Source: Ancylobacter gelatini (lineage in GTDB: Bacteria > Pseudomonadota > Alphaproteobacteria > Rhizobiales > Xanthobacteraceae). From it: 64,000 nucleotides of DNA. The translations under genes and the position numbers were made by a program. Below are positions 1 to 64,000 of the stretch, piece after piece; positions within the stretch are counted from its first letter, which is position 1, and every line of letters begins with the position of its first letter. The notes beneath the pieces are model-generated. The model saw only the letters and a list, made by a program, of their open reading frames with translations. It had not been told where the DNA came from and made no database searches. The stretch is from positions 558,001 through 622,000 of the forward strand of contig NZ_JAKVIL010000002.1 of NCBI RefSeq assembly GCF_022601675.1, written 5' to 3'.

Positions 1-13
1 GTTTGCGTCGGTT

Positions 14-31
14 CTTCGCCGGTTGGCGAAG
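14..31. other. Short hairpin in the leader region before rpoD
   Basis: A perfect 7-bp stem (CTTCGCC / GGCGAAG) with a GGTT loop lies near the left edge. It may be the tail of an upstream terminator, but no T-run follows. The rest of bases 1-177 holds no convincing gene, only the rpoD 5' region. Confidence 0.3.
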
Positions 32-177
32 GCCGATTTCTGGGTGGTCCGGTGGGCTGCGGGTACGGTTCTTGCCGGATCCGGGTGACCGGAACGCCGG
101 TCGATCAGGCGGCGCCGTGACGACGGCCGCCGGTGGATGCCGGAGGCGAAGGCTTTCGGTGGTTGAGGAGCACACGC

Positions 178-2175
<1,998 letters not shown>

Positions 2176-2208
2176 GCGGATTATTACCGCATCATCGGCA
2201 TTCTTCTA

Positions 2209-2238
2209 CGGCGGGCCTTCGGGTCCGCCGTTTCCATT
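2209..2238 (+). terminator. Intrinsic terminator after rpoD
   Basis: A 9-bp stem (CGGCGGGCC / GGTCCGCCG, one G-U pair) is closed by a TTCG tetraloop and followed by TTTCCATTT. It lies about 35 bases after the rpoD stop, so rpoD transcription probably ends here. Confidence 0.8.
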
Positions 2239-2257
2239 TCGACGGGCGACTCATTTT

Positions 2258-2282
2258 GGAACAAGAACGCTGAAGCATCATT
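2258..2282 (+). promoter_or_regulatory. Possible degenerate EcfG-type promoter of the PfpI gene
   Basis: GGAAC at 2258-2262 is followed after 16 bases by CATT, where the general-stress consensus would have CGTT. The position, about 33 bases before the start codon, and the stress-protein target suit an EcfG promoter. The imperfect -10 leaves it tentative. Confidence 0.3.
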
Positions 2283-2315
2283 GTCCTTGGAGCCTAACAA
2301 CCAAGGAGAACGATC

Positions 2316-2879
2316 ATGTCGGGTCCTCTGGACGGCAAGCGCATTCTTATTCTGGCGACCAACGGTTTCGAGCAGTCCGAACTCGAAGTGCCCCGCGACC
2401 AGTTGCGCGCGGCGGGCGCGCGGGTGGATGTCGTCTCCCCGGAAACGGGAGACATCAAGGGTTGGGACGAGAAGGACTGGGGGCGCCCGGTGCGGGTCGA
2501 CAAGCCTCTCAGCGAGGCGCGCGAGAGCGATTACGACGCGATCGTCCTGCCGGGCGGGCAGATCAATCCCGACCTGCTGCGCGTCGAGGCTGAGGCCATT
2601 CGCCTGATCAAGTCGTTCTTCAATGCTGGCAAGACCGTCGCCGCCATCTGCCATGCGCCGTGGCTGCTGGTAGAGGCAGGGATCGCCAAGGGACGGAAGA
2701 TGACGTCCTACGCCTCGATCCGTACCGACGTCATCAATGCCGGCGCACAGTGGGAAGACGCGCCGGTGGTGACCGACAAGGGGCTGATCACCTCGCGCAA
2801 CCCCGGCGATCTCGACGCCTTCTGCGCCAAGATCATCGAGGAAATTCGCGAAGGCCGTCATGAGCGGCGCGCGGCGTGA
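2316..2879 (+). CDS. PfpI/DJ-1 family protein (YhbO-like, type 1 glutamine amidotransferase-like)
   Basis: This 187-residue cytoplasmic protein belongs to the DJ-1/PfpI superfamily, whose bacterial members protect against oxidative, thermal and glyoxal stress or act as proteases. The nucleophile elbow AICHAPW places the reactive Cys at about residue 112 with His 113 next to it, and the conserved acidic residue lies in GFEQSELEVP near residue 19. The length matches YhbO/PfpI. The ATG is preceded by AAGGAG. The gene stands alone between two intrinsic terminators, and an EcfG-like element may precede it. Whether it acts as a deglycase or a protease cannot be read from the sequence. Confidence 0.9.
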   Translation: MSGPLDGKRILILATNGFEQSELEVPRDQLRAAGARVDVVSPETGDIKGWDEKDWGRPVRVDKPLSEARESDYDAIVLPGGQINPDLLRVEAEAIRLIKSFFNAGKTVAAICHAPWLLVEAGIAKGRKMTSYASIRTDVINAGAQWEDAPVVTDKGLITSRNPGDLDAFCAKIIEEIREGRHERRAA

Positions 2880-2906
2880 TGCTGGTCTGCTGACGGCATC
2901 GGACGG

Positions 2907-2936
2907 AAAAGGCGGCGCTTGGCCGCCTTTTCTTTT
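2907..2936 (+). terminator. Intrinsic terminator after the PfpI gene
   Basis: A perfect 10-bp stem, AAAAGGCGGC / GCCGCCTTTT, with a GCTTG loop is followed by CTTTT. Its symmetric A/T flanks let it also work for the convergent DUF2798 gene. Confidence 0.85.
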
Positions 2937-2951
2937 GCCGGTGCATCGGCG

Positions 2952-3224
2952 TCAGCGTTGCGGCGCTTCAACCAGCAGCCCGACGATACGGCGCACCAGC
3001 GGCAACACCGCCAGAAGCGTGGGGAAGGCGACGAGCCACGACAGCGCCCAGGCCGTGGGCCACGTCGCGAGGAACTCCGCGCCGGCCCCGAGGCTGCGCA
3101 GGGTCGCAATCGCCGAGACGACGAACGTCATCAGCACAGAGAGCACAAGGGGCATGAGCAAGCCGGCATAGCGAGCCGGCAGCTTGTAGGAGATCGATGA
3201 AGGAGAGGGCATGGCCATCCTCAT
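2952..3224 (-). CDS. DUF2798 family small membrane protein
   Basis: The product is about 90 residues with two hydrophobic segments separated by a short loop. It carries the family pattern KLPARYAG-LLMPLVLS followed by AFPTLLAVLPLVRRIV, which I recognise as DUF2798. The function is unknown. Three closely spaced in-frame ATGs (3224, 3218, 3212) compete as starts and none has a strong ribosome-binding site, so the N-terminus is uncertain by a few residues. An upstream ATG at 3257 would add 11 residues. It ends convergently against the PfpI gene with a shared terminator between them. Confidence 0.75.
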   Translation of the reverse strand: MRMAMPSPSSISYKLPARYAGLLMPLVLSVLMTFVVSAIATLRSLGAGAEFLATWPTAWALSWLVAFPTLLAVLPLVRRIVGLLVEAPQR

Positions 3225-3425
3225 TGGATGGTCTCGGCGTTCCGGATGGCACAGCATCCGCCGGCCGTGACCGGGTTGGATGCGTTGCCTGACGTCGGAC
3301 GCTTACGGCCGGAGGCGCGGGAGCCGCCAGCGCGCGAAATATAGACGAGGGGCACCGGTCCCGCCAGTGCCCATGTGAGATCATTCCGCCCTAAATCGGC
3401 AGGGCCGGATGCGGCGGTCTTGGGC

Positions 3426-3557
3426 TCATTCGCCCGGAAGCGGGTGGTTGTGCCGGCGCACCTGCTTGGTGCTGATGTCGACATAGGCCAGCGTCCCGGC
3501 GAAGCCGCCGAACGCAATGAGCGTGACGGCAAGGAAGATGACGGTTTCCGTGGGCAT
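3426..3557 (-). CDS. 43-residue single-pass membrane microprotein, unknown function
   Basis: This small gene has an almost ideal ribosome-binding site (AAAGGAGG, then ACACC before the ATG). It encodes 43 residues: a hydrophobic helix at about residues 5-26 (VIFLAVTLIAFGGFAG) and a short basic tail (KQVRRHNH) ending at a TGA. A perfect FixK/FNR box is centred about 58 bases upstream of the start codon, with a TTCTAA element in roughly the right place for a -10. That suggests induction under low oxygen. I do not recognise a named family. Its context and size resemble small subunits or assembly peptides of respiratory complexes, but that is inference only. Confidence 0.75.
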   Translation of the reverse strand: MPTETVIFLAVTLIAFGGFAGTLAYVDISTKQVRRHNHPLPGE

Positions 3558-3607
3558 GGTGTCCTCCTTTGGTATGGAGGAACCTTAGAACCCTCGCACG
3601 CAGGCGC

Positions 3608-3623
3608 CTTGATCCGGATCAAG
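3608..3623 (-). promoter_or_regulatory. FixK/FNR-type box upstream of the 43-residue microprotein
   Basis: CTTGATCCGGATCAAG is a perfect 16-bp palindrome that contains TTGAT-N4-ATCAA, the consensus bound by FNR, FixK and Anr regulators. Read on the minus strand, TTCTAA follows at 3590-3585, giving a near class II activator geometry. The next start codon on that strand is 3557. Confidence 0.75.
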
Positions 3624-3629
3624 CGGTGC

Positions 3630-3809
3630 TCAGGGCAGGCGCATCGCGTCGTCGACCAGAGCGGCGAGGCCGATCAGCGCGAGAAAGCCCAGGAAGAACA
3701 GGGCGAACAGCCCGAAGGCGATCCGCCGCGCCAGCGTCGAGAGCGCGGTCAGCCCCAGCGCTCCGGCCAGGAGCGACAGCACCAGCAACCCGACCGCATA
3801 TTTGAGCAT
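3630..3809 (-). CDS. 59-residue DUF1328-like (YtjA-type) membrane protein
   Basis: The gene has a strong ribosome-binding site (AGGAGGAGAAA) before an ATG at 3809 and encodes 59 residues with two hydrophobic helices (about 4-26 and 29-52). The opening MLKYAVGLLVLSLLAGALG and the overall pattern recall DUF1328/YtjA, small inner-membrane proteins often seen among stress genes. The match is by pattern, not alignment. It lies just upstream of the FixK box and the 43-residue gene on the same strand. A weak stress-promoter-like element (TGAAC-N17-CGTA, 3862-3837) precedes it. Confidence 0.7.
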   Translation of the reverse strand: MLKYAVGLLVLSLLAGALGLTALSTLARRIAFGLFALFFLGFLALIGLAALVDDAMRLP

Positions 3810-3881
3810 CGTCTTTCTCCTCCTGCCGCACCGATATACGTCGGCACGCGGCGGATGGTTCAGCGATGAGGCGCTGGAGCG

Positions 3882-5240
3882 TCACGCGCCGTCGGAACGG
3901 CCATCCTGCTCGGTGGGATAAGGTTCGTCCCCCGGCGTGGCAGCGGGAGCCGCCGCGGGCTTCAAATGGGTGGCGGGACGCGAGGCGGTGGCCGCCGCCA
4001 TCCGGGACGGCGTGGCATCGGGCTCGCCCTCAGGCATCGGCACCGTGCCGGTGGCGGCCGAGGCGGCGGTCTCGCCCAGCTTGTCGGCCAGATGCGGCGG
4101 CGGGCGATCCCGGAACGTCAGGCTCCACACCACGAACAGCAACAGGAAGGTGTGGGACGCCGCCGTGAACAGGAACAGCGCGCCGGGGCCGTAATGCATC
4201 ATGCCGAAGGAGGCGACCGAGGGGCCGACCACCGAGCCGATGCCATAGGCCAGCAGCAGGCCGGCTGCGGTCTCCACCGCTTCCGCCGGCAGGGTGCGGT
4301 CATAGGCATGGGCGGCAGCGAGGGAATAGGCCGGCAGAGACAGCGCGCCGTAGAACAGAGCCAGGATGCACAGGCCGAGCAGGCCGAACTGGAACACGCC
4401 CAGCGCGATGCCCGCGAGCAGGGCGCCGACCATCAGCGCGGCGAGAATGCGCCGGCGGTCCATGCGGTCGGAGATATAGCCGATCGGCCATTGCGCCACC
4501 GCGCCGGCGACTACGGCCGCCGACATGAAGGTGGCCGCCCCGTCGGAGGTCAGCCCGCGCCCGATGCCGAAAATCGGGCCGAGCGACCAGAGCGAGCCAT
4601 TCGTCAGCCCAATGGCGAAGCAGCCCACCACCGCTACCGGCGCCGCCTTCAACAGGTGCCAGATGCGAATTCGCGCGGTTTCGATCGGGGCGGGCTGGCC
4701 GGCGCTGGTCATCGCCACCGGCAGGGTGGCCATCGCGAACAGGATGGTCGCGAGCGCGAACAGTTCAAAGCCGCGTACCGGATAGAGCGTGATCATCATC
4801 TGGCCGGCGGTGAGCGCCGCGTAGTCGACGATGACGTAAGCGCTCATGACGAAGCCGCGCGTCTGGTTGGTGGCGCGGTCGTTCAGCCAGCTTTCGATGA
4901 CGAGATAGAGCCCGGCGAAGCAGAAGCCGGTGATCGCGCGCAGCCCGTACCAGACGAAGGGGTCTATGAAGAGCGGATGCGCCATCATCGAGGCCACCAC
5001 GCCGGCGGTGAGCGCGGCGAAGGCGCGGATATGGCCGGAGCGACGCACCAGATGCGGCACCAGCAGGCAGCCGGTCACGAAACCCAGATAATAGCTCGAC
5101 CCCAGCAGGCCGAGTTCAACCGCGCTGAAGCCCTCGAAGGCGCCGCGCAAGGGCAGCAGCGTGTTCTGCAGGCCGCTTCCGGTGACCAGGAAGAACACGC
5201 CGAGCAACAGCGCGGCGACAGGGCCGAGAGTCTGGGCCAT
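3882..5240 (-). CDS. MFS transporter, YcaD-like
   Basis: This 452-residue inner-membrane transporter has about 12 hydrophobic segments over residues 5-390 and a hydrophilic Ala/Pro-rich tail of about 60 residues. The first helix region (NTLLPLRGAFEGFSAVELG), GSSYYLGFVTG and the ESWLNDRATNQTRG loop match the YcaD-like branch of the major facilitator superfamily, which lacks a known substrate. ISDRMDRRR is the second-half version of the family's loop motif. It is transcribed alone. The divergent neighbour at 5348 is a sugar-epimerase-like protein, which hints at a sugar or sugar-derivative substrate but does not show it. Confidence 0.85.
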   Translation of the reverse strand: MAQTLGPVAALLLGVFFLVTGSGLQNTLLPLRGAFEGFSAVELGLLGSSYYLGFVTGCLLVPHLVRRSGHIRAFAALTAGVVASMMAHPLFIDPFVWYGLRAITGFCFAGLYLVIESWLNDRATNQTRGFVMSAYVIVDYAALTAGQMMITLYPVRGFELFALATILFAMATLPVAMTSAGQPAPIETARIRIWHLLKAAPVAVVGCFAIGLTNGSLWSLGPIFGIGRGLTSDGAATFMSAAVVAGAVAQWPIGYISDRMDRRRILAALMVGALLAGIALGVFQFGLLGLCILALFYGALSLPAYSLAAAHAYDRTLPAEAVETAAGLLLAYGIGSVVGPSVASFGMMHYGPGALFLFTAASHTFLLLFVVWSLTFRDRPPPHLADKLGETAASAATGTVPMPEGEPDATPSRMAAATASRPATHLKPAAAPAATPGDEPYPTEQDGRSDGA

Positions 5241-5347
5241 GATGAAACCGGATGGTGTGGACGGGAATCGGCGGGATAGCGCAAATCAGTGCTATCACAA
5301 CGGTTCGGTTAGACCTGATCCATCGCGATGTCGAGACGGGGAATTGT

Positions 5348-6247
5348 ATGTCGGAACAGCCGGTGAAGCTTGTGTCGAGCCTCCTGAGCGCGGAGGTCAG
5401 CCCGCTGGGTGCTGAACTGTCGCGGCTGCGCGACAAGGAGGGGCGGGACCTCTTGTGGAACGGCGATCCGGCGTTCTGGACCGGCCGGGCGCCGTTGCTG
5501 TTCCCGATTGTCGGCCGCCTGCCGGGCGATGCGCTGGTGCATGAGGGGCAGTCCTACACGATGCTCCAGCACGGCTTCGCCCGGCGGCGCAGCTTCGCGA
5601 CGCTGGAGGCTTCGCCGTCGCGCGCTGTGTTCGGGCTGGACTCAGATGAGGAGACGCTCAAGCAGTATCCCTTCGCCTTCGCCCTGCGCGTGACCTACAC
5701 GCTGGAGGAAGCGACGCTGACCATCTCCGCGACCGTGACCAATTCCGGCACGGTGCCGCTGCCGGCGAGCTTCGGCTTTCACCCGGCCTTCCTGTGGCCG
5801 CTGCCCTATGGTGGCACGAAGGCCGAGCATCGCGTGGTGTTCGAGAAGGCGGAGGTTGAAGCGATCCATCGGCCGGTCGGTGGACTGCTTTCGCGCGAGA
5901 CCGAGCCCAATCCGGCGATGGACGCGGTGATGACGCCCGACGACGCGATGTTCGAGCGCGATGCGCTGATCTTCACCCATCTGCGCTCGCGCCATATCCG
6001 CTTCGGCGTGCCGGGCCAGCCGGGGATCGAGGTCGCGTTCCCGGACATGCCGCATCTCGGCCTCTGGTCGAAGCCCGGCGCACCCTTCCTGTGCATCGAG
6101 CCGTGGCAGGGCTATGCCTCGGCGGAGGACGGGCCGGTCGCCTTCGCCGACAAGCCGGGCCTCGTCCTCATCGAGCCCGGCGCCGAGCGACGCTTTGCGA
6201 TGTCGGTGCGCTGGCTGCCGAATTCGGGCGACGATATCGGGGCGTGA
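5348..6247 (+). CDS. Aldose 1-epimerase family protein (LacX-like)
   Basis: This 299-residue protein has the galactose-mutarotase fold pattern. LWNGDPAFWTGRAPLLFPIV lies near the N-terminus, a conserved His follows in QHGFARR, then GFHPAFLWPLP. Near the C-terminus the catalytic-type Glu sits in CIEPWQGYAS. These fit the LacX/YihR branch, which interconverts sugar anomers. I use the ATG at 5348 (GGGGAA upstream), because the 32 residues gained by starting at 5252 run through the divergent promoter region. The exact sugar is unknown. It ends 13 bases before the convergent diguanylate cyclase. Confidence 0.88.
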   Translation: MSEQPVKLVSSLLSAEVSPLGAELSRLRDKEGRDLLWNGDPAFWTGRAPLLFPIVGRLPGDALVHEGQSYTMLQHGFARRRSFATLEASPSRAVFGLDSDEETLKQYPFAFALRVTYTLEEATLTISATVTNSGTVPLPASFGFHPAFLWPLPYGGTKAEHRVVFEKAEVEAIHRPVGGLLSRETEPNPAMDAVMTPDDAMFERDALIFTHLRSRHIRFGVPGQPGIEVAFPDMPHLGLWSKPGAPFLCIEPWQGYASAEDGPVAFADKPGLVLIEPGAERRFAMSVRWLPNSGDDIGA

Positions 6248-6260
6248 GACGCGGCAACGA

Positions 6261-7277
6261 TCAGCCGGCGGCGGAACGGTGCAGCACCCGGTCTCGGCCC
6301 TGGCGCTTGGCGGCGTAGAGCGCTGCATCGGCGTCGGCGATCAGCGTCTCGGCCGCAAGGTCTCCGCCGATCTGGGTCGCGATGCCGACACTCACCGTCA
6401 CGATCCCGCGCGTGGGATGGGGGATGGCGACGGCCTTGAGTTCCGCGCGCAACCGTTCCCCGGCCTCCCGCGCGGCCTCCTCCGTGCCTGAAGGAAAGAT
6501 GACGGCGAATTCCTCGCCGCCATAGCGCGCGATCACGTCGTCCGTTCGCCGGAAGGCGTGCGGCAGGGTGGTCGCGAGCCGCCGCAGCGCCTCGTCGCCG
6601 GCGGGGTGGCCCAGCGTGTCGTTCACCACCTTGAAGTGGTCGATGTCGATCATGGCGAGCGACAGCGGCTCGCTGGTGCGCCGGCAGCGCACCACCGCGC
6701 GTTCAAGCGCCTCATCGAAGCCGCGACGATTGGCGAGGCCGGTCAGGGCGTCGATGCGGGTGAGCCGGGTCAAGGCCTGGTTCATCTGCCGCAGTTCGAT
6801 CTCGTCGACGGCGATGGCGGCGATATCCTCCAGCGCGGCGAGGTCGATCGCCTCGCCATCCGCCGCCGGCTCCCGGCGCAGCACGCAGAGCGAGCCGACC
6901 ACCAGATCCGGCGTCAGCCGGATCGGCACCCCGGCATAGAAGCGTAGCGGCAGCCGCGGCGCCACGGGATGGCCCTCGAAAGCGCTATCGGTGCGAAAAT
7001 CCCGGACCACAAGCGGCTGGCCGCTGGAGACGACGTGCTGGCACACCGACTTGCGGCGCTCGATGGACGGGGCAATGTCGGCGGTGGTGACCGACTTCAT
7101 CCACTGATGGTGCGCGTCGATGAAGCCGATAAACGCGACATCTGCATTGTAGACGCGCTGGGCCAGCCGGGTGAGCCGGTCGAACCGCTCCTCGGGCGGC
7201 GTATCCATGATGCCGCAGGCTTCCAGCGCGACCAGCCTTGCCGCCTCGTTCTTCGGGGGCGGGGGAGGGCTCCACAT
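6261..7277 (-). CDS. GAF-GGDEF diguanylate cyclase
   Basis: The 338-residue cytoplasmic protein has an N-terminal GAF sensor domain (about residues 20-160) and a GGDEF domain (about 175-335). The GAF domain carries VCQHVVSSGQPLVVRD and YAGVPIRL. The active-site motif is GGEEF, and the product inhibition site RTDD sits five residues before it, so the enzyme should make c-di-GMP and be feedback-inhibited. The DALTGLANRRGF signature marks the start of the catalytic domain. No membrane segment is present. It follows the trehalose operon on the same strand after a 41-base gap, so co-transcription is possible. Confidence 0.93.
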   Translation of the reverse strand: MWSPPPPPKNEAARLVALEACGIMDTPPEERFDRLTRLAQRVYNADVAFIGFIDAHHQWMKSVTTADIAPSIERRKSVCQHVVSSGQPLVVRDFRTDSAFEGHPVAPRLPLRFYAGVPIRLTPDLVVGSLCVLRREPAADGEAIDLAALEDIAAIAVDEIELRQMNQALTRLTRIDALTGLANRRGFDEALERAVVRCRRTSEPLSLAMIDIDHFKVVNDTLGHPAGDEALRRLATTLPHAFRRTDDVIARYGGEEFAVIFPSGTEEAAREAGERLRAELKAVAIPHPTRGIVTVSVGIATQIGGDLAAETLIADADAALYAAKRQGRDRVLHRSAAG

Positions 7278-7318
7278 GCGGGTATCCTACGTCTGGAACG
7301 AGCGATGCATGGGCCTCT

Positions 7319-8740
7319 TCACTGTCGCGCCGCCGCCCGCGAATGTTCCGGCAATTCGCCGAGACGATCAACCGTGTGGGCGAGGTCGTCGAGGAAAGTG
7401 TCGCACCATTTGTGGATGGTGTTGGCCTCGACCACCGCCATATTGGCCCGCCAGCGCTCCTGCCGCTCCTCCAGCGGCATGGCAAGCGCGAGGTCCAGCA
7501 TGTCGGCCATGCCCTCGATGTCGTAGGGGTTCACCATGAGTGCCCCGGACAATTCATTGGCCGCGCCCGCGAAGCGCGAAAGCACGAGGACACCCGGGTT
7601 CTTCGGGTTCTGGGCGGCGACGTATTCCTTGGCGACGAGGTTCATGCCGTCGCGGAGCGGCGTCACCAGGCCGATGCGCGACGAGCGATAGATCGCCGCC
7701 AGCGTCGGCCGAGCCAGAGGCCGGTTGAGGTAGCGCAGCGGCACCCAGTCGAACTCGGCATATTCGCCATTGATCGCGCCGGCCAGTTCCTCCAGTTCGC
7801 GCCGCAGGGCGCGATATTCGGCGACCTCGCCGCGGCTCACCGGCGCGACCTGCATCATCGTCACCTTGGAGCGGTGCTCCGGGCGGCTTTTCAGCAACTC
7901 GCCAAAGGCGTTGAACTTGTTGGGCAGGCCCTTGGAATAGTCGAGCCGGTCGACGCCGACGGCCAGCGTGCGCCCGGCGAGGCTGCTGTGCAGCCGCTCC
8001 ATTTCCTCGCCGGTGACGGCCGCCTTGGCATCCTTGACGAAGGCCTCGGTATCGATCCCGATCGGATAGGCGGCGACCCGGAACCGTCGTTCCTTCAGCC
8101 CGACCACGCCGCCCGGCGCGATCCAGCCGCGCGCTTCGGAGGAAATATAGGTCAGCAGCGCGCGGACATCGTTCTCGGTCTGCAGGCCGACAAGATCATA
8201 TTGCGACAGGTCCTCCACCAGGGCGGCATGGGAGGGCAGGGTGAGGAAGACGTCCGGTGTCGGCCACGGGATGTGGTGGAAATAGCCGATCAACCCCTTG
8301 AAGCCGAGCTCGCGCAAGGCACTGGCCAGCGGGATGAAGTGATAGTCGTGCACCCACACCACGTCGTCGGGCTTCAGCAGCGGCATCAGCGAGCGCGCGA
8401 ACGTGTCGTTGACCCGCCGGTAGCCCTCCCAGTCGGTGCGCCGGTAACTCAGGGCGCCGAGCCGGTAATGGCACAGCGGCCACAGCGTGCCATTGGCATA
8501 GCCGGCGTAATGAGCGTGCTGTTCCTCCGGGTCGAGGGTCTGGAGCGCGTAGGTCACGCGACCCGAGCGGAAGATCTTCGGCTCGGTGGGCGGGTTGACC
8601 TCGGTTTCCCCGCTCCAGCCGAACCACAGCCCGCCCTGACGGCCGAGCGCCTCGCGCAGGGCAACCGCCAGTCCGCCGGCCTTGGCCGCGCGTTCCTTGG
8701 GCGATGCCACACGATTTGAAACGATTACGAGCCTCGCCAG
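7319..8740 (-). CDS. otsA: Trehalose-6-phosphate synthase OtsA, apparent CTG start
   Basis: OtsA joins UDP-glucose and glucose-6-phosphate into trehalose-6-phosphate in the cytoplasm. The GT20 features are complete: the opening [11 protein letters not shown], the AGGLAVAL loop, [34 protein letters not shown] and [14 protein letters not shown]. There is no ATG, GTG or TTG at the right place. The only start that keeps the first strand and gives family length (473 residues, against 474 in E. coli) is a CTG at 8740, seven bases after GGAGG. It overlaps the end of the GH15 gene by 16 bases, so translation is probably coupled. The next candidate, a GTG ten codons downstream, would delete the first strand. 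Confidence 0.93.
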
Positions 8741-10521
8741 AACGCTTCCTCCCAGGTTTTCGACAGGCGCATCGCCGTGTCGATCAGGCCGACCATGGAG
8801 TAGGTCTGGGGAATATTGCCCCACAGCTCCAGGGTCTGGTTGTCGATGTCTTCCGACAGCAGGCCCGCCTCGTTGCGGCGCGCCAGCAGGCTGGTGAACA
8901 TCTCGCGGGCTTCCTCGCGGCGCCCGATCAGATCGAGCGCGCCCGCGTACCAGAACGAACAAATGGTGAAGGAAGTTTCAGGCAGTCCGAAATCATCTTC
9001 GCCGGCATAGCGCATGAGGTAGCCGTTGCGCTTGAGTTCGCGGCCGATGGCTTCGACGGTGGCGACATAGCGGGCATCGTCGGGGCGCACGAAGCCCAGT
9101 TCCGCCAGCAGCAGCAGGCTGGCATCGAGCTGACCGTCACTGTCGGCGTCGACGAAGCTGCCCATCTTCTCGTTCCAGGCGAAGGAAAGGATGCGCTCGC
9201 GGATCTTGCGCGCCTCCTCCGCCCAGTAGGTGGCGCGATCGGGAAGTTCCAGCACGCGGGCGATGCGCTTGAGCCGGTCGCACGCCGCCCAGCTCATCAC
9301 CGCCGAGAAGGTGTGGATGCGCCGTTTGCCGCGCAGTTCCCACAGGCCGGCATCCGGCTCGAAGGCGAACTCGACCGCGCGTGCGCCGACCCCCTCCAGC
9401 AGGCGGAACAGCGCCTCGTCGCCGCGATTGGGCAGGCGGTGGTCGAAGAACATCTGCGCGGCGGCGAGCACCACATGGCCGTAGCCGTCATTCTGGACCT
9501 GTTCCGCCGCCTGGTTGCCGACCCGCACCGGCCCCATGCCGCGAAAGCCCGGCAGCGATTCGGCGAAGCGCTCCTCAAGCGGCGTGCCCGGCACGATGGA
9601 ATAGACCGGCGCGAGCCGACCGGACGGGTCCGAGGCGATCACCGTCGTCAGGTAGCGGATGAAGTCCTCCATCGTGCGGGTGGCGCCCAGCATGTTGAGC
9701 GCGCGTACGGTGAAGTAGGAATCCCGCAGCCAGCAATGGCGGTAGTCCCAGTTGCGGATCGAGTGCGGCGCCTCGGGGATCGAGGTGGTGAGCGCGGCGA
9801 CGATGCCGCCGGTCTCCTCATAGGCGCACAGCTTCAGCGAGATGGCGGCGCGGATCACCGCCTCCTGCCACTCGAAGGGAATGGAGAGATAGCGCACCCA
9901 TTCCCACCAATAGTCGCGGGTCTTTTCCTCGAAACCGCGCGCGGTCTCGGCAATGCTCGACGCGAAGGGCTCGTCGGGGCCAAGCACCAGCGTCGCCGGC
10001 CGGCTCAGCACGAAGGGGCGTTCCTCCGCCACATAGACGATGGGCAGATCCGTCGTGGCGCGGACGGTGAAGTCCTCGCCGGCAAAGCGCATATGGTTGC
10101 TGCCGCGCACCGGCTTCGGGCTCTGCGCGCCCCATTGGAAATGCGGGCGCAGGCGGATGGTGACCCGGCAGGTGCCTTCCAGCGGCTCGATGCGGCGCAC
10201 CAGCATCGAAGGGCGGTAGATGCGGTCGTAGAGCTTGAAGCGCGGGGCGAAGTCGGTCACCCGCAGCTTCGCGCCGTCCGCATTTTCGAGAATGGTCTCG
10301 ATGATCGCGGTGTTGGGCTGGTAGCGCCGCGTCGCCTTGGTCTGGCCATCGAGCGTCACGTCGAAGAAGCCGCCCGTCGGTTCCTCGCCGCCGAGCAGCG
10401 AGGAAAAGATCGGATCGCCGTCGATCCGTGGCCAGCAGCACCAGGCGAGGCGCCCATTCTTGTCGATCAGTGCGGCAATGGTGCCATTGCCGATGGCGGC
10501 GAGGTTCAGATCGGCGCTCAC
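8725..10521 (-). CDS. Glycoside hydrolase family 15 protein (glucoamylase/trehalase-like)
   Basis: The 598-residue protein has the GH15 layout: an N-terminal beta-sandwich opening with LNLAAIGNGTIAALIDKNG, then an alpha/alpha barrel. Key motifs are NWDYRHCWLRDSYF (substrate-binding and catalytic acid region) and, near the C-terminus, GLLSEDID followed by WGNIPQTYS, which holds the second catalytic Glu. GH15 enzymes release glucose from alpha-glucans, and some are trehalases. I chose the GTG at 10521 because it overlaps the otsB stop as GTGA, a coupling arrangement. An ATG at 10563 would overlap otsB by 46 bases. Lying between otsB and otsA, it may degrade trehalose or a related glucan; the substrate is inferred. 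Confidence 0.9.
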   Translation of the reverse strand: MSADLNLAAIGNGTIAALIDKNGRLAWCCWPRIDGDPIFSSLLGGEEPTGGFFDVTLDGQTKATRRYQPNTAIIETILENADGAKLRVTDFAPRFKLYDRIYRPSMLVRRIEPLEGTCRVTIRLRPHFQWGAQSPKPVRGSNHMRFAGEDFTVRATTDLPIVYVAEERPFVLSRPATLVLGPDEPFASSIAETARGFEEKTRDYWWEWVRYLSIPFEWQEAVIRAAISLKLCAYEETGGIVAALTTSIPEAPHSIRNWDYRHCWLRDSYFTVRALNMLGATRTMEDFIRYLTTVIASDPSGRLAPVYSIVPGTPLEERFAESLPGFRGMGPVRVGNQAAEQVQNDGYGHVVLAAAQMFFDHRLPNRGDEALFRLLEGVGARAVEFAFEPDAGLWELRGKRRIHTFSAVMSWAACDRLKRIARVLELPDRATYWAEEARKIRERILSFAWNEKMGSFVDADSDGQLDASLLLLAELGFVRPDDARYVATVEAIGRELKRNGYLMRYAGEDDFGLPETSFTICSFWYAGALDLIGRREEAREMFTSLLARRNEAGLLSEDIDNQTLELWGNIPQTYSMVGLIDTAMRLSKTWEEAFWRGS

Positions 10522-11264
10522 GGGGCGACTGTCTCCAGCGATTGGGGAATCCGGGTGAGCCATTCGCGCACATCCTTAGGCGTCGCCAGGCGGAAATCGG
10601 CCTGCTGCGTGGCGCGCGGGCCGACCGCGACGGCAAGCCCGCCGCTCGCTCGCGCGGCGCGGAAGCCATCCTCGTCGGTCACGTCGTCGCCGAGGAACAC
10701 CGGCAGGCGACCCGTGAAGATCGCGGTCTTCATCAGCGTGTCGACCGCCGTGCCCTTGTCGTGGCCGCCCTGGCGGACCTCGATGACGAAGCGGCCCCTG
10801 AGGAATTCGACGCTGCCGTCGAGGCCCTGGCCGATATCGGTGACGCGCTGCATGATCTCGTTGGCGGCGTCCGGCACCGCGCGAAAATGTACCGCCAGCG
10901 ACAACGGCTTGTGCTCGACGAACACGCCGGGCCACGCCGCGAGCTCGCGGTCCAGCGCCTGCTCCAGCGGCTTGCGCCATTTCGGCGTGGGGATGGGGAC
11001 GGAGGGCGCATCCGGGGCGAGCCGCACTTCCGCGCCGTGCTGGCCGGATGCCGCCAGCCGCGCCGGTGCGAAGCGCTGGTCCATCCAGTCGATGGTGCGG
11101 CCGGAGATAAGCGCCACCGCGCCGCCAAGCGCGACCTGAAGGTCGGTCAAAAGTCCGGGCAGGCTGGTGGGGATGGTCACCCCCTCGGGGTGGTCGGCAT
11201 GTTCGATGAGCGTGCCATCGATATCGAGAAACAGGGCCCAATCGCTCTGGGGGAGTGGTTGCAT
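10518..11264 (-). CDS. otsB: Trehalose-6-phosphate phosphatase OtsB
   Basis: OtsB removes phosphate from trehalose-6-phosphate. The 248-residue HAD-family protein has motif I FLDIDGTL (nucleophile and acid Asp pair), motif II in ALISGRT, and motif IV FLGDDVTDEDGF, all typical of trehalose phosphatases. It is the first gene of the unit and overlaps the GH15 gene by four bases. I start at the ATG at 11264, with AGGAAGG rather far upstream. An ATG at 11315 would add 17 polar residues and is not excluded. A perfect EcfG promoter sits at 11376-11400. Confidence 0.93.
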   Translation of the reverse strand: MQPLPQSDWALFLDIDGTLIEHADHPEGVTIPTSLPGLLTDLQVALGGAVALISGRTIDWMDQRFAPARLAASGQHGAEVRLAPDAPSVPIPTPKWRKPLEQALDRELAAWPGVFVEHKPLSLAVHFRAVPDAANEIMQRVTDIGQGLDGSVEFLRGRFVIEVRQGGHDKGTAVDTLMKTAIFTGRLPVFLGDDVTDEDGFRAARASGGLAVAVGPRATQQADFRLATPKDVREWLTRIPQSLETVAP

Positions 11265-11375
11265 GCTGTGTCCCGATACCTTCCTCGCTGGCGCCCGTCG
11301 CGCCCTGTCCACCATGATCGTGCACGAAAAGGTATCAAGGTAGCCTCTTGCCGCCCACCCTTCCGTTCACCGGTT

Positions 11376-11400
11376 AACGTGCGAAGCGTCATGGCGTTCC
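11376..11400 (-). promoter_or_regulatory. EcfG general-stress promoter of the otsB-GH15-otsA operon
   Basis: On the minus strand GGAAC (11400-11396) is followed by a 16-base spacer and CGTT (11379-11376), an exact match to the alphaproteobacterial EcfG/sigma-EcfG consensus GGAAC-N16/17-CGTT. It lies in the gap between the neighbouring diguanylate cyclase and otsB, about 110 bases before the otsB ATG I prefer, or about 60 before the longer alternative. Confidence 0.8.
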
Positions 11401-11450
11401 ATTACCACGGCAAAAAAATTGGGCGCTCGGCACGAGGCGGCGGTGGGGGC

Positions 11451-12416
11451 TCAGCCGGGGCCGTCACCGATGCCGGTCGGGTGCAGCCAGATGCCGTCCC
11501 GCGTCGTTGCCTTCACCGCGTAGAGCGCCTGGTCCGCGCCGTCGATCAAACGGGTGCGGATCAACGCGACCTCGGCGGTGCGCGGGATGTTCGCGACGCT
11601 GGCGACGCCGATGCTTGCGGTGACGATGCCCACGGCGCTGCCGGCATGGGGGATGGCCGCCGTGCGGATCGCGGCCCGAACATTGGTCGCGACCACGATC
11701 GCGCCGTCGGAATCGGTGCCGGGCAGCACAATGACGAATTCCTCGCCGCCATAGCGGGCGGCAAGGTCGCCGGGATGGCGGAGCGCGCCGCGCATGGCGT
11801 GTGCCACCGCCCGTAGCGCTTCGTCGCCGGCCAGATGCCCGTAGCGGTCGTTATATTCTTTGAAGCGGTCGACATCGACCATCAGCACCGACAGCGGCAC
11901 ACCCGCGCGCCGGCTGCGCCCGATCTCCTGCGGCAGCAGTTCCTCCAGCGCGTGGCGGTTCCACAGCCCCGTCAGCGCGTCGGTCCGCGCGGCCTCGGAA
12001 AGCCGGCGATTGGCGTCGCTGAGCTGGGCGTTGGCGGCGGCGAGCCGACATTCGAGCCGCTTCTGCTCGGTGATGTCCGTGAGCGCGACGCAGAGGGCGA
12101 CAACATGGTCGCCGGTGGCGGGCCGGATCGCCCGCGCCGCCACCAGATGAACCTTGCCGGCAAAGTCCAGCTCATGGTTCGGCACCTGCCCGCCGGCGTC
12201 GAAGACCTCGAAATCCCGCTGCATCCGCGCATCGATCTCCGGCCCGCACACGTCGAGCGCGCGGCGCCCGACCAGGCGGGCGCCTGAAAAGCCGATCAGC
12301 CGGGCATATTCGCGATTGGCCGCGAGAAAACGTCGGTTGCGGTCGACGAGGCAGGCGGCGACCGGGAAATCCAGACAGAGTGCGCGGAGCTCTTCGGGAG
12401 AAATCTGCGACAGCAT
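11451..12416 (-). CDS. PAS-GGDEF diguanylate cyclase
   Basis: The 321-residue protein has a PAS domain (about residues 8-130; FPVAACLVDRNRRFLAANRE), a short coiled linker, and a GGDEF domain (about 155-315) with DALTGLWNRHALE and an intact GGEEF active motif. The inhibitory site is degenerate: HPGD replaces RxxD five residues before GGEEF, so product inhibition may be lost. There is no membrane segment. The ATG at 12416 was chosen because it opens directly on the PAS fold; longer forms add a low-complexity head. It lies upstream of the trehalose operon but is separated from it by the EcfG promoter. Confidence 0.9.
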   Translation of the reverse strand: MLSQISPEELRALCLDFPVAACLVDRNRRFLAANREYARLIGFSGARLVGRRALDVCGPEIDARMQRDFEVFDAGGQVPNHELDFAGKVHLVAARAIRPATGDHVVALCVALTDITEQKRLECRLAAANAQLSDANRRLSEAARTDALTGLWNRHALEELLPQEIGRSRRAGVPLSVLMVDVDRFKEYNDRYGHLAGDEALRAVAHAMRGALRHPGDLAARYGGEEFVIVLPGTDSDGAIVVATNVRAAIRTAAIPHAGSAVGIVTASIGVASVANIPRTAEVALIRTRLIDGADQALYAVKATTRDGIWLHPTGIGDGPG

Positions 12417-12667
12417 GTTGCGGGCGGGGTCCGATGCGGATGCGGGTTCAGAGGGTCCGTTTATAGGTATTTTGCCGTACGCGGCTTGACCTATGACAAG
12501 GCGTCCGCGACGCGATGCCACCGCGACCGTACCGCTGACCGAGGAGTTGCAACGCTGTGGCCTTGCCGCTGCGGGGCGCGGGGGTTACATAGCGCCCAAC
12601 CCATTCCCGTTTGGCGGCCCAGCCCGCGCTTGGCCCGAGACGCGCGACCGCGCAGGAACTTCGCACG

Positions 12668-14323
12668 ATGGCTTCGTACCAGTACGTCTACCACATGCAT
12701 GGCATGTCCAAGGCCTATCCGGGCGGCAAGAAGGTGCTCGACAACGTGCACCTCTCCTTCTACCCGACGGCCAAGATCGGCATTCTCGGGCCCAACGGCT
12801 CGGGCAAGTCGACCCTGCTCAAGATCATGGCCGGCCTCGACAAGGACTTCTCCGGCGAGGCCTGGGTCGCGGAAGGCGCCCGCGTGGGTTATCTGCCGCA
12901 GGAGCCGCTGCTCGATCCCGCCCTGTCGGTGCGCGAGAACGTCATGCTCGGCGTCGCCAAGCAGAAGGCGATCCTCGACCGCTACAACGAACTCGCCATG
13001 AACTATTCGGACGAGACCGCGGACGAAATGACCGCGCTCCAGGACGAAATCGAAGGCCAGGGCCTGTGGGATCTCGACAGCAAGATCGACCAGGCGATGG
13101 ACGCGCTCGGCTGCCCGGAGGAGGGCTCCGACGTCTCCAAGCTCTCGGGCGGCGAGCGGCGCCGCGTCGCGCTGTGCCAGCTGCTGCTCTCGCAGCCCGA
13201 ATTGCTGCTGCTCGACGAGCCGACCAACCATCTCGACGCCGAGACCACCAACTGGCTGGAAGGCCATCTGCGCACCTATCCGGGCGCGATCCTCATCGTC
13301 ACCCATGACCGCTACTTCCTCGACAATGTGACCGGCTGGATCCTCGAACTCGATCGCGGCCGCGGCATTCCCTATGAGGGCAACTATTCCTCGTGGCTTT
13401 CGCAGAAGGCCAAGCGCATGGCGCAGGAAAATCGCGAGGACGAGGCCCGCCAGCGCGCGATTGCCTCCGAGGCGGAGTGGATGGGGGCCTCCCCGAAGGC
13501 CCGTCAGGCCAAGAACAAGGCGCGTATCCAGCGCTATGACGAACTGGTCAAGAAGGCCTCCGAGAAGGGGCCGACGACCGCGCAGATCGTCATTCCGGTG
13601 TCCGAGCGCCTCGGCAACAACGTCATCGAGTTCAACGGCCTGACCAAGTCGTTCGGCGACAAGCTGCTGATCGAGGATCTGTCCTTCAAGCTGCCGCCCG
13701 GCGGTATCGTCGGCGTCATCGGCCCCAACGGCGCGGGCAAGACCACGCTGTTCCGCATGATCAACGGCCTGGAAGCCCCGGATGCCGGCGAGATCAAGGT
13801 CGGCGACAGCGTGCAGCTCGGCTATGTCGACCAGAACCGCGACGCGCTGAACGACAAGAAGACCGTGTGGGAGGAAATCTCCGGCGGCAACGAGATCCTC
13901 TATCTCGGCAAGCGCGAGATCAATTCGCGCGCCTATTGCGGCGCCTTCAACTTCAAGGGCGGCGACCAGCAGAAGAAGGTCGGCATGCTCTCGGGTGGTG
14001 AGCGTAACCGCGTGCACCTCGCCCGGATCTTGCAGCAAGGGGCGAATGTCCTGCTCCTTGACGAGCCGACCAACGATCTCGACGTCGAGACGCTGCGCGC
14101 GCTGGAAGAGGCGCTGGAAGACTTCGCCGGCTGCGCGGTCATCATCTCGCATGACCGCTTCTTCCTCGACCGTATCGCCACCCACATGCTCGCCTTCGAG
14201 GGCGACGGCCATGTCGAGTGGTTCGAGGGCAACTTCCACGACTACGAGGAAGACAAGAAGCGCCGCCTCGGCGTCGACGAAATCGTCCCGCACCGGATGA
14301 AGCACAAGAAGCTGACGCGCTGA
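12668..14323 (+). CDS. ettA: Energy-dependent translational throttle protein EttA (ABC-F ATPase)
   Basis: EttA is a soluble ABC-F protein that binds the ribosomal E site and gates entry into elongation according to the ATP/ADP state. The 551-residue product has two ABC domains joined by an arm and linker rich in charged residues (KAKRMAQENREDEARQRAIA). Each domain shows Walker A (GPNGSGKST, GPNGAGKTT), a signature (LSGGERRRVA, LSGGERNRVH) and Walker B with a catalytic Glu (LLLLDEPTNHLD, LLLLDEPTNDLD). The length is close to the 555 residues of E. coli EttA. The start at 12668 has AGGAA upstream. No transmembrane domain is present, consistent with a translation factor. Confidence 0.96.
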   Translation: MASYQYVYHMHGMSKAYPGGKKVLDNVHLSFYPTAKIGILGPNGSGKSTLLKIMAGLDKDFSGEAWVAEGARVGYLPQEPLLDPALSVRENVMLGVAKQKAILDRYNELAMNYSDETADEMTALQDEIEGQGLWDLDSKIDQAMDALGCPEEGSDVSKLSGGERRRVALCQLLLSQPELLLLDEPTNHLDAETTNWLEGHLRTYPGAILIVTHDRYFLDNVTGWILELDRGRGIPYEGNYSSWLSQKAKRMAQENREDEARQRAIASEAEWMGASPKARQAKNKARIQRYDELVKKASEKGPTTAQIVIPVSERLGNNVIEFNGLTKSFGDKLLIEDLSFKLPPGGIVGVIGPNGAGKTTLFRMINGLEAPDAGEIKVGDSVQLGYVDQNRDALNDKKTVWEEISGGNEILYLGKREINSRAYCGAFNFKGGDQQKKVGMLSGGERNRVHLARILQQGANVLLLDEPTNDLDVETLRALEEALEDFAGCAVIISHDRFFLDRIATHMLAFEGDGHVEWFEGNFHDYEEDKKRRLGVDEIVPHRMKHKKLTR

Positions 14324-14327
14324 GGAA

Positions 14328-14356
14328 AAGCCGGCCGGAGCGATCCGCGCCGGCTT
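14328..14356 (+). terminator. Hairpin after ettA, weak terminator candidate
   Basis: An 8-bp stem, AAGCCGGC / GCCGGCTT, encloses a 13-base loop immediately after the ettA stop. No clear T-run follows, so termination may be partial, with read-through into the ASCH gene. Confidence 0.45.
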
Positions 14357-14387
14357 GTGCTTCGCGGGCCGGGGCTGGCGGGATCGG

Positions 14388-14762
14388 ATGATCAAGGCGC
14401 TGTCGATCGTGCGGCCGGGCGGAAGCCTGATCGCGACGGGTCGCAAGACCTTGGAAGTGCGCGGCTGGTCGCCGGATCTGCACCCGTCCGAGGATCTGCT
14501 GATCGTCGAGAATGGCCGCTTTCTGCATCGCGACGGCGAGGAGGATGAGGACGGCGTCCCGGTCGCCCTCGTCAGGGTCATGCGGGTGCGCCCGTTCACC
14601 CTCGACGACATGGCGGCCGCCTGCGCCGGCTCGTTCGAGGAAGGATGGCTGGCGTGGCAGCTCGGCCATGTGCGCCCGCTGCGCACCGACAGGAGGGTGC
14701 GCGCGGCGCGGCGCCTCTACGAGGTGGATTTTTCTTCTGTCCCGGACGCGAACAAAGGATAA
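14388..14762 (+). CDS. ASCH domain protein
   Basis: The 124-residue protein opens with IKALSIVRPGGSLIATGRKT followed by LEVRGW, the recognisable first strand, Gly turn and KT-x-EVR motif of ASCH/PUA-like domains. Such domains bind RNA or modified nucleosides and occur in coactivators and in amidohydrolases such as YqfB. The exact role here is unknown. The ATG at 14388 follows GGCGGGA; starting at 14355 would add 11 residues of poor composition. It lies 64 bases downstream of ettA on the same strand, so a shared transcript and a translation-related role are possible. Confidence 0.75.
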   Translation: MIKALSIVRPGGSLIATGRKTLEVRGWSPDLHPSEDLLIVENGRFLHRDGEEDEDGVPVALVRVMRVRPFTLDDMAAACAGSFEEGWLAWQLGHVRPLRTDRRVRAARRLYEVDFSSVPDANKG

Positions 14763-14849
14763 ATTCTCTCCCGGCTGCCGAATGCGGCGGCTTGGCAGTT
14801 GTCCCGGCCTCCGTCATGTTCCGCGCGCAACAGGCGAGGCGGCGAGATC

Positions 14850-15626
14850 ATGCGCAGTGCGAATGAAGACTGGAATCCCAACCTCTATCTGAAGTTCGAG
14901 GACGAGCGCACCCGCCCGCCGCGCGATCTTCTGGCCCGCATTCCGCTCAGCCATCCCCGCCGTGTGGTGGATATCGGCTGCGGGCCGGGCAATTCCACCG
15001 AGCTTCTGGCCGAGCGCTGGCCCGATGCCGACCTCATCGGCATGGACAGTTCGCCCAACATGATCGCCAAGGCGCAGGCCCGCCTGCCGGCCGCCCGCTT
15101 CGAGCAGGGCGACATCGCCAGCTGGCAGGCGCCGGAGGGGACCGAGGTGCTGTTCGCCAATGCGGTGTTCCAGTGGCTGCCGGATCATCCGGCGATACTG
15201 GAGCGCCTGCTCGCCGGACTGCCCAAAGGCGGCGCTCTCGCCGTGCAGATGCCGGACAATGTGCAAGAGCCCTCGCACCGGCTGATGGTCGAGGCGGCGG
15301 AGTCCGGGCCTTGGGCCGACAAGATCGGCCGCGCCACGCGCGAGGAACTGCCGAGCGTGGGCGATTACTACAACCGCCTGAAGCCGCTCTGCCGCCACCT
15401 CGACATCTGGCACACCTATTATTACCACCCGCTCGACGGCGCACCGGCGATTGTTGAGTGGTTCAAATCGACCGGGCTGCGCACCTTTCTCGATCCGCTC
15501 TCGGCTGAAGAGCGCGAGGCCTATCTCGCCGATTACGGTGCGCGCATCGCACAGGCCTATCCCGAGCGCGTCGACGGCAAGGTCCTGCTGCGCTTCCCGC
15601 GCCTGTTCATCGTGGCGGTGCGCTGA
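14850..15626 (+). CDS. tam: Trans-aconitate 2-methyltransferase (Tam-like)
   Basis: The 258-residue cytoplasmic SAM-dependent methyltransferase closely follows Tam of E. coli (252 residues). It opens with DWNPNLYLKFEDERTRPPRD, has the SAM-binding loop VVDIGCGPGNST, the motif FANAVFQWLPDH and the downstream YYNRLKPLCRHLDIWHTYYY segment. Tam methylates trans-aconitate, an inhibitor of aconitase that forms spontaneously. The ATG at 14850 is preceded by a purine-rich stretch; an ATG at 14799 would add 17 residues. It stands alone with no obvious TCA-cycle neighbours. Confidence 0.9.
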   Translation: MRSANEDWNPNLYLKFEDERTRPPRDLLARIPLSHPRRVVDIGCGPGNSTELLAERWPDADLIGMDSSPNMIAKAQARLPAARFEQGDIASWQAPEGTEVLFANAVFQWLPDHPAILERLLAGLPKGGALAVQMPDNVQEPSHRLMVEAAESGPWADKIGRATREELPSVGDYYNRLKPLCRHLDIWHTYYYHPLDGAPAIVEWFKSTGLRTFLDPLSAEEREAYLADYGARIAQAYPERVDGKVLLRFPRLFIVAVR

Positions 15627-15636
15627 GGCCCGTTCG

Positions 15637-15660
15637 CGGCGCGGGGAGTGCCTCGCGCCG
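15637..15660 (+). terminator. Hairpin after tam, possible terminator
   Basis: A 7-bp all-GC stem, CGGCGCG / CGCGCCG, with a 10-base loop starts 11 bases after the tam stop. There is no T-run, so a role in termination is uncertain. Confidence 0.3.
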
Positions 15661-15727
15661 GCAGGCGTGATCGGGCTGGCCGCTCGTTACGGTTCACAGC
15701 CTTGCCGGTTTTAGCTATCCCTGAGCC

Positions 15728-16963
15728 ATGGGTATCATGCTTCGCCGCCTCGCCATCCGCTCCGCCGCTCTGCTGGCGCTCGTGCTGGCCCCCGCCGCTG
15801 CCCGTGCCGATGCCGGCTTCGATCGCTGGCTCGCCGCGCAATGGCCGGCGGCGCAGGCGATGGGGATTTCCCGCGCCACTTTCGAGCGCGAGACGAAAGG
15901 GCTGGAACCCGACTATTCGCTCCCCGACCTCGCCATTCCCGGCAAGCCGAGGAAGCCGGACGGGCAGGCCGAGTTCGTCCAGACCCCCGCGGCCTATGTC
16001 TCCGACAAGGCCATCGGCCAACTCGCCGCGCGCGGGCGCAAACTCGCGAGCCAGTACCGTGCCGAGCTTTCCGCCATCGAGAAGCGCTTCGGCGTGCCGG
16101 GGTCGGTTCTGCTGGCGATCTGGGCGCGCGAGACCGCTTATGGCGGCGCCAAGCTGAGCCACGACGCGCTGCGCGTGCTGGCGACGCAGGCCTATGTCGG
16201 TCGCCGTAAGGACGAGTTCCAGGGCGAATTCCTCGCCGCCCTGAAAATCCTCGACGAAGGGCACGTCGCCCGCGCGCAGATGAAGAGCTCCTGGGCCGGC
16301 GCGATGGGGCACACTCAGTTCCTGCCGACCGGCTATCTGAAATACGGCGTCGATCTCGACGGCGACGGCACCGCCAATATCTGGTCCTCCGTGCCGGAAG
16401 CGCTGGCCGCGACGGCTAGCCTGCTCAAGGAGAAGGGCTGGCGGGCGGGCAAGCGCTGGGCCTATGAGATCACGGTACCGTCCGGCTTCGACTGCACGCT
16501 GGCCGAGCCCGGCTACACGCTGTCCATCGGCGACTGGCTCAAGCGCGGTGTGAAGGTGGCCGATGGCCGGCGCATTCCTGCGTCCGCCTTGAAGGACGAG
16601 GCTTCGATCATTATGCCCGCCGGTCCCTATGGGCCGGTATTCCTCACCCCGGCCAATTATTTCGCGCTGAAGAGCTACAATTTCGCGGACCTCTACGTGC
16701 TCTATGTCGGCCATCTCGCCGACCGCATCGAGGACGACAAGCCCTTCGCGCAGGGGTGGAAGGACATTTCGCTGGTGAAGACCCGCGACCTCGAATTCAT
16801 GCAGAAGGAGCTGGCGCGCCGGGGTCTCTATGCCGACAAGATCGACGGCAAGGCCGGCATGCTCACCCGCTCCGCACTCGGCGCCTATCAGAAGGCCAAC
16901 GGCCTGACGCTGGACTGCTGGCCGGACGCGCAGGTGCTGGAGCACATGAAGCGCGGGGGGTAG
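15728..16963 (+). CDS. Lytic murein transglycosylase, SLT_2/MltB type with peptidoglycan-binding domain
   Basis: This secreted 411-residue enzyme cleaves peptidoglycan glycan strands to 1,6-anhydro products. It has a signal peptide of about 30 residues ending near AARADAG. The SLT_2 catalytic domain (about 35-330) carries the catalytic Glu in LLAIWARETAYGG and the GAMGHTQFLPTGYLKYGVD motif. A C-terminal PG_binding_1 domain (about 345-405) holds KIDGKAGMLTRSALGAYQKA. The signal peptide has no lipobox Cys, so a periplasmic soluble form is likely. The start may be the ATG at 15728 or the one at 15737; both give a signal peptide. Confidence 0.93.
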   Translation: MGIMLRRLAIRSAALLALVLAPAAARADAGFDRWLAAQWPAAQAMGISRATFERETKGLEPDYSLPDLAIPGKPRKPDGQAEFVQTPAAYVSDKAIGQLAARGRKLASQYRAELSAIEKRFGVPGSVLLAIWARETAYGGAKLSHDALRVLATQAYVGRRKDEFQGEFLAALKILDEGHVARAQMKSSWAGAMGHTQFLPTGYLKYGVDLDGDGTANIWSSVPEALAATASLLKEKGWRAGKRWAYEITVPSGFDCTLAEPGYTLSIGDWLKRGVKVADGRRIPASALKDEASIIMPAGPYGPVFLTPANYFALKSYNFADLYVLYVGHLADRIEDDKPFAQGWKDISLVKTRDLEFMQKELARRGLYADKIDGKAGMLTRSALGAYQKANGLTLDCWPDAQVLEHMKRGG

Positions 16964-16967
16964 CGGC

Positions 16968-17981
16968 GTGTTCAAGGTCGGGTTTCGCACGGGCCTTCTT
17001 CAGGACGAGACGCGGCGCGACTGGTCCGGCAACGGCCCGAGGCCTCTGCGCTGGGCGGCGTGGTACCCGGCACCCGCGGACGCGCAGGTCGGGATGATGG
17101 AGCTGCCGCCGCAGCGGCCGCTGTTCCTGATGGGCGTGGTCGCACCCGATGCCGCGCTGGCCGAAGCCGCCGCGCCCTTTCCCGTCGTCCTGCTCTCGCA
17201 CGGCACGGGCGGCAGCGCGGCGAGCCTTGGCTGGCTGGCCGGTGCGCTCGCCTCCGCCGGCCATGTGGTGATCGGCGTCGACCACCACGGCAACACGTCG
17301 AGCGAGCGCCATCGCGCCGAGGGGTTCCTGTGCTGGTGGGAGCGTCCGCGCGACTTGTCCTGTGCGCTGGACCTGCTGGTCGCGCGCGAGCCGTTCGCGG
17401 GGCGGCTCGACCTTGGACGGGTGACGGCGGCCGGCTTCTCGCTTGGTGGCTACAGCGTCGTCGCGCTGCTGGGCGCGATCACGCGGATGGACTTGTTCCG
17501 CGATTTCGCGACGGCGCGCGGGTTCGGCGACGGGCCGCGCGAGTTTCCCGATCTCGCGCGCCGCGTCGCGCCGCTGCTGGAGGGAAGCGCGGTGTTCCGC
17601 ACCTCATGGGAGCGGCAGTCAACATCGTGCCGCGACGCGCGGGTCAAGGCGGTGCTGGCCCTGGCGCCGGCGCCGACAGTGCGGGCCTTCACCCTTGAGA
17701 GCCTGCGCGCAATCGAGCGGCCAGTGGCGCTGGCAGTGGGCGACGCCGATCGCGAGGCGCCGGCACATGACTGCGCGCACTGGCTTCATCAACACCTGCC
17801 CAACGCCACGCTGGAGCGCCTCGGCACGGATATCGGCCATTACGTGCTGCTGGCCGAGGGTACCGCGCTCGGCAAGGAACGCGAGCCCGACATCTGGTGC
17901 GACCCGCACGGCGTCGACCGGCGGGCGGTGCAGGCCCGCGTCTCGGCCCTCGCCCTGCACGCGCTGGCGCCCGGCGCCTAA
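16968..17981 (+). CDS. Alpha/beta hydrolase (dienelactone-hydrolase-like)
   Basis: The 337-residue protein starts at GTG, five bases after the transglycosylase stop. It has an alpha/beta-hydrolase fold: an oxyanion stretch VVLLSHGTGGSAASLGWLAG, the nucleophile elbow AAGFSLGGYS (Ser near residue 158), a late Asp in VGDADREAP and the catalytic-type His in DIGHYVLL. This fits the predicted dienelactone hydrolase group, whose members are mostly of unknown substrate. I see no signal peptide. Its stop overlaps the stop of convergent prmB by four bases. Confidence 0.82.
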   Translation: MFKVGFRTGLLQDETRRDWSGNGPRPLRWAAWYPAPADAQVGMMELPPQRPLFLMGVVAPDAALAEAAAPFPVVLLSHGTGGSAASLGWLAGALASAGHVVIGVDHHGNTSSERHRAEGFLCWWERPRDLSCALDLLVAREPFAGRLDLGRVTAAGFSLGGYSVVALLGAITRMDLFRDFATARGFGDGPREFPDLARRVAPLLEGSAVFRTSWERQSTSCRDARVKAVLALAPAPTVRAFTLESLRAIERPVALAVGDADREAPAHDCAHWLHQHLPNATLERLGTDIGHYVLLAEGTALGKEREPDIWCDPHGVDRRAVQARVSALALHALAPGA

Positions 17982-18919
17982 CGCGGCATGCGGCTGATGA
18001 CGCGCGGGTCCTTGCCGGCGCCGATGTCGCGGCCGGAGAGCCAGAACACCTCGCCCTCGCTGTCCTCGGTGTCGAGCCACAGGAAGGGCAGGTGCGGAAA
18101 TTCGGCCTCCAGCACTTCCTTGCCCGTGCCGATCTCGCAGATGATGCCGCCGCGCGCGGTGAGGTGCGCGGGGGCTTCGGTGAGGATGCGGCGCACGATG
18201 TCGAGCCCGTCCGGCCCGCCGTCGAAGGCCAGCGTCGGTTCGTGCCGGTATTCCTGCGGCAGCGACGCCATGGCCTCGGCGTCGACATAGGGCGGGTTGG
18301 TGATGATCAGGTCGTAGAGACGGCCCTGCAGCGGGCCGAACAGGTCGCCCTCGATCAGGCTAACCCGGTCCTCCATCGCATGCTCGGCGACGTTCTCGCG
18401 GGCGAGCGAGAGGGCCTTGGGCGAGATGTCGACGGCATCGACCTGCGCGTGGGGGAAGATCATGGCGGCGAGGATGGCGAGGCAGCCGGAGCCGGTGCAC
18501 AGGTCGAGCGCGCGGCCGACCGATTCGACGTCGTCCACCAGCGCGAAGCCCTCGCCGCCGAACAGTTCGCCGGCCAGCAATTCGCCGATGAAGGAGCGCG
18601 GCACGATGGCGCGCTCGTCGCTCTTGAACGGCACGCCGCGAATATAGGTGCGGCCGAGCAGATAGGCGGCCGGCTTGCGTGTGGTGCAGCGTGCCTCGAT
18701 CAGGGCGGCGACATGCTCGCGCTCCTCCCGCGTCAGCCGCGCATCGAGCCAGGGCGAGAGATCGTCGACGGGAAGGCGCAGCGCCTCCAGCACCATGAAG
18801 GCGGCTTCGTCCAGCGCGGTGGTGGTGCCGTGGCCGAAGGCGAGGCCCGCCGCGTTGAAGCGGCTTACCGCATGGCGCACGTAGTCGCGCACCGTCTTCA
18901 GATCGTCGGTCACCGCCAT
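17978..18919 (-). CDS. prmB: Ribosomal protein L3 glutamine methyltransferase PrmB
   Basis: PrmB methylates a glutamine of ribosomal protein L3 during 50S assembly. The 313-residue protein matches the 310 residues of E. coli PrmB. An N-terminal helical domain is followed by the SAM-binding motif ALDLCTGSGCLAILAA and the glutamine-methylating motif ITNPPYVDAEAM. PYV with the preceding RSFIGELLAGE region separates PrmB from release-factor methylase PrmC. The ATG at 18919 has GGGAGAGG upstream; the longer start at 18973 lacks one. It is divergent from the small acidic protein gene at 19136, and a large hairpin lies between them. Confidence 0.93.
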   Translation of the reverse strand: MAVTDDLKTVRDYVRHAVSRFNAAGLAFGHGTTTALDEAAFMVLEALRLPVDDLSPWLDARLTREEREHVAALIEARCTTRKPAAYLLGRTYIRGVPFKSDERAIVPRSFIGELLAGELFGGEGFALVDDVESVGRALDLCTGSGCLAILAAMIFPHAQVDAVDISPKALSLARENVAEHAMEDRVSLIEGDLFGPLQGRLYDLIITNPPYVDAEAMASLPQEYRHEPTLAFDGGPDGLDIVRRILTEAPAHLTARGGIICEIGTGKEVLEAEFPHLPFLWLDTEDSEGEVFWLSGRDIGAGKDPRVISRMPR

Positions 18920-19020
18920 CGGCCTCTCCCTTGTCGACGAGGCAGCAGCAGCATGACGGCGCGCCGAATGCAAGCACGCGCGTTCAGGAAAGCTGGCGCG
19001 GGCGTGGGGGCCTCGTCCCG

Positions 19021-19067
19021 GAGCAATTCCTTCCCGTTCGGATGTTCCCTCCGAACGGGAAGGGCTC
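19021..19067. repeat. Large perfect inverted repeat between prmB and the 99-residue gene
   Basis: CCTTCCCGTTCGGA (19029-19042) and TCCGAACGGGAAGG (19050-19063) pair over 14 bp around a 7-base loop. Outer GAGC and GCTC can extend the stem past a 4-base bulge. There is no coding in it. It resembles the family of intergenic palindromes found in many alphaproteobacterial genomes, but copy number cannot be judged from one window. Confidence 0.75.
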
Positions 19068-19135
19068 TAAGGAAGATGAGCGAACGATTGCCGCTGGCGG
19101 CCGCGCCCCGCGGCCCGCCTCATGAGGAGCGACCC

Positions 19136-19435
19136 ATGGCCGAACGCCCGCGCGCCGAAAAGCCGTCCGACGAAATCACGCTGGTCGTCGACCGGTCGGT
19201 GGCGGTGGTGCTGTTCGAATTCCTCTCGCGCACCGTCGATGACGGCGACGGCGAGGTGCTGCTCGACTTCATCGACGACGAGGCGGAAATTCCCGCGCTC
19301 TGGGCGCTGCTCGCCGGGCTGGAGAGCGTGCTGACCGAGCCGATGGCCGAGGATTACGAAAAGCGCGTGCTCGCCGCCCGCGAGGCGGTGATGAAGCGTT
19401 TCGGCGGCGCGTTTTCCGACCGCGGCGAGGACTGA
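19136..19435 (+). CDS. Conserved-looking acidic 99-residue protein, unknown function
   Basis: A good ribosome-binding site (GAGGAG) precedes the ATG at 19136. The product is small, acidic and soluble, with a predicted mixed alpha/beta content: ITLVVDRSVAVVLFEFLSR, then VLLDFIDDEAEIPALWALLA, then an amphipathic helix KRVLAAREAVMKRFG. I do not recognise a domain. It is transcribed alone, divergent from prmB and convergent with the SGNH operon. Similar small unknowns occur singly in alphaproteobacteria, but I can assign no function. Confidence 0.7.
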   Translation: MAERPRAEKPSDEITLVVDRSVAVVLFEFLSRTVDDGDGEVLLDFIDDEAEIPALWALLAGLESVLTEPMAEDYEKRVLAAREAVMKRFGGAFSDRGED

Positions 19436-19449
19436 ACCGCGCTTCGGCC

Positions 19450-20289
19450 TCAGGGTGTGACGGCGGAGGCCGGCGTCGGCACGGTCGCAGGGACGAGCTT
19501 GGTTGTGGGCGACACATCCGCCGAGCGCTGCTGGGCCTCGATATTGGCGGTCATCGCCCGGCCGAGATCGCGCGCGAAGCAGTCATAGCCCCAGTCGTTC
19601 ATGTGGAAGCTGTCCTTCCACAGGAAGGTCTCATAGGCCAGACCGGCGCTTTCGTGCCAGTCGCGCATCAGCGCGTAGCGATGGAACACGCCGACGCCTT
19701 CCTCGGCGCCCACCTTGTCCATCAGACGCAGCATGGCGGCGGTGTCGGAATCGGCTGCAACGCGCGGGGCATATTGCGGATCGATGATCAGCATGTCGGC
19801 GCCGATCGCGCGCGTGCGCTGCACCGCGTCGCGCAGCAATTGTTCGGCGGCGTTGATGCCGTTCGCGCGAAACAGCGCGTTCACGCCGGCCTGCCACAGC
19901 ACGAGATTGGGCTGATAGGCGGCGACGTCGCGCTCGAAGCGCGCCAGCATCTCGGGCGCGTCCTGCCCGTTGATGCCGCGATTGACCACAGTGATGGCGG
20001 CGCCCGGGAAGCGCTCTTTCAGCACCGCCTGCAGCCGGCTCGGATAGCTGAGTTCGGGCGCTGTCGAGCCCGCGCCGGCGGTCGAGGAGGAGCCAATGGC
20101 GACGATGGTCACCGGCTCGCCGGCACGCAGCCGCGCCGCGAGCCGGGCGAGCGGAGCGGTGAGCTTGCTCGTCACCTTGGCGCTGGGGCAGGCGGCGGGC
20201 ATCAGGCTGGCGGCCGCTGCGGGCGCGGACGTCAGGGCCATCGGGGCGAGCACGGCGAGGCAGGCGGCGAGGAGGAGAGTTTTGTGCAT
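19450..20289 (-). CDS. Periplasmic SGNH/GDSL hydrolase
   Basis: The 279-residue exported protein has a signal peptide (MHKTLLLAACLAVLAPMALT, then SAPAAAA). The SGNH blocks are intact: the Ser nucleophile in AIGSSSTAGAGS, the Gly in VVNRGINGQDAPEML, the Asn in QAGVNALF, and the Asp/His pair in KDSFHMNDWG. SGNH enzymes are esterases or acyltransferases. The start at 20289 comes one base after the upstream gene's stop (TGACATG), so it is last in a tight operon with a sister SGNH gene, opgC and hdeD. A role in adding or removing acyl groups on periplasmic glucans is inferred from that context. Confidence 0.85.
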   Translation of the reverse strand: MHKTLLLAACLAVLAPMALTSAPAAAASLMPAACPSAKVTSKLTAPLARLAARLRAGEPVTIVAIGSSSTAGAGSTAPELSYPSRLQAVLKERFPGAAITVVNRGINGQDAPEMLARFERDVAAYQPNLVLWQAGVNALFRANGINAAEQLLRDAVQRTRAIGADMLIIDPQYAPRVAADSDTAAMLRLMDKVGAEEGVGVFHRYALMRDWHESAGLAYETFLWKDSFHMNDWGYDCFARDLGRAMTANIEAQQRSADVSPTTKLVPATVPTPASAVTP

Positions 20290-20290
20290 G

Positions 20291-21064
20291 TCAGCGTGAA
20301 CCGAGAGTGCGGGCATCGACGCCATCGGTGATCATGCCGACCAGAAGCCGGCCGATGCAGCGATGGACATCCTCGAACAGCGAGGGAGGCGGAGGCGCGG
20401 TGTCGAAGTCGAAGATGCCCTCCTGTTCCCAGAAGCGCATGATGTCGTAGCGGTCGAAGAACGGCACCTCGTTGGTGCGGGCGATCCAGCGCAGCGTGTT
20501 GTTGTAGGGCGCGACATCGAACGCGAAGGCGGTGCGCGGGCTGTATTGCGGGCCGACCACGATCACGTCGGTGCCGGCGCCATGGGCCAGGTTGATGCCG
20601 TGCTCCACGGCATCGGCAAAGGCCCGGCTGTCGGCGCCCAGAATGGTGTCATAGGTCCCGGTCTGCCAGATCATCAGCGCCGGCTTTGCCTTTTCCAGCA
20701 CCTCCGGCAGGCGCGCGACCACGGTCTCGGCGGTGGCGCGCGGCAGGTTCACCGTGGTGAGCGCGACCTTGCCGTCGGGATAGCGGCTGCGCAGGATCTC
20801 CTCGATGAAGCTGGTGAAAGTGCGCGGCAGCCCGTCCTTCTCGGCCGGCGGTGTGGATTTCTTGGAGAGCGTCGCGCTGTTGAGCACGATGATCCGGGTC
20901 GGCGTGTTGTCGGACAGCGAGCGGGCCAGCAGCGGCAGGGGGAAGCCGGCGCGCGTCAGCGTCGAGGGCGCGGCGCACACAGGCTCACCTTCGGCCCGGA
21001 CAGGATCACCGCCCGTCAGGCCGAAGCTTGCCGCTAGGAAAACTGCCAAAATCGTGCGCTTCAC
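20291..21064 (-). CDS. Exported SGNH-like protein with degenerate catalytic blocks
   Basis: This 257-residue exported protein (signal peptide ending near DPVRAEG) is laid out like the SGNH protein that follows it, with similar spacing of blocks: IIVLNSATLS, MIWQTGTYDTILGA, VVGPQYSPRTAF and LFEDVHRCIGRLL. The usual GDS/GSS is replaced by LNS, the block III Asn is absent from QTGTYD, and Glu replaces Asp in the C-terminal D-x-x-H (EDVH). It may therefore be a non-catalytic partner or use altered residues. It sits 15 bases after opgC and one base before the intact SGNH gene, suggesting the two products work together. Confidence 0.75.
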   Translation of the reverse strand: MKRTILAVFLAASFGLTGGDPVRAEGEPVCAAPSTLTRAGFPLPLLARSLSDNTPTRIIVLNSATLSKKSTPPAEKDGLPRTFTSFIEEILRSRYPDGKVALTTVNLPRATAETVVARLPEVLEKAKPALMIWQTGTYDTILGADSRAFADAVEHGINLAHGAGTDVIVVGPQYSPRTAFAFDVAPYNNTLRWIARTNEVPFFDRYDIMRFWEQEGIFDFDTAPPPPSLFEDVHRCIGRLLVGMITDGVDARTLGSR

Positions 21065-21079
21065 GATGAACCGCGTCGT

Positions 21080-22300
21080 TCAACCAAATTTACGCGCGGC
21101 AATTTCGCGCTCGACGCGACCATACCACGACAAGAGGACGGAGAGACCTACCATCAGGACGATGCCGATGACGCTGAGAAAAAGCTGCATCGCCAGCGTC
21201 CCGACGATCTCGTTCAATACGAAATGTGCGGCGAAAGAAAGGAACACTCCGAAGCAAAAAACCTCAAGAGAATTCTGCCCGCACAAAATCATCGGCCGCA
21301 GCAGCTTCGAGCGCAGCGCGGGCAGGTCTACTGGTATCAATCGTACCACTACGATCGCCAGGGCGAGGAAATGCAGGAGACGCAGCGGCGAGAGGTCGGT
21401 TTTGCTGATGGGGTAGATGATGTCGGCGATCAGCGGCGGCACGATACCGTCGAGCGGCGACCACCACCAGCTCACCACCACCAGCAGCGAGACCACGAGA
21501 TAGAGCGCTGCTAGCATAAGGGCGGCCCGCGACTGCACGATGAAGCCGAGCCGGTCGCTGCCGCCCAGCCCGCACCAGCCGCCGAATACGAACAGGAATT
21601 GCCAGGCGAACGGGTTGAAGAACCATTGCCGGTCGTCGGGATAGCCCGTCAGGTTGTAGCCGGTGGTGATGATGAGCAGGTAGAAGGCGAAGGAGGCCGC
21701 CAGCGTCAGGTCCGGGCGCTTCTTCAGCGCCCACAGCACCGGCGGGAAGCTGCCGAGCAGCACGATGTAGAGCGGCAGCACGTCCATATTGGCGGGGCGG
21801 AACCTCAGCATCAGCGCCTGCACCAGCGCCACGTCCGGCTCGGAGAGGAACTGCAGGGCGCCCATTTCCTCCGCATAGAGCGGGTTGGAGAACGAGCCGA
21901 TCACATAGGAGATTTCGGCGAGATAGATCACGAACAGGAAGATGAAGGCGACATAGAGCTGCCACGCCCGGCGCAGGATGCGGGCAGAGGTCACCATCAC
22001 GCCATTGCTGTCGATCTGCCGGCCATAGACCATCGCGGCGGTGTAGCCGGAGATGAACACGAAGATTTCGGTGGCGTCGGAAAAGCCGAAATTCCGGTTG
22101 GTGATCCAGTTCACCACATTGTTCGGCACATGGTTCAGGAAGATGAACCACAGGGCCAGCCCACGGAACAGGTCGAGCCGCAGGTCGCGTCCGCTCGGTA
22201 CCGAGCCACCACCTGAAGGGTGCGCCGGCCGGGGCGGCGAACTGGCCGCGCCGGCCGGAACTTCATGCACGATCGCTTTCGCGGCGGTGGCCTGCCTCAC
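21080..22300 (-). CDS. opgC: OpgC-family membrane protein (periplasmic glucan succinyl/acyl transferase)
   Basis: OpgC transfers succinyl or similar groups to osmoregulated periplasmic glucans across the inner membrane. The 406-residue protein opens with a polar head of about 38 residues and then the family signature DLRLDLFRGLALWFIFLNH, followed by FGFSDATEIFVFISGYTAAM and about 10 membrane helices. Late hydrophobic segments end near LLSWYGRVEREIA. It is the second gene of the minus-strand operon, 10 bases after hdeD and 15 before the SGNH-like genes. The glucan synthesis genes themselves (ndvB, opgGH) are not in this window. Confidence 0.92.
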   Translation of the reverse strand: MRQATAAKAIVHEVPAGAASSPPRPAHPSGGGSVPSGRDLRLDLFRGLALWFIFLNHVPNNVVNWITNRNFGFSDATEIFVFISGYTAAMVYGRQIDSNGVMVTSARILRRAWQLYVAFIFLFVIYLAEISYVIGSFSNPLYAEEMGALQFLSEPDVALVQALMLRFRPANMDVLPLYIVLLGSFPPVLWALKKRPDLTLAASFAFYLLIITTGYNLTGYPDDRQWFFNPFAWQFLFVFGGWCGLGGSDRLGFIVQSRAALMLAALYLVVSLLVVVSWWWSPLDGIVPPLIADIIYPISKTDLSPLRLLHFLALAIVVVRLIPVDLPALRSKLLRPMILCGQNSLEVFCFGVFLSFAAHFVLNEIVGTLAMQLFLSVIGIVLMVGLSVLLSWYGRVEREIAARKFG

Positions 22301-22310
22301 GCAACCTCGC

Positions 22311-22892
22311 TCAGTGCTTCCTCAGCCCAAGGCCGAGCATCAATATGGTGAAGCCGTTGAAAATGAGGTCGATACCCAGGAAAAGACCCAGTATCCACAT
22401 CGAATTGATCGGCCACTGCACCGTGATTTCGATGCCGAGGATCATGGCGATCACCGCCGAAAACAGGATCCAGCCCCAGCCCTTCGCCGGCCGCAGCTTG
22501 AAGGCGGCGAACAGGCGGAAGATGCCACCGATGATCAGCGAGATGCCGAGCAGCAGCGTCAGTACCGTCGCGGCGAGGTCCGGCTGGGCGAAGGCGAGCG
22601 CGCCGGCGGCGAGATAGAGAATGCCGTCGAACAGCCAGAACAGGAACCCGCCCCAGCCCTTCACCGAGAAGGCATGGAAGATCTGCGCGATGCCGCCGAC
22701 CACCATCATCGCGCCGATGTAATAGACCGAGACCAGAGTGCCGATCACGAGCCCGTAGGAACTGCCGAGCGCGACGGCGCCGGCGATGACCATGATGAGC
22801 CCGAGGGCGACGAACCACCCCCATTTGGCGCGCACTTCGTGGAGATGGCTGGCGAGCGAGCCGGCTGGTGTGATGGAACTGGGAGTGGACAT
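22311..22892 (-). CDS. HdeD-family membrane protein
   Basis: The 193-residue inner-membrane protein has six hydrophobic helices in three pairs, with GWFVALGLIMVIAGAVALG, then YYIGAMMVVGGIAQIFHAF and LLLGISLIIGGIFRLFAAF, the repeating pattern of HdeD. HdeD is linked to acid resistance in E. coli; its biochemical role is unclear. The start at 22892 was chosen because the 39 upstream residues run through the promoter region. A perfect EcfG promoter lies 44 bases before the ATG, making this the likely first gene of hdeD-opgC-SGNH-SGNH. Confidence 0.9.
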   Translation of the reverse strand: MSTPSSITPAGSLASHLHEVRAKWGWFVALGLIMVIAGAVALGSSYGLVIGTLVSVYYIGAMMVVGGIAQIFHAFSVKGWGGFLFWLFDGILYLAAGALAFAQPDLAATVLTLLLGISLIIGGIFRLFAAFKLRPAKGWGWILFSAVIAMILGIEITVQWPINSMWILGLFLGIDLIFNGFTILMLGLGLRKH

Positions 22893-22935
22893 CTTGGTCG
22901 ACCTCGATCTGACTGGCGCCACACCGGCGCAGCTT

Positions 22936-22960
22936 AACGCCCGGTTCCCCGAGCGGTTCC
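22936..22960 (-). promoter_or_regulatory. EcfG general-stress promoter of hdeD-opgC-SGNH-SGNH
   Basis: On the minus strand GGAAC (22960-22956), a 16-base spacer and CGTT (22939-22936) form an exact EcfG consensus. The CGTT lies about 44 bases from the hdeD start codon, a normal leader length. Confidence 0.82.
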
Positions 22961-23057
22961 GGGATACGCCGGTGGCAATGAGGTATCTTAGCGCCGCGGC
23001 CTGCGCCATGCAGCCGCAAATCCCGCAACAGGGCGCTTATCGGTCTGGAGAATTGGC

Positions 23058-23678
23058 ATGGCGGAAATGGACGATCTTTTTGGCGTCGCGGCGGAGCCCG
23101 CCAGCCGTTTCAAGGCGCGGCTGGCCCGCACGCTGCTGGGCGACGGGGCGGGCTTCATCACGCGTGAGGTCCCCGTGCTTGGGGTGACGCTGGAAGGCGT
23201 GCCGGGCGACCGCCATGCCGGTCATGCCCGTCCGGCCGATTCGCGCGTGCCGTGGTACCCGCGCGGCACGTCCATTCGCAATTGCCGGCAGGTGTCGCTG
23301 GTCGCGCCGGACGAACTCGCCCGCATCGCCGAGCGGCTCGGGCTTGCCGAGATCCGGCCGGAATGGCTCGGCGCCAATCTCGTTGTCGAGGGAGTCGCCG
23401 AGTTCACCCGTCTGCCGCCCGGCACCCGGCTGCATTTCCCCGGCGGGGCGGCGCTCGCGGTGGAGGGCGAGAACGCGCCCTGCCGCCATGCCGGCGCGGC
23501 GGTTGCGGCGGGTGCGCCAGATGCCGGCGAGCGTGCGGGGCTGGACCTCGCCTTCATTCAGGCGGCGAAGGGATTGCGCGGGCTGGTGGCGTGGGTCGAG
23601 CGCGCGGGCGATCTGGCCGCCGGCGACGAGATCACGGTGCGCGTGCCCGAACAGCGGCTGTGGCGCCGCGCGCGGTAA
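23058..23678 (+). CDS. MOSC domain protein
   Basis: The 206-residue protein carries a MOSC domain of the molybdenum-cofactor sulfurase/YiiM superfamily. It has GVTLEGVPGDRHAGHARPAD near residue 45, IRNCRQVSLVAPDEL, the EWLGANLVVEGV segment, and the conserved Cys in ENAPCRHAG near residue 140. MOSC domains bind or transfer sulfur or reduce N-hydroxylated compounds with Moco. No partner domain is present here, so the role is open. TGGAGAA precedes the ATG. It is divergent from hdeD and ends at a strong hairpin shared with the convergent L,D-transpeptidase. Confidence 0.85.
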   Translation: MAEMDDLFGVAAEPASRFKARLARTLLGDGAGFITREVPVLGVTLEGVPGDRHAGHARPADSRVPWYPRGTSIRNCRQVSLVAPDELARIAERLGLAEIRPEWLGANLVVEGVAEFTRLPPGTRLHFPGGAALAVEGENAPCRHAGAAVAAGAPDAGERAGLDLAFIQAAKGLRGLVAWVERAGDLAAGDEITVRVPEQRLWRRAR

Positions 23679-23707
23679 AGGCGCCGTGGCACCACCCCGC
23701 AAATGCA

Positions 23708-23738
23708 AACGCCGACCGGAGGCGATCCGGTCGGCGTT
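23708..23738. terminator. Bidirectional hairpin between the MOSC and L,D-transpeptidase genes
   Basis: A perfect 13-bp stem (AACGCCGACCGGA / TCCGGTCGGCGTT) with a GGCGA loop lies between two convergent genes. T-rich sequence is weak on both sides, but the position and stability fit a shared terminator. Confidence 0.7.
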
Positions 23739-23800
23739 CTACATCAGGGATAAGGTCGGCCCGCAGGCCGGGCCTGCCGTGCGTCCGGGCCTGCCGTGCG

Positions 23801-24874
23801 TCAGCGAACCGCGACGCCGGAAGCGGCGGGTGCGCTGACCTGCTGAACCTGCGGCTGTTCATCGATGGGCGCCTCGGCGGTCTTGGCCGGCGCATTGCCC
23901 GGCATCACCACCACCTTGGTGCCGACCTTCACCTTTTCGTACAGCGCCTCGACATCCTCGTTCAGCATGCGGATGCAGCCGGAGGACATGAACTGGCCGA
24001 TGGTGGAGGGCTGGTTGGTGCCGTGGATGCGGTAGATGGTGCCGCCCAGATACATGGTGCGCGCGCCGAGCGGGTTGCCCGGGCCGCCGGCCATAAAGCG
24101 CGGCAGGTAGGGCTGGCGCTCGATCATCTCCGCCGGCGGACGCCAGTCGGCCCATTCCGCCTTGCGGCTGATCTTCTCGGTGCCGGCCCAGGTGAAGCCC
24201 TCGCGACCGACGCCGATGCCATAGCGCTCGGCCTTGCCGCCGGGCAGCACGTAATAGAGGTAGGTGTTCGGCGTATCGATGATGATGGTGCCGGGCGGCT
24301 GAGTGGTCGCGTAATCGACCACCTGACGCTGCAGGTTGGACGGCAGCGCCTTGCGCGGGCCGGTCTCCGGCTGGTCTTCCGGCGGCAGCATGGCGACGCT
24401 GGAACCGTTCGCGCCGTAATTATTGTCGAGATTCTGCGGTTGCGCGCCGACCCCGGCGGGCGGGGCGCCGACTGCGGCCCGCGCGGGCGCCGCCTGAGCC
24501 GGTGCCGCGCCATAAGCCGGCGTGCCATAGGGCGAGGCCATGCCCGCCGGCGGCTGGCCCGAATAGGCACCCGGCGGATAGCCCTCGGGCTGGGTTGTGG
24601 GATTGGAATAAGGCGCATTCGCCACCGCGCCGGTGCCGGGAGCGGTTCCGGCCGGCGGGGCCATGATCATCGGCTGAGCGCCGGCGGGAGCGCCCGGCTG
24701 GCTCGTCGACGCATAGGGATCATAGGCGGCAGGCACCTGAGGGTCTTCCACCGGAGCGGAATACGTCGGTTCCGCAGCCGTTTCGGCGGGATAATATTGC
24801 GCGCTGGCGACACCGGCCGACGTCAGGACGACGAGTGCAGCTGCGGGAACGAAACCAAGGCGAACGACCATCAT
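23801..24874 (-). CDS. L,D-transpeptidase (YkuD/ErfK family), exported
   Basis: The 357-residue protein has a signal peptide ending near VASAQYY and a long Pro/Ala/Gly/Tyr-rich linker (about residues 28-165). The YkuD catalytic domain (about 180-325) carries IYRIHGTNQPSTIG and MSSGCIRMLNED, with the nucleophilic Cys in SSGCIR. Such enzymes form 3-3 peptidoglycan cross-links or anchor outer-membrane proteins to peptidoglycan. The low-complexity linker suggests it spans part of the periplasm. Two adjacent ATGs (24874, 24871) can start it. An EcfG promoter lies 144 bases upstream, so stress control is likely. Confidence 0.92.
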   Translation of the reverse strand: MMVVRLGFVPAAALVVLTSAGVASAQYYPAETAAEPTYSAPVEDPQVPAAYDPYASTSQPGAPAGAQPMIMAPPAGTAPGTGAVANAPYSNPTTQPEGYPPGAYSGQPPAGMASPYGTPAYGAAPAQAAPARAAVGAPPAGVGAQPQNLDNNYGANGSSVAMLPPEDQPETGPRKALPSNLQRQVVDYATTQPPGTIIIDTPNTYLYYVLPGGKAERYGIGVGREGFTWAGTEKISRKAEWADWRPPAEMIERQPYLPRFMAGGPGNPLGARTMYLGGTIYRIHGTNQPSTIGQFMSSGCIRMLNEDVEALYEKVKVGTKVVVMPGNAPAKTAEAPIDEQPQVQQVSAPAASGVAVR

Positions 24875-25017
24875 ATTGCCCGTATGCGAATGTGCTGAAG
24901 TGATTGACGCAGGAGATGACGCAGGAACAAGGCGGGTTCAAGACGAGACTGCGCCATAATTGGCGTAGCGCCTCCGGGGATGCGCGAGCCGGCAGGCCGT
25001 TGCATTCCTGCAACATA

Positions 25018-25043
25018 AACGATTATGCCTAAGAAATGGTTCC
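25018..25043 (-). promoter_or_regulatory. EcfG general-stress promoter upstream of the L,D-transpeptidase
   Basis: On the minus strand GGAAC (25043-25039), a 17-base spacer and CGTT (25021-25018) match the EcfG consensus exactly. It begins right after the trmO stop codon. The leader to the transpeptidase ATG would be about 138 bases, so a second promoter closer to the gene is not excluded. Confidence 0.72.
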
Positions 25044-25045
25044 GC

Positions 25046-25555
25046 TTAGCCGTTCGTGCGATGCCAGCCGACCACCGCTTCCGGATGGCAGTCCGTCGAG
25101 GCGAAGTAAGGCTTGATGTCGAGGAGGGGCGTGCCGTCGAGGCAGTCCAGCCCGCGCACCGAGAGTGTGCCGGCGCCGATCTTGAGCACCTCGACCGCGC
25201 TCAGTGCGATCGGGTTCGGGCGGGCGGGACTGCGCAGCGCAAAGGTGCCGCGCCCGCGGCCATATTGCCGGGGCACCTGAACCACGAGGTTTCGCGGCGC
25301 GCGGTCCATCCAGTACATCAGCCACAGATGCGTTGTGCCTTCCAGTCCTTCCAGCGCCGGATGGAACGGCGCGTCGAGTTCCACCGTGCAGACCGCATCG
25401 GATTCGCGGCCGTTCTTCGGGCATTCCGCGCGGGTCTTCCACGGCGTGCGCAGGCGGCCGATGAAATGCAGGCCGGCGTCGAAGCCTGTCGGCAGGTCCA
25501 CCGTCACTTCGCCGGGGCGCACACCGAAATCGCCGCTGTCACTGCCGGAACTCAC
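25046..25555 (-). CDS. trmO: tRNA (N6-threonylcarbamoyladenosine37-N6)-methyltransferase TrmO-like
   Basis: TrmO methylates N6-threonylcarbamoyladenosine at position 37 of some tRNAs using SAM. The 169-residue protein has the family pattern HFIGRLRTPWKTRAECPKNG, then TTHLWLMYWMDRAPRN, TFALRSPARPNPIALSAVEV and GLDCLDGTPLLDIKPY, which define the TrmO/YaeB fold (UPF0066). It lacks the C-terminal extension of E. coli TrmO, as many alphaproteobacterial forms do. The GTG at 25555 has AGAGG upstream and gives the right length. It is divergent from the ArsR-methyltransferase regulator, so the palindrome at 25624 lies in the shared promoter region. Confidence 0.88.
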   Translation of the reverse strand: MSSGSDSGDFGVRPGEVTVDLPTGFDAGLHFIGRLRTPWKTRAECPKNGRESDAVCTVELDAPFHPALEGLEGTTHLWLMYWMDRAPRNLVVQVPRQYGRGRGTFALRSPARPNPIALSAVEVLKIGAGTLSVRGLDCLDGTPLLDIKPYFASTDCHPEAVVGWHRTNG

Positions 25556-25623
25556 GTCGCCCGCCTCTTGTCTCTGCGCACCACTTGCCTCTGCACGCCA
25601 CTTGCGCTCTGGTCGAATAAGAC

Positions 25624-25639
25624 ATAAAGATATCTTTAT
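25624..25639. promoter_or_regulatory. Palindromic operator upstream of the ArsR-methyltransferase/metF/metH operon
   Basis: ATAAAGATATCTTTAT is a perfect 16-bp palindrome that ends five bases before the GTGGAG ribosome-binding site of the regulator gene. Its AT-rich symmetric form is what ArsR-family dimers bind. From memory it resembles SahR-type sites of methionine-cycle genes, which I cannot verify here. Binding should repress the operon, including its own first gene. Confidence 0.75.
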
Positions 25640-25657
25640 ATCTCGTGGAGATTTCCC

Positions 25658-26671
25658 TTGCCCGCCTCGCCGCTCCATTTCGCGCTGCTGCTCGACGGCC
25701 TCAAGGCCGCCGGCGAGGACACGCGCCTGCGCCTTCTGGCGCTGATGGGCGAGGGCGAACTCACCGTCTCCGAGCTTACCGAAATCATGGGGCAGTCGCA
25801 GCCGCGAATCTCGCGCCATCTCAAGCTGCTGGCCGAGGCCGGGCTTGTCGAGCGGTTTCGCGAGGCGAGCTGGGTGTTCTACCGTCGCGCCACCGACACC
25901 GCGGGTGCGGCGTTGACCGCCGCCCTGCTCGACCTGATGGACCTGGACGACGAGGTGCTGCTGCGCGACCGGGAGCGGCTGGAAGCCGTGCGCGCCACCC
26001 GCGCCGAGCAGGCGCAGGCCTATTTCCGCGCCCATGCCCATGAATGGGACGCTATCCGCCGGCTTCACGCCCCGGACGACGAGGTGGAGGCCGCCATTGC
26101 GAGTGCCCTGTCCTCCGCCCCGATCGGCAGCCTGCTCGATCTCGGCACCGGCACCGGGCGGATTCTCGAACTGTTCGCCGGCCAGATCGAGCGCGGCGTC
26201 GGCATCGACCTGTCGTCCGACATGCTGAGCGTCGCCCGCGCCAATCTGGAGCGGGCCGGGGTGCGCAACTGCTCGGTGCGGCAGGGCGATATCTATAATC
26301 TCGCACTGCCGCGCGACGCCTTCGACGTGGTCGTCATCCATCAGGTGCTGCATTTCCTTGAGGACGTTCCCCGCGCGCTGAAGGAGGCGGCGCGGGTTCT
26401 CAAGCCCGGCGGGCGGGTGCTGGTGGTGGATTTCGACCCGCACGACCTCGAATTCCTGCGTGAGCAGCACGCTCATCGCCGCCTCGGCTTCGCGCCGGAA
26501 ATCATGGAGAGCTGGCTGTCCCAGGCCGGCCTCTCGCTCGCATCCCATCGCCTGCTCGCGCCCGATACTAATGGAAAGCCGGGCGAGGGTCGGCTCACCG
26601 TTTCGCTCTGGCTCGCCCGCGACATGCGCGCGGAGGCTGTGGCCGACAAGACAAGCAAGGAGGTCGCCTGA
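25658..26671 (+). CDS. ArsR-family regulator fused to a SAM-dependent methyltransferase (SahR-like)
   Basis: The 337-residue protein joins an N-terminal ArsR winged helix (about residues 8-85; GQSQPRISRHLKLLAEAGLV is the recognition helix) to a class I methyltransferase domain (about 145-330; LLDLGTGTGRILELFAGQ, then VVIHQVLHFLEDVPRALKEA). It starts at TTG 25658, seven bases after GTGGAG. The ArsR part lacks the ELCVCDL metal site, so metal sensing is unlikely. As the first gene before metF and metH, and behind a palindrome, it probably senses S-adenosylhomocysteine or SAM through the methyltransferase fold, as known for SahR. That ligand is inference. Confidence 0.9.
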   Translation: MPASPLHFALLLDGLKAAGEDTRLRLLALMGEGELTVSELTEIMGQSQPRISRHLKLLAEAGLVERFREASWVFYRRATDTAGAALTAALLDLMDLDDEVLLRDRERLEAVRATRAEQAQAYFRAHAHEWDAIRRLHAPDDEVEAAIASALSSAPIGSLLDLGTGTGRILELFAGQIERGVGIDLSSDMLSVARANLERAGVRNCSVRQGDIYNLALPRDAFDVVVIHQVLHFLEDVPRALKEAARVLKPGGRVLVVDFDPHDLEFLREQHAHRRLGFAPEIMESWLSQAGLSLASHRLLAPDTNGKPGEGRLTVSLWLARDMRAEAVADKTSKEVA

Positions 26672-27603
26672 TGTCGTCCGATGACCAGCGCCGCAGCCGC
26701 CGCTCCGGCGGGCGGCCCATTTCGGTGTCGTTCGAGTTCTTTCCGCCCAAGACGCCGGAAATGGAAGCCACGCTCTGGAACTCGATCCAGCGCCTCGCCC
26801 CTCTGGCTCCGAAATTCGTATCGGTGACCTATGGCGCGGGCGGCTCGACGCGCGAGCGTACCCACGCCACGGTGGAGCGCATCGTGAAGGAAACGCCGCT
26901 TTCGCCCGCGGCGCACCTCACCTGCGTCTCCGCCTCGCAGGGCGAGGTCGACGAGGTGGTGCGCGGCTACTGGAACGCCGGCGTGCGCCACATCGTGGCG
27001 CTGCGCGGTGATCCGCCGGGCGGCGTCGGGCAAGCCTATGAGCCGCACCCCGACGGCTACAAGACCTCCGCCGACCTCGTGGCCGGTATCCGCCGCAGCG
27101 CCAATTTCGAGGTGTCGGTCTCGGCCTATCCCGAGAAGCACCCGGAGAGCCCCAGCTTCGAGCGTGATCTCGACATCCTCAACGCCAAGGTCGATGCCGG
27201 AGCGACGCGGGCCATCACCCAGTGCTTCTTCGACAACGACCTCTATTTCGCCTATCTCGACAAGGTGCGGGCCCGCGGCATCGACGTGCCGGTTGTGCCG
27301 GGCATCCTGCCGGTGTCCAATTTCAAGCAGGCGAAGAACTTCGCCGAGAAGACCGGCTGCTACATGCCTTCCTGGCTCGCCGGGCGCTTCGAGGGGCTCG
27401 ACAACGATCCCGAGACCCGCAAGCTGATCTCGGCGGCAGTGGCGGCCGAGCAGGTGTTCGACCTCCTGGACCGAGGCGTGAACGAGTTCCACTTCTACAC
27501 GCTGAACCGCGCCGATCTCGTCTACGCCATCTGCCACCTTCTGGGCATCCGCGCCCCGCAGGACAAGGGCGCCGGGCAGGGCGCGGGCCAGGCGGCGGCG
27601 TGA
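26671..27603 (+). CDS. metF: Methylenetetrahydrofolate reductase MetF
   Basis: MetF reduces 5,10-methylene-THF to 5-methyl-THF, the methyl donor for methionine synthase. The 310-residue FAD enzyme opens with a short basic tail and then SVSFEFFPPKTPEME, the family signature with the active Glu. It is followed by FVSVTYGAGGSTRERTH, HIVALRGDPPGG and ATRAITQCFFDNDLYFAYLD. Its ATG shares one base with the regulator's stop (TGATG) and has AAGGAGG upstream, so the two genes are translationally coupled. It is followed after 178 bases by metH. Confidence 0.97.
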   Translation: MSSDDQRRSRRSGGRPISVSFEFFPPKTPEMEATLWNSIQRLAPLAPKFVSVTYGAGGSTRERTHATVERIVKETPLSPAAHLTCVSASQGEVDEVVRGYWNAGVRHIVALRGDPPGGVGQAYEPHPDGYKTSADLVAGIRRSANFEVSVSAYPEKHPESPSFERDLDILNAKVDAGATRAITQCFFDNDLYFAYLDKVRARGIDVPVVPGILPVSNFKQAKNFAEKTGCYMPSWLAGRFEGLDNDPETRKLISAAVAAEQVFDLLDRGVNEFHFYTLNRADLVYAICHLLGIRAPQDKGAGQGAGQAAA

Positions 27604-27742
27604 GTGAGAGGCTGACGAGAGAGCAGTTGACGTGACAGCGGCTATTTCGTCATCCATTTCTGGAATAACGACGTACTGATGAACTTTGATGGGGTTTTGC
27701 CGCGCATCCTCGAAGCGGGGCGCGCCAAGGCCTCCACTCCAA

Positions 27743-27765
27743 CCCTCTCCCCCGCGTGGAGAGGG
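27743..27765. repeat. Short palindrome in the metF-metH gap
   Basis: CCCTCTCC and GGAGAGGG pair over 8 bp around a 7-base loop, 17 bases before the metH start. It resembles small GC-rich intergenic palindromes that are frequent in alphaproteobacteria. The 178-base metF-metH gap otherwise holds no gene and no visible riboswitch-like structure. Confidence 0.5.
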
Positions 27766-27781
27766 AGCAGGACATGCCCCC

Positions 27782-31519
<3,738 letters not shown>

Positions 31520-31536
31520 GGACCGGGTGTCGCCCC

Positions 31537-32346
31537 ATGAGCGTCATCAGCAGCGATGCATGGTTGGCGGCCAAGCTCGCACTGCTGGTCGTGGTGATCT
31601 GGGCGCTGGCCGCCTATATCATCCTGCCGCGGCTATGGACGCATCACGAGCGCCAGCCCAGCATCGCGCATCTGTCGATGGTGACGCAGACGAAGCAGGG
31701 CATTCCCGGCGATCCGATCGATGTCGGCCTCGTCGGCACCCGCGAGGACCTGGTGCGGGCGATGTACGAAGCCGGCTGGGGCGCGGCCGATCCGGTGACA
31801 CTGAAATCAAGCGTCGAGATCGTCGGCTCGGTGGTGCTCGGTCGGCCGGACCCGCAGGCCCCGGTCAGCCCGCTCTACTATGACGGCCGTGTCGAGGATC
31901 TTGCCTTCGAGAAGGAACTGGGCCGCAGCGCCGATCGGCGCGACCATGTGCGGTTCTGGAAAGTGCTGGACCGGGGCGCCGAAGGCGCGCCGGTCTGGCT
32001 GGGATCGGCGACCTATGACCGGGGCGTAGGGCTGAGCCACTATACCGGCGCGGTGACCCACCATATCGGCCCGAATGTCGACGCGGTGCGCGACCTGCTG
32101 ATCGGCGATCTCAAGCAGGCCGGCATGGTGCGCACGATCTATCAGGTGACCGGACTCGGTCCGACCCTGTTCGGGCGCAATGGCGGCGGTGATCCCTATT
32201 ACACCGACGGCGAACTCTGGTTCGCGGTGCTGATGCCGGACGGGCAGAGAAACCCGAACCCCGCCACGGTCATCGCCCCGCCGCCGGCCGTCGGCGCCAA
32301 GGATGCGATCTGGAGCGCGGCGGCCGCCCTTGTCGGCGCGGACTGA
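31537..32346 (+). CDS. LssY C-terminal domain protein with an N-terminal membrane anchor
   Basis: The 269-residue protein has one N-terminal membrane helix (about residues 9-30, LAAKLALLVVVIWALAAYII). An LssY_C domain follows, recognisable by GVVGTREDLV-like, MYEAGWGAADPVTLKSSV, then GLSHYTGAVTHHIGPNVD and VTGLGPTLFGRNGGGDPYYT. In Legionella and others this domain is fused to PAP2 or DedA membrane enzymes; here it stands alone. The function is unknown. It follows metH by 17 bases on the same strand, so it may be co-transcribed, but no link to methionine metabolism is evident. Confidence 0.82.
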   Translation: MSVISSDAWLAAKLALLVVVIWALAAYIILPRLWTHHERQPSIAHLSMVTQTKQGIPGDPIDVGLVGTREDLVRAMYEAGWGAADPVTLKSSVEIVGSVVLGRPDPQAPVSPLYYDGRVEDLAFEKELGRSADRRDHVRFWKVLDRGAEGAPVWLGSATYDRGVGLSHYTGAVTHHIGPNVDAVRDLLIGDLKQAGMVRTIYQVTGLGPTLFGRNGGGDPYYTDGELWFAVLMPDGQRNPNPATVIAPPPAVGAKDAIWSAAAALVGAD

Positions 32347-32354
32347 GGCTCGCT

Positions 32355-33128
32355 TCAGAACTTGTAGTTCACGCCCAGCTTCAAGGTCTGGACCTTCACA
32401 TCGACCCGGGTGCCGGCATCGGAATCCCAGTTGATGTCACCGAGATCGGCGTAGAGATATTCCGCCTTCAGCGTCCAGTTGTCGGTGACCGCATATTCGC
32501 CGCCACCGCCCACGGTCCAGCCCCACAGCGTCTCGCTGGTTGAGGCCGAGCCGGACAGCGCGGGCTGGTAGGCGCCGTTATAGTAGGTGTCCCAGCGCTC
32601 GGACACCTTCACATTCCCCCAGGCGAGGCCGCCGGTTGCATAGGGCAGGAAGCGGTCGAACGCATAGCCGATGCGGCCGCGCACCGTGCCCAAGGCTTCG
32701 ATCTTGGAATCCAGCGTGCCGAAATCGGTGTCGGTGAGGCCGCCGGAGGTGGTGCTGGCGGTGTAGTCCAGCCGGTCGTCGAGCGAACCGAACTGAAAGT
32801 CGGCCTCGATGCCGAGCACCACGTTGTTCACGAGCTGGTAGTTGTAGCCAATCTGGAGGCCGCCAAACCAGCCTTCGGGGTCGGAGCCGCCGGTCGAGCC
32901 GTACTGGTCCCAGCCGCCATAATAATAGTCGAGATAGTTGCCCCAGTTGGCCGAGCCCTCGCCCCAGCCATAGCCGGCATTGCCGCCGAGATAGAAGCCG
33001 GTCCAGGAGAAGGGCGGGATGATCGCCACCGCGGGCGCTTTCACCGGAAAGGAAAGATCGGCCGCGAAGGCCGGGACGGCAAGCGCGGCGCACGCGGCGC
33101 TGCCGAGAAAAAGTGCCCTGATACGCAT
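32355..33128 (-). CDS. Outer-membrane beta-barrel protein (Omp25/RopB-like)
   Basis: The 257-residue exported protein has a signal peptide (RALFLGSAACAALAVPAFAA) and the mature start ADLSFPVKAPAVAIIPP. A small beta-barrel follows with WTGFYLGGNAGYGWGEG, GYNYQLVNNVVLGIEADFQF, YATGGLAWGNVKVSER and a final strand ending KLGVNYKF with a terminal Phe, the signal recognised by BAM. This pattern is the Omp25/Omp31-type porin-like family abundant in Hyphomicrobiales, which supports the outer membrane. The ATG at 33128 has AAGGA upstream. It is convergent with the LssY_C gene, nine bases apart. Confidence 0.92.
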   Translation of the reverse strand: MRIRALFLGSAACAALAVPAFAADLSFPVKAPAVAIIPPFSWTGFYLGGNAGYGWGEGSANWGNYLDYYYGGWDQYGSTGGSDPEGWFGGLQIGYNYQLVNNVVLGIEADFQFGSLDDRLDYTASTTSGGLTDTDFGTLDSKIEALGTVRGRIGYAFDRFLPYATGGLAWGNVKVSERWDTYYNGAYQPALSGSASTSETLWGWTVGGGGEYAVTDNWTLKAEYLYADLGDINWDSDAGTRVDVKVQTLKLGVNYKF

Positions 33129-33168
33129 GCGATACGTCCTTACGACGGTTCTCATGTCGATGACAAAG

Positions 33169-33188
33169 GTTAAGTCGACAGGCTTAAC
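33169..33188. terminator. Short hairpin between the amidase and the outer-membrane barrel gene
   Basis: GTTAAG (33169-33174) and CTTAAC (33183-33188) pair over 6 bp with an 8-base loop, right after the amidase stop on the minus strand. It may end amidase transcription or lie in the barrel-gene promoter. The evidence is weak. Confidence 0.3.
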
Positions 33189-33191
33189 GAA

Positions 33192-34475
33192 CTATGACCC
33201 GCCGACTCCGTGTTCCGCAATGGCGCGCTCCAGGAAGTGGGCGGCGTTGAGCACCGTCTTGTCGCGCGCGAAGCGGCCGATCACCTGCACGCCGATCGGC
33301 AGGCCGGTGGCGCCGGTGAGGCCGGCGACATTTATGCAGGGCGTTCCCGCCAGCGTCCAGAGCCGGTTGAACACCGGCGAGCCGGTGGTGGCGTAACCCG
33401 CCGGCGCCTCGCCGGGGGCGGAAAAGCTCAGAACCGCGTCGAAGCCGTGCAGCGTATCGGCGAGCGCGTTGCGCGCGCGGCGGGAGGTGCGCCGGGCGGC
33501 GTCATATTGCTCGGGCGCGGTGCGTTGCGCCTCCTCAAGATAGGTGGCGAGGGTCGGCGAGAGCTGGTCGCGGTGGCGGTCCCACTCGTCGGCGAAGGCC
33601 AGCGCGGCCTCATAGGCCTGCACGATCCCGGAGGCGGCGTCGCCAGCCTCGACTTCGGCGGGTAGCTCCAGTTCGACCACCTGCGCACCGGCGCGGGCGG
33701 CGGCGTGCGCGGCCATCTCCAGCGCGGCATGCGCGTCGTCGGAGGCCTGCGCGGCGCGGGCGGTCTTCACAACGGCAAAGCGCGGGGCGGGCGCGTCGGC
33801 GTCCAGCGCGAGGTCGCGTCCGGTGAGCGCGCTCATGGCGAAGGCGACGTCGGCGACCCGCGCGGCGAACAGGCCGAGCGTGTCCAGCGACCAGGCGAAG
33901 GGCTTGAGCCCCAGCACCGGCAGCAGCTTGAACGAAGGCTTGAAGCCGGTGACACCGCAGAACGAGGCCGGACGGATGATCGAACCGCCGGTCTGCGTGC
34001 CCAGCGCCAGCGGCAGCATGCCCGCAGCCACCGCCGCGGCCGAGCCGGCGGAGGAGCCGCCCGGCGTGTGCGAGCTCCGCCGTGGATTGCGTGTCGGCGA
34101 GGGCTGCATGAAGGCGAATTCAGTGGTCACGGTCTTGCCGGCGAGCAGGCCGCCCGCCCGCGCCAGCATGCGCACGATGCTGGCATCTGATGTCGGCCTG
34201 TAGCCGGCAAACAGTGGCGAGCCACGTTCGGTCGGCAGGTCGGCGGTGTCGATGATGTCCTTGACGCCGACCGGCAGCCCGGCGAGCGGCATCGCGTCGA
34301 GCCCGGGGCGGCCGGCCGCCGCGCGCAGGGCGGCAAGGTCGAGCGTGGCGAAGGCGCGGATCTCCGCCTCGCTCGCCTCGATGGCTGCGGCGCAGCGCTC
34401 GGCGACATCGGTGGGGGTGAGGCGCCCGGATCGCACATCGCGGGCGAGGGTGGCAGCTTCGAGCATCGCGTTCAT
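33192..34475 (-). CDS. Amidase signature family protein
   Basis: The 427-residue cytoplasmic hydrolase belongs to the amidase signature family. The Ser-Ser-Lys triad is visible: Lys in LPVGVKDIIDTADLPTE, the bridging Ser in HTPGGSSAGSAAAVAAGM, and the nucleophile Ser in GTQTGGSIIRPASFCG. A late segment PCINVAGLTGATGLPIGVQV is the usual C-terminal motif. The substrate cannot be told; GatA is unlikely without gatC and gatB nearby. The start is the ATG at 34475 or 34466. It is divergent from a membrane diguanylate cyclase. Confidence 0.88.
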   Translation of the reverse strand: MNAMLEAATLARDVRSGRLTPTDVAERCAAAIEASEAEIRAFATLDLAALRAAAGRPGLDAMPLAGLPVGVKDIIDTADLPTERGSPLFAGYRPTSDASIVRMLARAGGLLAGKTVTTEFAFMQPSPTRNPRRSSHTPGGSSAGSAAAVAAGMLPLALGTQTGGSIIRPASFCGVTGFKPSFKLLPVLGLKPFAWSLDTLGLFAARVADVAFAMSALTGRDLALDADAPAPRFAVVKTARAAQASDDAHAALEMAAHAAARAGAQVVELELPAEVEAGDAASGIVQAYEAALAFADEWDRHRDQLSPTLATYLEEAQRTAPEQYDAARRTSRRARNALADTLHGFDAVLSFSAPGEAPAGYATTGSPVFNRLWTLAGTPCINVAGLTGATGLPIGVQVIGRFARDKTVLNAAHFLERAIAEHGVGGS

Positions 34476-34633
34476 GCCTAGGCTCTCGCATGGCGCTTCA
34501 CATCAGGCAAGCACCGCAGGGGGCAGCGGAAACACGATCTGCCGCCGGACCTGCCGCTTGCGCGCGCGTGTGCTGCGTGGTCGAACAAGGACGCGTACCG
34601 AAGCGGAAGGTTCGCTGGGAGTGCGGGTAAGCG

Positions 34634-35815
34634 ATGCGGGATGCCACCTTCCTTCTGATCATTAACGGCTCGATCGGCATTTTCTTCGCTCTTGCCTTCC
34701 TCGGACTTTCCTGGCGGTCCGGCATCCGGCTCGGCCTGTGGAGCGCGGGGGCGTTTCTGGCCGCGGCGGCGACGGTGACGACCGAGGCGCTGGCGCCCTC
34801 CGCTGTGCCGCCGCGCGTGGCGTCCATTGTCTCGTTTTCGTTCCTGATGCTGGCGCTGACGCTGATCGCGGCGGGCCTTTCCCGCCACTACCGGCCGCAG
34901 GCGAATATCTGGCCGCTCTTCCTGCTCGGCGCCCTCGGTCTCGCCTTCCATGTCGGCGTCACCAGCCGGCTGCCGCGCGGTGAGATGTTCTTCGGCCTCG
35001 CCTATCAATCGCCCTTCGCCCTCATGATGGTCGTCGCGACGGGCAGCGTGCTGCGCTCCGAACGCCGGGGAGCGGTGGATCGCCTGCTGGCGGTGGTGCT
35101 GGTGCTGATCGCGGCGCAGTTCCTGATGAAGGGCGGCGCCGGCTTCATTGTCGAGGACAAGGCGCCCGATGTGCGCGACTATCTGTTCAGCGTCTATGCC
35201 CGCTATTCCCAGACCTTCGCCGCCATTCTCTCGCTGATGCTGGGGCTCGCGCTGCTCGGCGTGCTGATCGCGGAGGTGGTGGCGAATGCGACGCTGAGCC
35301 TCCAGCGCGACACGCTGTCGGGACTGCTGAACCGTGCCGCCTTCATGCAGCGCGCGACGGCCAGCCTGCGGGCCCTGCCGGCGGGAGCGACCGCGAGCCT
35401 CGTGATGATCGACCTCGACTATTTCAAGTCGATCAATGACCGCTTCGGCCATGCTGCCGGCGACGAGGCGATCCGTGCCTTCGGCGCCATTCTCATGGAA
35501 GCGGCCACGGGGGCCGAAATCGCCGGCCGCATTGGCGGCGAGGAGTTCTGCCTGCTGATGCCCGGCGCCGATGCTGGCCGCGTGCGCGCGCGCATCCAGA
35601 AACTGCAATCCACCTTTCGCGCCCGCCGCTATCGGTTCATTCCGCACGAGACGCGGGTGACGGCGAGCTTCGGCGCCGCATTGATGCGCCCGGGCGAGAG
35701 CCTCGACGAGGCGCTGCGGCGCGCCGACAAGGCGCTCTATACCGCCAAGGCCATGGGCCGCGATCGCTTCGTCATGGCCGACACGCCCGGCACGCCCTCC
35801 GTGCCGCCGGCATGA
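34634..35815 (+). CDS. Membrane-bound GGDEF diguanylate cyclase
   Basis: The 393-residue protein has about six hydrophobic helices over residues 5-225 (LLIINGSIGIFFALAFLGLS, GAFLAAAATVTTEALA, and a last helix ending at GVLIAEVVANATLSLQ). A cytoplasmic GGDEF domain follows (about 230-385), with DTLSGLLNRAAFM and an intact GGEEF. The product-inhibition site is missing (TGAE in place of RxxD), so it may be unregulated by c-di-GMP or controlled through its membrane domain. It is transcribed alone, divergent from the amidase. Confidence 0.9.
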   Translation: MRDATFLLIINGSIGIFFALAFLGLSWRSGIRLGLWSAGAFLAAAATVTTEALAPSAVPPRVASIVSFSFLMLALTLIAAGLSRHYRPQANIWPLFLLGALGLAFHVGVTSRLPRGEMFFGLAYQSPFALMMVVATGSVLRSERRGAVDRLLAVVLVLIAAQFLMKGGAGFIVEDKAPDVRDYLFSVYARYSQTFAAILSLMLGLALLGVLIAEVVANATLSLQRDTLSGLLNRAAFMQRATASLRALPAGATASLVMIDLDYFKSINDRFGHAAGDEAIRAFGAILMEAATGAEIAGRIGGEEFCLLMPGADAGRVRARIQKLQSTFRARRYRFIPHETRVTASFGAALMRPGESLDEALRRADKALYTAKAMGRDRFVMADTPGTPSVPPA

Positions 35816-35938
35816 GGTCGGCTGTGCAGCGATGCAACACATCGCGCAACATGATGGATCAGCTCAACTAATTTCGTTGGAGCCCTTGCGTCGCGCGCGA
35901 TATGCGCGGATCGTCATCTTGAGGCTGGGGCGTGGTGC

Positions 35939-36787
35939 ATGAATATCCTGTCGATACAGTCGTGGGTCGCCTACGGCCATGTAGGCAATGCCTCGGCCAT
36001 GTTCCCGATGCAGCGCCTGGGCCATGAAGTGTGGGGCATCCACACCGTGCAGTTCTCCAATCACACCGGCTATGGCGCCTGGCGCGGCACGGTGTTCGAG
36101 GCCGACCTCATCCGCGAACTGGTCGGAGGGCTGGAGGACCGCAACGTGCTGCCGCGCTGCGACGGCGTGCTCTCCGGCTATATGGGCGCGGCCGAGATCG
36201 GCGACGCCATTCTCGATACGGTCGGCCGGGTAAAGGCAGCGAACCGCGAGGCGCATTATTGCTGCGATCCGGTGATCGGTGATGTCGGGCGCGGCATCTT
36301 CGTGCGGCCCGGCATCCCCGAATTCATGCGCGAGCGCGCGGTGCCGGCGGCCGACCTGATCACGCCCAACCAGTTCGAGCTGGACTATCTGTCCGGCCGC
36401 ACAACCTCGACCGTGGCGGAGGCGGTGGCGGCCTGCGATGCCGTGCACGCCACCGGCCCGCGCGTCATCCTCGTCACCAGCCTGCATACCGAGGACACTC
36501 CGGCCGATTCGATCGACCTGCTGGCTTCCGGGCCGGATGGGCGTTTCCGGGTGCGCACGCCCAAGCTGGACATTTCAGTGAACGGGGCGGGCGATGCCAT
36601 CGCGGCCCTGTTCTTCGTGCACTGGAAGGCATCGCATTCCACGGCGGAGGCGCTCTCCAAGGCGGCCTCCTCGGCCTATGGCCTGCTCGCCCGCACCGCC
36701 GCCGCCGGCTCGCGCGAAATCCTCACCGTGGCCGCGCAGGACGAATTCGTCACGCCGTCCCGCCTCTTCACTCCGGAGAAGCTCTGA
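35939..36787 (+). CDS. pdxY: Pyridoxal kinase PdxY
   Basis: PdxY phosphorylates pyridoxal to pyridoxal 5'-phosphate in the vitamin B6 salvage pathway. The 282-residue ribokinase-fold protein opens with [20 protein letters not shown], the PdxY/PdxK signature. [25 protein letters not shown], the [12 protein letters not shown] loop and the anion-hole motif [16 protein letters not shown] complete the fold. It heads a tight operon with a PhzF protein (5-base gap) and a Nudix-like protein (6-base gap). Confidence 0.95.
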
Positions 36788-36792
36788 CCGCC

Positions 36793-37689
36793 ATGGCCCG
36801 CCGCTACGTTGTTCTCGACGTCTTCACCGATCGCGCCCTCTCGGGCAATCCGCTGGCCGTCGTGCTGGACGCGGAGGGCCTCGACGGCAACCAGATGCAG
36901 GCCATCGCCCGCGAGTTCAATCTCTCGGAGACGGTGTTCGTGCTGAAGCCGGCGGACGAGGCGAACCGCGCCCGGCTGCGCATCTTCACCGTCAATCACG
37001 AATTACCCTTCGCCGGCCATCCCACCGTGGGCACGGCGGTGCTGCTGGCGATCCGCGACGGGGTGGAGACCTCGACGGATTTCGTGCTGGAGGAAAATGT
37101 CGGCGAGGTGCCCTGCCACATCAATATACGCGGGCCGCGCACCGGCAGCGCCACCTTCACCGTGCCGCGCCTGTCGGAGATCGTCACGGCGGGCGAACTT
37201 TCCATCGACGCCTGCGCGCAGGCGCTGGGGCTCGACCGCAGCGATATCGGCTTCGACGGCTACAAGCCGGTGGTCGCGTCCGCCGGCGTGCCCTTCGTGT
37301 GCATCCCCCTGGCCTCGCGTTCCGCACTGGCGCGTATCAGCCCGAGCGCGGGCCGGCTGATCGGCGCCTTCGGGGGCGAGGCGGAATCGGTCTACGTGTT
37401 CTGCCGCGATGAGGATGGGGAAGGCGACCTGCGCGCCCGCATGTTCGCCGCGAACATGGGAATTGACGAGGACCCGGCGACCGGTTCGGCCGCCGCCGCG
37501 CTCGCCGCCGTGCTGTTCGCGGGCGAGCGTCCGGGCGAGGGGTTCCACGTCTTCGACATCCTGCAGGGTGTCGAGATGGGCCGGCCGAGCCTGGTGCGGC
37601 TGGGGCTGGAAGTGTCGGGCGGCGCGCTGTCAGCCGTCACCATTGGCGGCGGCGCGGTGGTCGTGTCGGAAGGCACCATCCATGCCTGA
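36793..37689 (+). CDS. PhzF family isomerase/epimerase-like protein
   Basis: The 298-residue protein has the diaminopimelate-epimerase-like fold of the PhzF family. Signatures are DVFTDRALSGNPLAVVLDAE, the catalytic-type Glu in EFNLSETVFVL, RIFTVNHELPFAGHPTVGTA and, near the C-terminus, EDPATGSAAAALAAVLF. PhzF itself isomerises a phenazine precursor, but most homologues outside phenazine clusters have unknown substrates, and no phenazine genes are here. It sits five bases after pdxY and before a Nudix-like gene, so its role may touch B6 or metabolite repair. That is speculation. Confidence 0.9.
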   Translation: MARRYVVLDVFTDRALSGNPLAVVLDAEGLDGNQMQAIAREFNLSETVFVLKPADEANRARLRIFTVNHELPFAGHPTVGTAVLLAIRDGVETSTDFVLEENVGEVPCHINIRGPRTGSATFTVPRLSEIVTAGELSIDACAQALGLDRSDIGFDGYKPVVASAGVPFVCIPLASRSALARISPSAGRLIGAFGGEAESVYVFCRDEDGEGDLRARMFAANMGIDEDPATGSAAAALAAVLFAGERPGEGFHVFDILQGVEMGRPSLVRLGLEVSGGALSAVTIGGGAVVVSEGTIHA

Positions 37690-37695
37690 GGGCAG

Positions 37696-38478
37696 GTGCC
37701 GGGCGTGAACGCGGCCGTGGCGGCGGACGGCGATATCCGGGTCGTGGCGCTTGCGGGGCTGGCGTTTCGCGTCGATCCCGAGCCCTGGGCGCTGGCCGAT
37801 GAGCGCCGCGTGGAGATCGAGGCCCATTTCGCGCGGCTGAAGCAGGCCAATCCGCATCTGTGGAACGGCGCGATCCTGATGCTCGGCGCGCATGATCTGG
37901 CCGGCGGCGTGCTCAGCGGCCGCTACAAGCGCACTGATTTCGCCTCGCTGCTGTGGTGGCGCGACCATGGCTGTCCCGAGCTGTGCAACGCCTTCGGCAT
38001 GGGCGCGCTGCGTGGCAGCGACGGCGCCTTCGTGCTCGGCCGCATGGCACCGTGGACCGCCAATGCCGGGCGCATCTATTTCGCCGCCGGCACACCAGAC
38101 CTTGGCGACATCACCACTGACGGGCGCGTGGACATCGACGGCAGCGTGCTGCGCGAAATCGAGGAGGAGGTCGGGCTGACGGCGGCCGATTTCCTGCCGC
38201 CTCCCGAAGGCGGGCGGGCCCTCCACGGCGTCTTCGCCGGCCGCCGCATCGCCCTGATGCGCGAAATCGTGACGCGCCTGCCGGGCGAGGAACTGGCGGC
38301 GCGGCTGCGGGAGCACCTCGCCGCGCAGAAGCGTGCCGAACTCGACGCCATCATCCTCGCCCGTTCTCCCGCCGATATCGACCCGGCCATGCCTGATTTC
38401 ATCCGCGCCTATCTGCACGCGCGCTGGAGCGCTGGCGGCGGCATCGCAGATGTGGACAATGCCGTCATGCCGGCGTGA
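37696..38478 (+). CDS. Nudix-hydrolase-like protein with a partial Nudix box
   Basis: The 260-residue protein starts at GTG 37696 or 37705, six or more bases after phzF. Its middle part contains LREIEEEVGLTAADFLP, the second half of a Nudix box (RE-U-x-EE-x-G-U). The first part of the box lacks the usual Glu at the expected place. The N-terminal half (WNGAILMLGAHDLAGGVLSG, CNAFGMGALRGSDGAFVLGR) follows the pattern of larger Nudix proteins of unknown substrate. It probably hydrolyses a nucleotide-linked compound. It closes the pdxY-phzF operon; I see no terminator. Confidence 0.75.
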   Translation: MPGVNAAVAADGDIRVVALAGLAFRVDPEPWALADERRVEIEAHFARLKQANPHLWNGAILMLGAHDLAGGVLSGRYKRTDFASLLWWRDHGCPELCNAFGMGALRGSDGAFVLGRMAPWTANAGRIYFAAGTPDLGDITTDGRVDIDGSVLREIEEEVGLTAADFLPPPEGGRALHGVFAGRRIALMREIVTRLPGEELAARLREHLAAQKRAELDAIILARSPADIDPAMPDFIRAYLHARWSAGGGIADVDNAVMPA

Positions 38479-38584
38479 CTTTTCGGACCAAACAGTTCGG
38501 AAATGGCATGCCGCTCGCATGAGTGGTCGGCTTCATTGACTTCGCGTGCCAAGAGGCCGCGGTCCTTTGCTCGGGAGAAGTGAA

Positions 38585-39625
38585 ATGGTGGTCAAGTCGT
38601 CTGGTTCCGTGCCGCTTTTTTCGTCAGGGGCGATTGATCGGCGGCAGTTGCTGGCGCTCGGCGCCGGGGCTCTGGTGCTGTCGGCGCTCGGCGCCGGCGA
38701 GGCCTTCGCCGCCAAGGAAAAGCCGATCAAGGTCGCGGCGATCTATACCGTGCCGGTCGAGCAGCAGTGGGTTTCGCGCATCCACAAGGCGCTGAAGGCG
38801 GCCGAGGCGCGCGGCGACATCACCTATAAATTCTCCGAGAATGTCGCCAACACCGACTATGAGCGGGTGATGCGGCAATATTCGCAGGAGGGCGCGGACC
38901 TCGTGGTCGGCGAGATCTTCGCGGTGGAGCGTCCCGCCCGTGCGGTGGCGAAGGACTACCCGAACGTCGCCTATCTCATGGGCTCGTCCTTCGGCCCGAT
39001 CAAGCCGAACCTGTCGGTGTTCGACAATTTCATCCATGAGCCGTCCTTCCTCACCGGCATGGTCGCCGGCAAGATGACCAAGTCCAACATCATCGGACTG
39101 GTCGGCGGCTATGCGATCCCCGAGGTGAACCGCCTGATGCAGGCCTTCATGGAAGGCGCGCAGTCGGTGAACCCGCAGGTGAAGTTCATCGTGACCTTCA
39201 TCAACTCCTGGTACGACCCGCCCAAGGCCAAGGAAGCCGCCTTCGCCCAGATCGACAAGGGCGCGGACGTGCTTTACGCCGAGCGCTTCGGCGTCTCCGA
39301 TGCCGCCAAGGAGCGCGGCGTGAAGGCGATCGGCAACGTGATCGACACCTCCGCCCAATATCCCGGCACGGTGATCGCCTCCGCGCTCTGGCACATGGAG
39401 CCGACCATCGACCGCGCCATCAAGGCGGTGGTGGACGGCAGCTTCACCGCCGAGGATTACGGCCCGTTCAGCTTCATGGCCCATGGCGGCGCAAGCCTCG
39501 CCCCGCTCGACCCGAAGGTGGTTCCGCCGGAGGTGATCGAGATGGTTCTCCTGAAGGAGAAGGAGATCAAGGACGGCATGTTCCGCGTGAACGTGAACGA
39601 CGGCGAGCCGAAGTCCACGCTGTAG
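38585..39625 (+). CDS. BMP-family ABC transporter substrate-binding protein
   Basis: The 346-residue binding protein has a twin-arginine-like signal (DRRQLLALGAGALVLSALG) and a BMP/PnrA-type periplasmic domain. The family pattern is IKVAAIYTVPVEQQWVSRIH, then VVGEIFAVERPARAVAKDYP, LTGMVAGKMTKSNIIGLVGG and ADVLYAERFGVSDAAKERGV. BMP proteins bind nucleosides or related purines and pyrimidines. The ATG at 38585 has GGGAGAAG upstream. It heads an ABC operon that ends in cytosine deaminase, which points to nucleobase or nucleoside uptake. Confidence 0.93.
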   Translation: MVVKSSGSVPLFSSGAIDRRQLLALGAGALVLSALGAGEAFAAKEKPIKVAAIYTVPVEQQWVSRIHKALKAAEARGDITYKFSENVANTDYERVMRQYSQEGADLVVGEIFAVERPARAVAKDYPNVAYLMGSSFGPIKPNLSVFDNFIHEPSFLTGMVAGKMTKSNIIGLVGGYAIPEVNRLMQAFMEGAQSVNPQVKFIVTFINSWYDPPKAKEAAFAQIDKGADVLYAERFGVSDAAKERGVKAIGNVIDTSAQYPGTVIASALWHMEPTIDRAIKAVVDGSFTAEDYGPFSFMAHGGASLAPLDPKVVPPEVIEMVLLKEKEIKDGMFRVNVNDGEPKSTL

Positions 39626-39668
39626 TCCGTCACCGTTGCTGCGCGGCGGATATGCGCCGCTCATGTGC

Positions 39669-39700
39669 CGTCATCCCCGGGCGGGACCCGGGGATCCACG
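39669..39700. repeat. Intergenic palindromic repeat (GTCATCCCCGGG type)
   Basis: An 8-bp stem, TCCCCGGG / CCCGGGGA, with a five-base loop is flanked by CGTCA and TCCACG. This phrase is, from memory, a common dispersed intergenic sequence in several alphaproteobacteria. It lies in the 144-base gap between the binding protein and ATPase genes and might shape their relative expression. Confidence 0.6.
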
Positions 39701-39769
39701 TCGTTATCGGATGAGCCGAGGATGGCCGGGAGACGCCCCGGTCATGCCGGCAGCCACTGGTGGGCTCGC

Positions 39770-41344
39770 ATGAACGACACTTCGCTGCCAGATGCCGCCC
39801 CGCATGACACCCGTCCGCTCGTCCTCTCGCTGTCGGGCATCACCAAGCGATTCGGGCCGCTGACGGCGAACGACCATATCGACCTCGACATCCGTGCCGG
39901 CGAGATCGTTGCCCTGCTCGGGGAGAACGGCGCGGGAAAAACCACGCTGATGAGCATCCTGTTCGGCCATTACGTCGCCGACGAGGGTACGGTGCATATC
40001 GCCGATGCCGACGGCCAGCTGGCGCCACTGCCCGGCGGTTCGGCGGAGGCGGCGCTGAAGGCCGGCATCGGCATGGTGCACCAGCATTTCGCGCTGGCCG
40101 AAAACCTGACCGGCTTCGAGAATATCCTGCTCGGCACGCTGCCGCTGTGGAGCCTCGCGCCCAGGCGCGGCGCGGCGCGGTCGAAGATCGAGCGTTTGAT
40201 GGCCGAATCCGGGCTTGCCGCCGACCTCGACGTGCCGGTGGCGCAGCTTTCGGTCGGCGAGCAGCAGCGCATCGAGATCCTCAAGGCGCTCTATCGCGAC
40301 GTGCGCGTCCTCATCCTCGACGAGCCGACCGCCGTGCTCACCCCGCAGGAGGCCGACGGGCTGGCGGCGACGGTGCGCGCGCTGGCGGGCAAGGGGCTGG
40401 CGGTCATCTTCATCAGCCATAAGCTGCATGAGGTTTTGGCCCTGTGCGAGCGCGTGGTGGTGCTGCGCGGCGGCGCCAAGGTGGCGGACCGGCCGACCGC
40501 CGGCTCGAACCGCGCCTCGCTGGCCGAACTGATGGTCGGGCGCGCCATTCCTCCCCGCGAGCGCCCGCCCTCGACGCCGGGCGCGCCGATCCTGAGCCTG
40601 CGCGCCGTCGATGTCGGCGCACCCACTCAGCGCGACCGGCTGGAAGGCGCGAGTCTTGAGGTGCGCATGGGTGAGATCGTCGGCATTGCCGGCGTGTCGG
40701 GCAACGGGCAGGGCGCGCTGGCGGCGCTGGTCGCCGGGCTGGCCGGGGCGCACGCGGGCGAGGTGACGATCAATGGCGCGCCGGTGACGCGCGCCGATCC
40801 CGCCGCCCGGATCGCCGCCCGCGTCGGGCGTATCCCCGAGGACCGGCACCGCGATGGCACCATCGGCGCGCTGAGCGTCGCCGAGAATTACGTGCTGGAG
40901 ACCATCGCCGCGCCGGAAAACCAGGGCGCGGGCATCCTGAAGCGCGCCGCGATCCGCGTCCGCGCGGCGCAGGCGATCGCGGCCTATGACGTTCGGTGCC
41001 CCGGGCCGGACGCGGCGATCCGCGCGCTCTCCGGCGGCAACATGCAGAAGGTGGTGCTGGCTCGCGTGCTCGAGCGCGAGCCGCTGCTGGTTCTGGCCCA
41101 CCAGCCGACACGCGGCCTCGACATCGGCGCGACGACGGACGTTCACCGCCGGCTGCTGGCGGCGCGGGCGCGGGGCGCGGGGGTGCTGCTGATCTCGGAG
41201 GACCTCGACGAGTTGTTCGCGCTCTCCGACCGCATCGCCGTGGTCCATGCCGGTCACCTGTCGCCGGCCATGGAGTCGGAAGGGCTCGACGTGCGCACGG
41301 TCGGCCTGATGATGGCCGGCCATGCGGCGGATGAGGCCGCGTGA
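39770..41344 (+). CDS. ABC transporter ATP-binding protein, two-domain (BMP/nucleoside type)
   Basis: The 524-residue ATPase has two ABC domains, as in ribose and nucleoside importers. Domain 1 (about 20-265) has Walker A LLGENGAGKTTLMSILFG, signature LSVGEQQRIEILKAL and Walker B VLILDEPTAVL. Domain 2 (about 280-520) has a degenerate Walker A (GVSGNGQGALAALVAG) and signature LSGGNMQKVVLARVL, typical of this family. The start is set at 39770, because the 35 residues before it run over an intergenic repeat. Two permeases follow. Confidence 0.94.
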   Translation: MNDTSLPDAAPHDTRPLVLSLSGITKRFGPLTANDHIDLDIRAGEIVALLGENGAGKTTLMSILFGHYVADEGTVHIADADGQLAPLPGGSAEAALKAGIGMVHQHFALAENLTGFENILLGTLPLWSLAPRRGAARSKIERLMAESGLAADLDVPVAQLSVGEQQRIEILKALYRDVRVLILDEPTAVLTPQEADGLAATVRALAGKGLAVIFISHKLHEVLALCERVVVLRGGAKVADRPTAGSNRASLAELMVGRAIPPRERPPSTPGAPILSLRAVDVGAPTQRDRLEGASLEVRMGEIVGIAGVSGNGQGALAALVAGLAGAHAGEVTINGAPVTRADPAARIAARVGRIPEDRHRDGTIGALSVAENYVLETIAAPENQGAGILKRAAIRVRAAQAIAAYDVRCPGPDAAIRALSGGNMQKVVLARVLEREPLLVLAHQPTRGLDIGATTDVHRRLLAARARGAGVLLISEDLDELFALSDRIAVVHAGHLSPAMESEGLDVRTVGLMMAGHAADEAA

Positions 41345-41504
41345 TGGCACAGGTCGGGAAAAAACATCCTTCTAGGCTCGCCGCGCGCGCGCCTCGAAAT
41401 GACGGTGCGCATGAGATGGCGGGTGGCGCTGGCGTCCGGTGGTTCGAAGGGGAACGGGGCTGGGTTGAGGGGTCGAGCGCCCGCCGGTTCGTGGAGAACC
41501 GCCC

Positions 41505-42572
41505 ATGATCCGCTTCATTCCCCGCGAGCGCACGCCGGTCTGGCTCACCGTGGCGGTGCCGGTCGGCGCCGGTCTCGTCGCGCTGCTGCTCACTTCCATC
41601 CCGCTCATGCTTGCCGGCGCGCCGGTGCTGGAGGCGCTGGTGTTGATGGCGAAGGGTGCGGCCGGCAACGGATTCGCGCTCGCCGAGACGCTCACCCGCG
41701 CCACGCCGCTGATCTTCACCGGCCTCGCCGCCGCGGTGGCGTTCCGGGCCAAGCTGTGGAACATCGGTGCGGAGGGCCAGCTCTATGCCGGCGCGCTGGC
41801 CACCGTCGCGGTGGGCGCCGGGCTGATCGAGGCGCCGGCCTATGTACTGGTGCCGCTGGTGCTGATCGCCGCCGCGCTGGCGGGGGCCGCGCTGCTGCTG
41901 GTGCCGGTGCTGTTCAAGACCCGCTTCGGCGCGGACGAGGTGGTGGTCACGCTGCTGATGAACTTCATCGTGCTGCTGTTCGTGCAGATGATGCTCGAAG
42001 GCCCGATGAAGGACGAGATGGGAATGGGCTGGCCGCAATCGGCCCCCGTGCTCGACGAGGCGACGTTGCCCAAGCTGGTGATGGGGCTGCGGCTGCACTG
42101 GGGGCTGGTGCTGGCGGTGCTGGCCGCCAGCGGCCTGCATGTCTTCATCAACCGCACGGTCTGGGGCTTCCGCATCCGTGCCGTGGGCGAGAATGCCCGT
42201 GCCGCGCGCTATGCCGGCCTGCCGGTCGGCAAGGCGATGGCGCTGGTCGGGCTCATTTCCGGCGGACTGGCGGGTCTTGCCGGGGCGAGCGAGGTGGCGG
42301 GACTCAAGGGGTACCTGACCTCCGACCTCTCGCCCGGATTCGGCTATGCCGGCATCGTTGTGGCGACGCTGGCAAACCTGTCGCCGCTCGGCGTCATCCC
42401 CTCGGCCATCTTCATCGCCGGCGTGTTCGTCGGCGCCGACAGCATGAGCCGGGCCATCGGCGTCTCGAACTACCTCGCCGATCTGGTCGTCGCCTTCTCG
42501 CTGCTCAGCGTGCTGGTCGGCGGTCTGTTGACGCGCTTCCGCATTCGGTTCGTGCGCCGGGAGACCGCCTGA
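41505..42572 (+). CDS. ABC transporter permease, BMP/nucleoside type (first)
   Basis: The 355-residue inner-membrane permease has about 9-10 hydrophobic helices. The BPD_transp_2 pattern includes GLAAAVAFRAKLWNIGAEGQ, then TRFGADEVVVTLLMNFIVLL and VWGFRIRAVGENARAARYAG (the cytoplasmic coupling region). The ATG has GGAGAA upstream. Its stop overlaps the second permease start by one base (TGATG). A 160-base gap separates it from the ATPase gene and shows no gene or clear signal. Confidence 0.93.
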   Translation: MIRFIPRERTPVWLTVAVPVGAGLVALLLTSIPLMLAGAPVLEALVLMAKGAAGNGFALAETLTRATPLIFTGLAAAVAFRAKLWNIGAEGQLYAGALATVAVGAGLIEAPAYVLVPLVLIAAALAGAALLLVPVLFKTRFGADEVVVTLLMNFIVLLFVQMMLEGPMKDEMGMGWPQSAPVLDEATLPKLVMGLRLHWGLVLAVLAASGLHVFINRTVWGFRIRAVGENARAARYAGLPVGKAMALVGLISGGLAGLAGASEVAGLKGYLTSDLSPGFGYAGIVVATLANLSPLGVIPSAIFIAGVFVGADSMSRAIGVSNYLADLVVAFSLLSVLVGGLLTRFRIRFVRRETA

Positions 42573-43516
42573 TGTGGGACGCGTTCGACATTCTGCTTCA
42601 GGCGAATTTCTGGGCCGCGACTATCCGCATCGCGACGCCGCTGATCTTCGGCGTGCTCGGCGCGCTTTTGTGCGAGCGGGCGGGCGTGCTCAATCTCGGC
42701 ATTGAGGGCATTTTCGTCGCCGGCGCCATGTCCGGCTGGCTCGCCGTCTATCTCGGCCTGCCGCTATGGGGCGGGGTGCTGATGGCGGCGCTGGTCGGGG
42801 CACTGTTCGGTCTCATCCATGGTGTGCTCACCGTGCCGCTCGGCCTGTCGCAGCATGTCACCGGCATAGGGGTGACGCTGCTGGCGACCTCGGTCGCCTA
42901 TTTCGGCTATCGCGTGGCGTTCCCCAATGTCGGTACCCCGCCACGCATCGAGCCGTTTCCCCCGCTCGACGTGCCGGTGCTCGGTGACCTTCCGTTCATC
43001 GGCACGATCCTGAGCCAGCAGAGCGCCTTCACGGTACTGGCTTTCATCTGCGTCGGGCTGGTCGCCTTCGTGCTGGCGCGTACCCCGCTCGGCCTCGCCA
43101 TCCGGGCGGTGGGCGACAATCCGGAGGCGGTGGAGGCGCAGGGCCTCTCCGTCGTCGGCCTGCGCATCGGTGCGGTGATGGCAGGCTCGGCATTGATGGC
43201 GCTGGGCGGGGCGTTCCTCACGCTCTCGGCGTTCAACGCGTTCTATTTCGGCATGATCAACGGGCGCGGCTGGGTGTGCATCGCGCTTACCGTCTTCGCC
43301 TCGTGGCGGCCGGGCAAGGCGCTGATCGGCGCGCTGCTGTTCGGGGCGCTGGATGCCTACCAGCTCCGGCTCCAGACCATCACCGGCGGGGCGGTGCCGA
43401 GCCAGATCTTCCTGATGCTGCCCTATATTTTCTCCATTGCCGCGCTTGTCTTGGTGGCCCGGCGCGCCGACTATCCGCGCGCGCTGATGAAGCCCTATTT
43501 CAAGGGTCAGAGGTGA
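42572..43516 (+). CDS. ABC transporter permease, BMP/nucleoside type (second)
   Basis: The 314-residue permease starts at the ATG at 42572, overlapping the first permease by one base. It has about eight hydrophobic helices and the family motifs ATPLIFGVLGALLCERAGVL, NLGIEGIFVAGAMSGWLAVY, TPLGLAIRAVGDNPEAVEAQ and GRGWVCIALTVFASWRPGKA. Paired with the preceding permease it forms the heterodimeric channel of the BMP-type importer. Thirteen bases separate its stop from codA. Confidence 0.93.
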   Translation: MWDAFDILLQANFWAATIRIATPLIFGVLGALLCERAGVLNLGIEGIFVAGAMSGWLAVYLGLPLWGGVLMAALVGALFGLIHGVLTVPLGLSQHVTGIGVTLLATSVAYFGYRVAFPNVGTPPRIEPFPPLDVPVLGDLPFIGTILSQQSAFTVLAFICVGLVAFVLARTPLGLAIRAVGDNPEAVEAQGLSVVGLRIGAVMAGSALMALGGAFLTLSAFNAFYFGMINGRGWVCIALTVFASWRPGKALIGALLFGALDAYQLRLQTITGGAVPSQIFLMLPYIFSIAALVLVARRADYPRALMKPYFKGQR

Positions 43517-43529
43517 GTAGGAAGCGGTA

Positions 43530-44822
43530 ATGAGTCTCGACCTTCTCGTGAAAAATGCGCGCCTGGCGGACGGGCGCGAAGGCCTCGACATCGCCTGCGA
43601 GGGAGGGCGGATCGTGGCGGTGGAGCGCGGGATCGAGGCCGAGGCGGGCCGCACGCTCGATGCCGGCGGTCGCCTCGTCGCGCCGCCCTTCGTCGACGTG
43701 CATTTCCACATGGATGCGACGCTTTCGCTCGGCCTGCCGCGGCTCAACCAGTCAGGAACCCTGCTGGAGGGCATCGCGCTCTGGGGCGAACTGAAGCCGC
43801 TGCTGACCCACGAGGCAGTGATCGAGCGCGCTTTGCGCTATTGCGACCTCGCGGTGAGCCAGGGCCTGCTTGCCATCCGCTCTCATGTCGACATCTGCGA
43901 CGACCGGCTGCTGGCGGTTGAGGCGCTGCTCGACGTGCGGGAAAAGGTGAAGGACTATATCGACCTCCAGCTCGTCGCCTTCCCGCAGGACGGCTATTAC
44001 CGCTCACCCACCGCGGCCGACAATCTGCGCCGCGCGCTGGACATGGGCGTAGACGTCGTCGGCGGCATTCCCCATTTCGAGCGCACCATGTCCGACGGCG
44101 CCGCTTCGCTCAAGGCGCTGTGCGAGATCGCGGCCGAGCGGGGCCTGCGTGTCGACATCCATTGCGACGAGACCGACGATCCGCTCTCGCGCCATATCGA
44201 GGCGCTGGCCTATGAAACACAGCGGCTGGGCCTTGGCGGCCGGGTGGCTGGCTCGCACCTCACCTCCATGCACTCCATGGATAATTACTACGTCTCGAAG
44301 CTGATTCCGCTGATCGCGGAGGCCGGCGTCCACGCCATCGCCAATCCGCTGATCAACATCATGCTGCAAGGCCGGCACGACACCTATCCCAAGCGGCGCG
44401 GCATGACGCGGGTGCCGGAGTTGCGGGCAGCCGGCATCAATGTCGCCTTCGGCCATGACTGCGTGATGGACCCCTGGTACTCGCTCGGCTCCGGCGACAT
44501 GCTGGAAGTCGCTCATATGGCGCTGCATGTCGGCCAATTGTCTTCGCGCGAGGCCGTGACCTGGTGCTTCGAGGCCGTGACCACCAATCCGGCGCGCATC
44601 ATGGGCCTGGAAGGCTATGGCGTGGCGCCGGGCTGCAACGCCGACTTTGTGGTGCTGCAGGCCGATGACCCCATCGAGGCGATCCGCCTGAAGGCCGCGC
44701 GGCTGTTCGTGGTCCGGCGCGGGCGCATCATCGCCGAGGGCGCGCCGCGGGTAAGCGCGCTCGATCTGCCCGGCCGCCCGGCGCTGGTGGACCCAAGTGC
44801 CTATGCGCCTACCTCTTCCTGA
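43530..44822 (+). CDS. codA: Cytosine deaminase CodA-like amidohydrolase
   Basis: The 430-residue enzyme follows E. coli CodA along its length. The metal site H-x-H is in PPFVDVHFHMD, NQSGTLLEGIALWGELKPLL matches CodA closely, the catalytic Glu lies in DIHCDETDDPLSRHIE, and the metal Asp lies in AFGHDCVMDPWYSLGSG. PLINIMLQGRHDTYPKRRG is a CodA signature. CodA converts cytosine to uracil, and some homologues act on isocytosine, isoguanine or creatinine-like rings. As the last gene of a BMP-type ABC operon it likely processes the imported base, so cytosine or a relative is the probable cargo. Confidence 0.92.
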   Translation: MSLDLLVKNARLADGREGLDIACEGGRIVAVERGIEAEAGRTLDAGGRLVAPPFVDVHFHMDATLSLGLPRLNQSGTLLEGIALWGELKPLLTHEAVIERALRYCDLAVSQGLLAIRSHVDICDDRLLAVEALLDVREKVKDYIDLQLVAFPQDGYYRSPTAADNLRRALDMGVDVVGGIPHFERTMSDGAASLKALCEIAAERGLRVDIHCDETDDPLSRHIEALAYETQRLGLGGRVAGSHLTSMHSMDNYYVSKLIPLIAEAGVHAIANPLINIMLQGRHDTYPKRRGMTRVPELRAAGINVAFGHDCVMDPWYSLGSGDMLEVAHMALHVGQLSSREAVTWCFEAVTTNPARIMGLEGYGVAPGCNADFVVLQADDPIEAIRLKAARLFVVRRGRIIAEGAPRVSALDLPGRPALVDPSAYAPTSS

Positions 44823-44933
44823 ACCTTGCCGAATTCGTTGATAGACACATATGGTGGCTTGCCGGATGGTGAGTGTCCCGACCCGAAGCTGTTGAATTCG
44901 CCGCCCTATTTCATCTCATGACGTTAGCAGCCG

Positions 44934-47030
44934 ATGGCGACCGATGCGTATGCGCCCGAAATTCGTGACCTGCCGTTGGTCAGCACGGACGGTTTCGATC
45001 TGCTGCGCCGCCCGGTCTGGATTCTCGACACCGTACGGATGCGGAAATACTACGCCAACGCGGCGGCGCTGAAACTGTGGCGGGTCCCGGCCGACGGGCT
45101 GGACGAGTTTTTCATCCGCGATTTCACCCCGCATTCCACCGCGATCCGCGAGCGGCTGGCGGGAACTCTGGGGCGGGTGGCGAATGGCGAGGTGCTGGTC
45201 GAGCGCTGGACCTTCTATCCCAAGGGCGGTGCCTTCACCGTCGATTGCACCCAGAGCGGGGTCCGGCTGCCGAACGGCAATGTCGGCATGCTGGTCGAGG
45301 CCGCGGTGCCGGAAGTGGCGCCCGAGGAACTGCGCGGCGTGGAAGCGCTGCGCCACACCGCGGTGATGGTGACGCTGTACAGCGCCAACGGCGCGGTGCT
45401 GTTCCGCAATCCGGCCGCAACCCGTGCCTATCCGAATCCAAGCCATGCCTTTCTCGCCAGCTTCGTCGACCCCGGCGAGGGCGAGCGTTTCTGGCGTGCG
45501 GCGCTCGGCCATGAGGTCGCCCGCACCGATGCCTTCATGGGGCAGGCCACGACCGGCGAATTCCGTGCCGTCACCAGCCTGGGCGTCCGCTGGCACGGAT
45601 TGTACTTATGTACCACCACCGATCCGGTGACGGGCCAGCTCTGCCTTCTGGTGAACGAGCGCGACGTCACCGACCGCGTGCAGGCCAACGCCCATGCCGA
45701 ATATCTCGCCGGGCATGACGTGGTGACCGCACTCGTCAACCGCATAGGCTTCAACCGGCGGCTCGACGGGCTGATGGAGACGCCGCTGTCGTCCGGTGGG
45801 CTGCTGGTGATCGATCTCGATGGCTTCAAGCAGATCAACGACACGCATGGCCACGGCGCCGGCGACGTCGTGCTGCGCGAGGTCGGAAAACGGCTTGCCG
45901 CCAATGCCCGCGCCGGAGATGTGTGTGCCCGGCTGGGGGGCGACGAGTTCGCCATGATCCTGCCGGGCCTCACCGACCCCAACGTGCTGCGCCGGCGCGC
46001 GGAGCAGATCTATCACCAGATCATCCAGCCGATCGAGGCGCCGTCCACGGGCGCCGCCCTGACTGTCGCGGCGAGTTTCGGCACGGCGGCATGGCCGGAA
46101 AACGGGGCGACGCCGGACGAGTTGCAGCGCAATGCCGACCTTGCGCTCTATGCCGCCAAGGGCGAGAGCGGCCAGCGCATCAAGCATTTCGACATGGATA
46201 TGCGCCGGGTCGCCGACGAGCGGCACAAATGCATCGAGGATCTGCGCGCCGGCCTCGAACGCGGCGAGTTCGAGGTCTATTTCCAGCCGCTGGTCGGCTT
46301 CGCCGAGCCGAGGCCGATCGGCTTCGAGGCGCTGCTGCGCTGGCGCCACCCGGAGCGCGGGCTGGTGCTTCCGGGCGAGTTCGTCGGTGCGGCCGAGAGC
46401 GTCGGCCTGATGGCGCCGATCGGCCGGTTCGTGCTGGAGGCGGCGGTGCGCCAGATGCGCCTCTGGCTGGACATGGGGTTCGATGTGCGGCGCCTCGCCA
46501 TCAACCTGTCGAGCAATCAGCTTCACATCCGCAACCTGGCCGAGCTGGCGCGCGATGCGGTGGCAAGTGCCGGCGTGCCGGCGGCGCTGGTGGAGTTCGA
46601 GGTGCCGGAGACGGTTACGCTCGGACGCGGTGGCGAGGGGGCGGTCGGCGCGCTGTGGGACCTGCGGCGCCTGGGCTTTGCTATCGCGCTCGACGATTTC
46701 GGCACCGGCTATGCGTCGCTCACCCATCTGCGCCGGCTGCCGGTGGATACCATCAAGCTCGACCGCTCCTTCATCGTCGATATGAACGCCTCGGTGGCCG
46801 ACCGCGCGATCGTTCGGGCGCTGATCGGGCTTGGCCATGATCTCGGCCTTCAGGTGCTGGCGGAGGGCATAGAGACCCACGAGCAGTTCGCCGCGGTGGC
46901 GGAACTGGGCTGCGATGCCGGACAGGGCTTCCTGTTCGGCTATCCCATGCCCGCTGGCGAGGCCACGGACTGGCTGCGGGCGAATGCGCAGATCGCCGAT
47001 CGCCGCAAGGTCATCAGTTTCCCGGGATAA
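44934..47030 (+). CDS. PAS-GGDEF-EAL protein (c-di-GMP cyclase/phosphodiesterase)
   Basis: The 698-residue cytoplasmic protein has an N-terminal PAS-like region (about 15-250), a GGDEF domain (about 260-420) and an EAL domain (about 435-690). GGDEF is intact (ARLGGDEFAMILPG) with the inhibitory RAGD upstream. The EAL domain keeps FEALLRW, NLSSNQL, the Glu-containing FEVPETVTL, DDFGTGYASL and KLDRSFI, so both activities are possible. It has no membrane segment. It stands alone, and its last 17 bases overlap the end of a convergent metallo-hydrolase gene. Confidence 0.93.
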   Translation: MATDAYAPEIRDLPLVSTDGFDLLRRPVWILDTVRMRKYYANAAALKLWRVPADGLDEFFIRDFTPHSTAIRERLAGTLGRVANGEVLVERWTFYPKGGAFTVDCTQSGVRLPNGNVGMLVEAAVPEVAPEELRGVEALRHTAVMVTLYSANGAVLFRNPAATRAYPNPSHAFLASFVDPGEGERFWRAALGHEVARTDAFMGQATTGEFRAVTSLGVRWHGLYLCTTTDPVTGQLCLLVNERDVTDRVQANAHAEYLAGHDVVTALVNRIGFNRRLDGLMETPLSSGGLLVIDLDGFKQINDTHGHGAGDVVLREVGKRLAANARAGDVCARLGGDEFAMILPGLTDPNVLRRRAEQIYHQIIQPIEAPSTGAALTVAASFGTAAWPENGATPDELQRNADLALYAAKGESGQRIKHFDMDMRRVADERHKCIEDLRAGLERGEFEVYFQPLVGFAEPRPIGFEALLRWRHPERGLVLPGEFVGAAESVGLMAPIGRFVLEAAVRQMRLWLDMGFDVRRLAINLSSNQLHIRNLAELARDAVASAGVPAALVEFEVPETVTLGRGGEGAVGALWDLRRLGFAIALDDFGTGYASLTHLRRLPVDTIKLDRSFIVDMNASVADRAIVRALIGLGHDLGLQVLAEGIETHEQFAAVAELGCDAGQGFLFGYPMPAGEATDWLRANAQIADRRKVISFPG

Positions 47031-47856
47031 CCAGCACGGTCGGCTTCATCGGCAGCGTTTCCCGCGAGAGCACGAGTGTCGGGCCGGACTGACGCTTCAC
47101 CTCGTATTTGCTGTCGCCGAGGCGGCGCAGGAAATTGTTCAAGGTGCTCTCGTTGAAATAATGCATCGGGATCACCAGCGGCGATTCCAGCGCTTTCAGC
47201 ACCTCGATCATGCCGTCGACATCTATGGTGTAACTGCCATCGACCGGGGCCAGCACCACGTCGATGCGCCCCAGCACGGCGAGGTCGTCCTCCGTCAACG
47301 TGTGGTGCAGGTGCCCGAGATGGGCGATGCACAGATCGGCGGCGCGGAAGATGAAGATCGAATTGCCGTTGCGGATCGTGCCGCCTTCCCAGTCGCGGAT
47401 ATTGGTCGGCAGGTTGCCGACCCAGAGATCGTCGACATCGAGATTGTAGCGCACCGGCTCGCCCACCGTGTCGCTCCACCCCTTCAGCACATGCGCGATG
47501 CCCGGATCGGGGGCCAGCGAGTAATGGGTGGAGTGCGCGCGGTTCATGGTGGCGACGCGCGGCACGATGTCGGGGCGCACATAGTCGTTGTAGTCGGTGG
47601 CGAGCGTCACGCCGCCGGCGGTCTCGATCAGGAAGGTCGAATGGCCGATATAGGTCAGGCTGACATGGTTCGGCGCCACCGAGGCCAGCCGGAGCGAGGC
47701 GGGGACGGCGAGCCGCTCCGGCGAGGGAAAGCCCGGAAACGTCGCCACCAGCTTGGGGCAGCGGTCCGCCTGCGCAAGGGCCGGCAGCGGCGCGAGCAAA
47801 GGCGCCAGCAGCAGCGCGGCGAGGGTCAACAGGAGACGCGGGGACGCTGGACGCAT
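47014..47856 (-). CDS. Exported metallo-beta-lactamase-fold hydrolase (UlaG-like)
   Basis: The 280-residue protein has a signal peptide (RLLLTLAALLLAPLLAPLPA, then LAQA) and an MBL fold of the UlaG/YtkL sort. It opens with LTYIGHSTFLIETAGGVTLA, and the usual H-x-H-x-D-H is replaced by RAHSTHYS. LCIAHLGHLHHTL and LVIPMHYFNES supply further His residues. Periplasmic location with an altered metal motif is unusual for this group; the substrate is unknown. The ATG at 47856 has GGAG at a good distance, but an ATG at 47889 is possible. Confidence 0.82.
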   Translation of the reverse strand: MRPASPRLLLTLAALLLAPLLAPLPALAQADRCPKLVATFPGFPSPERLAVPASLRLASVAPNHVSLTYIGHSTFLIETAGGVTLATDYNDYVRPDIVPRVATMNRAHSTHYSLAPDPGIAHVLKGWSDTVGEPVRYNLDVDDLWVGNLPTNIRDWEGGTIRNGNSIFIFRAADLCIAHLGHLHHTLTEDDLAVLGRIDVVLAPVDGSYTIDVDGMIEVLKALESPLVIPMHYFNESTLNNFLRRLGDSKYEVKRQSGPTLVLSRETLPMKPTVLVIPGN

Positions 47857-48016
47857 GCGGGTGCTCCGGGCCGGTGTCGCTCGGGGCATGATCGACGTTA
47901 CGGCACCGCCGCGCGAGTAACGATTGCGTTGGCGCACAGGCGCGCGAATCGCTGTGCGCGGCTCGCCTCGTCCGCCCGTCCCAGCCCTCCGGCGGCCGGG
48001 ACGACCTGCAAGGCCA

Positions 48017-48652
48017 TCACCGAATATGCGGGTTGGTGCGCTTCTCGGTGCCGATGGTCGAGGCGCTGCCATGGCCGGGCAGGATGGTGACGTTGTCGCC
48101 GAGCGGCAGCAGCTTGGACTTGATGCCGGCGATCAGCGTGTCGTGGTCGCCATAGGGGAAATCGGTGCGCCCGACCGAGCGCTGGAACAGCGTGTCGCCG
48201 ACCACGGCGAAGCTGCCCGGCTTGTAGACCAGCACGACATGGCCGGGTGTATGGCCCGGCACATGCAGCACGTCGAAGGGGAAGCCGCCAATATCCACGG
48301 TGTCGCCCTCGTTCAGCCAGCGGTTCGGGGTGACCGGGCGGCCGGGGATGCCGGTGCGCTCCCCATCGGCCACGAGATTGTCCAGCAGGAACTTGTCGGC
48401 CTCGTGCGGTCCCTCGACCGGAACCTTCAGCGTTTCGGCCAGTTCGGCGGCGCCGGCGGCGTGGTCGATATGGCCATGGGTGAGCACGATCTTTTCCGCG
48501 TTCACCTCCAGCTCCTCAAGCGCCGCGAGAATGCGCGGCAGGTCGCCGCCGGGATCGATCACCGCGCCCCTCTTGGTGGTCTCGTCCCAGATGATCGAGC
48601 AGTTCTGCTGGAACGGGGTGACGGGCACGACGGCGATCTTGAGTTCGGACAT
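48017..48652 (-). CDS. Metallo-beta-lactamase-fold hydrolase (glyoxalase II-like, YcbL type)
   Basis: The 211-residue cytoplasmic protein has the complete MBL metal motif [10 protein letters not shown], the second-site pattern [14 protein letters not shown], the bridging Asp in [20 protein letters not shown], and a C-terminal His in [15 protein letters not shown]. This fits the small YcbL-type hydroxyacylglutathione hydrolase-like branch that lacks the long C-terminal domain of GloB. It may cleave S-lactoylglutathione or another thioester. It is divergent from lepA. Confidence 0.9.
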
Positions 48653-48756
48653 TCACATTTCCTCGGCAAGGGGGCGGGCGGAATGTGGTCGAACATATGC
48701 CGTCCCGCAAGGCGCCCCGCTTGTGGCGCCCCTGCGCCAATGCTATCCCGCGCCTC

Positions 48757-50562
<1,806 letters not shown>

Positions 50563-50602
50563 CGCCTCTTCCGCTGCGTCTTCCGAATCGAAGGCAAGTG
50601 TG

Positions 50603-50638
50603 CTCCCATCGCGCGAGCGGAAAACCGCACGATGGGAG
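50603..50638 (+). promoter_or_regulatory. Hairpin that sequesters the ribosome-binding site of the YegP-like gene
   Basis: CTCCCATCG (50603-50611) pairs perfectly with CGATGGGAG (50630-50638). Inside it GCGG and CCGC close an AAAA loop. The 3' arm contains most of the GGGAGG ribosome-binding site (50634-50639) for the ATG at 50647. Translation would need the stem to open, for example by heat, a protein or an sRNA. Confidence 0.65.
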
Positions 50639-50646
50639 GCAGTCAC

Positions 50647-50844
50647 ATGGCCTACAAATTCGAAGTCTACCAGGACAAGGCGGGCGGCTACCGCTTTCGC
50701 TTCAAGGCGTCCAACGGCGAGACGATGTTCGCTTCCGAAAGCTACAAGGCCAAGGCATCGGCCATGAGCGCGATCGAATCCATCAAGAAGAATACGCCGG
50801 GTGCGGACGTCGTCGAAGTGGCGAAGGACGAGGGCAAGGCCTGA
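50647..50844 (+). CDS. YegP-like DUF1508 small protein
   Basis: The 65-residue protein opens AYKFEVYQDKAGGYRFRFKA and continues NGETMFASESYKAKASAMSA, one copy of the DUF1508/YegP repeat (FEVYKDKxGxYRFRLKAxNG and xSExYxxKAxAxxAIxSVK). The function of this fold is unknown. The ATG at 50647 follows GGGAGG at seven bases; an upstream start at 50632 would remove the ribosome-binding site. A hairpin covers that site. The gene ends about 48 bases before a strong intrinsic terminator. Confidence 0.88.
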   Translation: MAYKFEVYQDKAGGYRFRFKASNGETMFASESYKAKASAMSAIESIKKNTPGADVVEVAKDEGKA

Positions 50845-50891
50845 CGCCGGCTCACACGTCACCGCGCCGCTTACTTCATTGGCGCCAAGAA

Positions 50892-50917
50892 AAAGGCCGG
50901 GCGCGAGCCCGGCCTTT
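50892..50917. terminator. Intrinsic terminator between the YegP-like and PRC-barrel genes
   Basis: A perfect 11-bp stem, AAAGGCCGGGC / GCCCGGCCTTT, with a GCGA loop lies between two convergent genes. A/T flanks on both sides make it a likely bidirectional terminator. Confidence 0.88.
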
Positions 50918-50938
50918 CCTTATGCACGGCTACCCGCG

Positions 50939-51322
50939 TCAGATGACGTAGGGCGGCACGTGATAGTAGTCGTTGACCTTGCGGTCCCAATCCGCGTCCT
51001 TCCAGTTGCGATCGTCCGCGCTGGAGTGGTGCGGGGCGCCGGAAAGCTGCTCCTCGGTGATGTCGACCACATAGCCGTCCATCCGCTCGTCATATTTCAG
51101 CAGCGACCACGGCAGCGGATAATAGTCCTCGCCGAAGCCGAGGAAGCCGCCGAAGCTCATCACCGCATAGGCGGTCTGGCCGGTCAGCTTGTCGATCATC
51201 ACACGGGCGATCGAGCCGATGCGGTCGCCATTGGGGCGGTACACCGCGGTGCCCTCGACCTTGTCGCTGCCTATCAGCGTCATGGTCTCACGGGTTTCCA
51301 GATTCTGCTGCGTGCTGTGCAT
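50939..51322 (-). CDS. PRC-barrel domain protein
   Basis: The 127-residue soluble protein carries one PRC-barrel domain, visible as LIGSDKVEGTAVYRPNGDRI then GSIARVMIDKLTGQTAYAVM and a strand containing GEDYYPLPWSLLKYD. A charged, Trp-rich C-terminal tail follows. PRC-barrels occur in photosystem, RimM and stress-response proteins; stand-alone forms in Hyphomicrobiales are often general-stress genes. GGAGGG lies just before the ATG. A perfect EcfG promoter is 45 bases upstream, so stress induction is a strong prediction. Confidence 0.9.
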   Translation of the reverse strand: MHSTQQNLETRETMTLIGSDKVEGTAVYRPNGDRIGSIARVMIDKLTGQTAYAVMSFGGFLGFGEDYYPLPWSLLKYDERMDGYVVDITEEQLSGAPHHSSADDRNWKDADWDRKVNDYYHVPPYVI

Positions 51323-51366
51323 ATCAACCCTCCATGGTTGGTCGAATGTGATTGTAATGACTGGAA

Positions 51367-51391
51367 AACGTCTGGTGTCGTCGCGAGTTCC
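51367..51391 (-). promoter_or_regulatory. EcfG general-stress promoter of the PRC-barrel gene
   Basis: On the minus strand GGAAC (51391-51387), a 16-base spacer and CGTT (51370-51367) match the EcfG consensus exactly. The distance to the ATG (about 45 bases) is typical. Confidence 0.85.
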
Positions 51392-51557
51392 ATTAAAATT
51401 CCGAAAGGAATAATCTTCCGAGAGCGGCGGTATTCATCGACATATTACCGTGTGACGGCCTTCATCAGTCCGTTACCGCTCCGTAATCAGTCTTTCCGCT
51501 CTTGGCGGGGAAGCTGCAATGCCGGTATCTTGGCCGCGCGATCAGGAGAATCACGAG

Positions 51558-52547
51558 ATGACCAATGAGCGGGATGCCGTCTCGACCGGGCGCCGCCGCG
51601 CGCTGAAGCTGCTCGGCCTCGCGGGCGCGCTGGCCGTGGCGGGCCGCGCCGTGGGGCACGCGCAGGAGACCGAAATTGCCGACATGAAGCCCGGCACCTT
51701 CGTCTGGTATCCCGACCGCGCCCCCGAGGGCTTCGTCTCGATCATCGTCTCGCTGCCGGACCAGCGCTGCTACGTCTATCGCAACGGCGTGCGCATCGGC
51801 GTGTCGACCTGTTCGACCGGCAAGGCAGGCCATGAAACGCCGGTGGGCATCTTCACCATCCTGCAGAAGGATGCGGACCACCATTCCTCGATCTATGACG
51901 ATGCCTCCATGCCCTTTACCGAGCGGCTCACCTGGTCGGGCGTCGCGCTGCATGCCGGCGGGCTGCCGGGCTATCCGTCCTCGCATGGCTGCGTGCACCT
52001 GCCGCTCGCCTTCGCCAAGCTGCTGTTCGGCGTCACCCATTACGGCACGCCGGTGATCATCGCCGACTCGCATTCCCAGCCGGTGGATGTGCTCCATCCC
52101 GGTCTGGTGCTTCCCAAGGACGCGACCACGGCAATCAGCGCCGATCCGACCGCAGATGCGGCGGCGGCCAAGGCGCCGGCGCAGGACGCGGTGTCGCTGG
52201 TCATCAGCGGCGCCGACAAGAGCCTCACCGTGCTGAAGGACGGCGCGGTGGTGCTGACCGCCCCGGTCACCATCCGCGATCCGGCGACACCGCTCGGCAA
52301 TGTGGTCTATGTACTGAAATCGGTGGGCGGCGAGGTGTCGTGGACCTCGATCGCCTATGAGGCCAACAGTGCCGCGGCCGGCAAGGCGACGCAGGCGATC
52401 GACCGCATCACGGTGGCGCCCGACATCAACAAGCAGCTCGCCAGCCTGCTGGTGCCGGGCTCCACCATGCTGATCACCGAGTTGTCCGCCGATCCCGGCA
52501 CGCGCTCGGATCCTAATTTCGTGGTCATGGCCCCGGCCATGAGCTGA
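51558..52547 (+). CDS. L,D-transpeptidase (YkuD family) with a twin-arginine signal
   Basis: The 329-residue protein begins with a twin-arginine signal (TGRRRALKLLGLAGALAVAG). A YkuD domain follows (about 55-170), with the catalytic run HAGGLPGYPSSHGCVHLP, where His replaces the usual Arg or Asn after Cys-Val. The remaining half (about 190-329) looks like a degenerate second YkuD-like or scaffold region (SLVISGADKSLTVLKDGAVV). AGGAGA precedes the ATG at 51558. It is followed after 11 bases by mepA, so the two peptidoglycan enzymes are co-expressed. Confidence 0.88.
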   Translation: MTNERDAVSTGRRRALKLLGLAGALAVAGRAVGHAQETEIADMKPGTFVWYPDRAPEGFVSIIVSLPDQRCYVYRNGVRIGVSTCSTGKAGHETPVGIFTILQKDADHHSSIYDDASMPFTERLTWSGVALHAGGLPGYPSSHGCVHLPLAFAKLLFGVTHYGTPVIIADSHSQPVDVLHPGLVLPKDATTAISADPTADAAAAKAPAQDAVSLVISGADKSLTVLKDGAVVLTAPVTIRDPATPLGNVVYVLKSVGGEVSWTSIAYEANSAAAGKATQAIDRITVAPDINKQLASLLVPGSTMLITELSADPGTRSDPNFVVMAPAMS

Positions 52548-52558
52548 AGGAGCGTTTG

Positions 52559-53515
52559 ATGCTCTCCAGCCTGTCGCGCGCGGTTTTGCTGTTTGGCCTT
52601 CTGGCCCTCGCCGGCCCCGCCGCGGGGCAGGGCATGCCGATGCCGCTCGCGCGACCGGCGGAGCCGGCGGCGGCCCCGGTCCCGCCCGCACCGGCGCCCT
52701 CCGCCGCCGACAAGGTGCCGGCCAAGCAGATCTTCGGCGCCGCGCGCGGGCCGGCCGACCTTTCCAGCCGCGCCATCGGCTTCTATTCCAAGGGGTGCCT
52801 GTCGGGAGCGGTGATGCTGCCGGTGAACGGCCAGACCTGGCAGGCGATGCGGCTGTCGCGCAACCGCAACTGGGGGCATCCGCGCCTCGTCGACTTCATC
52901 GAGCGCTTCGCGGCCAAGGTGCCGAAGGTCTCGCAATGGCCGGGCATCCTTGTCGGCGACATGGCCCAGCCGCGCGGCGGGCCGATGCTCTCGGGCCATG
53001 CCTCGCACCAGATCGGGCTCGACGCCGATATCTGGCTGACCCCGATGCCCCGGCGTGAATTCACCACACAGGAGCGCGAAAAGGTCTCGGCCACCATGGT
53101 CGTGCGATCGGACCGGCTCGACGTCGATCCCAGGGTCTGGACCGGCTCGCACATCGCGGTGATCCGCGCGGCGGCGCAGGACCCGGAGGTCGAGCGCGTG
53201 CTGGTCAATGCCGCCATCAAGAAGGCGCTGTGCCGCGACGCGACCGGCGACCGTTCCTGGCTGCAGAAGGTGCGGCCCTATTGGGGGCACGACTACCACA
53301 TGCATGTGCGGCTCTCCTGTCCGAAGGACAGCCCGCAATGCCGCCCGCAGGACCCAGTGGTGCCGGGCGAGGGCTGTAGCGGAGAGGCGCTGGACTGGTG
53401 GTTCTCGGACGCCAACCTGCATCCCAAGCCGCCCAAGGAGCCGGTGAAGCCCGCGCCGCCGATGATGCTCGCCGATATGCCGCCGGCCTGCCGCGAAGTG
53501 GTGCTGGCGCCCTGA
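52559..53515 (+). CDS. mepA: Penicillin-insensitive murein endopeptidase MepA
   Basis: MepA is a LAS-type zinc endopeptidase that cleaves 4-3 and 3-3 peptidoglycan cross-links. The 318-residue exported protein has a signal peptide ending near GPAAGQG. The Zn motif [20 protein letters not shown] (His and Asp ligands) and the second His motif [12 protein letters not shown] are both present, with several paired Cys in the C-terminal part. AAGGAG sits seven bases before the ATG. Its partner gene is an L,D-transpeptidase, the enzyme class that makes 3-3 cross-links. Confidence 0.94.
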
Positions 53516-53527
53516 GGCGCCGCTTCT

Positions 53528-55150
53528 TCAGGCCCGCGCGTCGTCGAGGATCATGCCCGCGGCCTTCTCGGCGATCATGATGGTCGGGGAATTGGTGTTG
53601 CCGGAGACGATGGTCGGCATGATCGAGGCATCCGCCACCCGCAGCCCGTCCATGCCGATGACCCGCAGTCGCTCGTCCACCACCGCCATCGGGTCGGAGG
53701 GCAGGCCCATCTTGGCGGTGCCGACCGGGTGGAAGATGGTGGTGCCGATATCGCCCGCCGCTCGCGCCAGCGCCTCCTCGCTGTCGCCGACCTGAGGGCC
53801 CGGCAGGAATTCCTCGGGCCGGTAGGGGGCGAGGGCGGGGCGGGAGACGATGCGCCGGGCGACGCGCAGGCTGTCGGCGGCGACGCGGCGGTCGTCCTGC
53901 GTGGCGAGATAGTTCGGCCTGATGCGCGGGGCCGCGCGGGGATCGGCGCTTGCCAGCTCGATCGCGCCCCGGCTGGTCGGGCGCAGATTGCACACGCTCA
54001 TGGTGAAGGCCGGGAAGCGGTGCAGCTTCTCGCCGAACTTCGGCAGCGAGAGCGGCTGAACGTGGAATTCGAGGTCGGCCCGCTCGATGTCGGGGCGCGA
54101 GCGGGTGAAGATGCCGAGCTGCGAGGGCGCCATGGTCAATGGCCCGCGCTGGAACAGGGCGAAGTCCAGCCCCATCTTCGCCCGGCCGAACAGCGAGTGA
54201 TATTGCTCGTTCAGCGTCGGCACGCCCTGAACCTTGTAGATCATGCGCAGTTGCAGATGGTCCTGCAGGTTGGCGCCCACGCCCGGCCGCTCCAGTGCGA
54301 CCGGAATGCCGTGCGCCGCCAGCTCCGCGCCCGGCCCGATTCCGGAGAGCTTCATCAGATGCGGCGAGCCGACCGCGCCGGAGGCGAGGATCACCTCGGC
54401 CCGCGCCCGCGCGACGCGCGCGACCCCGCCTTGCGTGTAGGCGACACCCACGGCGCGGCCGTTCTCGATCAGGATTCGGTCGGCCTGGCAGCCGGTCTCC
54501 AGCCTGAGATTGGCGCGGCCGAGCACGGGCTTGAGGAAGCCGCGCGCGGCGCTCCAGCGAAAGCCGCGCTTCTGGTTCACCTGGAAATAGGAGGAGCCTT
54601 CATTGTCGCCGGTGTTGAAGTCCGGGATCGGGGCGATGCCGTCCTGCCGCGCGGCCTCGCGCACCGTGTCGAGCAGTTCCCAGGTCAGGCGCGGGAATTC
54701 CACGCGCCATTCCCCACCCGCGCCATGGGCCGCACTGGCGCCGAGATAGTGGTCCTCGTGCTTCCTGAACACCGGCAGCACATCGTCCCAGCCCCAGCCG
54801 GAAAGGCCGAGCTGGCGCCAGTGATCGTAATCGGCGGCCTGTCCGCGCATGTAGATCATGGCGTTGATGGCGGAGGAGCCGCCAATAGTCTTGCCGCGTG
54901 GGTAGTTCAGCGCGCGGCCATTGAGGCCGGCTTCAGGCTCGGTCTTGAAGCACCAGTCGGCGCGGGGATTGCCGATGGCGAACAGATAGCCGACCGGGAT
55001 GTGAAACCAGATCCAGTTGTCGCGCCCACCGGCTTCGAGCACCAGAACCTTGTTTGCGGGGTTGGCTGACAGCCGGTTGGCGAGCACGCAACCGGCCGAG
55101 CCGGCGCCGACGATGATGTAATCGAAGCTCTCGGCGGCGTCGGTCGGCAT
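53528..55150 (-). CDS. GMC-family FAD oxidoreductase (choline dehydrogenase-like)
   Basis: The 540-residue flavoprotein has an N-terminal FAD-binding motif [20 protein letters not shown], the GMC signature [20 protein letters not shown], a mid segment [19 protein letters not shown], and a C-terminal catalytic region with [14 protein letters not shown] and [17 protein letters not shown] (active-site His and Asn). This group oxidises choline or other alcohols. No betaine genes adjoin it, so the substrate is open. I start at the ATG at 55150; the ATG at 55168 would add six residues. It is convergent with mepA, 12 bases apart. Confidence 0.9.
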
Positions 55151-55267
55151 GCGGGCACCCCTTGTCATCTCGTCGCGCGGAAACTGCCGGGAGGGTACCG
55201 CCCCGGCAATGTGAAATCGTGCCCAAGCGTTGTTCGCAGGTTCACATCGACCCGGGCGGCATGTGCG

Positions 55268-56083
55268 TTATTGCGCGAGCTTGTCGGCGAACAGCCCGAT
55301 GGCGCGGGCATTGTTCACCGCCTTGTTCCAGCCCAGCAGCGCCTGGAAATTGCCGCCGCCCTGATGGTAGTCGGCGCCGCGCTGCCAGCCATAGGCCTTG
55401 AGATAGTTGGCGGTGGAGGCAAGCACGTCGACCGGGTTGCCGATCAGGTCGGCATGGCCGTCGCCGCTGAAATCGACGGCGTACTTGACGTAGGAACTCG
55501 GCATGAACTGGGTCTGGCCGAGCTCGCCCGCCCAGGCGCCGCGCATCTGGCCGATGGAGAGATCGCCGCGCTGGACGATGCGCAGCGCATCGAGCAACTG
55601 GGCGGTGAAGAACTCGGTGCGCCGGCAGTCATAGGCCAGTGTCGCCAGCGAGCGGAACACCGGCATCTTGCCGGAATTGGCGCCGAAATCGGTCTCCATG
55701 CCCCAGATCGCCACCAGAATCGTCCCCGGCACACCGAAGCGCTGCTCGATGCGGGCGAGCGGGCCGGCATATTGCTTGAGCATCTGCTTGCCCTTGGCGA
55801 TGCGGCCCTTGGTGACGCGGTTGGCGACGAACTGCTCGAACGGGACGCTGAAGTGCTTCTGGTTGCGGTCGAGCCCGATGACCTGCGTGCTGTAGGTCAC
55901 GCCGTCCAGCGCGCGCAGGGCGCTCGCCGAGATGCCGGCGCCAGCGGCCTCGCGCCTGAACTCGCCGAGCCAGCGCTCGAAGCCCGAGGCGTCGTTGCCG
56001 CAGGTGGCGGCGATGGCCGGCGCTGCGGCGAGAAGGGTGAAGGCGATGCCGGCAACCCGGCCGAGTTTCCTGAAGGCGTTCAT
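55268..56083 (-). CDS. Lytic murein transglycosylase (SLT_2/MltB type), short form
   Basis: The 271-residue exported protein has a signal peptide (ending near APAIAATCG) and one SLT_2 domain. The catalytic Glu is in ILVAIWGMETDFGANSG, and GELGQTQFMPSSYVKYAVDF is the second signature. Unlike the transglycosylase at 15728, it lacks the C-terminal peptidoglycan-binding domain. A Cys occurs right after the signal peptide but the lipobox is poor. The ATG at 56083 has GGAG upstream. It is downstream of the DUF3750 gene on the same strand. Confidence 0.9.
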   Translation of the reverse strand: MNAFRKLGRVAGIAFTLLAAAPAIAATCGNDASGFERWLGEFRREAAGAGISASALRALDGVTYSTQVIGLDRNQKHFSVPFEQFVANRVTKGRIAKGKQMLKQYAGPLARIEQRFGVPGTILVAIWGMETDFGANSGKMPVFRSLATLAYDCRRTEFFTAQLLDALRIVQRGDLSIGQMRGAWAGELGQTQFMPSSYVKYAVDFSGDGHADLIGNPVDVLASTANYLKAYGWQRGADYHQGGGNFQALLGWNKAVNNARAIGLFADKLAQ

Positions 56084-56180
56084 CTGGGTCCGAGCTCCCG
56101 CTCCCGGTAAAAGGCGCCTGTTCCCGCGCGCCGCTGCCCGCCATCCTGCGCGCGCTGTTATGAACGCGGCGTTTCCGCGC

Positions 56181-56921
56181 TCACACGCCGATGCGCCCGA
56201 AGCCGGGAAGCTTGATGCCGGGCCGGCGCAGGTCGAGCCCGGCGACGGCGCCGAGTACATTGATCTCCAGCCCCTCGACCCAGGCCAGCGTCAGGCCCGC
56301 ATAGCCGCCGAGCGATAGCCGCACGCCGGTCTGCGACGGCGCAAGGCCGATCCAGCGCCCATCGGTCGGGAAGTCCTTGCCGATGGCGGTCGGCGGCAAG
56401 GTGGCGGCGGTTTCCGGCACGGCGGCCAGCACGGCGGCGACGAAGCTGTTGGAGTTCGGCCCCGGCCAGACGCGGTAATCGCCATAGTCGGCGTAAGGGT
56501 AGGCGTCGATGGCCGCGCGCAGCTTCGGGATCAGCGCCTGCGCCGCCTCGCCGCGCGCCTCGAACACCACCTCCGGCTCGTTGCCGTACCAGCGCCCGTC
56601 GGGGGCATAGCCGTTGCGGCGGATCGGCGAACCCCAGCCCACCTTGTCGAAGCGTTCATAGCCGCCGCCGGCCTCCTTGATCACGATCCAGCTATGGACC
56701 GCGAAGATGCCGCGCCAGCGGCCGACGCGGGCCGCGTAGACCCGGACCATGGCCTCGGGGTTTCGCGCGGCCGGCGGCAGGGTGCCGGTGCTCGACCAGT
56801 CGGCCGAGCGCCAGGAGCGGCTGAAGTCACTGGTCTGCCATTGCACCAGCGCATGGGCGCCGAGCGGCAGGGCGAACAGCAGCATGAAACCGAAAAGGGT
56901 GAACTGGGCGGTGCGGAGCAT
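56181..56921 (-). CDS. DUF3750 family protein, membrane-anchored or exported
   Basis: The 246-residue protein has an N-terminal hydrophobic segment (LFGFMLLFALPLGAHALVQW) and a DUF3750 domain, recognisable by RWRGIFAVHSWIVIKEAGGG, NEPEVVFEARGEAAQALIPK and YRVWPGPNSNSFVAAVLAAV. The HSWIV and NSN motifs recall NlpC/P60-like or transglutaminase-like folds, but this is unproven. The ATG at 56921 is preceded by a poor ribosome-binding site; longer starts add a basic low-quality head. It is divergent from malonyl-CoA decarboxylase. Confidence 0.82.
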   Translation of the reverse strand: MLRTAQFTLFGFMLLFALPLGAHALVQWQTSDFSRSWRSADWSSTGTLPPAARNPEAMVRVYAARVGRWRGIFAVHSWIVIKEAGGGYERFDKVGWGSPIRRNGYAPDGRWYGNEPEVVFEARGEAAQALIPKLRAAIDAYPYADYGDYRVWPGPNSNSFVAAVLAAVPETAATLPPTAIGKDFPTDGRWIGLAPSQTGVRLSLGGYAGLTLAWVEGLEINVLGAVAGLDLRRPGIKLPGFGRIGV

Positions 56922-57107
56922 TGCTATCACAGTGCGGATGATTTGGCGCAAAACAAGTCGCCGGCAGGCCACCCGCGAAAATGTGTTCACCCGCATGCCG
57001 TTAGGGCAGGAAAAACGACCGGGGCGGGATCCTGGAAAAATATCCGCCTTGCGCCGGTCGCGGGGACCGGGTCTCATGGGCCCCTCGCGTGACGCTTGGG
57101 GAGTGCC

Positions 57108-58487
57108 ATGGACGGCGGGCCAAGTTTCTTCGGCGACCTGCTCGGCTCGATTGCCGAACGCGGGCGCCAGCTTCTCGACCTCGGTCGCGAGCGGCGGCCG
57201 CTTGGCGCCATCCGCGCCGCCGGCCTTGCCGAGCTGTGCGAGCAATTGCTGAGCGGGCGCGGGGAGGCGTCCGGCACCGCGCTGGCGCGGGAAATCCTCA
57301 TTCTCTACCGCTCATTGAAGACCGCCGAGAAGATCGCCTTCTTCGAGGCGCTGGCCGGTGTGTTCGGGCCGGACAAGGCGCGGCTCGACAAGGCGGTCGC
57401 GCGCTATGTCGCCGATCCCACTCCGGCGGCGCTGGCGGAGCTGCACGGGGCGAGCGAGCCGCGCCGGCAGGAACTCATCCGCCGGGTGAACCTCGCTCCG
57501 GGCGCAACCGCGCAGTTGGTTGCCATGCGCGCCGAATTGCTGGACATCCTGCGGCGGCGCGCCGATCTCGCCGAGGTCGACCGCGACTTCACCCATCTCT
57601 TCGCCTCCTGGTTCAATCGAGGGTTTCTCGTGCTGCGCCGGATCGACTGGTCGACCCCCGCCAATGTTCTCGAAAAGATCATCCGCTACGAAGCGGTGCA
57701 CGAGATTCGCGACTGGAACGATCTGCGCGCCCGCGTCGACAGCCCGGACCGGCGCTGCTACGCCTTCTTCCACCCCGCCATGGTCGACGAGCCTCTGATC
57801 TTCGTCGAGGTGGCGCTCACCCGTGAGATACCCGAGGCGATCGGCCCGATCCTGGCGCAGGAGCGCACGCCGCTCGACCCGGCCAAGGCCCGCGTGGCGG
57901 TGTTCTACTCGATCTCGAACTGCCAGACCGGGCTCGGCGGGGTGAGCTTCGGCAATTTCCTGATCAAGCAGGTGGTGGAAGAGATTTCCCGCGACATGCC
58001 GGGGCTCACCACCTTCGTCACGCTGTCGCCGGTGCCCGGCTTCCGCGCCTGGCTGGAGGGCGAGCGCCGGCGCGAGACCTCCGCCGTGCTGACCGCCGAG
58101 GACCGGGCCATGCTGGAGCAACTCGACACCGCGCCGGCCGATGCGCCGCTGCGAGAGGAATTGTCACCGGTCATCGCGGCGCTGGCGGCACAGTTTTTCC
58201 TGCGCGAGCGCTCGGCCAAGGGCAAGCCGCTCGATCCGGTGGCGCGCTTCCATCTGGGCAATGGCGCGCGGCTGGAGCGCATCAACCCGTTCGGCGACCT
58301 GTCGGCGCGGGGGATGAAGCAGGCGGCCGGGCTGATGGTGAACTACCGTTACGTGCCCGACGATATCGAAAAGAATCACGAGGCGTTCTTCGACAAGGGC
58401 GAGATCGTCGCCAGCGCCCCGGTGCGCAAGCTGCTGCGCCCGGATAATGGCGCGCGTCTTCCGGCGGTGCAGGAAAAGGCGAGCTGA
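57108..58487 (+). CDS. Malonyl-CoA decarboxylase
   Basis: This cytoplasmic enzyme converts malonyl-CoA to acetyl-CoA. The 459-residue product matches the eukaryotic/rhizobial MCD family in length and pattern. A helical N-terminal domain is followed by the catalytic domain with FFHPAMVDEPLIFVEVAL, then VFYSISNCQTGLGGVSFGNF and FVTLSPVPGFRAWLEG, and near the end FHLGNGARLERINPFGD. GGGGAG lies before the ATG at 57108. In rhizobia it is often linked to matB and matC for malonate use; those genes are not beside it here, so it may instead limit malonyl-CoA toxicity. Confidence 0.93.
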   Translation: MDGGPSFFGDLLGSIAERGRQLLDLGRERRPLGAIRAAGLAELCEQLLSGRGEASGTALAREILILYRSLKTAEKIAFFEALAGVFGPDKARLDKAVARYVADPTPAALAELHGASEPRRQELIRRVNLAPGATAQLVAMRAELLDILRRRADLAEVDRDFTHLFASWFNRGFLVLRRIDWSTPANVLEKIIRYEAVHEIRDWNDLRARVDSPDRRCYAFFHPAMVDEPLIFVEVALTREIPEAIGPILAQERTPLDPAKARVAVFYSISNCQTGLGGVSFGNFLIKQVVEEISRDMPGLTTFVTLSPVPGFRAWLEGERRRETSAVLTAEDRAMLEQLDTAPADAPLREELSPVIAALAAQFFLRERSAKGKPLDPVARFHLGNGARLERINPFGDLSARGMKQAAGLMVNYRYVPDDIEKNHEAFFDKGEIVASAPVRKLLRPDNGARLPAVQEKAS

Positions 58488-58499
58488 ACGCGTGCCGGG

Positions 58500-58820
58500 T
58501 CAACCCGGCGCGTCGTCCCGGCAGAAATTGTCGAAAAGCACGGTCATCACCTCCCGTGCCGCCTTGTTGTCGAGGAAATAATAGAGCGTGCGATGCTCGC
58601 GGCGGAAGGACACGATGTCCTCCTCCTTCAGCTTGGCCAGATGCTGCGACATCGAGCTCTGCGGCAGGCCGGTCGCCTCGATCAGATCGGTGACGCTGCG
58701 CTCCCCCTGTGTCAGCTCGCACAGGATGAGCAGACGGTGCGGGCTGGCCAGCCCTTTCAGGAATCCGGCGACCCGATCGGCCTTTGCCGCCATGGACTCG
58801 ATCCCGCTCGCGGCGTCCAT
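58500..58820 (-). CDS. ArsR-family repressor of the BigR/SqrR/YgaV dithiol type
   Basis: The 106-residue winged-helix repressor shows SPHRLLILCELTQGERSV and the recognition helix GLPQSSMSQHLAKLKEEDIV. It has Cys34 in helix 2 and Cys100 near the C-terminus (LFDNFCRDD), 66 residues apart. As I recall, that is the same spacing as the sensing pair of SqrR and BigR, which form a tetrasulfide or disulfide with persulfides. The metal motif ELCVCDL is absent. The ATG at 58820 has GGGAG seven bases upstream. It is divergent from an AhpD-like gene, with AT-rich inverted repeats between them. Confidence 0.85.
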   Translation of the reverse strand: MDAASGIESMAAKADRVAGFLKGLASPHRLLILCELTQGERSVTDLIEATGLPQSSMSQHLAKLKEEDIVSFRREHRTLYYFLDNKAAREVMTVLFDNFCRDDAPG

Positions 58821-58837
58821 CCGTAAACTCCCGCTTT

Positions 58838-58872
58838 TCATATCGTAAAAATATGATATCATGAAAATATGA
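58838..58872. promoter_or_regulatory. AT-rich operator region between the dithiol ArsR repressor and the AhpD-like gene
   Basis: TCATAT (58838-58843) and ATATGA (58851-58856) form a 6-bp inverted repeat with a 7-base spacer. ATGATATCAT (58853-58862) is a perfect palindrome, and a second ATATGA lies at 58867-58872. This cluster stands out sharply in a high-GC genome and is placed to control both divergent genes. Confidence 0.65.
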
Positions 58873-58898
58873 ATTGATAAATGCCGGAGAACAGCATC

Positions 58899-59252
58899 AT
58901 GAGCAAGGACTATCGGGAACTGACCCGCGACATCACCGCCTATACCGGCGAATTGCGCAAGCTGGCGCCGGACGCCATGCAGGGCTTTCACGCGCTGTCG
59001 CGCGGCGCGGGGGCCTCCGGTGCGGTTGACGCCAAGACCAAGGAACTGATCGCGCTCGCCATCGGCATCACCCAGCGCTGCGACGGCTGCATCGGCTTCC
59101 ACGCCAAGGCGCTGCACGGCATGGGCGCCACCCGGCAGGAGGTCGGCGAGGTGGCCGCGATGTGCGTCTATATGGGCGGTGGGCCGGCGCTGATGTACGC
59201 CGCCGACGCGCTGCGCGCCTTCGACCAGTTCGCCGCGCCGCAGGCCGCCTGA
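58899..59252 (+). CDS. Carboxymuconolactone decarboxylase/AhpD-like protein
   Basis: The 117-residue protein has the AhpD/CMD fold: a helix KELIALAIGITQRCDGCIGF with the redox C-x-x-C (CDGC) followed by the conserved His in GFHAKAL, then GATRQEVGEVAAMCVYMGGG. AhpD-like proteins reduce peroxiredoxin partners or act as thiol peroxidases. The ATG at 58899 has CGGAGA upstream; the one at 58881 lacks a site. Its divergent partner is a dithiol repressor, which suggests induction by persulfide or oxidant. Confidence 0.88.
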   Translation: MSKDYRELTRDITAYTGELRKLAPDAMQGFHALSRGAGASGAVDAKTKELIALAIGITQRCDGCIGFHAKALHGMGATRQEVGEVAAMCVYMGGGPALMYAADALRAFDQFAAPQAA

Positions 59253-59297
59253 GGAGGGGCGCGGCGGTAGCCCGCCCTTGACAGGCCGTTCCCGCTT

Positions 59298-60566
59298 ATG
59301 CCCGATGCCCCGACACTCAGGTTTCGGGATATTGGTTCGGCGATGCGGTTTCTTCCTCACCTTCTGAAGCGCTTCGTCCACAAGGGCAGCCTCACTGTTA
59401 TCGGTCCCGACGGGAGCCGCACCGTGTTCGGCACCGGCGAGGACGGGCCGAAGGTTGTCATGCGCTTGCACGACGACAAACTTGACCGCGAGCTGTTCTT
59501 CAATCCCGAACTGATCGCGGCCGAGGCCTATATGGACGGCCGCCTTACCTTCGAGGAAGGCACGGGGGTTTATGACTTCCTGTACCTGTTCTCGGTGAAC
59601 CGGAAGGGGCTGGCGTCCCACCCGGTGCAGCAGGCGCTGCGCCGTGCGTGGCGCAGCCTCAAGCGCTGGCACCAGTCCAACCCGCTCGGCAAGGCCGCCA
59701 CCAACGCGCAGAGCCATTACGACCACCCGCCGGAATTCTACCGGCTGTGGCTCGATTCGCAGATGATCTATTCCTGCGCCTATTTCCCGACCCCCGACGC
59801 TTCTCTGGAAGAAGCGCAGTGGGCGAAGTTGCGCCACATCGCCGCCAAGCTGAAGCTGGAGCCCGGCATGCGGGTCGCGGAGATCGGCTCGGGCTGGGGT
59901 GCGCTCGCCATCTATCTCGCCAAGCTCGGCGTGCATGTCACCGCGATCAACGTCGCCACCGAGCAACTCGCCGAATCGAAAAGGCGGGCCGAGGCGGAAG
60001 GCGTGCTCGACCGCATCACCTTCTTCGAGCGCGACTATCGTGAACTGACCGGCCAGTTCGACCGCGTGGTCTCGGTCGGCATGATGGAGCATGTCGGCGT
60101 CAATCATTTCGACGCGTATTTCGACACCATCAAGCGGCTGCTGGTGCCCGGCGGCTTCGCGATGATCCACGCCATCGGCCGCATGTCGCCGCCCGGCTCG
60201 ACCGGTCCGTTCATCCGCAAGCACATCTTCCCCGGCGGCTATGTGCCGGCGATGTCGGAAGTGTTCGCCTCGCTGGAGCGCGTGGGGCTGTGGGCGGCGG
60301 ACTGCGAAATCCTGCGCCTGCACTACTACTGGACCATCAAGCATTGGCGCATCAACTTCGACAAGGTGCGCCCGCAAGTGGTCGAGATGATGGGCGAGCG
60401 CTTCGCGCGGATGTGGGAATTCTACCTGGTGGCGGTGGAACTTGGCTTCCTGCACGGCTCGAACATGGTCTACCAGCTTCTGCTGTCCAATGAGCGCGAC
60501 GCGGTGCCGGTGATCCGCGACTTCATCACTGATGAGGAGCGGTCGCTGGCCGCGCGGGCGGCCTGA
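59298..60566 (+). CDS. cfa: Cyclopropane-fatty-acyl-phospholipid synthase
   Basis: Cfa methylates unsaturated membrane lipids to cyclopropane lipids with SAM. The 422-residue protein has an N-terminal lipid-binding part (about 25-130) and the catalytic domain with AQSHYDHPPEFYRLWLDSQM, SAM motif VAEIGSGWGALAIYLAKLG, VSVGMMEHVGVNHFDAYFDT and a C-terminal EFYLVAVELGFLHGSNMVYQ. These fit the alphaproteobacterial Cfa group. It starts at the ATG at 59298 or at 59343. TTGACA lies 15 bases before the first ATG, which would favour the second start if used as a -35. Confidence 0.93.
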   Translation: MPDAPTLRFRDIGSAMRFLPHLLKRFVHKGSLTVIGPDGSRTVFGTGEDGPKVVMRLHDDKLDRELFFNPELIAAEAYMDGRLTFEEGTGVYDFLYLFSVNRKGLASHPVQQALRRAWRSLKRWHQSNPLGKAATNAQSHYDHPPEFYRLWLDSQMIYSCAYFPTPDASLEEAQWAKLRHIAAKLKLEPGMRVAEIGSGWGALAIYLAKLGVHVTAINVATEQLAESKRRAEAEGVLDRITFFERDYRELTGQFDRVVSVGMMEHVGVNHFDAYFDTIKRLLVPGGFAMIHAIGRMSPPGSTGPFIRKHIFPGGYVPAMSEVFASLERVGLWAADCEILRLHYYWTIKHWRINFDKVRPQVVEMMGERFARMWEFYLVAVELGFLHGSNMVYQLLLSNERDAVPVIRDFITDEERSLAARAA

Positions 60567-60590
60567 CGGGTCGCTGCGTGCTTGAGCGAC

Positions 60591-60620
60591 TTGCCAGACC
60601 GGCATCCGATCCATTATGAC
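60591..60620 (+). promoter_or_regulatory. Sigma-70-type promoter candidate for leu leader-leuA
   Basis: TTGCCA (60591-60596) and TATGAC (60615-60620) are spaced 18 bases apart, each close to the -35/-10 consensus. A start near 60627 would put the leader peptide GTG about 27 bases from the 5' end. Confidence 0.45.
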
Positions 60621-60653
60621 ACGGGTAGAGAGCAACCTCGCGAGAGCCGAGCC

Positions 60654-60758
60654 GTGACGCATTCGTCCGCCCGACGCATTTCCGCGACCCCGACCGCCAA
60701 GCGGTTTGCGGGGAACGCTCTCCTTCTGTCCGGCCTGCTTCTTCTTAGCCGCCCCTGA
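60654..60758 (+). CDS. leuL: Leucine-rich leader peptide of leuA (attenuator)
   Basis: A GTG at 60654 opens a 34-codon frame ending in ALLLSGLLLLSRP and a stop at 60758. Seven of the nine codons from position 23 to 31 are Leu (CTC CTT CTG, then CTG CTT CTT CTT), just ahead of a hairpin. This is the classic arrangement for attenuation: when charged Leu-tRNA is scarce the ribosome stalls on the Leu run and lets leuA be transcribed. The ribosome-binding site is weak (GAGAG). It is too short for ordinary gene callers. Confidence 0.8.
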   Translation: MTHSSARRISATPTAKRFAGNALLLSGLLLLSRP

Positions 60759-60793
60759 GGGCCGGCCGGGCTGTGTGCCTGGGCGCTCAGGGG
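60752..60793 (+). promoter_or_regulatory. Attenuator stem after the leuL leader peptide
   Basis: CCCCTGAG (60752-60759), overlapping the leader stop, pairs with CTCAGGGG (60786-60793). A further small hairpin, GGTCC-CGCGC-GGACC, lies at 60841-60855 just before the leuA ribosome-binding site. The exact antiterminator-terminator switch is not resolved by eye. Confidence 0.5.
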
Positions 60794-60884
60794 ATGACGC
60801 CCGAACCGCCAACAACACCCAGAGCCGAGCCGATGAAAAAGGTCCCGCGCGGACCGCCGGCGAAGCGACAGAAGGAAAAGACCC

Positions 60885-62474
60885 ATGTCCTCCACCTCCA
60901 GCGCCCATGACAGCCGCGCCGACGACCGTGTGGTGATCTTCGACACCACTCTGCGCGATGGCGAGCAGTGCCCCGGCGCCTCGATGACCTTCGAGGAAAA
61001 GCTCGAAGTGGCCGAGTTGCTCGACACGATGGGCGTCGATGTCATCGAGGCGGGCTTCCCGATCGCCTCAAACGGCGACTTCGAATCGGTCGCCGAGATC
61101 GCCCGCCGCACGAAGCGCGCGGTGATCGCGGGTCTTGCCCGCGCCATTCCCGTCGACATCGCCCGCGCCGGCGAGGCGGTGAAGCATGCGCAGCGCCCGC
61201 GCATCCACACCTTCGTGTCGACCTCGCCGATCCATCTGGAATTCCAGATGCGCAAGACGCAGGATCAGGTGATCGACATCATCACCGCCACCGTCACCCA
61301 GGCGCGCAACCTGATCGACGATATCGAGTGGTCGGCGATGGATGCCACCCGCACCCCGATCGACTATCTCGCGCGCTGCGTCGAGACCGCGATCAAGGCC
61401 GGCGCCACCACCATCAACCTGCCCGATACGGTGGGTTACGCCACCCCGTCCGAATATGAGGCGATGTTCCGCCAGGTGCGCGAGCGGGTGCTCGACCGCG
61501 TGTCGAATCCCGAGAAGATCGTGTTCTCCGCCCATTGCCATGACGATCTCGGCCTCGCCGTCGCCAATTCGCTGGCGGCGCTGGCCGGCGGCGCCCGGCA
61601 GATCGAATGCACCATCAACGGTCTCGGCGAGCGCGCGGGCAATGCGGCGCTGGAAGAGGTGGTCATGGCCATCCGCACCCGTGCCGACGTGCTGCCCTAC
61701 CAGACCGGCATCGACGCGACGCTGGTGACGCGCGCGTCCAAGCTGGTCTCGGCGGTGACGTCGTTCCCGGTGCAGTACAACAAGGCCATTGTCGGCCGGA
61801 ATGCCTTCGCGCATGAGAGCGGCATCCATCAGGACGGCATGCTGAAGAACGCCACCACCTACGAGATCATGACCCCCGAGACCGTGGGCGTGAACAAGAC
61901 CTCGCTGGTGATGGGCAAGCATTCCGGCCGCGCCGCCTTCCGCGACAAGCTGAAGGCGCTGGGCTACGAACTCGGCGAGAACGCGCTGAACGACGCCTTC
62001 ACCCGCTTCAAGGACCTCGCCGACCGCAAGAAGGTGGTCTACGACGAGGACATCGAGGCGCTGGTCGATCAGGGCATCGCGGTGGCGCATGATCGGATGA
62101 AGCTGGTGTCGCTCTCGGTGATCGCCGGCAGCCACGGCCCGCAGCGCGCCACCATGAAGATGGAAGTCGACGGCCAGCGCTTCACCGTCGAGCAGGAGGG
62201 CAACGGGCCGGTCGATGCGGTGTTCAACTGCATCAAGGAGATCGTGCCGCACACCGCCAAGCTCGCGCTCTATCAGGTCCACGCCGTGACCGAGGGAACC
62301 GACGCGCAGGCCGAGGTGTCAGTGCGGCTGGAGGATGGCGACAAGGCGGTGACCGGGCGCGGTTCCGATCCCGACACGCTGGTCGCTTCCGCACAGGCCT
62401 ACATCATCGCGCTCAACAAGCTGCAGGCCAAGAGCCAGAGCCTCAACGCGCAGTCCCAGCCCGCGGCCGAGTGA
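60885..62474 (+). CDS. leuA: 2-isopropylmalate synthase LeuA
   Basis: LeuA condenses 2-oxoisovalerate with acetyl-CoA in the first committed step of leucine synthesis. The 529-residue enzyme has the catalytic barrel with VVIFDTTLRDGEQCPGASMT, INLPDTVGYATPSEYEAMF and the HxH metal motif in FSAHCHDDLGLAVANSLAAL. NAFAHESGIHQDGMLKN follows, and the C-terminal LeuA dimer/regulatory domain (about 390-515) contains VEQEGNGPVDAVFNCIKEIV. GAAGGAAAAG precedes the ATG. It is controlled by the upstream leucine leader and is followed by an intrinsic terminator. Confidence 0.97.
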   Translation: MSSTSSAHDSRADDRVVIFDTTLRDGEQCPGASMTFEEKLEVAELLDTMGVDVIEAGFPIASNGDFESVAEIARRTKRAVIAGLARAIPVDIARAGEAVKHAQRPRIHTFVSTSPIHLEFQMRKTQDQVIDIITATVTQARNLIDDIEWSAMDATRTPIDYLARCVETAIKAGATTINLPDTVGYATPSEYEAMFRQVRERVLDRVSNPEKIVFSAHCHDDLGLAVANSLAALAGGARQIECTINGLGERAGNAALEEVVMAIRTRADVLPYQTGIDATLVTRASKLVSAVTSFPVQYNKAIVGRNAFAHESGIHQDGMLKNATTYEIMTPETVGVNKTSLVMGKHSGRAAFRDKLKALGYELGENALNDAFTRFKDLADRKKVVYDEDIEALVDQGIAVAHDRMKLVSLSVIAGSHGPQRATMKMEVDGQRFTVEQEGNGPVDAVFNCIKEIVPHTAKLALYQVHAVTEGTDAQAEVSVRLEDGDKAVTGRGSDPDTLVASAQAYIIALNKLQAKSQSLNAQSQPAAE

Positions 62475-62492
62475 GCGGGTTCTTCTGACCAT

Positions 62493-62534
62493 CAGGCGGC
62501 GCGGGGCGATGCTTCGCGCCGCCTGTCGGTTTTT
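62493..62534 (+). terminator. Intrinsic terminator after leuA
   Basis: A perfect 11-bp stem, CAGGCGGCGCG / CGCGCCGCCTG, with an 11-base loop is followed by TTTTT at 62530-62534. It ends 18 bases or more after the leuA stop, so leuA is transcribed alone. Confidence 0.92.
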
Positions 62535-62650
62535 GCGGTGCCATAATGTTGTCGGCCTGATTGGCGAGGAGTTCCCCTCACGCGGGAGACCGGCAGCATG
62601 AGACGCCTTGCCCCTGACAGGTGCCGTGCCTTCCATCCTTGCCGGGCTCC

Positions 62651-63376
62651 ATGACGGGCGCGGCGGCTGTCCCGATCGTCGCGCTGGCAGCGGATGAACG
62701 GCTGCCGGTGATGGCGGCCCTCTGCCCGCGCGCGCAGGGAACGCTGCGGCTCGCCTTGTCGCTCGCCCTGCATGTCGCCTTGCTGCTGGTCATGCTGTGG
62801 CTCGGCCTCGCACCGGTGCTGCCCCCCGAGCCTCCGGCTGTGACCGTGGAGATTCTGAGCGGCGCAGCGTTCGACGCTCTGCGCGCTCCCGCGCCGCCGA
62901 CGGTGCCGATGAGCGGGGGCGGGGAGGGGCTCGGCCCGCCATCCGCCGCGCCGCCGGCGGCGGTGCCACCGGTCACGACCCGGCCGGATGGCATGATCCA
63001 TCCCTCGACCCTGCTGTCGCAGCAGGCGCTGGCGCAGCCGGCGAACCGGCCGTTGCGGCGCCAGCTCGCCACGCTGGCCGACGAGGAGCACATCGCCCAG
63101 CTCTGCGATCTGGAGGCGATGGAGCAGATCCACGCCTGGAAGGGCGAGTTCCAGCCCGACCGGCTGGTCGACTACGCGCTGTCGGATCCGCGTCTGGAGG
63201 AGGGCGCGTTCATCGCCCATGGCGCGGCGTTCCGCGCCGGCCATCAATGGTATGAGCTGTCCTATCGCTGCGAGCTCGACGCCAGCCGGCGGCGGGTGAC
63301 CGGTTTTTCCTTCCGCGTCGGGGCCGCGATCGCGCGCGAGGAATGGAGCGCGCTCAACCTTCCCGCCGTGCATTGA
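62651..63376 (+). CDS. DUF930 protein with a TonB-like membrane anchor
   Basis: The product is about 241 residues from the ATG at 62651 (251 from a GTG at 62621). It has one membrane helix (about residues 35-55, LALHVALLLVMLWLGLAPVL), a Pro/Ala/Gly-rich periplasmic linker, and a C-terminal DUF930 domain with LCDLEAMEQIHAWKGEFQPD, then VDYALSDPRLEEG and GHQWYELSYRCELDA. The N-terminal layout mimics TonB, but the C-terminal domain is not TonB. The function is unknown. It is convergent with an aminotransferase gene, six bases apart. Confidence 0.8.
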   Translation: MTGAAAVPIVALAADERLPVMAALCPRAQGTLRLALSLALHVALLLVMLWLGLAPVLPPEPPAVTVEILSGAAFDALRAPAPPTVPMSGGGEGLGPPSAAPPAAVPPVTTRPDGMIHPSTLLSQQALAQPANRPLRRQLATLADEEHIAQLCDLEAMEQIHAWKGEFQPDRLVDYALSDPRLEEGAFIAHGAAFRAGHQWYELSYRCELDASRRRVTGFSFRVGAAIAREEWSALNLPAVH

Positions 63377-63382
63377 GCCGCG

Positions 63383-64000
63383 TCACGCCTGGCGCGGATC
63401 GATCCCGCATTCGGCGGCGGCCTGTGCGAACAGCGCCTGTTCCAGTGCGTCGAGCGCCGCCCCGCCGGTGCCGAGCGAGGCGCCGTCGAGTTCGGTGATG
63501 CGACGGATGAAGCGCAGGCTGTTGGTGGCGAACACCGCCTGCGCGCCGGCCAGCGCCTCGCGCGTGAGCGGGACTTCCGCCACCTCCAGCCCGAGGGAGG
63601 GAGCGATCTCCAGAACCAGCGCCCGCATCACGCCCGGCAGGCAGCCTTCGGACAGGGGCGGGGTCACCAGCCGGTCGTCCATGAGCGCGAAGACATTGGC
63701 GATGGTGGTGCAGGCGACGCGGCCCTGCGTGTTGAGGATCAGCGCGTCGTCCACGGCCGCCCGCGCCGCTTCCCGCGCGGCGAGGATATGATCGAGATAG
63801 CCCAGCGCCTTGAGGTTGGCCGTGGGCGAGAACTCGTTGCGCCGCCCGGTCGCGGTGATGAGCCTTGCCGGCTGGCCGAGCAGGGCCGGGCCCCACGGGG
63901 CGGTCGCAACCACCAGCGTCGGCTCCCCGGCGCTTGCCGGCCACAGCCCGCGCGCGGCGGTGCCCCGCGTCAGCGTGGTGCGCAGGATGGCGGGCGTAGG
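63383..64000 (-). CDS. Class IV aminotransferase (PabC/D-amino-acid aminotransferase family), 5' end outside the window
   Basis: About 205 residues are visible; the N-terminus lies beyond base 64000. The visible part shows ILRTTLTRGTAARGLWP, then NEFSPTANLKALGYLDHILA, ALILNTQGRVACTTIANVFA (the PLP phosphate-binding Ile-Ala-Asn turn) and SEGCLPGVMRALVLEIA, the class IV fold that includes aminodeoxychorismate lyase and branched-chain or D-amino-acid aminotransferases. The PLP lysine segment is in the missing part. An internal ATG at 63913 is not the true start, because family motifs run upstream of it to the window edge. Confidence 0.87.
   Translation of the reverse strand, partial: PTPAILRTTLTRGTAARGLWPASAGEPTLVVATAPWGPALLGQPARLITATGRRNEFSPTANLKALGYLDHILAAREAARAAVDDALILNTQGRVACTTIANVFALMDDRLVTPPLSEGCLPGVMRALVLEIAPSLGLEVAEVPLTREALAGAQAVFATNSLRFIRRITELDGASLGTGGAALDALEQALFAQAAAECGIDPRQA

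Follow-up and report, generated by a model that had tools for sequence, protein, structure and literature searches.

An opgC gene encoded with one intact and one pseudo-SGNH protein in Alphaproteobacteria: a candidate split acyltransferase module

In many alphaproteobacteria, the gene for an OpgC-type acyltransferase is followed on the same strand by two genes for SGNH-family proteins, the first lacking the catalytic residues (S1) and the second retaining them (S2). Judged by this arrangement, the core module is opgC-S1-S2. Our preferred reading, which is tentative and falls just short of probable, is that the module could be a split transmembrane acyltransferase in which OpgC hands acyl groups to separate SGNH partners. 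Gene content, gene order, the fixed loss or retention of catalytic residues, and the conservation of a promoter are direct observations. The window, by which we mean the whole 64,000-nucleotide stretch of DNA that was analyzed, has Ancylobacter as its nearest named relatives. On its minus strand, an hdeD-like gene, opgC, S1, and S2 are four consecutive genes with intergenic gaps of 10, 15, and 1 bases, in agreement with the operon described in the original prediction. The features are as follows.

22936..22960, minus strand: putative EcfG-type promoter motif GGAAC-N16-CGTT (sequence match and conservation in the genus)
22311..22892, minus strand: hdeD-like gene, DUF308 membrane protein of 193 amino acids (PF03729, 75 bits)
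21080..22300, minus strand: opgC, OpgC_C transmembrane acyltransferase of the TmAT superfamily, 406 amino acids, GTG start (PF10129, 441 bits)
20291..21064, minus strand: S1, pseudo-SGNH protein, 257 amino acids, GTG start (PF25182, 233 bits)
19450..20289, minus strand: S2, SGNH protein with intact catalytic residues, 279 amino acids (PF25182, 162 bits; Lipase_GDSL_2, 71 bits)

Gene order and linkage across relatives

The order opgC-S1-S2, on one strand, was present at all 40 family loci, which were chosen for a strong S1, and at 79 of 80 named loci (6 from Azospirillum included; the 80th lies on a short contig), which were also fetched through S1 and share genomes with the family set. The order is thus found well beyond this genome; an order confined to it, named in the original prediction as refuting evidence, is not what the loci show. 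Estimated gaps are short or overlapping, with medians of -4 (79 loci) and +3 (71 loci), where taking the most upstream codon as the start biases the estimates towards overlap.

A class-wide sample of OpgC stretches, fetched regardless of SGNH, gives a broader view. Of the roughly one hundred strong places listed, 80 were fetched for it, and three of these 80 are additional copies from a single family genome. An SGNH neighbor was present at 33 of the 80 stretches, and 47 had none by profile; the 20 Pfam families of 20 of 35 frames downstream of such OpgCs include no SGNH/GDSL family. Placed on a tree of OpgC sequences, the starred clade holding the window's OpgC has an SGNH neighbor in 40 of 47 rows, a count that includes 10 named rows and the window itself, all chosen for S1 (29 of 36 without them). 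The OpgC and SGNH trees were both built by a quick method, the OpgC tree carrying a long-branch warning and the SGNH tree omitting a partial SGNH partner at locus L312.

Wherever two SGNH genes stand co-directionally in tandem in the class sample, the first is broken and the second intact (11/11), and 3/3 SGNH pairs in another family of the same order are arranged likewise. Among the 33 SGNH-linked stretches, 11 hold only an intact SGNH gene, 5 only a broken one, and 1 a partial one; within the 10 kb of each of L116 and L124 (family f42), OpgC is likewise accompanied by a broken SGNH alone. OpgC is missing from 7 of 29 NonGDSL loci, and a single-sequence search of 20 order-level loci from outside the family gave 12 with no adjacent OpgC. 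At loci L132-L144 the flank spans only 1.5 kb, too little to be sure of seeing a second SGNH gene. No OpgC-SGNH fusion occurs among the frames of L066-L125, L128-L146, L148-L227, and L257-L336.

The paired SGNH proteins

Both proteins belong to the PF25182 NonGDSL family, scoring above its cut-off of 80 bits, and Lipase_GDSL_2, which matches S2 clearly, gives S1 27 bits, below 32.9. The window's genome has one further PF25182 match, which at 40 bits stays below the cut-off. Across the phylum the cut-off is passed in 34 of 397 genomes, and all listed places above it lie inside Alphaproteobacteria or nearer, the best listed place outside that class scoring 49 bits. A literature search on NonGDSL found no papers, and we know of no function described for the family.

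The catalytic set of S2 (S68, G105, N137, D226, and H229) is complete in 80/80 sequences, giving the Ser, Gly, Asn, and His tetrad plus Asp of blocks I, II, III, and V that marks the SGNH superfamily, and the block II Gly positions (G105 and G108) are canonical in every one. S1 is, by sequence, a conserved pseudo-hydrolase, because it keeps none (75 sequences) or one (6 sequences) of the five residues in all 81 sequences; it lacks what an active SGNH enzyme needs, and the fold is kept. The original prediction had described one SGNH protein with intact and one with altered catalytic residues, which was correct, and the same fixed alteration recurs in every S1 examined. S1 and S2 nevertheless have in common two Cys, one W, two Q, one R, and one M (C30, C236, W133, Q134, Q173, R205, and M209 in S1 numbering; in one S1 row the first Cys falls in an alignment gap). 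This loss of catalytic residues while shared residues are kept argues that S1 is maintained for something other than SGNH catalysis. D219 and H234 are invariant residues of its own, around which a new site may have formed.

Both N termini are signal-peptide-like, that of S1 as read by eye. AlphaFold2 models of S1 and S2 (mean pLDDT of 89 and 88, respectively) have predicted SGNH-type fold matches, and the best matches of the S2 model are esterases, namely, acetylesterases of mannan and xylan; an O-acetylpeptidoglycan esterase follows at rank 43. The register of S1 block I is ambiguous by eye, and many S1 sequences carry a Ser one residue further on; a shifted but intact Ser site was rejected, since S1 has also lost the catalytic Gly, Asn, Asp, and His.

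OpgC, the candidate acyl relay, and the glucan question

OpgC exceeds the PF10129 (OpgC_C) cut-off of 21.4 bits by a wide margin and also matches PF01757 at 38 bits (Pfam). D43, R46, H57, and Y178 are invariant in an alignment of 64/64 SGNH-linked and 10/10 OPG-linked OpgCs, and the profile score, the DxxR motif (D43xxR46), and the invariant His and Tyr together place the protein in the OpgC_C branch of the TmAT proteins, for which the accessible text of PMC12423673 names DxxR. H57 and Y178 would correspond to the His and Tyr of OafB; a search by sequence returned no solved relative of OpgC at an E value of ≤1. OpgC is presumed to transport acyl groups through the inner membrane.

As a split acyltransferase, OpgC, with its TmAT/AT3 fold, would take an acyl group from cytoplasmic acyl-CoA, move it through the inner membrane, and hand it on the periplasmic side to exported S2, whose Ser68-His229-Asp226 triad would transfer it to a glycan of the envelope. 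As a homologue of S2, S1 would act as a non-catalytic subunit, either an adaptor to OpgC or an acceptor-binding partner, and in Ancylobacter the general stress sigma factor would additionally drive the module via the hdeD-headed operon. We infer both this relay of acyl groups and the part given to S1 by analogy with AT3-SGNH and MBOAT-SGNH systems. The opgC-S1-S2 order, the SGNH-linked clade, the 11 tandems, the fixed residues of S1 and S2, and the DxxR of OpgC all speak for a split acyltransferase; the canonical block II Gly of S2, the predicted esterase-like fold of S2, the trio's lack of universality, SGNH relatives that also occur without OpgC, and the lack of any fusion in the frames surveyed speak against it.

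A serious rival, though on balance an unlikely one, is that OpgC alone acylates the envelope glycan while S2 trims it as a periplasmic de-acylase, guided by S1 as a glycan-binding pseudo-esterase, much as Ape1 stands beside PatA/PatB. This idea lies near the suggestion in the original prediction that acyl groups are added, moved, and removed. It draws on the full canonical SGNH set of S2, including a block II Gly typical of hydrolases; in PatB and one OatA clade, that Gly is replaced by Ser or Asn, a substitution that the available portion of PMC12148441 associates with a preference for transfer over hydrolysis. The acetylesterases and O-acetylpeptidoglycan esterase among the S2 model matches point the same way, as do the OpgC loci without an SGNH neighbor and the description of OpgC/MdoC as AT3 proteins of the stand-alone kind with glucan succinylation as their activity (PMC9558356, in the part accessible to us). 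However, a pseudo-then-active order in every tandem would suit a set of subunits better than an esterase that edits on its own, and the tight tie of SGNH genes to particular OpgC clades would also sit poorly with editing. Removal of acyl groups by the SGNH proteins, as originally proposed, survives as one option for S2; S1 is a pseudo-enzyme.

The split acyltransferase can be set beside known systems. In the accessible literature, AT3-SGNH fusions (OafB and OatA) likewise combine a TmAT/AT3-type membrane domain with a catalytic SGNH unit for the last transfer to the glycan, whereas here the membrane protein belongs to the OpgC_C branch and the SGNH units are two separate genes, one of them lacking the catalytic residues, so that the parts do not form a single polypeptide. 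In MBOAT-SGNH systems (PatA/PatB with Ape1, and AlgI/AlgJ/AlgX), too, the exported SGNH proteins are distinct from the acyltransferase in the membrane, and the alginate system has two SGNH-like proteins with different jobs (PMC4148444, in the text available), but the membrane protein here is an OpgC_C/TmAT protein rather than an MBOAT. AlgJ and AlgX are, moreover, both credited with esterase activity in the text available, unlike S1 with its lost catalytic residues. The accessible part of PMC12148441 (2025) recognizes two major systems of bacterial polymer acylation, MBOAT with separate SGNH or AT3 fused to SGNH. A stand-alone OpgC-type TmAT protein with a dedicated, fixed pair of separate SGNH proteins might represent a third architecture for acylating envelope glycans, with a pseudo-enzyme bearing its own D219 and H234 in place of the SGNH site as an adaptor or acyl-handling subunit and an acceptor other than osmoregulated glucans, which we regard as possible but rather doubtful.

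The available text of PMC9833829 (2023) raises the possibility that AT3 proteins of the stand-alone kind work with a partner yet to be identified. Because OpgC is encoded with one intact and one conserved "dead" SGNH protein in many alphaproteobacteria, S1 and S2 are good candidates for the missing partners of OpgC. The module thus offers testable, named partner candidates for stand-alone AT3 proteins in tractable bacteria (Bradyrhizobium, Rhodopseudomonas, Azospirillum, and Ancylobacter), including a pseudo-enzyme whose role deletion can probe. This gene set is not described in the accessible portions of the literature on OpgC/SGNH/acyltransferases, opgI, opgC in Bradyrhizobium, PatA/PatB, and AlgJ/AlgX (PMC12148441, PMC9487903, and PMC4148444 included), and searches joining hdeD with EcfG, or an OpgC acyltransferase with Azospirillum, found nothing.

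The system originally envisaged, in which OpgC, aided by the SGNH proteins, succinylates osmoregulated periplasmic glucans under stress, strikes us as improbable. OpgC shares its Pfam family with the OpgC/MdoC glucan succinyltransferases and is the only OpgC_C match in the window's genome (by a PF10129 search, PF01757 AT3 proteins falling outside this count), its operon has a conserved EcfG-type promoter, and opgC presence is linked, by correlation only, to drying tolerance in Bradyrhizobium japonicum (PMC13231049, as far as its text is available). The genome also has an opgG-opgH locus; NdvB-type cyclic glucan synthesis was rejected, there being no match to the glycoamylase domain. However, opgG and opgH lie on another contig with no opgC, and no opgG/opgH frame occurs in 60 loci (L066-L125) or in the 80 named loci. 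The two kinds of neighbor do not mix in the class sample either, where 0/33 SGNH-linked OpgC stretches have opgG/opgH and 0/10 OpgC loci with opgG/opgH have an SGNH gene. The OpgCs beside opgG/opgH, which define the OPG-linked group of the tree (the R. sphaeroides OpgC not knowingly among its rows), lie in a separate starred clade without any SGNH-linked row. Unlike the succinyltransferases, the window's OpgC is neither encoded beside opgG/opgH nor placed with OpgCs that are, and it has SGNH partners instead. The claim of acyl action on periplasmic glucans keeps the opgG-opgH locus in its favor but loses its footing in the tree, and the glucan reading is weak; in many alphaproteobacteria, a gene annotated as "opgC" may not serve glucan succinylation.

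The promoter and the hdeD-like gene

As originally reported, a perfect GGAAC-N16-CGTT match stands ahead of hdeD (GGAACCGCTCGGGGAACCGGGCGTT, 22960-22936), its first base 68 bases ahead of the ATG. We take GGAAC-N16/17-CGTT to be the EcfG promoter consensus. A single match is weak evidence, because the window holds 4 against 0.76 expected and the genome 74 against 41 for the pattern read backwards. Despite the genome-wide counts, a chance promoter was rejected on conservation 5' of hdeD across the genus: of 15 Ancylobacter-like relatives, 14 carry the exact motif, at positions from -53 to -69, and the 15th has one mismatch. The window's genome also has a NepR gene (C14:298579) with the same motif around it. 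This conservation and the presence of NepR support an EcfG-type promoter and probable membership in the EcfG regulon.

Stress control of the core module in general finds no support. The motif occurs at 0/40 family loci in the 300 bases 5' of opgC, and at 1/64 named loci without hdeD (backward control, 0/64). By these counts the promoter is genus-specific, and, because the core stands elsewhere without the motif, the "stress system" is, on present loci, a local regulatory addition to opgC-S1-S2. Of the original stress proposal, the EcfG-type promoter is supported within the genus.

The hdeD-like gene lies 5' of opgC at 11/11 same-genus loci and at 16/80 named loci, and outside the genus in Azorhizobium doebereinerae (L197) and three g112 genomes (L096, L128, and L129). 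The exact motif is absent 5' of hdeD in L096 and L197, the two scanned outside the genus, and hdeD with the motif is confined to Ancylobacter among the loci examined. By this distribution hdeD is a genus-level add-on to the operon, and the view of hdeD and its promoter as integral to the system is weakened; the trio stands elsewhere without either. This restriction, and the presence of hdeD alone in L197, L096, L128, and L129, would suit an operon of convenience in which EcfG drives hdeD and genes of separate function are transcribed along. For all four genes that is highly improbable, because unrelated genes would not readily account for the trio at 79/80 named loci or for the SGNH partners in most rows of the OpgC clade; where only hdeD is concerned, it is likely. 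The hdeD-like protein is a clear DUF308 match (PF03729; Pfam), falls outside the NCBIfam HdeD equivalog (47 bits against a cut-off of 189), and is the only DUF308 protein found in the window's genome.

Layout and conservation of the opgC locus

The hdeD-like gene, opgC, and the genes for the two SGNH proteins S1 and S2 are separated by gaps of 10, 15, and 1 bases. A search of the window's genome found no second OpgC_C or DUF308 protein.

22960-22936, minus strand: GGAAC-N16-CGTT motif, upstream of the hdeD-like gene
22892-22311, minus strand: hdeD-like gene (DUF308 by Pfam)
22300-21080, minus strand: opgC (OpgC_C by Pfam, 441 bits)
21064-20291, minus strand: S1 gene (PF25182 NonGDSL by Pfam, 233 bits)
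20289-19450, minus strand: S2 gene (PF25182 NonGDSL, 162 bits; also Lipase_GDSL_2; Pfam)

The closest named relatives are Ancylobacter species. The S1 search matched 190 of 198 Xanthobacteraceae genomes and all 47 sampled genera, a figure that overstates S1 presence because the threshold also picks up S2 homologues. All 40 family loci fetched, chosen for a strong S1 match, carry opgC-S1-S2 in one order and strand. Among the best 80 of 444 S1 relatives kept from named genomes, 63 loci have opgC-S1-S2, 16 have hdeD-opgC-S1-S2, and 1, on a 3.1-kb contig, has opgC-S1; they span Bradyrhizobium, Rhodopseudomonas, Rhodoplanes, Azorhizobium, and Azospirillum (six loci). Both sets were drawn via S1 and overlap in genomes. 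OpgC is also present in 17 of 29 family genomes inspected, mostly those with weak or no S1. Four of these (G211, G253, G269, and G381) have S1 and an OpgC 56 to 60% identical to the window's; the remaining OpgCs are 29 to 38% identical, except for a second copy in G381 (46%). In G381, the S1 matches are split across two overlapping frames (L131, 2441-3423), which may reflect a frameshift peculiar to that genome. One large family genome (G035) has three more OpgC_C copies (L257, L269, and L285) without SGNH neighbors, besides its trio copy. Outside the family, a single-sequence search at the order level (Rhizobiales) gave 20 loci: OpgC lies beside an SGNH gene in eight (L106 to L110, L116, L121, and L124), about 3 kb away in one, and is absent from 11.

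Catalytic residues of the paired SGNH proteins

S2 retains all five catalytic residues (S68, G105, N137, D226, and H229 in S2 numbering) in 80/80 sequences. Of the 80 named S1 sequences and the window's own, 75 keep none of the five and the other 6 keep a single one. S1 instead has its own invariant D219 and H234, positions at which S2 mostly has Pro and Tyr; common to both proteins are two Cys, a Trp-Gln, a Gln, an Arg, and a Met. The AlphaFold2 models have high confidence (pLDDT of 89 for S1 and 88 for S2), and both match SGNH-type structures, with mannan and xylan acetylesterases among the top matches of S2. Based on this residue pattern, the invariant positions, and the models, S1 looks like a pseudo-hydrolase under selection rather than a decaying copy. 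Both N termini have signal-peptide-like stretches, as judged by eye.

Across the Alphaproteobacteria, OpgC_C scored above the cutoff in 88 of 387 genomes. An SGNH neighbor was found in 33 of 80 fetched OpgC stretches and none in 47 by the SGNH profile used. The 33 comprise broken and intact copies together (16), intact alone (11), broken alone (5), and partial (1). The broken copy comes first in 11/11 codirectional tandems; L260, L266, L283, L290, and L293 have other arrangements. At the order level, the broken copy precedes the intact one in three pairs of family f28, and L116 and L124 (family f42) have solely a broken SGNH within about 10 kb. The 49 broken sequences require 2 changes on the SGNH tree, versus a shuffled mean of 31, and fall into two starred sets (32 and 17), which on phylogenetic grounds indicates that the loss of catalytic residues is old. 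OpgC lies within 1.5 kb in 22 of 29 PF25182 loci fetched from a phylum sample, 12 of them from the window's family.

According to PMC12423673, OpgC belongs to the TmAT superfamily together with AT3 proteins. In AT3-SGNH fusions, the membrane domain hands the acyl group to the SGNH domain for transfer onto the glycan, and MBOAT-SGNH systems make an equivalent hand-over between separate proteins (PMC12148441). By analogy, the likeliest reading of opgC-S1-S2 is an OpgC-type TmAT that would pass an acyl group to separate SGNH partners, with S1 as the noncatalytic member. The proposed chemistry is that of the AT3-SGNH fusions, but the partners are separate proteins; MBOAT-SGNH systems share the separate SGNH proteins, whereas the membrane protein here is an OpgC-type TmAT. 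Two observations speak against this reading: S2 retains the block II Gly substituted in PatB and some OatA, and certain loci have OpgC with no SGNH other than a broken one. S2 may therefore be an editing esterase, or the pseudo-protein may have a role without S2. Membrane acyltransferases with SGNH proteins are a known kind of system; the opgC-S1-S2 layout with its pseudo/active pair appears new, and no account of an OpgC paired with SGNH proteins was found in the literature searched, whose coverage excludes most subscription papers.

OpgC clades and a possible glucan acceptor

Of the 80 OpgC stretches, 10 have an opgH match (six also opgG), and all ten lack an SGNH gene. The OpgCs of these ten belong to a single starred clade. 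It has 24 rows, of which 10 carry opgG/opgH, the other 14 carry neither gene, and 0 have SGNH. The window's OpgC clade, also starred, has SGNH in 40 of 47 rows, or 29 of 36 once the 11 rows added on account of their S1 are set aside; the seven SGNH-less rows are four extra family copies and three f167 rows. SGNH-linked OpgCs also lie beyond this clade, with 25 such rows grouping with the glucan clade in a region of the tree that has loose support. The SGNH link thus extends past one clade, with the glucan clade lacking it. The window's genome carries opgG-opgH on another contig without opgC. That stretch of contig C16 (L126; 3769-5601, plus strand, and 5706-9415, minus strand) holds the pair and, beside it, a divergent second frame that resembles opgH by eye, with no opgC seen among its listed frames. 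The original prediction was that the four genes together could add, move, and remove acyl groups on periplasmic glucans under stress. A glucan acceptor is possible yet not implied by the name opgC, and with its SGNH neighbors and its place outside the opgG/opgH clade, this is probably not the glucan OpgC.

PF00756 (alpha/beta-hydrolase family) matched 4 of 20 scanned frames downstream of OpgCs without SGNH, and the place taken elsewhere by SGNH may thus be occupied by another esterase fold beside the OpgCs of the glucan-operon clade. By our own reading of the sequences, these matches correspond to exported-looking putative esterases downstream of OpgCs of that clade (L292:1830-2843, L302:1906-2829, L303:4227-5087, and L307:1896-2816).

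Promoter motif and regulation

A stress promoter was also predicted, and conservation within the genus supports it. In the window the motif starts at -53 to -69 from hdeD, as it does in 14 of 15 named Ancylobacter-like relatives, with spacers that differ and are 16 or 17 bases long; the fifteenth, A. moscoviensis, has GGGAC at the same place. Among the 40 family loci, 11 come from the window's genus, and 10 of these have the exact motif. In the 300 bases before opgC, the motif was absent from all 40 family loci and had no match in 63 of 64 named loci lacking hdeD. The hdeD-opgC order recurs in Azorhizobium doebereinerae and in the three g112 genomes inspected; the exact motif had no match at the two of these loci scanned (L096 and L197). 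EcfG dependence is thus strongly predicted for Ancylobacter only.

A NepR gene lies at C14:298579 in the window's genome, and three matches to the motif are no more than about 650 bases away. The window's minus strand carries three further exact GGAAC-N16/17-CGTT sites (25018-25043, 11376-11400, and 51367-51391), and one such extra site is about 144 bases upstream of a minus-strand frame (24874-23801) that we take, by its motif, to be L,D-transpeptidase-like.
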